From positions 1-20,940 of the IMG/VR virus record IMGVR_UViG_3300013094_003805: a stretch of DNA of 20,940 nucleotides. One strand, 5' to 3'. Below, piece by piece: positions 1 through 20,940 of the stretch. The number at the start of each line of letters is the position of its first letter. Positions within the stretch are counted from its first letter, which is position 1. Origin of the DNA: a virus. Made by a program: the position numbers and the translations under genes. Under the pieces are notes generated by a model that was not told the DNA's origin, made no database searches, and worked only from the letters and a program-made list of their open reading frames with translations.

Positions 1-35
1 AAAATAAGAAATTAACCTTAAATTCTTTATAAAGA

Positions 36-43
36 TATTTATC
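36..43 (-). promoter_or_regulatory. Candidate T4-type late promoter pointing out of the left edge
   Basis: The minus strand reads GATAAATA, a match to the late-promoter pattern NATAAATA of T4-like phages. It points left, out of the window, so it would serve a minus-strand gene whose start is not visible. The first 103 bases hold no other coding signal that I can support. The match is short and AT-rich, so chance occurrence is possible. Confidence 0.35.
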
Positions 44-73
44 GTATTTGGAGAAATAACTGTGGCTTAGGTG

Positions 74-86
74 CCTTTGCCAAAGG
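74..86. other. Small inverted repeat in the left intergenic region
   Basis: CCTTT-GCC-AAAGG forms a 5-bp stem with a 3-base loop, followed on the plus strand by TTTG. It lies between the left-pointing late box and the HNH-like gene. It could be a weak terminator or a structured leader, but it is too short to assign a role. Confidence 0.25.
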
Positions 87-91
87 TTTGA

Positions 92-98
92 TTAAATA
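92..98 (+). promoter_or_regulatory. Weak late-promoter-like box five bases before the HNH-like gene
   Basis: TTAAATA differs by one base from the ATAAATA core of T4-like late promoters and ends five bases before the ATG at 104. The local string AAATATTAGTATG is nearly identical to AAATATTTGTATG at the start of the sulfotransferase gene on the other strand, where the late box is perfect. This similarity is the main reason to list it. Confidence 0.3.
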
Positions 99-103
99 TT
101 AGT

Positions 104-454
104 ATGATTAGACCCGTTTGTCAAAGTTGTAAACAAAATCCGTCGGCCGTTAACTACGTTAAAGACGGTAAACACCACTATCGAAGACTATGTAGCAGTT
201 GTAGTCGAAAAGGCAACAAATTAAAGCCTATACCCCCCGCGTGGTTTAAGGCTGGGTACAGGAAACGCACAGTTTGCGATCATTGCGGTTGGAAGGCCAA
301 ATATCCTGACAAACAAATGACAGTATTCCATGTAGACGGCAACTTACGCAACAATAGCCAATTTAACTTAAAAAGTATTTGCTTGAATTGCAGAGTAGAA
401 ATCGGCCTTAGTAAGCTACCTTGGCAAGAAGCTGAAGTTAAACCAGATTTTTAA
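104..454 (+). CDS. HNH-like zinc-knuckle protein of a T4-like marine phage family
   Basis: This 116-aa protein has four CxxC pairs: CQSC at residues 6-9, CSSC at 30-33, CDHC at 58-61 and CLNC at 93-96, enough to bind two zinc ions. Around residues 75-96 it has FHVDGN, a paired NN and NL before the last CxxC, which is the layout of an HNH nuclease fold. The usual histidine just after the last CxxC is replaced by arginine (CLNCR), so catalysis is uncertain. From memory, proteins with the same start (MIRP.CQ.C) and end (LPW....PD) recur in T4-like cyanophages and pelagiphages. The role is unknown; a structural zinc-finger DNA-binding protein is as likely as a nuclease. There is no clear ribosome binding site before the ATG. 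Its last 17 bases overlap tail to tail with the dNMP kinase gene. Confidence 0.8.
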   Translation: MIRPVCQSCKQNPSAVNYVKDGKHHYRRLCSSCSRKGNKLKPIPPAWFKAGYRKRTVCDHCGWKAKYPDKQMTVFHVDGNLRNNSQFNLKSICLNCRVEIGLSKLPWQEAEVKPDF

Positions 455-1049
455 GTTGCGAGTATAAGTCGTCTATAGTGCCGTTATTGTCTACGACAAC
501 ATCAAAATCAGTACCAGCCCATGATGTTTCACTAGCGTGTATATTATTTGCTTTGAGCCATTCAGCAGCTTTGGTATCTCCTTTATTTGCTTTTGATGCA
601 ATATCGTACCAATGGGGAATTATACCGCGTTGTATCCACACAATTCTACCACCTTGTGCTCTGATGGCAGCTATTTCGTTAGGGAATCTACAGTCAGTGA
701 TAACTGTGCTGTCGTTGGTATTTCTAAGTTTGTTTTCCAAGCTGGCAATCCACATATCATCGTGGAATCCTTGTCTGCAGACTTCTGTACCCCAATATTG
801 TAGTATCCACCGGGGAGTCAGATGTGGCATATTCAAGCGTTGGCTCCACCAAGGATCTATTTCTTCTCGCCAAGCCCTTGCAGTTTTAGTACGGCCTTCT
901 AATAGTTCTCGGTCCCAACCAAATACTGCGCTAACTGCATCTTTAAGACTGCTTGCAAAACTGTCCCTACGAAACTCGTGAAAGTTAACAAGATAGTCTG
1001 CAGCAGTATCTTTACCACTGCCAATTAATCCACAAAATCCTATGATCAT
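438..1049 (-). CDS. 1: Deoxynucleoside monophosphate kinase, T4 gp1 type
   Basis: The 203-aa product begins with a beta strand and a Walker A loop, GLIGSGKDTAA, at residues 7-17, followed by basic and aromatic segments typical of phage dNMP kinases. These enzymes phosphorylate dNMPs to dNDPs in the cytoplasm to feed phage DNA synthesis; T4 gp1 is about 240 aa, so this copy is a little shorter. The start is supported by AGGAG at 1055-1059, five bases upstream of the ATG, and by the P-loop lying at the extreme N terminus. A sigma70-like promoter lies just upstream, so the gene can be expressed separately from the gp13 gene that precedes it. The gene symbol follows T4 usage. The assignment as a P-loop nucleotide kinase is firm; the substrate comes from family resemblance. 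Confidence 0.85.
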   Translation of the reverse strand: MIIGFCGLIGSGKDTAADYLVNFHEFRRDSFASSLKDAVSAVFGWDRELLEGRTKTARAWREEIDPWWSQRLNMPHLTPRWILQYWGTEVCRQGFHDDMWIASLENKLRNTNDSTVITDCRFPNEIAAIRAQGGRIVWIQRGIIPHWYDIASKANKGDTKAAEWLKANNIHASETSWAGTDFDVVVDNNGTIDDLYSQLKNLV

Positions 1050-1051
1050 AA

Positions 1052-1069
1052 CAACTCCTGCGTGAGTTG
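1052..1069. other. Inverted repeat spanning the dNMP kinase ribosome binding site
   Basis: CAACTC and GAGTTG form a 6-bp stem around a 6-base loop. The arm nearer the gene contains part of the AGGAG ribosome binding site on the minus strand, so folding of the leader RNA could partly mask it. With such a short stem this could be coincidental. Confidence 0.3.
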
Positions 1070-1071
1070 CT

Positions 1072-1101
1072 AGTATAACATTAACCAGTAACCCAAGTCA
1101 A
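1072..1101 (-). promoter_or_regulatory. Sigma70-type promoter for the dNMP kinase gene
   Basis: Read on the minus strand, TTGACT (1101-1096) is followed by an 18-base spacer and TATACT (1077-1072). Transcription would start near 1065, giving a leader of about 16 bases that includes the AGGAG ribosome binding site. The -35 box lies inside the 3' end of the gp13 gene. Early use of host RNA polymerase suits a nucleotide-metabolism gene. Confidence 0.5.
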
Positions 1102-2235
1102 CGGTTGTGAGCCATCTACATAGTTTCTTATATCTAATTCGAGCTTTTCCATTTCGGCTTGGCCTTCTGCCATAAGAGCAGCACCATTTAGTTGTGTACC
1201 ACCTTGTGGTCCTGCAATTTGAGCAAACTTACCACGAGCTTGTCCTAAAATAGTTTTACAAAATGCGAGTGCATATTCTTGCAACCAAGGATAAACAAAC
1301 TGGTCACTTAACAACACGCTATCTGGTTTGTAATTATAAACCCATAATAGCACACTTTCGGTATTGTCTACACTGTCCAACTCTGGACTCCAAATTTGAG
1401 TTTGACTCATTGCATAGTCAGTTAGTTCTAAACTACCCAAAGGTTGTTGTGCAGTAACTGTAATAACATTGCCACCTGCCCCAACTGTTTGCACAATGTA
1501 TTGGCCAGCCCAGCCTGCTACAGTAGGGTTAATGATGTAGATACTGTTACCTGCTTGCAAAGGCCAAGGCACATTAAATGTAATAGTAATAGTGGCACCA
1601 ACATTTTGACTACTGGCCACAATACTTTGAATAGGTAAAAATGTATGACCGTACTGGGGGATCTTTCTAACCACAGTAAGTTTCTTAGTAACACGATTAA
1701 ATGTATAATTCATATAACCGCCAAACATAGTCATAGCTAATTTTTGATATTGTGTAAACATTTCGTAATTGGTTAATCCCCCAACTCGACCTGCAACCAA
1801 CATATAAGTATTCAAATAACCGCTGGCAAATGGTTCAAATTGACTTGCAGTTGTACCTGTCACACTTCCAATACCACGACGGAAGATAGTACGCACATCC
1901 ATAATATTATTGGGCAGTATGTATTCCTGTGTTTCAGGCAAAAGGTCCAAAAACGCATAACTTTCTTCTTGTGCATTACTGGCCAATTGTCGATATTTAG
2001 TAAGTGACTGCTTAATAGCAAGCTCAAAGTGTTCTTTGTCTAATTCAACATCAACAATACCGTCGCCCAAACGCAATCTAATGTAATCAGTCATTTGATT
2101 ACGAAGTTGATTTAGTGTTTGGATATTACCGGCGGCATCAATTGCACTATTGATGTCAATTGGCCCAGGACCACCAAGATTCTGGGTTTGAAGGCTTAGG
2201 TCGTTTTGCAGACCTGGGGTCATTTGTACTGGCAT
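1081..2235 (-). CDS. 13: Neck protein, T4 gp13 homologue
   Basis: The 384-aa product matches the plan of T4 gp13, a head-completion (neck) protein that joins the portal to the tail. Residues 43-83 (IRLRLGDGIVDVELD, then a helix ending in YRQ) correspond to the T4 segment around LRRLGAPIINVELT. The RTIFRRGIGSV stretch at 115-125 corresponds to RILRTNIGSI. The C-terminal helices at 315-372 (WLQEYALAFCKTILGQARGK and LNGAALMAEGQAEMEKLE) correspond to the conserved C-terminal part of gp13. T4 gp13 is 309 aa. The extra length here is an N-terminal extension and a beta-rich insert at about 204-270, rich in T, V, I and G. The minus strand has AGGA about seven bases before the ATG. A likely late gene; it lies on the opposite strand from gp14 and gp15. 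Confidence 0.82.
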   Translation of the reverse strand: MPVQMTPGLQNDLSLQTQNLGGPGPIDINSAIDAAGNIQTLNQLRNQMTDYIRLRLGDGIVDVELDKEHFELAIKQSLTKYRQLASNAQEESYAFLDLLPETQEYILPNNIMDVRTIFRRGIGSVTGTTASQFEPFASGYLNTYMLVAGRVGGLTNYEMFTQYQKLAMTMFGGYMNYTFNRVTKKLTVVRKIPQYGHTFLPIQSIVASSQNVGATITITFNVPWPLQAGNSIYIINPTVAGWAGQYIVQTVGAGGNVITVTAQQPLGSLELTDYAMSQTQIWSPELDSVDNTESVLLWVYNYKPDSVLLSDQFVYPWLQEYALAFCKTILGQARGKFAQIAGPQGGTQLNGAALMAEGQAEMEKLELDIRNYVDGSQPLTWVTG

Positions 2236-2254
2236 AATTGTGTCCTACTAACCA

Positions 2255-2261
2255 TATTTAG
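2255..2261 (-). promoter_or_regulatory. Weak late-promoter-like box upstream of gp13
   Basis: The minus strand reads CTAAATA, one mismatch from ATAAATA, about 19 bases before the gp13 start. It lies in the 42-base gap after the lysine-rich gene. The spacing to the start codon is similar to that seen before gp14. A virion gene would be expected to have a late promoter here, but the match alone is weak. Confidence 0.3.
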
Positions 2262-2277
2262 CTAATAGGAAACTATA

Positions 2278-3453
2278 TTATGCCGCTTTTAGCAGTACTA
2301 TGTCTGTACTAATACGCCCTGTTAGTTGCGTATCTGTTGCACGAATATCATCTAAAAACTTACGCAACTGTACCTTACCTGCTTTAGCAAATTCTTTTAA
2401 TTGCTCTGCAGGCTTACGCAAGGTCTTTTGCACACTCTTGGTAGAATCAAAGTTTTCAATAGTTGTGCCTTTAATGGTCAACGTCTTGTATGCATCTGCA
2501 GTATATCTACCCAATTTACGATATTTGGTATTGTAAACCCATAATTCTGTAGCACCAATAATATCGGCAGGATTAATACTGACAATTTTAAGTTCCTTGA
2601 ACTCTTTACTGTACTTTAACTTGCTGATCAATTTCTCTTTCGAAGGTGCTTTTTTCACACGAGCTTTTTTAACTGCTTTTTTCACACTTCTATATTGATC
2701 AATCGCTACCAAAAGATCATCAATCCAAGCAATCAAACGTTTGAAGTCTGCGGCTTTATAATGACGATACCCTTCTTTAAGGTCTTCGTCTTGCTTGGCC
2801 AATGCCGATTCAAGCTCTAGTTTGCGTTTGGTATAAACCAATTCATATTTGCTTAATTGACTTTGTACTACATTGTTTGACACAAGATACTCGTAGGGCT
2901 TAAATGTAGTCTTTGTTGCTTTTGTGGCTTCGTCATAATGACCTTCTAACTCGCCGATAATTTCAGCAGTTTTTTCATTAAGGCGATCCTGGATAGTGGG
3001 CACGTATGCTTTAGGTTTTTCCTCAGCAGTCTCAACCACAGTATCTTCAGGTTCGGCTAAACCGATAGATTTGTTAATAGCTTCTGTAATAAACTCAATG
3101 TGACGTCCACGGAATGGCATACCTGCACGATGTGCCATAATGAGGCTACAGGCTGTCATTGACATATTACGGTCACTACTGCGAATAAACGCACTTACTT
3201 CTTGTTTGGAAAATGTACTAGGTTGTGCTTGCATCCATTCTACAATGTATTTTTTACAGTCTTTTTGAGTATAGTAATAATTGTAGTAATAGAAACTCTT
3301 GCGTAGATAATGATCAAAAGTTTCATTATCAAACTTTCCTGCTGCTTCTGTATCCCACGCTGGTTCCCCGCCGGTGTACTTTTCATCCATAAACTGGCCG
3401 CCACGTGGCTTGGCCACTTTGGTTTTAATTTTAATTCCTGCTACTGTCGCCAT
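2278..3453 (-). CDS. Lysine-rich protein of unknown function
   Basis: I do not recognise this 391-aa protein. It is rich in lysine and charged residues, with a tyrosine-rich patch (YYYYNYYYT) near residue 55, an acidic linker near 135-150 (LAEPEDTVVETAEEKPK), then long predicted helices. A strongly basic stretch near 258-275 (VKKAVKKARVKKAPSKEK) resembles a nucleic-acid-binding or scaffold segment. The C-terminal third contains a compact, possibly beta-rich part with WVYNTKYRKLGRYTADAYKT and then more helix. There is no signal peptide or membrane segment. AGGAG at 3460-3464 sits six bases before the ATG, and this site overlaps the stop codon of the metallopeptidase gene, so the two are probably translationally linked. 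Its place beside neck genes suggests a virion or assembly role, but the upstream sigma70 promoters would also allow early expression. Confidence 0.8.
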   Translation of the reverse strand: MATVAGIKIKTKVAKPRGGQFMDEKYTGGEPAWDTEAAGKFDNETFDHYLRKSFYYYNYYYTQKDCKKYIVEWMQAQPSTFSKQEVSAFIRSSDRNMSMTACSLIMAHRAGMPFRGRHIEFITEAINKSIGLAEPEDTVVETAEEKPKAYVPTIQDRLNEKTAEIIGELEGHYDEATKATKTTFKPYEYLVSNNVVQSQLSKYELVYTKRKLELESALAKQDEDLKEGYRHYKAADFKRLIAWIDDLLVAIDQYRSVKKAVKKARVKKAPSKEKLISKLKYSKEFKELKIVSINPADIIGATELWVYNTKYRKLGRYTADAYKTLTIKGTTIENFDSTKSVQKTLRKPAEQLKEFAKAGKVQLRKFLDDIRATDTQLTGRISTDIVLLKAA

Positions 3454-3456
3454 TGT

Positions 3457-3885
3457 TTACTCCTGATTAATAACAGCAAATAATTTGTTTGATAAAATTC
3501 GCTCACGACTCCAAGCATCTTGTTCCCAAGGTTGGTCGTAATACTTAGCCTTTACCTGCTTGCCCATCCAGTAATGTACTGGAAGACCACGTTTGATTTC
3601 TTGTTTATACTGGCCACGCACAAATTGCTTAACGTGTACCATTTCGTGACTCAACACTTCTGTAAAACGTTCAAACTCCATAGACGACTCTAAAAACATC
3701 ACTAACTGTTTAGGTCCAGCATCGATTACGCTACCACGAATGCCTTCTTCTTTGGGGAAACGTTTGAGCTGGATTTGCAGTTTCCAAGTGCTGTTGCTGA
3801 TTTTTAGTTCTTTTGCAATAAAACCTGCACAGGCTTTAACTAACTCAGCTCTACCCTGTCCTCGACATTTTACTGTAATTTCCAT
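3457..3885 (-). CDS. Putative HExxH zinc metallopeptidase
   Basis: The 142-aa protein contains SHEMVHVKQ at residues 79-87, an HExxH zinc site (His80, Glu81, His84). About 37 residues later comes PWEQDAW (119-125), where an acidic residue could be the third zinc ligand, as in SprT-like and related small metallopeptidases. It has no signal peptide or membrane segment, so it acts in the cytoplasm or is packaged. The substrate is unknown. Phage proteins of this size could process virion proteins, but the usual T4 prohead protease is an unrelated serine enzyme. A perfect consensus sigma70 promoter upstream would give a leader of about 24 bases. The gene is followed three bases later by the lysine-rich protein gene. 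Confidence 0.72.
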   Translation of the reverse strand: MEITVKCRGQGRAELVKACAGFIAKELKISNSTWKLQIQLKRFPKEEGIRGSVIDAGPKQLVMFLESSMEFERFTEVLSHEMVHVKQFVRGQYKQEIKRGLPVHYWMGKQVKAKYYDQPWEQDAWSRERILSNKLFAVINQE

Positions 3886-3915
3886 AGTAGCCTACGTTTT
3901 GTGTTGTAAAAATAC

Positions 3916-3944
3916 ATTATACTGCAGATCAGCATTAATGTCAA
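3916..3944 (-). promoter_or_regulatory. Consensus sigma70 promoter for the metallopeptidase gene
   Basis: The minus strand has TTGACA (3944-3939), a 17-base spacer and TATAAT (3921-3916), both hexamers matching the consensus exactly. Predicted transcription starts near 3909, about 24 bases before the ATG at 3885. The -35 box overlaps the last codons of the 86-aa gene. The spacer begins TTAA and ends CAG, like the neighbouring promoter at 4208-4236. Confidence 0.75.
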
Positions 3945-4201
3945 TAAAGCAAATTCGCAAAGGTTGTCCACTGCTCAAATTCACTAATACTTAGGTTTAA
4001 GTTAGTTTCTAATTCTGTATACTTTTGTGTTAATTTTTTCCTGCGTCTACACTCTACCAATTCTTGGCTCATTTCTGTGTGGATTTTACGACAGTTTGTA
4101 TACATTTTATACAGTTGACTACGGGCCCGCATATCGTTAACCGCACTGATACAGGCTAACATTTCACTAAATTTTGGCTCGTAGTCTATAATTTGTGTCA
4201 T
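3941..4201 (-). CDS. Small helical protein of unknown function
   Basis: This 86-aa protein is predicted to be almost wholly helical and charged, with no Cys pairs, signal peptide or membrane segment. I recognise no family. A run of ECRRRKKLTQKYTELE around residues 50-65 suggests a coiled-coil or dimer-forming helix. The start used here has no clear ribosome binding site. The predicted transcription start of the consensus promoter at 4208-4236 falls at or within a base or two of the ATG, so the message would be leaderless; otherwise translation starts at Met14 (base 4162). Its last codons overlap the next promoter. It is probably a small early gene. Confidence 0.6.
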   Translation of the reverse strand: MTQIIDYEPKFSEMLACISAVNDMRARSQLYKMYTNCRKIHTEMSQELVECRRRKKLTQKYTELETNLNLSISEFEQWTTFANLLY

Positions 4202-4207
4202 CCCACA

Positions 4208-4236
4208 ATTATACTGTAATTGAAATTTAATGTCAA
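4208..4236 (-). promoter_or_regulatory. Consensus sigma70 promoter for the 86-aa gene
   Basis: The minus strand has TTGACA (4236-4231), exactly 17 bases, then TATAAT (4213-4208). Transcription would begin near 4201-4202, at the first base of the 86-aa gene. It is divergent from the late promoter of gp14 at 4243-4250, so this 69-base gap appears to hold an early minus-strand and a late plus-strand promoter back to back. Confidence 0.75.
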
Positions 4237-4242
4237 TGTTGC

Positions 4243-4250
4243 AATAAATA
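4243..4250 (+). promoter_or_regulatory. Late promoter for the gp14-gp15-Nudix unit
   Basis: AATAAATA matches the NATAAATA box of T4-like late promoters and lies 20 bases before the gp14 ATG at 4271, leaving room for a short leader with a weak GGGA site. A TTGAAA hexamer sits 17 bases upstream (4220-4225), so partial sigma70 use cannot be excluded, although the -10 would be poor. Confidence 0.55.
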
Positions 4251-4270
4251 CACTATAAACGGGACAAATA

Positions 4271-5743
4271 ATGCCAAGACTATCTTTGTGGCGAGAAAAC
4301 CACAGCAATGATTACAAATTTTTCGATCGTAGAATCTCCGAAGAGTTTACTATCGGCGGCACTGGTGTGTACTTGCACAAATATCTTGGCCCTACTAGTC
4401 AAGTACAGGCATACAATACTACTGCAACCGTAACCGCCAATTCAAATGTATTACCTTTTGGTAATGTCAGTGCAATGGCTGTCGGGCAAACTGTTAGCGG
4501 AATTGGAATTGCAAGTGGTACTGTTGTTACAAATGTTAATTTTGGTGCAAACACAGTAACCATTAATAATCCAATTACATCTACTATTAGCAGTAATAGT
4601 CCAGTTAGCATATATTGGAACAATCCAGAAAAACCTGCTTATCAAAATCAATCTGCAACTAATATACAAGATTTACTGTTTGTTGAAAATCGTGATAGAA
4701 AATACGATACTAGCATATACAGTCTCAGAGGAATTTACACAGTAAACGACAACGACTTTGACTTACAACAATTTGGAATCTTTTTAAGTGCAGATACTGT
4801 TATGATGACTTTCCATCTAAACGATGTTGTTACTACTGTTGGTAGAAAACTAATGTCAGGAGATGTATTAGAATTGTTGCATAAAAAGGATTACTACCCG
4901 TTAGATGCAGCTATTCCAGCAGTACTAAAACGTTATTATGTGATTCAAGATGTAACATTTGCCGCTGAAGGATTCAGTGCTACTTGGTGGCCACATTTAG
5001 TCAGAGTCAAAATGACACCGCTAGTGGATGCGCAAGAATACAAAGATATTTTGAACAATGTTACCGCAGGCGATGCAGCAAATACTCCAATTGGGCAAAT
5101 ATTGTCTAACTACAACAAGCTCAATGAAATTAACGATGCAGTACTGGCTCAAGCTCAAATTGATGTTCCGTTAAGTGGATATAATACTGACACACTTTAT
5201 GTGGAACCAACTTTACCGGATGGTAGTCCTGGAGATCCCACTGGACAAACTGTTGATTTTACTAATCTGTATGTAGACAGCAATGTCGATTACGTTAATA
5301 CTTTACCCTATAGACCTGCTCAAAACACACCAGGGTATTTGACTACCGATAGCCAACCACCAAATGGATTTGTTGCTAATGTTAGTACTAGTTTCCCAAC
5401 TGATCCTAGTTTTCCAGCAGCAAACACCAGCATTGGACAGTACACTAAATTTAGTCCTGAAGATTTGGCTATTATCAGTAACACCCAATTTCCACCTTTG
5501 CCACAAATTGGAGACTACATTTTACGAGTAGACTTTTTACCCAATAGATTATTTCGTTGGGACGGCTCCAGATGGGTTGTTGTACAAGATGTAGTCAGAG
5601 CTAATTTAACCCCAGGTGCAGATAATAAGACTTTAACCAGTACGTTCATCAATGATACTAGTACATATACAAATAAAGAAGGTCAGACTTTGCCAACAAG
5701 ACAAAATCTCAACCAAGCACTAACACCACGTGCAGATAACTAA
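4271..5743 (+). CDS. 14: Neck protein, T4 gp14 homologue with large insertions
   Basis: The 490-aa protein carries a core at about residues 134-262 that follows T4 gp14: an LFVENRDRKYD segment, DTVMMTFH (T4 has DEVTLSIN), LMSGDVLELL (T4 KEGDLIYF) and a strand before the RVKMTP segment. gp14 is a neck protein that works with gp13 to complete the head and join it to the tail. T4 gp14 is only 256 aa. The extra mass is a Thr/Val/Gly-rich insert at about 48-117, with VGQTVSGIGIASGTVV typical of repeated beta modules, and a C-terminal extension from about 263, which contains a WDGSRW motif near 434. The N-terminal LSLWREN..NDYKFFDR and FTIGGTGVYLHKYLG segments are conserved-looking. It heads a late unit with gp15 eight bases downstream. 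Confidence 0.75.
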   Translation: MPRLSLWRENHSNDYKFFDRRISEEFTIGGTGVYLHKYLGPTSQVQAYNTTATVTANSNVLPFGNVSAMAVGQTVSGIGIASGTVVTNVNFGANTVTINNPITSTISSNSPVSIYWNNPEKPAYQNQSATNIQDLLFVENRDRKYDTSIYSLRGIYTVNDNDFDLQQFGIFLSADTVMMTFHLNDVVTTVGRKLMSGDVLELLHKKDYYPLDAAIPAVLKRYYVIQDVTFAAEGFSATWWPHLVRVKMTPLVDAQEYKDILNNVTAGDAANTPIGQILSNYNKLNEINDAVLAQAQIDVPLSGYNTDTLYVEPTLPDGSPGDPTGQTVDFTNLYVDSNVDYVNTLPYRPAQNTPGYLTTDSQPPNGFVANVSTSFPTDPSFPAANTSIGQYTKFSPEDLAIISNTQFPPLPQIGDYILRVDFLPNRLFRWDGSRWVVVQDVVRANLTPGADNKTLTSTFINDTSTYTNKEGQTLPTRQNLNQALTPRADN

Positions 5744-5751
5744 ACAACACT

Positions 5752-7362
5752 ATGCAACAATTTTTCTATTCAGGGCAAATCCGAAGATACCTTACTCAGT
5801 TTATTCGTATACTCAGTAACTTTCAAGTTGAGTTCGGATTTGACCGAAACAACAGTATTGCACTTCAAAGAGTCCCTGTGATTTATGGAGATAGCAGTCG
5901 TCAAGGTATGGCTATTCTAAAACAAAACAGTGAAAACTATTTGAATAGTGTTCCTGCAATGGCAGTTTACATTAACGAACTAAAATACGACAGAGAAAGA
6001 GTACAGAATCCAACGTATGTTGGTAAACTAAATTTACGCGAAAGATTCTTTGATCCCAGCACTGGGGATTTTAGTACTACCCAGGGCGATTTATTAACTG
6101 TCGAAAGACTAATGCCTGTGCCTTATCGATTAACTCTCAAGGTAGATATTTGGACCAGTAATACTGAACAAAAATTACAACTGATTGAGCAAATTTCAAC
6201 CTTGTTTAATCCGTCTATGGAAATTCAAAGCACAGACAACTATGTTGATTGGACCAGTATTACTTACATAACACTAACCGATACTACCTGGAGTTCAAGA
6301 ACTGTGCCAATTGGTACTGAGAATCCTATTGATATTGCCACTCTAACTTTTGAGTTACCAATATTCCTAAGTGCACCTGCACTGGTTAAGAAATTGGGAG
6401 TTGTTCAAAAAATTATTGCCAGTATTTTTGACTCAGACGGTAACATAGACGAAGCCATTTATAGTGATGCCAATTTGATGAGTCGACAATATATTACACC
6501 ATTACAGTACGGAGTAATATTAATAGACAATACTGTAAAATTGGTGCAAGAACACGATCCAGTAATTGATCCTACTGCACAACAAGTTATTAAACAATTG
6601 ACTTCGTCTGTCAGAAACGGCACAACTGTTGTAGTTGATAACACAGACGGTATAGAACCTGGAATGATAGTCGGTACACTAGCTGTAACCGACGATGCGA
6701 CCCCTGTTGCAACTGTAAGCAATAATAGTGTAGTAGTGAGCATCGACGGTACAACTGTTACAACCAGCAATGTTGTTACAGGATTTGACGGTGATTTGAT
6801 TACATTTAATGCTGTTACACATAAAATTGGAACGAACTTACCTTGGAGAACTGTTGTTAATATCTATGGTAACTTGGTCAACGGTGGTAGCCAAATTAGA
6901 TTTACACTCCCGGATCGTAACGAAGTAATCGGTACTGTAGCATATAATCCTGTCGACGATACTGTACTAATGTGGACTCCGGATATAGATACTATACCAG
7001 CAAATACATTAGTTCCTGTCAATGCTATAATCGATCCGCAGAACAGCAGACCCAATAAAGATCTTCAAGACCTAGCCGACGGCACACGCTATTTGTTGGT
7101 CAACGATTACATAACTACTCCAGGTGCACAACCACAATACAATTGGATGGGCAGAGATAATACACCATTATATGCAGTTGCCAACGATATTATACAATTT
7201 AATGGGCAACACTGGCAAGTAGCATTTGACAGTAGAGCCACTTCTGCAGTAAACTACGTTACTAACTTAACTACCAGTGTACAGTATAAATGGGACGGTG
7301 CACAATGGACCAAGAGTTATGAAGGGTATTACCCAGCAGGACAATGGCAACTAATAATCTAA
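5752..7362 (+). CDS. 15: Tail sheath stabilizer, T4 gp15 homologue with C-terminal extension
   Basis: The first 215 residues follow T4 gp15, the tail-terminator and sheath-stabilising protein at the head-proximal end of the tail. FFYSGQIRRYLTQFIRILSN matches the T4 start FGYFYNSSFRRYATLMGDLF; the RVPVIYGD and YELSIFTRYED-like segments (here YRLTLKVDIWTSN at 125-137) and the TLTFELPIFLSAP strand also align by eye. T4 gp15 is 272 aa, while this protein is 536. The extension has a Val/Thr-rich beta region at about 280-350, and a C-terminal region at 440-536 with DGTRYLLV, a NDIIQFNGQHWQV segment and WDGAQW, resembling DUF2793-like modules found at the ends of phage tail proteins. No strong ribosome binding site precedes it, suggesting coupling to gp14. 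The 3' end overlaps the Nudix gene by 19 bases. Confidence 0.82.
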   Translation: MQQFFYSGQIRRYLTQFIRILSNFQVEFGFDRNNSIALQRVPVIYGDSSRQGMAILKQNSENYLNSVPAMAVYINELKYDRERVQNPTYVGKLNLRERFFDPSTGDFSTTQGDLLTVERLMPVPYRLTLKVDIWTSNTEQKLQLIEQISTLFNPSMEIQSTDNYVDWTSITYITLTDTTWSSRTVPIGTENPIDIATLTFELPIFLSAPALVKKLGVVQKIIASIFDSDGNIDEAIYSDANLMSRQYITPLQYGVILIDNTVKLVQEHDPVIDPTAQQVIKQLTSSVRNGTTVVVDNTDGIEPGMIVGTLAVTDDATPVATVSNNSVVVSIDGTTVTTSNVVTGFDGDLITFNAVTHKIGTNLPWRTVVNIYGNLVNGGSQIRFTLPDRNEVIGTVAYNPVDDTVLMWTPDIDTIPANTLVPVNAIIDPQNSRPNKDLQDLADGTRYLLVNDYITTPGAQPQYNWMGRDNTPLYAVANDIIQFNGQHWQVAFDSRATSAVNYVTNLTTSVQYKWDGAQWTKSYEGYYPAGQWQLII

Positions 7363-7778
7363 AACAAAGTTGTGGTGCACTTATATATTCAACAAGCACC
7401 AATAGATATCTATTCCTATTAAGAAATGGTGGGAGATTCCCTGACACGTGGGGAATAGTGGGCGGAAAAATAGAATCGGGCGAATCTATACTTGACGGAC
7501 TTCTAAGAGAAATACGAGAAGAACTCGGCGGGGAAATTAAGGGAGCCAAGATACTACCCATCGAACAATACACCAGTAACAAAGGTACGTTTATCTATCA
7601 TACTTTTTTAATCAAAGTAGAAGATGAGTTTTTGCCTGCATTAAATCATGAACATCACGGGTATTGCTGGGTTACATTGGACCATATGCCTAGACCGTTG
7701 CATCCAGGAGTTTGGAGAACATTCAAGTTCAAGGCCAATAAAGATAAAATACAGGTTTTAGAAAAGATTAGAGATTAA
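7344..7778 (+). CDS. Nudix hydrolase
   Basis: The 144-aa protein has a near-perfect Nudix box at residues 41-63: G, five residues, E47, seven residues, then REIREELGG. The last position is Gly instead of a bulky hydrophobic residue. Nudix enzymes cleave X-linked nucleoside diphosphates such as oxidised nucleotides, nucleotide sugars or NAD-type compounds; the substrate cannot be read from the sequence. Nucleotide-sugar hydrolysis is worth considering because the neighbouring operon makes GDP-sugars (inference). An AGGA precedes the ATG, inside the gp15 gene, which it overlaps by 19 bases, so it is probably co-expressed late. Its last 11 bases overlap tail to tail with the third oxygenase gene. 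Confidence 0.88.
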   Translation: MATNNLKQSCGALIYSTSTNRYLFLLRNGGRFPDTWGIVGGKIESGESILDGLLREIREELGGEIKGAKILPIEQYTSNKGTFIYHTFLIKVEDEFLPALNHEHHGYCWVTLDHMPRPLHPGVWRTFKFKANKDKIQVLEKIRD

Positions 7779-8352
7779 ACACCAGACTGGTTCTGGGTTC
7801 TGTACTATGATTAGGAGGAACTTCGTGATACAACCAGCTGGGCCACATCAACAATAATCCTGGGCTAGGAACATAATCGGTATGTTGTAAACTATACCAA
7901 TTTGTAGGATCTTTAATCATAAACATATAATCAAAGAAATCCTTAAATGGCTGATTAGGATAGAATCTTATGTTGGCACTGCCTGGCGGAGTTTTAAGAT
8001 AGTAAATTCCGCTTATAGTACATTGACTATGCAGATGTTTAGGGTGTGTGCTACCTTCTAAAAATCTGTTGGCAAATAAAAATGGCTTCCAAGGCACACG
8101 ACTACTATCATATCCCATTTGTTCTAAAAATGCACAGGCCTGGGCTTGTATAAAATCCACAAAAGGTTTGAAATCTTCGTTATGAGTTAAATTTTGTGTG
8201 CCGTAGGTTGTTTCACCGTTGTAGTAAAAATCAGTGTTGATATTTCTATCGGGAGATTCGAATAATTTATCCATCTGTAGATTCATTGGTTCAATCCACT
8301 CAGGGTGGTAGTCTCTCCCGATTACACTAGGAAACCAATGATCTAGATTCAT
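7768..8352 (-). CDS. 2-oxoglutarate/Fe(II)-dependent oxygenase-like protein (third of three)
   Basis: I place the start at 8352, giving 194 aa, because that ATG follows the stop codon of the previous gene after a single base and is followed by MNLDHWFPSV, whereas the longer reading frame would overlap that gene by 89 bases. Residues 103-120 (HPKHLHSQ, then SGIYYLKTPPG) and 170-189 (WPSWLYHEVPP, then RTS) match the putative 2OG-Fe(II) oxygenase family PF13759: an HxH/H..S iron-binding strand, a distal His176 and an Arg187 that would hold 2-oxoglutarate. Such enzymes hydroxylate proteins, sugars or small molecules; phage copies of this family are common in marine T4-like genomes. The substrate is unknown. 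It is the last gene of the sugar operon. Confidence 0.78.
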   Translation of the reverse strand: MNLDHWFPSVIGRDYHPEWIEPMNLQMDKLFESPDRNINTDFYYNGETTYGTQNLTHNEDFKPFVDFIQAQACAFLEQMGYDSSRVPWKPFLFANRFLEGSTHPKHLHSQCTISGIYYLKTPPGSANIRFYPNQPFKDFFDYMFMIKDPTNWYSLQHTDYVPSPGLLLMWPSWLYHEVPPNHSTEPRTSLVFNL

Positions 8353-8353
8353 A

Positions 8354-8881
8354 TTATTTTGTAAAGAATAACTGTATGCTAAGTCTTGGATATTCTGCAG
8401 CCAATGTAAGCATACTGGTACCGTGATAAATTGGAGGCACAAACCAAGTCATTAGATTGTAATGAGGAAATATCCAACGTTGTCCTTGCTCAGGATCATC
8501 GTATAAAAATAATCCACCCCAATTCCAATTCCAAGTAGGGTTAATATAGATTGTACTGGTTAACCGTTTGTCTTGACCTTCACTTACGTCATCGTGGTGG
8601 AAGTTGATTTGACTGCCAGGAGGCCAAATATGTAAAAATACTGTGGCATGATTATAGTCAGCAAATGCAGGATCAACAGACTTGTATTTGGCAACAAAAT
8701 ATTCTTCGTATTCGCTAAGAGGTATAATAAACACAGGAGCAAAACTGCCACGGTCTAATCCTTGTCCCCAACGTCCCATATTGTTAATTTCGAATGCAGC
8801 TTTGCCTTTGCTGTCTTCAAATTTTTGTGTAATTTCGTCGAGTATATGTTGTTCTAAAAAGTTAGGTACTTGGTTAACCAT
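8354..8881 (-). CDS. 2-oxoglutarate/Fe(II)-dependent oxygenase (second of three)
   Basis: The 175-aa protein shows the prolyl-4-hydroxylase-like double-stranded beta-helix pattern. HHDD at 95-98 supplies the HxD iron ligands, a GGLFLYDD segment at 122-129 follows, His153 (in PPIYHGT) is the distal ligand, and Arg166 (PRLSIQLFF) is the expected 2-oxoglutarate anchor. All key residues are present, so an active dioxygenase is likely. Phage enzymes of this group may hydroxylate virion or host proteins, nucleotides or sugars. It lies nine bases after the first oxygenase gene and one base before the third, which suggests these three act together or on related substrates. Confidence 0.82.
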   Translation of the reverse strand: MVNQVPNFLEQHILDEITQKFEDSKGKAAFEINNMGRWGQGLDRGSFAPVFIIPLSEYEEYFVAKYKSVDPAFADYNHATVFLHIWPPGSQINFHHDDVSEGQDKRLTSTIYINPTWNWNWGGLFLYDDPEQGQRWIFPHYNLMTWFVPPIYHGTSMLTLAAEYPRLSIQLFFTK

Positions 8882-8890
8882 AAGTGTCTT

Positions 8891-9445
8891 TCAATATTGT
8901 GTGCTGAAAAAGAAAACTTGGAAAAGTCTTCCTGTGTATAGGTCAGATCCAAAGTAGTCTAAACTGCTATGAAAAAGATCTCCTCGGTATAATACCAAAC
9001 GATTATATATGTTGCCTAGTGTATCATATAAATCCCATTTGGTCATATCTTGTGCTTCGTATCCTGTGGTTAATTCGCCTGCACGAACTGCACCAGTTGC
9101 ACGATGTCTGAATAAACCAGTGCCGCCTGTGTAAGGAGCGTCAGGGTTAAGATAACAAACTCCTGCCCAAGTGTTAAAATGATCACTATGAACCCAGCTG
9201 CGATCTGCTGCCGTAGTCAATTGAAATGCACCTGTGTAGCCGTCGTTCTCGAACCAATCTGTTACTGCACCGCCGGCGTTCCATACTATGCTTTGAATAG
9301 TTTCTTTTACATCGGGAGTAAGATGGCTGATTGTTCTTTTTCCTGGAAAATTTCCAGTCACTGAAAATGGTTGACTCAGTGCAAAATTTCTAACCCCATC
9401 AGGATTACTGTAAAAGTTATCAGTTATAATTACATTTGTTATCAT
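8891..9445 (-). CDS. 2-oxoglutarate/Fe(II) oxygenase-like protein (first of three, DUF6445-like)
   Basis: The 184-aa protein is less typical than its two neighbours but keeps the fold's landmarks: HSD at 86-88 (HxD), YLNPDAPYTGGTGLFRH at 98-114, His159 (GDLFHSS) and Arg173 in TGRLFQVFFF. The N terminus, ITNVIITDNFYSNPDGVRNFAL, is shared, as I recall, with a group of uncharacterised marine proteins resembling DUF6445. The reaction would be hydroxylation or a related oxidation coupled to 2-oxoglutarate, but the substrate is unknown. It starts 14 bases after the GT10 gene ends, in the same operon. Confidence 0.7.
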   Translation of the reverse strand: MITNVIITDNFYSNPDGVRNFALSQPFSVTGNFPGKRTISHLTPDVKETIQSIVWNAGGAVTDWFENDGYTGAFQLTTAADRSWVHSDHFNTWAGVCYLNPDAPYTGGTGLFRHRATGAVRAGELTTGYEAQDMTKWDLYDTLGNIYNRLVLYRGDLFHSSLDYFGSDLYTGRLFQVFFFSTQY

Positions 9446-9459
9446 AATATTATCGAGTA

Positions 9460-10257
9460 TTAATTACTTAGTTGTGCTATCTCAGCTGCAATAAATTCTT
9501 CTAATCGTTGATAGATACTTTTTTCCCAATAAGGCAACGCTCGTTGGTAGTTTTCTTCTATAGCATCTGCCATTGCGTCATAGTGTGCAGGAGTAATATT
9601 TTTTAGTATGTTTTCTAACTGTTCTATGTTAAAAAACGGTACCACACCTGCGGGATTAAAAAAATCCCCTATATTAATGCAACCATAGTATATAGGAACA
9701 GTTTTGGTTATAAAACAATCCAGTATTTTTTCACTAAACATATTGTGCATAACTTGGTTTTCGCAAGCTATGTTGAACTTGGCATTTTGGAAGTAAGGAT
9801 CTTTAGTGGGAATTCTAGGAGGACTTCGATACATTTTGAATTCAAAGTCGCCTACCGTAGTACGTTTTTCCATTCTACGCAATATCATAAAACGCAGTCT
9901 ATGATCAGGAGTATATATTTTACTGCTCATCATATAGGTAATTTGATTGTGTTTTACAATGTCAGGAGTTTGTATCCAACTACCAGCAGGCACAAACAAT
10001 TTGGCATTAGGCAATTTTAATAATTCAGGATTATAAGCAAGTATGAGATCAAATTTATCAGCATTGTCATATACCATCTTCGCAAAATCTCTGTATAACA
10101 CTGGAGGTTCGCATTGTACCAACACTCGATAGTCGGCGGTTAAGTCTGTTTCTATCGTATCAAAGCTTACTGCAACTCGTCGATCAAAGTCTTTTGTAAA
10201 TTGAAAAGCAGGGTTACCACTGTAACCTGGCATATACCCGTACTGAACTGCCTGCAT
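9460..10257 (-). CDS. GT10-family glycosyltransferase (fucosyltransferase-like)
   Basis: The chosen start is the ATG at 10257, which overlaps the Gmd stop codon by one base (TGATG) and is preceded by GGAGCAGG; the longer frame begins at 10275. The product is 265 aa. Residues 161-192 hold the GT10 donor-binding signature: FNIACEN, then FSEKILDCF, then TVPIYYG, equivalent to the FxxxENS...TEK...VPVxxG block of alpha-1,3/1,4-fucosyltransferases. This family transfers L-fucose from GDP-fucose, and sometimes other GDP-6-deoxy sugars, to a glycan acceptor in the cytoplasm. The gene directly follows GDP-mannose 4,6-dehydratase, whose product is the precursor of GDP-fucose, which fits. No GDP-fucose synthase is visible in the window, so the donor could instead be another GDP-6-deoxyhexose. 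Confidence 0.78.
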   Translation of the reverse strand: MQAVQYGYMPGYSGNPAFQFTKDFDRRVAVSFDTIETDLTADYRVLVQCEPPVLYRDFAKMVYDNADKFDLILAYNPELLKLPNAKLFVPAGSWIQTPDIVKHNQITYMMSSKIYTPDHRLRFMILRRMEKRTTVGDFEFKMYRSPPRIPTKDPYFQNAKFNIACENQVMHNMFSEKILDCFITKTVPIYYGCINIGDFFNPAGVVPFFNIEQLENILKNITPAHYDAMADAIEENYQRALPYWEKSIYQRLEEFIAAEIAQLSN

Positions 10258-11225
10258 CAAACCTGCTCCATCCAATGTGCAATCATTTCGTCTAACATAG
10301 ATTCAAAAGTATAGGTAGGTTTCCAACCTAATTCGGCTCTAATCTTACTGCTATCGCCTTTGAGATAGCGTAGCTCTTCGGGACGTAAAAACTTTTGATT
10401 CTGTACTACATATTGATTATAGTCCATATCTAATTTAGAAAACACATACTCGCATAAGTCTCGTACACTATGACTTTCGCCGGTGGCAACTACCCAGTCT
10501 CTAGGTAAATCATTGTTTATGATCAAATGCATAGCACGTACATAATCATAACTATGCCCCCAATCTCTGCAACTGTCTAAGTTACCTAATTCCAATTTGT
10601 CTGCTAGCCCTTTTTTAATTTCTACTGCAGTTTTAACAATCTTGTTGGTAACAAAGTTAGTGCCCCTACGTGGGCTTTCATGATTAAACAATATGCCGTT
10701 ACAGGCGTGTAGTTTATAAGCATCTCTATAATGACGTACAAGATTGTAGCCCATTACTTTACTAACACCGTAAGGACTTACTGGCACCATTGGTGTGGTT
10801 AATCTTTGGGTATGGTCTTCGTCGATGCTATTACCAAACATTTCACTACTACTGGCTTGATAAAACTTAGCAGTGGGACAAAATTGACGATAAGCTTCTA
10901 GCATTGTTAGTACACCGAGCCCGTTGGTTTTAATTGTAAATGCTGGCATTTCAAAACTGATTCTTACGTGACTCATAGCTGCGAGATTGTAAATCTCGTC
11001 CGGTTGGATATCAGTAATAGTTTTAGTAATGCTCCACTCATCAGTCAAGTCACCATAGATACGAGTTATACGTGTGTCTATATGGCTGAGTCTACTGCTT
11101 TGATTTTCTGCCACACTATGCCTACGAACAATGCCGTAGACTTCGTAGCCAAGACTCAGTAGATATTCGCTAAGATAACTGCCGTCTTGCCCTGTTATAC
11201 CTGTTATTAGTGCTCTTTTTGTCAT
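10257..11225 (-). CDS. gmd: GDP-mannose 4,6-dehydratase
   Basis: The 322-aa protein is a short-chain dehydrogenase/reductase with the Gmd signature. It has a Rossmann nucleotide loop, GITGQDGSYLSEYL, at 9-22, the Gmd-type VRRHS at 33-37, SSSEMFG at 125-131 (Ser/Thr and Glu of the active site) and YGVSK at 152-156 with catalytic Tyr and Lys. CRDWGHSYDYVRAM is the GDP-sugar binding stretch. It converts GDP-D-mannose to GDP-4-keto-6-deoxy-D-mannose with tightly bound NADP+. Bacterial Gmd is usually about 345-375 aa, so this is a compact form. The product can be reduced to GDP-L-fucose or GDP-D-rhamnose or aminated to GDP-perosamine; the aminotransferase just upstream favours the last. The start overlaps the aminotransferase stop by four bases (ATGA). 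Confidence 0.93.
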   Translation of the reverse strand: MTKRALITGITGQDGSYLSEYLLSLGYEVYGIVRRHSVAENQSSRLSHIDTRITRIYGDLTDEWSITKTITDIQPDEIYNLAAMSHVRISFEMPAFTIKTNGLGVLTMLEAYRQFCPTAKFYQASSSEMFGNSIDEDHTQRLTTPMVPVSPYGVSKVMGYNLVRHYRDAYKLHACNGILFNHESPRRGTNFVTNKIVKTAVEIKKGLADKLELGNLDSCRDWGHSYDYVRAMHLIINNDLPRDWVVATGESHSVRDLCEYVFSKLDMDYNQYVVQNQKFLRPEELRYLKGDSSKIRAELGWKPTYTFESMLDEMIAHWMEQV

Positions 11226-11914
11226 TTGAATAGTCGTTTGGTTGTTAAATCTGGATAGTTTTGTTCTGTTGCTGAATCACCATATGTACTGGGATCCACA
11301 CTATCCATTAGTATAATTCCACGTGCAGCATCTTCAGGAGTCATATAGTAATGCCATCCCATCACTGCATAATCATCTTCCCACTGGGGGACTGCTAAAT
11401 CTCTGCCATCATAACTGGCCAATTTAAGCCATTTGTATGCTTCGAGATCATCTGTTAGTACCATACCACCGCGGCCAATTGGTACACGCTTTTTAAGTTG
11501 AAAACTTACGCAATGTAGCCCACCTGTATACATTCCAGGAGTCCATCGTACTGCGGCATCCCATACAGGATAAGGTTTAAGTTGATACCTACCGCTCCAC
11601 GCAATATCTTCAAATGCTACACGACAGCCAGCGTGCACAATCTGTTGTGCAATACTCACATAGGATCTAGTAGGCATAGTAACTGTGCCCATAGCATTAC
11701 AGTATTTCAAACTTAAAAATACTGCGTGACTGCAACAATCTACTGCCACCGCATAACAGCTACCAGCAAATGCTGCAACTTTTTTTTCAAACATATCTAC
11801 TACATCTCTTGGATCTTGCCAATCATATCCCAAAGTTTTCAATTGATCTAATTCTGGGCGTTGTAGATGTTTTGGTAATTGCCCCAAAGGCCAGCTGGTA
11901 TATTTTTCACTCAT
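11222..11914 (-). CDS. Compact DegT/DnrJ/EryC1-type sugar aminotransferase
   Basis: The 230-aa protein resembles the N-terminal catalytic domain of PLP-dependent nucleotide-sugar aminotransferases. WDAAV at 118-122 carries the Asp119 that pairs with the PLP ring nitrogen; SFQLKKRVPIGRGGMVLTDD at 137-156 matches the SFxxxK...GxGGMxxT block, with Lys142 the likely Schiff-base residue. Full-length members are about 370-400 aa, so most of the C-terminal domain is missing or reduced, though the frame ends cleanly with a stop and a four-base overlap with gmd. It may be a natural compact enzyme. The likely substrate is a 4-keto-6-deoxy nucleotide sugar, and the Gmd product would give GDP-perosamine (inference). 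It overlaps the acyltransferase gene by eight bases. Confidence 0.72.
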   Translation of the reverse strand: MSEKYTSWPLGQLPKHLQRPELDQLKTLGYDWQDPRDVVDMFEKKVAAFAGSCYAVAVDCCSHAVFLSLKYCNAMGTVTMPTRSYVSIAQQIVHAGCRVAFEDIAWSGRYQLKPYPVWDAAVRWTPGMYTGGLHCVSFQLKKRVPIGRGGMVLTDDLEAYKWLKLASYDGRDLAVPQWEDDYAVMGWHYYMTPEDAARGIILMDSVDPSTYGDSATEQNYPDLTTKRLFK

Positions 11915-12479
11915 ACTCGATCTCTATATTATAAAATTCATTTACTCGTTGAGCAAGTTCTTTGACTCCTCTACGGGGAATTTGTTTGCCAGACCTATCA
12001 ACCAATAAATTCCATTTTTCTAAATTTAATGATTTGTTAACTACAGTATTGGCTGCTACTGCAAGCCCTTGTGGTAAGTTACTGCCGGGTAGTACTATAC
12101 TGTTTGCCCCAACTAACACAAAACTATCTAGCACTACATTGTCAATTATCACATTGTATTGATACTGTTTGGGTATTGTGGGTAAATCCAACCCACATTT
12201 AACATAATTACTACTACCAGCATAGACCTTACATCCAGCACTTAAACCGCTGAATGCTCGCATAGTAATGATACCAGCACTTGCACTTAACACACAGCCA
12301 GCAGCTATGTGTACATAGTCGCCGATGTTGACTGTTCCTGATATGTAAGTATAATCGTCGATTATTACATTGTTGCCAATACTTACCAATTCAGGATTTC
12401 TGATACGCACAGTCTTCCCAATGATAACATTAGTACCACAGGATTTTAATGTTGCAGTATCAAAAAACAAATTGCTCAT
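11907..12479 (-). CDS. Hexapeptide-repeat (left-handed beta-helix) acyltransferase
   Basis: The 190-aa product has the imperfect six-residue repeat with V/I at every sixth position (NVIIGKTVRI, ELVSIGNNVIIDDYTYISGTV and similar) that builds a left-handed beta-helix. VHIAAGC at about 56-62 contains the likely catalytic His57. GANSIVLPG and LPQGLAVAANTVV are typical C-terminal coils of WbbJ/MaaA-type O-acetyltransferases. These trimeric enzymes move an acetyl or other acyl group from acyl-CoA to a sugar. Together with the aminotransferase it could N-acylate a 4-amino-4,6-dideoxyhexose such as perosamine, or O-acetylate the finished glycan. The start overlaps the cupin stop by four bases (ATGA). 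Confidence 0.85.
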   Translation of the reverse strand: MSNLFFDTATLKSCGTNVIIGKTVRIRNPELVSIGNNVIIDDYTYISGTVNIGDYVHIAAGCVLSASAGIITMRAFSGLSAGCKVYAGSSNYVKCGLDLPTIPKQYQYNVIIDNVVLDSFVLVGANSIVLPGSNLPQGLAVAANTVVNKSLNLEKWNLLVDRSGKQIPRRGVKELAQRVNEFYNIEIEYE

Positions 12480-12886
12480 AGAAATACTTTATCTAACTCT
12501 TGGCCTTGATAAGGTCCTGTTTTATATTCATAAACCACTGTATCGTCTTCAAGAATAGTATAGGTATGCCCGCCTTGATAAGTCAAACTACAATCGCCGC
12601 GGCGAATAATTTGTTTTTCAATCAAGGTATCATCAATATCAAAAAAACTAACCTCCACACTACCTTGAATTACTACCCAAGACTCTTGTGCAATTACCAA
12701 ATCAACTACTGGTTGTTTCCAAATATGTTTGTGCGGTCTGAATGTTTTGTCTTTGGGCATACGCAATGTAGCCAATTGCAAAAACTGTTCATTTTCACTG
12801 ATATCTGTACGCTCGGTTATTTCGTCAAATCTATTGATTCTGTGCAACAACAACTCGGGTGCAACTTTGCTATAAATGTTATACAT
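12476..12886 (-). CDS. WbuC-like cupin-fold protein
   Basis: The start at 12886 (Met15 of the longer frame) is chosen because it overlaps the GT4 stop codon by only a few bases, while the longer frame would overlap by 50. The product is 136 aa and cupin-shaped: RPHKHIWKQPV near the middle offers metal-binding histidines, VIQGSVEVSFFD is the typical cupin turn, and the end reads VVYEYKTGPYQ, as in WbuC proteins of O-antigen gene clusters. WbuC-like proteins accompany fucosamine and other deoxysugar pathways but have no firmly known reaction. Its presence here supports the reading of this block as a deoxysugar pathway. Confidence 0.7.
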   Translation of the reverse strand: MYNIYSKVAPELLLHRINRFDEITERTDISENEQFLQLATLRMPKDKTFRPHKHIWKQPVVDLVIAQESWVVIQGSVEVSFFDIDDTLIEKQIIRRGDCSLTYQGGHTYTILEDDTVVYEYKTGPYQGQELDKVFL

Positions 12887-13934
12887 AATAAAAATTCTGC
12901 CTTGATATTTTCTTGAACCAGTTTTCAAATTTTGCGTGAATTACATCATCACTGAAGTTATCCATTGCCCAGGTTCTGCAATTGGCAGGATCCAACTGAT
13001 CTACGACTGCCGCGGATTCAACAAATGTTTTGAAGTCTCCGCATCTAAATCCTGTTACCCCGTGTACTACACTATCAACGAATCCGCCCCAGTCTGGAGT
13101 CAGTACTGGAGTGCCACTCATTGCAGCTTCTACTACAATATTACCAAAGGGCTCTAAATAGTGTGTGGGTGCCATTAAACAAGCTGCTTTAGATAACAGT
13201 TGTTTGCGTTCTTCCATATTAACTGACCCAATGTGAGTCACGTGACTGGGAGTTGTTGCATAGCCCAGACTTTGTAAGTTACCCGGTCCGGCTACTATCA
13301 ATTTTTTACCTAAATGTTCTGTAACCTGGATACAAAGGTCAACTCCTTTGTCGGTATTAACACGCCCAAGGAATACAAAATAATCATCTTTTTTATCATT
13401 GAACTCAAATTCACTAGGAGTAAATGCATTAGCAATAACTGTATCAAACCAACTGGGAGTTAGTAATCTTTGATGCAGGCCATAGTAGTAATGCATTTGA
13501 CTATAACTGGTAAATGCACGATAAGGTGCAAATACTGTGTCGGGCCAATAACCGATGCTAGGTTCAACTATAAAAAGATCCTGATGTCGTAGTGCCAGTT
13601 CTTTATGTGCTATGCCATAAAAGCATAGAATCATATCACCTGGACGTTTTCTGCGGGAGATTTCTTTATCTGCACGTTCAGTGAACTTGGCTCCCAAGTC
13701 ACCTTTTTCCGAAAATATTTGATCTTTTTCGGGAGGCGGATGATCTTCGTTGGTAATTACTGCAACATTTTCGCAGTCTACTTCTGCGCTTTCGTGTCCG
13801 TAATGTAATAAATTGAAACCTCTGTCTTTCATATTAGCTATAAATTTAAGTACAGCTACATTAAAAGGTTCAATTCGATATTTGGTGTGTGTTATTCCGT
13901 AGGGATTGGATAGAATGTGTAATGTAGGATTCAT
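12879..13934 (-). CDS. GT4-family glycosyltransferase
   Basis: The 351-aa protein is a GT-B fold retaining glycosyltransferase. The C-terminal half carries FVFLGRVNTDKGVDL (186-200), KLIVAGPG (211-218), and EPFGNIVVE at 261-269, which gives the EX7E catalytic/donor signature (Glu261 and Glu269), followed by SGTPVLTPDWGG and HGVTGF. It would transfer a sugar from an NDP-sugar to a glycan or lipid acceptor. The start is kept at 13934 because LHILSNPYG is the first strand of the N-terminal Rossmann fold; the next Met is at residue 35. The predicted transcription start of the sigma70-like promoter upstream lies within two or three bases of this ATG and no ribosome binding site is visible. It is the first gene of the deoxysugar operon. 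Confidence 0.88.
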   Translation of the reverse strand: MNPTLHILSNPYGITHTKYRIEPFNVAVLKFIANMKDRGFNLLHYGHESAEVDCENVAVITNEDHPPPEKDQIFSEKGDLGAKFTERADKEISRRKRPGDMILCFYGIAHKELALRHQDLFIVEPSIGYWPDTVFAPYRAFTSYSQMHYYYGLHQRLLTPSWFDTVIANAFTPSEFEFNDKKDDYFVFLGRVNTDKGVDLCIQVTEHLGKKLIVAGPGNLQSLGYATTPSHVTHIGSVNMEERKQLLSKAACLMAPTHYLEPFGNIVVEAAMSGTPVLTPDWGGFVDSVVHGVTGFRCGDFKTFVESAAVVDQLDPANCRTWAMDNFSDDVIHAKFENWFKKISRQNFYYV

Positions 13935-13942
13935 AATTGTTG

Positions 13943-13971
13943 ATTATACAGTATATTTAACTGTGCGTCAA
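13943..13971 (-). promoter_or_regulatory. Sigma70-type promoter for the deoxysugar operon
   Basis: The minus strand has TTGACG (13971-13966), a 17-base spacer and a consensus TATAAT (13948-13943). Transcription would start near 13936, two or three bases before the GT4 ATG, implying an almost leaderless message. It sits in the only gap (58 bases) between the sulfation operon and the deoxysugar operon. A TTAAATA late-like box also lies within the spacer. Confidence 0.65.
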
Positions 13972-13992
13972 CAGGTATCTACAAAATCAGAT

Positions 13993-14610
13993 CTATCGAG
14001 TCTTGCCCCATTTAAGTTTGTTCCAAACTCTTTCGTGGTACCAATATAATAATGTTGATAATACTGCTTGTATGCCAGCAATACTACCAGCAGTAGTCAA
14101 TTTGCCAGTCATTAATAAACTTATTAAAAATGTTTCCACTGTGCCAATGATACGCCAAGATATTGCTTTTACTAAACTTCTAACATTGGAGTCACTGGGT
14201 GCTTGCGTTAAATCACTGGCTATGGACTTTACCCAAGAGTCTGACCAATCTGTAATATGATATGTTACTGAAGTTGGGTTTTCGAATAATTTATTGGTAT
14301 CTGCAAATCTACCTTCTTCAATGGTATCCATCCAAATAACTATATCAGCATTAAATGCATCACGTAGTTTTTCAGTAGGGCAAACAAAATCGCAAACTGA
14401 AAAATCACTACCCGAGTTGTTGCTCAGGTCAATCATACGTTGCATTTGGCGTTCGCGACCTTCAGGAGAAAAATCCCAATCGTTAAATTGTTCTCTTACT
14501 GTGTCAGCATTGAACCAACTTACTGAATGGGTAAGCATTAGTCGTTTAACTAGTTCTTGACTAAATGTAGTTTTACCAGATCCTGGCAAACCCATTACCA
14601 ATATCTTCAA
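13993..14610 (-). CDS. Adenylylsulfate (APS) kinase-like domain fused to a DUF2061 membrane domain
   Basis: Residues 1-125 are a P-loop kinase with a Walker A GLPGSGKTT at 7-15, NADTVRE at 34-40 (CysC has DGDNVR), DFSPEGRERQ at 46-55 (CysC has a DFS..DR.EN stretch) and FVCPTEKLRDAF at 76-87 (CysC has an F.SP.R..R..R segment). This is the APS kinase layout; the enzyme makes PAPS from adenylylsulfate and ATP. Residues 141-203 match DUF2061: RSLVKAISWRIIGTVETF, then a hydrophobic LLMTG...AGSIAGIQAVLS stretch with two likely membrane helices and a WYHERVWNKLKWG end. The start is TTG, overlapping the methyltransferase stop as TTGA; later Met6 would cut the first strand. The paired sulfotransferase upstream supports PAPS supply. 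Another P-loop kinase substrate remains possible. Confidence 0.78.
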   Translation of the reverse strand: MKILVMGLPGSGKTTFSQELVKRLMLTHSVSWFNADTVREQFNDWDFSPEGRERQMQRMIDLSNNSGSDFSVCDFVCPTEKLRDAFNADIVIWMDTIEEGRFADTNKLFENPTSVTYHITDWSDSWVKSIASDLTQAPSDSNVRSLVKAISWRIIGTVETFLISLLMTGKLTTAGSIAGIQAVLSTLLYWYHERVWNKLKWGKTR

Positions 14611-15173
14611 CGCAAACTCCGAGCAGGTTTGTAGGCTTTTGCTTTAATGTGTACTTGGTAGCAAGTGTTGTTATATTTGTTAAATTCTATATTAACAGCT
14701 TCTGGGGGCAAAGTTTTTGCGTATTCCATAAACCAAGGGGTGAAATCATGGCCTACTTCCGTGACTGCTATATCTATCCCTAATTGTAACCCTAAGGTAG
14801 TTTCTTGCCCGTGGTTTTCAACAGTTTCAGTATTTTTACGTTGATTAAACATATCAATACCAACTGGAGTAATTGCCCTTATGTGTGTAGGGTCGTGAAC
14901 AAAATTATCGTGCCTATAGTGAGGTACAGTAATATAAATTTCTGCACCATCTTTAAGAATTCTATAGAATTCTTTCCATATGGCAAAATAACTTTTAGTA
15001 TCTTGGCCGAGATGTTCTAACACATGGTGTATGACTATCTCGTCCACTGAATTGTCTTTCCAGGGCAGCTTTTTTTCTAGATCTACAACTTTATCTGGAT
15101 TGCAAGAAGGGTCGTTATCAACGTTAACATACCCTTCAAGCTTATTGTACCCACAGCCCAGGTTTAACTTCAA
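14607..15173 (-). CDS. SAM-dependent methyltransferase
   Basis: The 188-aa protein opens with the class I methyltransferase motif LNLGCG at residues 3-8, then NVDNDPSC with an acidic residue for the SAM ribose, a DLEKKLPWKDNSVDEIVIHHVLEHL segment (motif II/post I, 31-55) and YRILKDGAEIYITVPH (motif III). This resembles the small methyltransferases that modify sugars in polysaccharide clusters. The methyl acceptor is unknown; sugar O-methylation is plausible from the neighbours. The start codon is TTG, with the stop of the previous gene overlapping as TTGA; using a later start would remove motif I. Translation is therefore probably coupled to the upstream gene. Confidence 0.85.
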   Translation of the reverse strand: MKLNLGCGYNKLEGYVNVDNDPSCNPDKVVDLEKKLPWKDNSVDEIVIHHVLEHLGQDTKSYFAIWKEFYRILKDGAEIYITVPHYRHDNFVHDPTHIRAITPVGIDMFNQRKNTETVENHGQETTLGLQLGIDIAVTEVGHDFTPWFMEYAKTLPPEAVNIEFNKYNNTCYQVHIKAKAYKPARSLR

Positions 15174-15565
15174 TTCAATGCATCCAACTCGTCGTGTGTA
15201 TTACAAGCATTAATGGCTGCAATTCTAGCAGTCATAGTTGCTTGTGCAGCGGTAATTGCAGATGGATCAAATGATTCTGGATCCATTGCGCTTTCACGAA
15301 TTGTCTGTTGAACTGCAAATTTTGCCTGTGTAATCATTGATGATTTACGGTCATCTACAGAAATATCAAATGTTCCCCAAACGATTTGCACAGGATCTGT
15401 TGTCAAATCAAATGTGTGTGCAGTATAACCCTGACGATTTGGAATAATGTCTGGTCTGACTTCTACTGCGTTTCTCCAACCGTTGTTACCAACGCCCTCT
15501 GCTGGGGGTGTATCCCAAACATCAGTTACGTTACCATCAACTACTCTTACATAATGTGTGCTCAT
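15170..15565 (-). CDS. Small phage protein of unknown function
   Basis: I do not recognise this 131-aa protein with certainty. The N-terminal half begins YVRVVDGNVTDVWDTPP, a style seen in phage tail-fibre accessory proteins, and looks beta-rich; the C-terminal half (residues 75-131) is a pair of Ala-rich helices ending THDELDAL, resembling DUF4376-like phage proteins. It may assist fibre folding or attach to the virion. AAGGAGA lies about seven bases before the ATG, and the ATG overlaps the stop of the sulfotransferase gene by four bases (ATGA). Its position between a sulfotransferase-glycosyltransferase and a methyltransferase is odd for a structural protein. Confidence 0.72.
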   Translation of the reverse strand: MSTHYVRVVDGNVTDVWDTPPAEGVGNNGWRNAVEVRPDIIPNRQGYTAHTFDLTTDPVQIVWGTFDISVDDRKSSMITQAKFAVQQTIRESAMDPESFDPSAITAAQATMTARIAAINACNTHDELDALN

Positions 15566-17328
15566 GCGACTCTCCTTAATTTAGTCTGTTTCAATCTTTG
15601 TTTAATATTGTTAAACGGTGCAGTCCAATCCCCAAATACTTCTTGACGGAATAACGTCATTGAGTCATAATATGGATTTTTTTCACCTTCTAACGCATAT
15701 AAGTAATACCCCATTACAGGTATCACAACCCATGTTTCTATGCCCATAGCCGCACTCAAGTGGCTGACTGATGTGCAAGAACTAATAACTAGGTCGCAAC
15801 TTGCGGCCGCAACTCTAGTATCTTCCCATGTATTTAGCGGAACTTGCTTAACCCACGTCGGACAAGCATCTGCCCCTTCGTCTCTTTGCAGGCTTATAAA
15901 CTCGTATTCGTCATTTTTTACCGCATCAAACATCAGCTGATATGGGAATTTTTTGTTGTGATCCTCTTCAAATTTGCTCTGTCCTTGCCATCTAAGACCG
16001 ATACGTTTTTTAGGACCTTTAATGGTAATAGGCTTAGTTATGTAAGGATCTCCGCGCAAATCTGCTAGTTCTAATCCCAATGGCCCCGGAGCTACCATAG
16101 CAAATGTCCAAAAATCGTGATAAACACCAAATTCTGCACCGTGTTGTACTACTGCACTAACTCCCTCAACATCTTTGAATAAACTGGCTAGCATACCAGT
16201 ACAACAAACAATAACTTTATTTCCCCGTGCAGCTAAGTCTTTTGCATACCTAACTTGATGTATTTGATCGCCTAATCCATGATCACAGTATAACAATATT
16301 GTGCCTTTAGATTTGCCGTCCCATTCTGGTGCAGGTGTGTCGGGATGTTGGTCTCCAATAATACCGCAGAACCGGCCTCGATTCATAACTGTGTAACCTT
16401 CTAGTATTTTGCCTTGTCTAAGCAAATACCAACTTTTGTTGTAAGCAGCTCTATGATCGCCAGGTCTTTCTCTTTCTAATTTTTGTGCTAAACGCCATCC
16501 TTCGGCAAAATCACCTATTTTTCCTGCAGCTACTTGAAGGTCTAGATCATCTAATGTCGGAGTAGTTCTTTTACCGTCACTCCAAAATTCTGGCTGGCAG
16601 AATTGATTATAATGATAACTTAATACTACTTTTGGGTCGTCTGTATGTTGACGTGCTAGCACTGGTTTAATATCGTGCATACCTTCGTAACCGTGTATAT
16701 TTTCATCGTCTTCTTTTACAGAAGATCCGTCAATGTTACTAAAATCGTATTTGAATGGTTTAAGTCCCAAGAACTTATGTATGCGTTGCAGTTCTTTTTT
16801 AGGATTAGCAATTAAGTCGTCGTACTCAACGAATAAGAAACATTCAGGCATTGCTTCGTATCCGGACTGTAAACTGATATAAGCTGCCTTAAGGTGATCG
16901 GCTAATTGACCGTCATACATAAATTTATCAAGGTCATCAGGTTTTGCAACTCTGACAAAACTAGCCATACAATCAGGAACTGGTCGTACTGTAGCAATGA
17001 TTTTAGGTTTGGCCCCTAAGACCTGTGTCATCGCCTGCATAATAACAGGTATAGGCCAGCCTCTACCCTTGTCAATCACTATTTTTTTGTCAGTATCTTC
17101 GTAGAATGCATCAATCATTCCACGCATTGTTTCTGCTAATTTTGTTCGATTAGGATCATTTTCGTTAAGCAATCCTTGGCTGAACCAAGTATTTGCTAAA
17201 GAATCAAGTGCGTGAACTAGCCCGGACGTAGTTGACACGTGTGTGGCAGGATTTTGGTTTAATATAGCGGCCAAAACCGTAGACCCGCTGCGGGGAATTC
17301 CCGATAAGAAGTGTAGTGTTTTTTTCAT
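15562..17328 (-). CDS. Sulfotransferase fused to TPR and GT9-like glycosyltransferase domains
   Basis: The 588-aa protein joins two enzyme domains. Residues 1-245 are a PAPS-dependent sulfotransferase: SGIPRSGST at 9-17 is the 5'-phosphosulfate loop, and VRPVPDCMASF at 114-124 supplies the Arg and Ser that bind the 3'-phosphate. Residues 260-315 look like one or two TPR helix pairs. Residues 335-585 resemble the GT9/heptosyltransferase-like domain found in TPR-glycosyltransferases: GLGDQIHQVRYA at 351-362, RIGLRWQG at 442-449, FISLQRDEG, and SSCTSVSHLSAAMG at 516-529. The protein could add a sugar and sulfate the same glycan. Met1 must be the start, since the PAPS loop begins at residue 9. 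There is no ribosome binding site; a perfect late box ends five bases upstream. Confidence 0.83.
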   Translation of the reverse strand: MKKTLHFLSGIPRSGSTVLAAILNQNPATHVSTTSGLVHALDSLANTWFSQGLLNENDPNRTKLAETMRGMIDAFYEDTDKKIVIDKGRGWPIPVIMQAMTQVLGAKPKIIATVRPVPDCMASFVRVAKPDDLDKFMYDGQLADHLKAAYISLQSGYEAMPECFLFVEYDDLIANPKKELQRIHKFLGLKPFKYDFSNIDGSSVKEDDENIHGYEGMHDIKPVLARQHTDDPKVVLSYHYNQFCQPEFWSDGKRTTPTLDDLDLQVAAGKIGDFAEGWRLAQKLERERPGDHRAAYNKSWYLLRQGKILEGYTVMNRGRFCGIIGDQHPDTPAPEWDGKSKGTILLYCDHGLGDQIHQVRYAKDLAARGNKVIVCCTGMLASLFKDVEGVSAVVQHGAEFGVYHDFWTFAMVAPGPLGLELADLRGDPYITKPITIKGPKKRIGLRWQGQSKFEEDHNKKFPYQLMFDAVKNDEYEFISLQRDEGADACPTWVKQVPLNTWEDTRVAAASCDLVISSCTSVSHLSAAMGIETWVVIPVMGYYLYALEGEKNPYYDSMTLFRQEVFGDWTAPFNNIKQRLKQTKLRRVA

Positions 17329-17333
17329 ACAAA

Positions 17334-17341
17334 TATTTATA
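17334..17341 (-). promoter_or_regulatory. Perfect T4-type late promoter for the sulfation operon
   Basis: The minus strand reads TATAAATA, the exact T4 late consensus, and ends five bases before the sulfotransferase ATG at 17328. In T4, transcription begins about six bases after this box, so the message would start at or beside the AUG. The box forms one side of the large hairpin at 17335-17366. Confidence 0.65.
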
Positions 17342-17366
17342 ACCTGTATTGCTACAGGTTATAAAT
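17335..17366 (-). terminator. Perfect 13-bp hairpin between adhesin and sulfotransferase genes
   Basis: Bases 17335-17347 pair with 17354-17366 without mismatch around the loop ATTGCT. The stem is AT-rich at its base and has CCTGT/ACAGG at its top. On the minus strand it is followed by ATTTGT, a weak U-rich tail, so it could terminate the adhesin transcript, or at least stabilise its 3' end. The late promoter of the next operon lies within the stem, coupling the two signals. Confidence 0.55.
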
Positions 17367-17370
17367 CTTG

Positions 17371-17390
17371 AATTGAAACAGTATTCAATT
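17371..17390 (-). terminator. Second small hairpin at the adhesin stop codon
   Basis: AATTGAA (17371-17377) and TTCAATT (17384-17390) form a 7-bp stem around ACAGTA. The hairpin overlaps the TAA stop of the adhesin gene. It is only four bases from the larger hairpin, so the two form a tandem structure at the end of the transcript. Confidence 0.35.
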
Positions 17391-20300
17391 ATATATGAAT
17401 ACCTGCTGCAGAATTTGGTCCTGCAGATACACCAATCCATTGAGTTGCAGATCCGACTTGTTTTGGTGAACTATAGCTAGTAGCATTACCGATTCCCAAT
17501 ACACTGTTGCTGTTTTGTCCCCAAGCATATAATGCAGTGCCTGTTGTTGCATAGCTGTTATATCCATTTGACGAAGCAGCAACTGCTTTCCAAGTAGTTA
17601 ATGCTCCAACTTGTTTGGGACTTGAGTAACTTGTAGTATTACCTAATCCTAGTACGCCGCCAAAGCCGTATCCAAACGACCATAATGTTCCGTCAGTCTT
17701 GACTGCAATTATGTGATCTCTGCCAGATGCTACCTGTGCCCAATTGGTCAAAGAACCAACCTGTTGGGGACTAGATGTGTTTCCGCTAACTCCTCTGCCG
17801 CCTTCACCAAAGCCGCCAAATCCCCAAGTCCACAAAGTTCCATTGGTTTGAATTGCTGCAACGTGGAAATAATTTACGCTAACAGATTTCCAAGTATTCA
17901 CTCCGCCAACTTGTATAGGACTAGAAACACTGCCTAGGAATCCGAGTCCGCTTTGTCCATAGTATCGGCCGTCTCCCCAAAACCATAATGTACCGTCAGT
18001 TTTAAGAGCTTGCGTCATGTATTGTCCGGATGATACTGTCAACCAAGTAGTCAATGCGCCGATTTGTTTTGGACTATTATAAGTACCTGAAGTAGTGTTT
18101 AACCCTAATTGTCCCTGAGTTTGTGTACCCCAACTAAACAGTGCTCCGCTGGTTGTAATACCGATTGTAAAAGCGTCACCGCCGGCAATTACTTTCCAAG
18201 TATTTGAGCCAACTTGTTTCGGACTTGAATAATTAGTTGTATTAGCTAAACCTAACTGTCCAGAACTATTTAGACCCCACGCCCACAAATTATTATTGGC
18301 ATCAATTGCAAATGAGTGACAGTTACCGGCCAAGTATGTTTGTTTCCAAGTATTACTTGTTCCAACTTGCATAGGAGTCGAATATGTTGTAGTATTATTC
18401 AATCCTAACTGACCAGATCCACCGCTACCCCACATATACAAGTTACCTTGTGTTAATGGTGGGCTTACACTGTTACTATTAGCACTTGTGTTACTTGTTC
18501 CGTAGCTATTAACTGCAACAACTGTAAATGTATAACTAGTTCCTGCAGATAAGCCGGCTACAGAAATTGTGCCGCTAGCAGCAGTACTTAATGTTGCACT
18601 TATACTACCCGGAGTACTTGTAGCTACGTAGCTGGTAATGGTCGATCCACCATTGTTTGTCGGTGCAGTATACGGTACATTTGCTGTTGTAGTAGTTGCA
18701 GTTACTGTACCGATGGTTGGAGCACAGGGTGCTCCAACACTAATTGAAGTTGTAGATCCACTGGAAGTACCAGTACCAATTGCATTAGTTGCAGCAACTG
18801 TAAATGTATATCTAGTACCTGTTGTCAATCCGGTTACAGTAATTGTACCTGATCCAGCTTGACTTAGTGTAGCAGTCACTGAACCGGGAGTACTTGTAGC
18901 AGTATAGTACAATATTGTACTTCCACCATTGCTTGCCGGTGCAGTAAATGATACCGTTGCACTACACAATGTGATTGCACTAGCAGTACCAATAGTAGGT
19001 GCACCTGGTAATATTGCAGTGTAAGTCGCTGAACTGTTTGAACCAGTGGTGGATCCAAAGCTATTAGTTGCAACTGGTGTAAACGTATATGTTGTGCCTG
19101 ATGTAAATCCGGTTAGTGTAACTGTTCCGCCACGTGGAGTAAATGTTGCGGTTACACCACCTGGTGTACCGGTGACCACTACACTAGTTGGACTTCCGTT
19201 GTTACCTGTAGCGCTGGCAGTTATTGCTATACCAGTTCCGCCAACATTTGTGGCAGTTATGCTAGGTATACCTGGTGCGCTAGCATTGGCAATACCAAGA
19301 GCCATAGTTCCCGCAACATATGCCCAAGTCGTCGATGAGCCGACTTGTTTTGGACTGGAATAACTAAGTAGGTTATTTAATCCCAAGCGGCCGGGTGACG
19401 AATTGGTACCCCAGGTCCATAATGTTCCGTTATTCTTAAGTCCAGCCATTCCGTATCCTATGCCGGACAAGTTAGTCACTTGAGTCCAATTGGTCAGTGC
19501 TCCAACTTGAGTAGGGCTTGAACGATTAACAGTGTCGTTTAATCCTAATGCACCGTAGGAATTATTATATCCCCAGGTCCATAGTGTACCGTCAGTTTTA
19601 ATTGCACCAGAGACACCATTGGATAAAGCGCCATCGAGTGGTAATTTGCTCCAATTAGTTAATGACCCAACTTGTCTTGGACTACTATAACCAGTTGTAG
19701 TACCTAGTCCTAGTTGTCCAATATTGTTATAGCCCCAAGCCCAAAGAGTTCCATCGGTTTTAGTCGCTAAAACCCCAAGAGAAGAAGCATAAACCTGGTT
19801 CCAAGTAGTCAATGCACCAATTTGAATGGGACTAGAATTATTAATAGTAATAACGCCTTGACCTAATGCACCGTAGTTGCCAAATCCCCACGCCCAAAGA
19901 GTTCCATTGGTTTGAATACCGAACCCAGTGGAGGTATCTGAATCTACTTGTTTCCAAGTAGTTAATGCACCAACTTGTTTTGGACTGGAATAAGGAGTGG
20001 TATTATTCAATCCTAATACCCCGGCACTAGCGCCTCCCCAAACCCAAAGAGTTCCGTCGGTTTTAATTGCCATGGTATTATAGGAACGACTAACTACACT
20101 ACTCCAATTGGTCAATGCACCAACTTGTTTTGGACTTGAATAATTTATAGTATTACCTAATCCTAACTGACCGATAGCGTTATATCCCCAGGTCCACAAT
20201 GTTCCATTAAATTTAATGGCTGCAGCACTACAACATCTACCTTGAGATATAAATTTCCAATTATTACCAGCACCTATTTGTACAGGACTAGAATAAGTAT

Positions 20301-20940
20301 TTACTGATTGATTTGTACCGCTGAAACCGTAACAGTTTGAGCCCCAGGTCCACAATGTACCGACTCCCGGAGCAACTATACCGCTTGGAGAGCTTGGAGA
20401 GCTTGTGCCAGCAGTATTAATTGCTTGTAAGGTGAATGTATAGTATGTGCCACTTGATAGTCCAGCTACTGTAATAGTACCAGATCCTGCTTGACTTAGT
20501 GTAGCAGTAATGCCGCCTACGTTTGCAGTTGCAACATAACTTGTAATTGGTGATCCGCCGTTTGCAGGAGCAGTATATATAATTGCCGCAGTAGTAGTAC
20601 CGTAAACTGGTATAGATGCCGAGCAAATAACCGGTGCACAAGGTGCACCAAATGTAGTCACAGTACCGGTTGGAGTACTTGCGTTACTTGTTCCGTAACT
20701 ATTAATTGCAGTAACAGTGAAGGTATAAGAAGATTTTGTTCCTAATCCAGTTACTGTAATTGTACCTGATGTAGCTTGTGTTACTGTAGCACTAATACCA
20801 CCTACGTTTGCAGTTGCTACATACTTGGTAATTGGATATCCGCCGTTATTAACTGGTGCAATATAGCTTACTGTAGCAGTAGAAAAACCAGTTGCCGTTC
20901 CAGTTGCTCCAGTAGGTGCACAAGGTGCACCAAATGTAGT
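17389..20940 (-). CDS. Giant RCC1-propeller/Fn3 adhesin or tail fibre, 5' end beyond the window
   Basis: At least 1183 codons are open, and the frame runs without a stop through base 20940, so the true start is outside; the GTG at 20659-20661 is internal. From the N-terminal side there are two Fn3-like domains (20940-20370), seven RCC1 repeats (about 20370-19290), three Fn3-like domains (about 19290-18465) and seven more RCC1 repeats (about 18465-17392). RCC1 units repeat as GTLWTWG...GQLGLG...SSPKQVG. Fn3 units carry TVTGLTTGTRYTFTV-type strands. RCC1 units form seven-bladed propellers, so two propellers are expected. The protein is Thr/Ser/Gly rich with few charges, like marine phage and bacterial surface fibres. 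A host-receptor-binding tail fibre is the best guess; a virion-surface adhesin is the alternative. The tandem hairpins at its 3' end and adjacent glycan genes are notable. Confidence 0.85.
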   Translation of the reverse strand, partial: TTFGAPCAPTGATGTATGFSTATVSYIAPVNNGGYPITKYVATANVGGISATVTQATSGTITVTGLGTKSSYTFTVTAINSYGTSNASTPTGTVTTFGAPCAPVICSASIPVYGTTTAAIIYTAPANGGSPITSYVATANVGGITATLSQAGSGTITVAGLSSGTYYTFTLQAINTAGTSSPSSPSGIVAPGVGTLWTWGSNCYGFSGTNQSVNTYSSPVQIGAGNNWKFISQGRCCSAAAIKFNGTLWTWGYNAIGQLGLGNTINYSSPKQVGALTNWSSVVSRSYNTMAIKTDGTLWVWGGASAGVLGLNNTTPYSSPKQVGALTTWKQVDSDTSTGFGIQTNGTLWAWGFGNYGALGQGVITINNSSPIQIGALTTWNQVYASSLGVLATKTDGTLWAWGYNNIGQLGLGTTTGYSSPRQVGSLTNWSKLPLDGALSNGVSGAIKTDGTLWTWGYNNSYGALGLNDTVNRSSPTQVGALTNWTQVTNLSGIGYGMAGLKNNGTLWTWGTNSSPGRLGLNNLLSYSSPKQVGSSTTWAYVAGTMALGIANASAPGIPSITATNVGGTGIAITASATGNNGSPTSVVVTGTPGGVTATFTPRGGTVTLTGFTSGTTYTFTPVATNSFGSTTGSNSSATYTAILPGAPTIGTASAITLCSATVSFTAPASNGGSTILYYTATSTPGSVTATLSQAGSGTITVTGLTTGTRYTFTVAATNAIGTGTSSGSTTSISVGAPCAPTIGTVTATTTTANVPYTAPTNNGGSTITSYVATSTPGSISATLSTAASGTISVAGLSAGTSYTFTVVAVNSYGTSNTSANSNSVSPPLTQGNLYMWGSGGSGQLGLNNTTTYSTPMQVGTSNTWKQTYLAGNCHSFAIDANNNLWAWGLNSSGQLGLANTTNYSSPKQVGSNTWKVIAGGDAFTIGITTSGALFSWGTQTQGQLGLNTTSGTYNSPKQIGALTTWLTVSSGQYMTQALKTDGTLWFWGDGRYYGQSGLGFLGSVSSPIQVGGVNTWKSVSVNYFHVAAIQTNGTLWTWGFGGFGEGGRGVSGNTSSPQQVGSLTNWAQVASGRDHIIAVKTDGTLWSFGYGFGGVLGLGNTTSYSSPKQVGALTTWKAVAASSNGYNSYATTGTALYAWGQNSNSVLGIGNATSYSSPKQVGSATQWIGVSAGPNSAAGIHI
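17392..18465 (-). repeat. C-terminal block of seven RCC1 repeats
   Basis: Seven repeats, each opening with L-[WYF]-x-[WF]-G, follow one another: LYMWGSGG, LWAWGLNS, LFSWGTQT, LWFWGDGR, LWTWGFGG, LWSFGYGF and LYAWGQNS. Each ends in a form of SSP.QVG followed by a W..V strand. Spacing is about 50 codons. Seven units equal one complete RCC1 propeller. Confidence 0.85.
19290..20370 (-). repeat. N-terminal block of seven RCC1 repeats
   Basis: Seven units begin LWTWGSNC, LWTWGYNA, LWVWGGAS, LWAWGFGN, LWAWGYNN, LWTWGYNN and LWTWGTNS. The final unit is followed by SSTTWAYVAGTMALG, which closes the ring, and then by an Fn3-like domain. The number of units again equals one propeller. The unit boundaries are more diverged than in the Fn3 part. 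Confidence 0.85.
20633..20940 (-). repeat. 94-codon tandem Fn3 repeat with a perfect 26-base junction copy
   Basis: The 26 bases at 20633-20658 recur without mismatch at 20915-20940, exactly 282 bases (94 codons) apart. They encode the linker TTFGAPCAP at the start of each Fn3-like unit. A related VGAPCAP linker occurs near 18730. The array may continue beyond the window. Confidence 0.85.

Follow-up and report, generated by a model that had tools for sequence, protein, structure and literature searches.

The window analysed here is a 20.9-kb stretch of viral DNA. On its minus strand, four ORFs at 17328–13993 follow an RCC1/fn3 adhesin gene and form a cassette in which consecutive ORFs share 4 nt at every junction (Table 1). 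The ATGA, TTGA and TTGA junctions of the original prediction are therefore real and its four coupled genes are in place, as is the giant adhesin that it reported beside them. The adhesin gene precedes the fusion gene by 60 bp, and its product has PHROG matches to minor tail protein. We found no Pfam or PHROG match for the small protein, which we guess to be an accessory protein or chaperone of the adhesin. A long run of glycan genes adjoins the cassette and encodes a GDP-mannose 4,6-dehydratase (4.7e-113), a GT4 glycosyltransferase (7e-18), a hexapeptide transferase, a DegT protein and three 2OG oxygenases.

Table 1. Features of the cassette and of the adhesin gene that precedes it
Feature	Position	Strand	Evidence
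RCC1-repeat/fn3 giant adhesin, 1090 aa	17389..20661	-	12 RCC1 and 3 fn3 stretches
Hairpin, 14 bp, GCAA loop, between adhesin and fusion genes	17335..17366	-	
Sulfotransferase-glycosyltransferase fusion, 588 aa	15562..17328	-	Pfam, AF2 model, Foldseek, invariant motifs
Predicted PAPS sulfotransferase domain, residues ~1–200 of fusion	about 16729–17328	-	
Helical TPR-like linker, residues ~260–320 of fusion	about 16369–16551	-	
GT41/GT9-like domain, residues ~335–575 of fusion	about 15604–16326	-	
Small protein, 131 aa	15170..15565	-	ATGA overlap with fusion gene; homologues in most relatives
SAM-dependent methyltransferase, 188 aa, TTG start	14607..15173	-	Methyltransf_11 8e-7; TTGA junctions
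APS-kinase-like protein with DUF2061 tail, 205 aa, TTG start	13993..14610	-	Pfam
APS-kinase-like domain, residues 1–125 of the 205-aa protein	14236..14610	-	Pfam; profile; fold of fused homologue
DUF2061 predicted membrane domain, residues 146–197 of the 205-aa protein	14020..14175	-	PF09834 4.2e-18

The perfect late promoter that had been proposed for the cassette was not confirmed. The sequence TATAAATA (17334–17341) occurs once in the window, where 2.7 copies (SD 1.5) are expected by chance; it stops 5 nt ahead of the ATG of the fusion gene and forms the downstream flank of the hairpin. Since this site is no commoner than chance, we rejected a T4 late promoter as evidence of timing, and late expression of the cassette is suggested only by its virion-gene context.

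The N-terminal half of the fusion protein matches Sulfotransfer_3 (4e-15) and Sulfotransfer_1 (1.8e-10) in Pfam over residues 7–190. The AF2 model of the protein has a pLDDT of 84 and, in Foldseek searches of the PDB, the best folds for this half were the PAP-bound tyrosylprotein sulfotransferases TPST1/2 (TPST2 with PAP, 1.4e-8). The PAPS-pocket motifs PRxGST (5'-PSB) and R115...S123 (3'-PB) are invariant across 22 sulfotransferases, so that the pocket for the 3'-phosphate of PAPS is present. Thus, both its motifs and its modelled fold are those of a PAPS-dependent sulfotransferase. Unlike the tyrosylprotein sulfotransferases and other Sulfotransfer_3 proteins, with which it shares the fold and both motifs, the phage-encoded domain is fused to a glycosyltransferase and has not kept the catalytic Glu region after the 5'-PSB helix (GEETR of TPST2 aligns with STTSG). 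The C-terminal half has no Pfam match, yet the glycosyltransferase originally predicted there was recovered by Foldseek, the nearest PDB folds being SPINDLY (4e-6), TibC (4e-5) and WaaC (1e-4), as well as OGT, all four within 4e-6 to 1e-4. It resembles SPINDLY/OGT (GT41) and TibC/WaaC (GT9-like) in the combination of a helical linker with a GT-B-like fold but is only ∼ 10–13% identical to them and is placed behind a sulfotransferase. TibC glycosylates an adhesin.

The 205-aa protein matches APS_kinase (PF01583) in Pfam over residues 3–86 with 28.8 bits, above the gathering cutoff of 21.1, whereas it scores 20.7 of the 138.7 bits of the NCBIfam apsK (CysC) equivalog. Because the equivalog cutoff is not reached, we refer to this protein as APS-kinase-like and not as CysC. 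A profile built from 30 of its relatives had APS kinases as its top PDB matches (best 2.5e-12), with two adenylate-kinase-like chains near 1e-7 as the only others above shikimate kinase (2e-4), and in a fold search with a fused kinase homologue ranks 1–8 were all APS kinases. Polynucleotide kinases and zeta toxins gave weak matches only. Residues G7, G12, K13, D36, R39, F47, R52, F75 and P78, which cover the P-loop and the D-x-x-R, F-x4-R and F[VI]xP motifs, are invariant in the 30 relatives and align to APS kinases. Profile matches end near residue 86–93, short of the C-terminal lid (RDxKGLY region). The assignment to the APS kinases thus stands as far as the nearest family is concerned, for a divergent relative with a shortened lid. 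Compared with CysC and the kinase domain of PAPS synthetases, the phage kinase (∼ 125 aa) has NAD in place of DGD, a fused or adjacent DUF2061 and a nucleotidyltransferase partner of about the same length. DUF2061, of which our literature search found passing mentions only, is often encoded in relatives by an ORF of its own beside the kinase gene.

The cassette is common to many aquatic viruses of bacteria: it recurs in some 20 virus contigs, next to differing genes, and is not confined to T4-like phages. Most related contigs that carry the full fusion gene have the genes for the small protein and/or the kinase downstream, in the usual order RCC1 – fusion – RCC1 – small protein – [methyltransferase] – kinase, and in the great majority RCC1 genes flank the fusion gene on one or both sides. 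The recurrence of the downstream genes argues against a chance grouping. Small-protein homologues are found in most relatives and are mostly 53–67% identical, and methyltransferase homologues (60–64%) occupy the same position in six contigs (L081, L087, L088, L090, L095 and L103). The adjoining glycan-gene run is not conserved. In contig L032, a fusion protein 35% identical to that of the window is encoded directly ahead of a fused kinase-nucleotidyltransferase. A sulfotransferase-like gene, identified by motif, lies within 6 kb of 7 of the 32 distinct viral kinases, a count that has no control set and is therefore not used as proof. In the literature searched, we found no description of a coupled cassette with adhesin genes and this nucleotidyltransferase partner; sulfotransferase and cysC genes have been reported singly as auxiliary genes of phages, such as S-SKS1, OM43 phages (PMC10580990) and phiRSL1 (APS kinase).

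The partner is an HxGH nucleotidyltransferase (NTase) of ∼ 125 aa that is fused to, or encoded beside, 23 of the 32 viral kinases; the 20.9-kb window has the kinase only. The idea that an APS kinase by itself raises PAPS leaves out its usual adenylyltransferase-like partner, which is absent from this fragment, and is to that extent incomplete. Fused forms, with the kinase ahead of the NTase, are found in phages (L024, L087 and L103) and in Pelagibacter (L168). This is the domain order of PAPSS, in which APS kinase is fused to ATP sulfurylase, but the phage and Pelagibacter NTase is NadM-like and has no detectable homology to Sat (PF01747; hhalign probability 1.7%), so that direct homology of the NTase to Sat was rejected. 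Where Sat has the sulfate motif QxRNPxH, the NTase has GRWQPWH.

The kinase-NTase pair is chromosomal in SAR86, often within a sulfotransferase-kinase-NTase operon (13 genomes), and one genome (G026) has kinase-NTase-DUF2061-CysQ adjoining a Sulfotransfer_1 gene. None of the 61 SAR86 genomes has CysD above the cutoff and only one has Sat. Sulfotransferase and NTase are concordant in 57 of the 61, although on a one-gene tree this amounts to about 4 changes, 3 of them concordant (P = 0.25). CysQ was rejected as a discriminating marker because nearly every SAR86 genome has a CysQ-like gene. Our literature search found no paper on SAR86 sulfotransferases. As for SAR11, gene lists include cysC, cysQ and aprA, no sat and almost no cysD/N; these bacteria lack assimilatory sulfate reduction yet keep cysC and cysQ, and their AprBA makes APS with no sat known (PMC5069961). 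Among 118 SAR11 genomes at least 80% complete, 25 lack the NTase and all six genomes with CysD belong to these 25 (P = 5e-5, a value that ignores kinship). NTase and Sulfotransfer_3 are not associated in this set (P = 0.44), and 12 genomes that bear a sulfotransferase show no NTase, CysD or Sat. The NTase gene lies directly ahead of aprMBA in six SAR11 genomes, the place that sat has in the sat-aprMBA operon of Allochromatium vinosum (PMC3779200), although it is not a detectable Sat homologue. Its gene context is that of an ATP sulfurylase: aprMBA, the kinase and CysQ adjoin it and CysD is excluded. Because SAR86 lacks CysD, SAR11 genomes with CysD lack the NTase and the NTase precedes aprMBA, the NTase is, judging by sequence and gene order, probably an unrecognised short ATP sulfurylase that, together with the kinase, would make a compact PAPS synthetase.

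A different pathway for the pair would be that of a NadR-like riboside kinase and NMN adenylyltransferase, or of another nucleotide cofactor, with the nearby sulfotransferases incidental. The best matches of the NTase are indeed NadM-type NMN adenylyltransferases (4.6e-6), with motifs GRxQPxHxGH and ISATxIR, but it scores only 22 of the 181 bits of the NadM equivalog (TIGR01527), the kinase profile matches APS kinases and not riboside kinases, and proximity to aprMBA in SAR11 and to CysQ and sulfotransferases in SAR86, with exclusion of CysD, is unexpected for NAD synthesis; we regard this explanation as improbable. Still less credible is a contribution of the kinase to assimilatory sulfate reduction in the infected cell, even though this is the usual label of viral cysC genes and a review places them under that heading without validation (PMC12713726): we noticed nothing like cysH, cysI or cysJ in the cassettes, which adjoin sulfotransferase genes instead, and SAR11 has the same kinase without that pathway (PMC5069961). 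The boldest reading, which we consider more likely than not, is that the NTase represents a third kind of ATP sulfurylase, derived from NadM, about 125 aa long and without detectable sequence kinship to Sat or CysDN. It would take the place of the sat that SAR11 and SAR86 lack and, paired with the kinase, would form a portable, compact PAPS synthetase carried by phages for the sulfation of their own adhesins.

The sulfated target had been left as either the virion or the host surface. Modification of a host glycan (O-antigen or capsule), for example to exclude other phages, would suit the glycan genes that adjoin the cassette in the window, and sulfotransferase genes are reported in bacterial clusters for sulfated capsules (PMC11641403, PMC11766843). 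Relatives, however, keep the fusion gene with RCC1 fibre genes and the fibre-side small protein but not the glycan run, and the closest relatives in fold of both fusion domains are enzymes that modify proteins (TPST; SPINDLY/OGT; TibC), which makes a host glycan the unlikely choice. Since RCC1 adhesin genes are the usual surroundings of the fusion gene, we favour the phage's own fibre and, on balance, lean towards the cassette being a phage-borne unit that modifies its own tail adhesin, with the kinase-NTase serving as a compact PAPS synthetase in most relatives.

From the affinities seen in sequence and fold, together with motifs, gene order and co-occurrence, we infer the reactions, substrate and timing of such a unit as follows. 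The kinase, possibly tethered to the membrane by DUF2061, would phosphorylate APS to PAPS, with which the TPST-like domain would sulfate a substrate that the SPINDLY/TibC-like domain would also glycosylate, most likely the RCC1-repeat fibre encoded alongside; the methyltransferase may add another modification. The NTase that most relatives have would act as a short ATP sulfurylase and feed the kinase through the reaction ATP + sulfate <-> APS + PPi, giving a two-part synthetase that phages, SAR86 and SAR11 would have in common. In the phage of the window, for which the kinase half alone was seen, APS may be supplied by the host or by a gene beyond the ends of the fragment.

The link between kinase and sulfotransferase is stronger than the original prediction could show. 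The role of sulfotransferases in phages has been called unclear (PMC10580990), and viral cysC has been labelled sulfate assimilation without tests (PMC12713726). The cassette offers a concrete role for both, which would be to sulfate and glycosylate the phage's own adhesin. The NTase, in turn, could be the ATP sulfurylase so far missing from SAR11 and SAR86 and, if it proves to be one, would constitute a new enzyme family for sulfate activation in bacteria that are among the commonest in the ocean.

A gp15-type tail sheath stabiliser (7.7e-28) and a head-tail adaptor (3e-29) mark the window as part of a T4-like myovirus. The 4-nt overlaps joining the fusion, 131-aa, methyltransferase and kinase genes bear out the coupled operon of the original prediction. 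Its 'perfect late promoter' before the fusion gene was given no weight, because TATAAATA occurs once in the window versus 2.7 copies expected by chance and forms the downstream flank of a hairpin (14 bp, GCAA loop).

Features discussed in the text, with the adhesin-to-kinase run in reading order (20661 to 13993)
Feature	Location	Strand	Remark
RCC1/fn3 adhesin	17389-20661	minus	first gene of run
Sulfotransferase-glycosyltransferase fusion, 588 aa	15562-17328	minus	directly after adhesin
131-aa protein		minus	between fusion gene and methyltransferase
Methyltransferase		minus	between 131-aa protein and kinase
Kinase with DUF2061 tail, 205 aa	13993-14610	minus	last gene of run
Nucleotide-sugar genes	10257-12479		GDP-mannose 4,6-dehydratase, DegT-like aminotransferase-like protein, hexapeptide transferase
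2OG-Fe(II) oxygenase-type genes	7768-9445		three different, consecutive (2OG-FeII_Oxy_5, Oxy_3/4, DUF6445)
Glycosyltransferase half, another phage	L104:6891-8786		apparently methyltransferase-like N-terminus
Sat, SAR86 G008	L197:7-2160		717 aa
NTase-aprMBA operons, SAR11	L307:3041-6638; L308:6068-9696; L314; L315; L316; L318

In the fusion protein, Pfam recognizes Sulfotransfer_3 at residues 7-190 (4e-15) and nothing C-terminal of residue 190. An AlphaFold2 model built from 22 relatives (pLDDT 84) best matches human TPST1/2 with bound PAP (1.4e-8), and its C-terminal half resembles SPINDLY, TibC, WaaC heptosyltransferase and bacterial O-GlcNAc transferase (4e-6 to 1e-4). The predicted PAPS pocket is present: P12-R13-x-G15-S16-T17 and R115...S123 are invariant in 22/22 rows, including those with 25-35% identity. 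In the alignment the phage domain does not retain TPST's catalytic Glu, so the sequence does not reveal which acceptor it uses. Given its arrangement in L104, the glycosyltransferase domain appears to be exchanged between different modifiers. The nucleotide-sugar genes of the window resemble a GDP-perosamine-type pathway whose aminotransferase is far shorter than usual (230 aa, matched in two stretches only), and their products could supply a GDP-deoxyhexose to the SPINDLY-like domain.

Placement of the kinase nearest to APS kinases was supported by fold comparison: for a modelled relative, the fused kinase-NTase L103 (pLDDT 81), matches 1-8 were APS kinases, the best viral one being that of phage phiRSL1. 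APS kinases were also the first PDB matches of a 30-relative kinase profile (from 2.5e-12; shikimate kinase at 2e-4). Compared with CysC, the window-type kinase is divergent, as matches stop near residue 86 and the C-terminal lid is short; the window kinase does not reach the CysC equivalog cutoff.

Among 32 distinct viral kinases, 23 adjoin or are fused to a ~125-aa nucleotidyltransferase (NTase; HxGH...ISATxIR), and DUF2061 is often a separate neighbouring gene. The NTase lies just upstream of the kinase in the closest relatives of the window kinase, including that of T4-like L009; the window has a methyltransferase at this position and no NTase anywhere in its 20,940 bases. IMG/VR yielded 23 contigs with close relatives of the fusion gene (67-84% identity) and one with a distant relative. 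In most of the 21 contigs with a full ORF, RCC1 genes directly precede and/or follow it, and then come a small protein, often a methyltransferase, and the kinase, while the surrounding genes vary. In L032 a 35%-identical fusion protein immediately precedes a fused kinase-NTase, and in L029 and L041 other short sulfotransferases adjoin the kinase.

The kinase-NTase pair is also chromosomal in SAR86 and SAR11 bacteria. Sulfotransferase and NTase are concordant in 57 of the 61 SAR86 genomes (30 with both, 27 with neither), and 13 carry a sulfotransferase-kinase-NTase operon; in G026, one of the four discordant genomes, a sulfotransferase of another family adjoins a kinase-NTase-DUF2061-CysQ operon. 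CysD exceeded the cutoff in none of the 61 and Sat was found in one, as the back half of a protein (L197) whose front half is pyruvate-kinase-like by eye and whose gene is convergent with a sulfotransferase-like gene. On a SAR86 tyrosyl-tRNA synthetase tree the presence of sulfotransferase and that of NTase each change about four times; three independent pairs agree and none opposes, too few for significance.

Ca. Pelagibacter has aprA, cysC and cysQ and lacks sat and cysDN (PMC5069961), and ATP sulfurylase is therefore missing on paper. In six SAR11 genomes an NTase without kinase directly precedes aprM, aprB and aprA, the position held by sat in Allochromatium vinosum (PMC3779200), making this NTase a candidate for the missing enzyme. 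Two of the six were assigned by family models, with AprA at 995 bits and AprB at 188-189 bits exceeding the cutoff and the aprM-like protein matching QmoC only weakly, and four by tblastn to the AprA, AprB and aprM-like proteins of these two. In another SAR11 group kinase-NTase lies tail to tail with aprA in 10/10 loci. The NTase occurs in 93 of 118 SAR11 genomes and CysD in six, every one of which belongs to the 25 genomes that lack the NTase (hypergeometric 5e-5, not corrected for kinship). Short Sat-like proteins (about 340-364 aa; L290-L295) occur in six SAR11 genomes, mostly alongside NTase; those of G092 and G140 lie 2-3 kb or less from sulfotransferases. Twelve SAR11 genomes (e.g. G079, G088, G144 and G158) have sulfotransferase genes with no NTase, CysD or Sat detected, reflecting either incompleteness or a further PAPS source.

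All of these gene contexts implicate APS as product or substrate of the NTase. Against this, the NTase is closest, among known proteins, to NMN adenylyltransferases, homology to Sat is not detectable, and the SAR11 genomes show no tie between NTase and Sulfotransfer_3. Phage sulfotransferases and cysC are known singly, and their roles are described as unclear (PMC10580990) or unvalidated (PMC12713726); the papers searched gave no description of the cassette or the NTase.

The most economical account, its chemistry inferred throughout, is that NTase and kinase, with DUF2061, would constitute a compact PAPS synthetase of streamlined marine bacteria that phages also appear to carry. Between the virion and host-surface glycans originally proposed as targets, we favour the former: mainly because fibre genes constantly accompany the fusion gene, the sulfotransferase-glycosyltransferase encoded ahead of the kinase probably modifies the RCC1 adhesin of the phage itself.

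Follow-up and report, generated by a model that had tools for sequence, protein, structure and literature searches.

Proteins with RCC1 repeats are routinely annotated in phages as 'regulator of chromosome condensation' and belong to the DNA metabolism class of PHROGs. Mass spectrometry has detected GAP32 gp1 and the W70_237-239 proteins in virions (PMC5259590, PMC11370258), the three RCC1 proteins being well represented in the W70 particles (PMC11370258), and phAPEC6, with 11 RCC1 copies (PMC7247149), was reported to be whiskered (PMC5259590). A role of phage RCC1 proteins in DNA condensation was suggested in PMC7247149 and PMC11370258. This set (PHROG 4219/7220) consists of RCC1 propellers of tailed phages, often in several copies, and resembles in this the protein studied here. 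However, the W70 copies of 40-43 kDa have room for one propeller, whereas the open reading frame (ORF) described below encodes two propellers with Fn3 spacers and lies beside a sulfotransferase gene. Papers on RcGTA and on rumen phages that mention 'RCC1' proved to be coincidences of name.

Other related systems are phages that carry RCC1 genes near their tail fibre genes. In the Synechococcus phage S-SRM01, the gene order is baseplate wedge, long tail fibre distal subunit, RCC1, hypothetical protein, RCC1, TPR protein and, further on, RCC1 and sulfotransferase. The RCC1 genes (gp335, gp337 and gp344) follow the long tail fibre genes, and both a sulfotransferase and a homologue of a TPR/glycosyltransferase-like (TPR-GT) domain are present, as in our window, the whole stretch of 20,940 nucleotides of viral DNA that was analysed. 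Unlike in the window, the S-SRM01 proteins have 6-7 units each and the two enzymes are not fused. In BUCT-ZZ01, a tail fibre gene is followed by a tail-assembly-chaperone-like gene, a 14-unit RCC1 gene and a TPR-GT homologue. Its 'BNR repeat' gene, which again follows long tail fibre genes, shares the 14 units and the TPR-GT homologue with the window ORF, but its protein is without Fn3 spacers. The tail fibre neighbourhood was also observed in IMG/VR relatives; the upstream side of the window ORF lies off the contig.

Two further phages, PollyC and Littlefix, come from different families and share the host Pseudomonas sp. CT12. PollyC gp12 combines a T7-fibre N-terminal domain with a C-terminal RCC1 propeller, and Littlefix gp88 is a long fibre-like protein that also ends in a propeller; the two propeller regions are 35% identical (E 2e-70). 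Like the window ORF, a probable fibre protein, both end in an RCC1 propeller, but they differ from it in having a single propeller and a visible fibre N-terminus and show no close sequence relationship to the window propellers. Receptor-binding tips are known to be exchangeable in phages, for example those of T4-type long tail fibres. The RCC1 proteins resemble these tips in combining a conserved, putatively docking N-terminus with an exchanged, probable binding domain, whereas the fold is here an RCC1 propeller with repeating variable slots.

The window ORF (17389-20940, minus strand) encodes 1183 amino acids in one frame without internal stops and is truncated by the contig end. It is composed as follows:

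20650..20940, minus strand: Fn3 domain 1 (residues ~1-97; 5' end of the gene missing), Pfam fn3, limits drawn by eye
20365..20649, minus strand: Fn3 domain 2 (residues ~98-192), Pfam fn3 and Fn3-like matches
19273..20361, minus strand: RCC1 propeller A, 7 units (residues 194-556), from PF00415, unit HMM and AlphaFold2
19003..19272, minus strand: Fn3 domain 3 (residues ~557-646), Pfam fn3
18736..19002, minus strand: Fn3 domain 4 (residues 647-735), best Pfam fn3 stretch at 647-731
18454..18735, minus strand: Fn3 domain 5 (residues ~736-829), Pfam fn3
17392..18447, minus strand: RCC1 propeller B, 7 units (residues 832-1183), from PF00415, AlphaFold2 and Foldseek

The stop codon (17389-17391) directly ends propeller B. 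Pfam matched the ORF with RCC1 (PF00415, E 1.3e-88, 14 stretches), WD40_RLD (E 6.6e-105) and fn3 (E 4.1e-31, 5 stretches), E-values that exclude a chance origin of the RCC1 and Fn3 matches. A six-frame family search gave 14 RCC1 matches, 12 of them above the curated cut-off and all inside this frame. Fn3 domain 4 also matched a PHROG 'minor tail protein' (5e-16). By motif position, the units start at about residues 194, 246, 296, 346, 397, 451 and 505 in block A and 832, 883, 932, 983, 1034, 1084 and 1135 in block B. The 14 repeats therefore form two blocks of exactly seven, with two Fn3 domains preceding block A and another three separating A from B. This is the layout of the original prediction, which had counted 7 + 7 units, three Fn3-like domains between them and at least two before them; the observation is confirmed.

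The same prediction took the count of seven to mean closed propellers, and structure prediction of each block upheld this. In the AlphaFold2 models, blocks A and B have 28 strands each (7x4) at a pLDDT of about 90 or more (mostly 85-97 in the propeller of block A, about 94 in block B). Both models open on strand two of a blade, and the C-terminus supplies strand one of that closing blade, which is how a closed ring is expected to be sealed. Since the predicted fold has 28 strands and ring closure in each case, seven units per block are confirmed, and the models support a closed seven-bladed propeller for each. With Foldseek, block B matched UVR8 best in the PDB (6.4e-31), and also HERC1, RPGR and RCC1. 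The eukaryotic RCC1-like domains (UVR8, HERC1/2, RPGR, RCC1) are seven-bladed too, with a TM score (target) of ~0.80-0.89, but share 21-28% identity with the window propeller and have no phage context. The Fn3 portions of the models are unreliable (pLDDT mostly <50) because hardly any Fn3 homologues are present in the alignment, and the Fn3 calls rest on Pfam. Among related phage ORFs, the unit HMM found exactly 7 units in 63 of 71.

The sequences of the propellers were also compared. Window blocks A and B are 46-47% identical to each other and ~37-53% identical to the propellers of other phages. Since their likeness to each other is no greater than that to other phages, a recent internal duplication was rejected. 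Shuffling of blades is a possible reading, as the best-matching blades often came from other positions, but with moderate identity for most propellers. In the propellers compared, variable slots recur at the identical place in every blade, and variability is concentrated in the loops of one face while the opposite face is constant. Positions above 2 bits made up 27% and 77% of the top-face loops, compared with 0% and 3% of the bottom-face loops (p 4e-7, calculated over positions that are not independent). Tyrosine made up 10.3% of the variable slots and 2.6% of the scaffold.

These features bear on the DNA-condensing function implied by the RCC1 family name and suggested in PMC7247149 and PMC11370258. 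The window protein is almost uncharged (K+R 2.8%, D+E 1.2%), which argues against nucleic-acid binding. Its Fn3 spacers, the variable face and the setting in a module of fibre and enzyme genes speak in the same direction, and the available text of the two papers cites no direct DNA-binding evidence for a phage RCC1 protein. A DNA-condensing protein of an inner body is extremely improbable. Phage RCC1 propellers are likely, judged from their exchange, single variable face and adjacent sulfotransferase gene in relatives, to be exchangeable receptor-binding heads instead.

Since no close relative of the window propellers was found, the evidence for exchange comes from other phages. In the two closest pairs of relatives, the sulfotransferase genes were 92-96% identical at the nucleotide level and the N-terminal leaders 80-94%, whereas the propellers fell to 62-66%. 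In L018/L036, the values were 96% for the sulfotransferase, 94% and 88% for the leaders and 62-64% for the propellers; in L025/L026, for which the aligned value of the sulfotransferase was used, the enzyme and leaders were likewise kept and the propellers diverged. The contrast between leader and propeller rests mainly on these two pairs; over all pairs, propeller identity correlates with sulfotransferase identity too (rho 0.59). The pattern in these relatives is one of propeller exchange against a constant background. The codons of unchanged residues differed in ~46% of cases in the propellers compared, as would suit recombination better than targeted mutation. Mutagenesis by a diversity-generating retroelement was rejected, because of these codon differences and since no reverse transcriptase (RVT_1) match was found in the window or in 13 related contigs, which are possibly fragments.

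The N-terminus of the window ORF is missing, as the ORF is open at its 5' end at the contig end and the virus is represented by a single record of 20,940 bases; a virion-attachment domain or a signal peptide would lie off the contig. A DNA pattern search with the window's final 26 bases gave no upstream extension in viral contigs. RCC1 and Fn3 proteins occur in bacteria too. This occurrence and the missing N-terminus would allow for a secreted or displayed adhesin that acts off the virion as a moron. However, the relatives have short, polar leaders with no hydrophobic signal obvious by eye and their genes adjoin fibre genes, so that an adhesin of this kind is very improbable.

The genes behind the window ORF are:

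15562..17328, minus strand: sulfotransferase (residues ~1-250; PF13469 4e-15, PF00685 1.8e-10) fused to a TPR/glycosyltransferase-like half (~270-588)
15170..15565, minus strand: 131-amino-acid protein; in L009 and L010, a similar-looking ORF likewise comes after the RCC1 gene
14607..15173, minus strand: methyltransferase of the same gene cluster (PF08241 8.3e-7)
13993..14610, minus strand: APS-kinase-like P-loop protein fused to DUF2061 (PF01583 1.4e-6, DUF2061 4e-18)

In S-SRM01 and L016, each half of the first protein has a gene of its own. The nearest solved relatives of the sulfotransferase are, weakly, protein-tyrosine sulfotransferases (E 0.0035), and the match to the NoeE family was far under the cut-off. 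Its PAPS-binding residues (the PRSGST loop and an Arg/Ser pair 8 apart) align to TPST2, and P12, R13, S14, G15, S16 and T17 of the loop as well as R115 and S123 were invariant in 12 homologues. This supports a PAPS enzyme, not a protein substrate. The protein at 13993-14610 matched best, among solved structures, the APS-kinase domain of PAPS synthetase (2.9e-4) but stayed below the NCBIfam cut-offs (TIGR00455, 20.7 bits vs 138.7), and is therefore labelled APS-kinase-like; it might supply PAPS, the sulfate donor. The 131-amino-acid protein had no match in Pfam, PHROG or NCBIfam and is possibly a fibre accessory protein. An ORF similar to the methyltransferase is present in L009 and L014-L016.

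Among 21 distinct sulfotransferase-bearing loci, 20 had a propeller gene within 1 kb. In most, the distance was ~0-70 nucleotides, and the sulfotransferase was often sandwiched between propeller genes. Propeller genes numbered six in tandem in L014-L016 and four in several loci; several phages have 3-6 of them, more than one receptor-binding tip requires. A search with the gp15-like backbone returned 80 loci, with neither RCC1 nor sulfotransferase in any (0/80 each), and no RCC1 gene was found in nine of their longer source contigs, so that the N-terminus of the window ORF is not recoverable from them.

The tight linkage in 20 of 21 loci to a weakly TPST-like enzyme makes it likelier that, as the original prediction hinted, the fibre may itself be modified. 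Alternatively, the sulfotransferase, glycosyltransferases and epimerase may modify the host surface for superinfection exclusion, the linkage to RCC1 reflecting a shared island of host interaction; this competes with the modification step and not with the adhesin reading. In its favour, 9460-13934 is filled by sugar-pathway genes, and the glycosyltransferase at 12879-13934 is kept in backbone relatives whose fetched loci have neither RCC1 nor sulfotransferase. This retention, however, means that the partner travelling with RCC1 is the sulfotransferase, in most loci immediately beside and often between propeller genes, and not the sugar genes. We regard modification of the host surface as possible but doubtful.

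The propellers might also be surface decorations (hair-like, on tail sheath or capsid) through which virions adhere weakly and non-specifically to cells or mucus, and not specific receptor-binding tips. The tandem and fourfold gene copies fit this, as do the 11 copies of the whiskered phAPEC6 (PMC7247149, PMC5259590) and the good supply of three RCC1 proteins in W70 virions (PMC11370258). On the other hand, CBB is whiskered without the GAP32 RCC1 protein (PMC5259590), the RCC1 genes come after long tail fibre genes in S-SRM01 and BUCT-ZZ01, and the fibre-like proteins of PollyC and Littlefix terminate in the propeller. Exchange between phages and a single variable face also suit specific binding, and we consider decoration unlikely.

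We conclude that the window ORF is probably the distal part of an exchangeable fibre or fibre-tip adhesin, most likely modified by the adjacent sulfotransferase/TPR-GT enzyme. The conserved propeller scaffold would present a face of variable loops, rich in Tyr, Ser and Asn, for binding to a structure on the host surface, with the Fn3 domains as spacers. Short N-terminal leaders would serve docking and stay, together with the enzyme gene, while the propellers swap, so that host specificity can change. The enzyme would modify the fibre or propeller, possibly with PAPS from the APS-kinase-like protein. More tentatively, phages may carry a cassette of propeller and sulfotransferase in which the linked PAPS enzyme sulfates, and TPR-GT glycosylates, the Tyr/Ser-rich binding face and tunes specificity; the phage receptor-binding protein would then be one with post-translational modification. 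The virion location, receptor binding and modification of the window protein itself we infer; the predicted role in a receptor-binding fibre is supported by comparison, from the fibre neighbourhood, exchange, variable face and PollyC and Littlefix, rather than for this protein directly.

The architecture is distinctive in part, since RCC1 proteins in phage virions were already reported in PMC5259590 and PMC11370258; the Fn3-linked double propeller and the pattern of swaps and enzyme are new. The evidence points to exchangeable adhesins, which would call for a revised RCC1 annotation in many phages. If our reading is true, a repeat scaffold with fixed variable slots would be a natural library of binding proteins, and the linked sulfotransferase would allow the modification of a receptor-binding protein by the phage itself to be put to the test.

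The ORF at 17389-20940 on the minus strand encodes 1183 residues; it runs off the end of the contig, so its 5' end is open. Its 14 RCC1 repeats fall into two blocks among five Fn3 domains, in the order Fn3-Fn3-(7 RCC1)-Fn3-Fn3-Fn3-(7 RCC1)-stop. The original prediction, 7 + 7 RCC1 units with three Fn3 domains between them and at least two before, was correct, and this observation on the sequence is confirmed. Closed propellers had been proposed from the count. AlphaFold2 models of the first and second RCC1 blocks (propellers A and B), built with 49 other propeller sequences, bear this out with 28 strands in each block, corresponding to seven four-stranded blades. Each block opens on strand two of a blade and its final strand supplies strand one, so that the ring is predicted to close. 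The pLDDT was mostly 85-97 for propeller A and about 94 across most of propeller B. Foldseek placed UVR8, HERC1, RPGR, HERC2 and RCC1 closest to the model of block B among solved structures (E ~1e-30, target TM ~0.80-0.89), and the top viral structure matches of this model were annotated RCC1 proteins of uncultured phages.

The units follow the consensus GTLWxWGxNxxGQLGLGNTTxYSSPKQVGALTxWxxIxxGxxxxxAIKTD, with variable slots identical in position across all seven blades. Loops B-C and D-A' of a four-stranded antiparallel blade project from the same face, and loops A-B and C-D from the opposite one. With the faces assigned from strand order and not from coordinates, 27% and 77% of the positions exceeded 2 bits in the B-C/D-A' face loops, whereas 0% and 3% did so in the A-B/C-D face loops. 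The variability therefore appears to sit on one face. Ser, Thr, Asn and Tyr are frequent in the variable slots; Tyr makes up 10.3% there and 2.6% of the scaffold.

Elsewhere the window has the genes of a T4-like phage, with a gp15-type sheath stabiliser, a head-tail adaptor and further structural proteins. Downstream of the propeller gene lie:

15562-17328, minus strand: sulfotransferase fused to a TPR/glycosyltransferase-like half
next: a 131-aa protein, then a methyltransferase
13993-14610, minus strand: APS-kinase-like P-loop domain and DUF2061 membrane domain in a single protein, a combination unusual for a phage
beyond it: sugar genes and 2OG-Fe(II) oxygenases
12879-13934: glycosyltransferase
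7768-9445, minus strand: two 2OG-Fe(II) oxygenase-like ORFs and a DUF6445 ORF, all three consecutive

The glycosyltransferase is kept in relatives found via the gp15-like gene, and in those retaining it no propeller or sulfotransferase gene was seen; RCC1 genes were present in 0 of the 80 backbone loci. Propeller and sulfotransferase therefore travel as a pair, separately from the sugar genes.

A search with the sulfotransferase gene alone gave 21 distinct loci, 20 of which have an RCC1 gene within 1 kb, in most cases no more than 70 nt away; the single exception was a weak 30% partial match. The majority carry separate single-propeller genes, often two upstream of the sulfotransferase and one or two downstream of it. 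Exactly seven units were found in 63 of 71 distinct propeller ORFs, 14 in two (the window and BUCT-ZZ01) and other numbers in six, two of them cut by contig ends. The BUCT-ZZ01 protein (L042 6131-8233, annotated as BNR repeat protein) is a second double propeller of 14 RCC1 units but lacks the Fn3 spacers. In the more distant phages S-SRM01 and L014-L016, sulfotransferase and TPR/glycosyltransferase-like protein are separate genes still adjoining RCC1 genes, so the association is independent of the fusion. In L014-L016 (e.g. L016 4113-12965), six RCC1 genes lie in tandem; their N-terminal parts of ~90 residues all differ, and a methyltransferase, the TPR/glycosyltransferase-like gene and the separate sulfotransferase come after them. 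Among bacterial and archaeal genomes, a relative occurred on only three small MAG contigs, in one of which an RCC1 gene starts immediately behind it.

Between the related loci L018 and L036, the sulfotransferase is 96% identical in nucleotides; identity is 94% and 88% for the leaders of the propeller proteins encoded by the two upstream genes, but only 62-64% for the propellers. Codons of unchanged residues differ at about 46% in the propellers and 11% in the sulfotransferase. L025 and L026 showed the same pattern (sulfotransferase 92%, leaders 80-83%, propellers 62-66%). In these two pairs, leaders are retained and entire propellers replaced. In L010, L017, L031, L043 and others, the leaders carry a recurring short motif of the type G-x-W-[TS]-x-x-Q-...-G-[TN]-W, which precedes propellers in unrelated phages and is possibly a common docking peptide. 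In L035 (7474-12978) and L027, blades at different positions in different propellers of one phage share up to 96% identical DNA, which suggests blade-level gene conversion. A five-unit ORF (L024 2010-2921) has near-identical repeats (94-96% nt) and an end resembling the next protein's leader; it may reflect a deletion or an assembly collapse.

RCC1 genes also stand beside fibre genes. The gene row of S-SRM01 reads baseplate wedge, long tail fibre distal subunit, RCC1, hypothetical protein, RCC1, and that of BUCT-ZZ01 tail fibre, tail-assembly-chaperone-like protein, RCC1. PollyC gp12 (Autographiviridae) combines RCC1 with an N-domain of the T7 fibre (E 6.7e-5, falling slightly short of the Pfam threshold). 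In Littlefix (Schitoviridae), RCC1 forms the C-terminus of gp88, a long protein of coiled-coil-like character that the structure library labels a tail fibre protein. Both phages infect Pseudomonas sp. CT12, and their RCC1 regions are 35% identical (E 2e-70). The phage RCC1 proteins GAP_001 (PMC5259590) and W70_237-239 (PMC11370258) were detected in virions by mass spectrometry.

PAPS-binding residues are conserved in the sulfotransferase half across 12 homologues; among solved structures, the best matches of this half, though weak ones, were protein-tyrosine sulfotransferases. The APS-kinase-like neighbour, which scored below curated family cut-offs, could supply PAPS. From the gene linkage, the fibre is a plausible, putative substrate. 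The ORFs at 7768-9445 are possibly further fibre-modifying enzymes; a 2OG-Fe(II) oxygenase is also found inside the RCC1 cluster of S-SRM01.

RCC1 proteins in phage virions had already been described, in most cases with a misleading label, and no paper in the library searched brought 'chromosome condensation' together with 'receptor binding protein' and 'phage'. Taken together, the position beside fibre genes, the exchange, the single variable face, the fibre fusions and the virion precedents make the proposed phage receptor-binding fibre, putative for the window protein, well supported by comparison.
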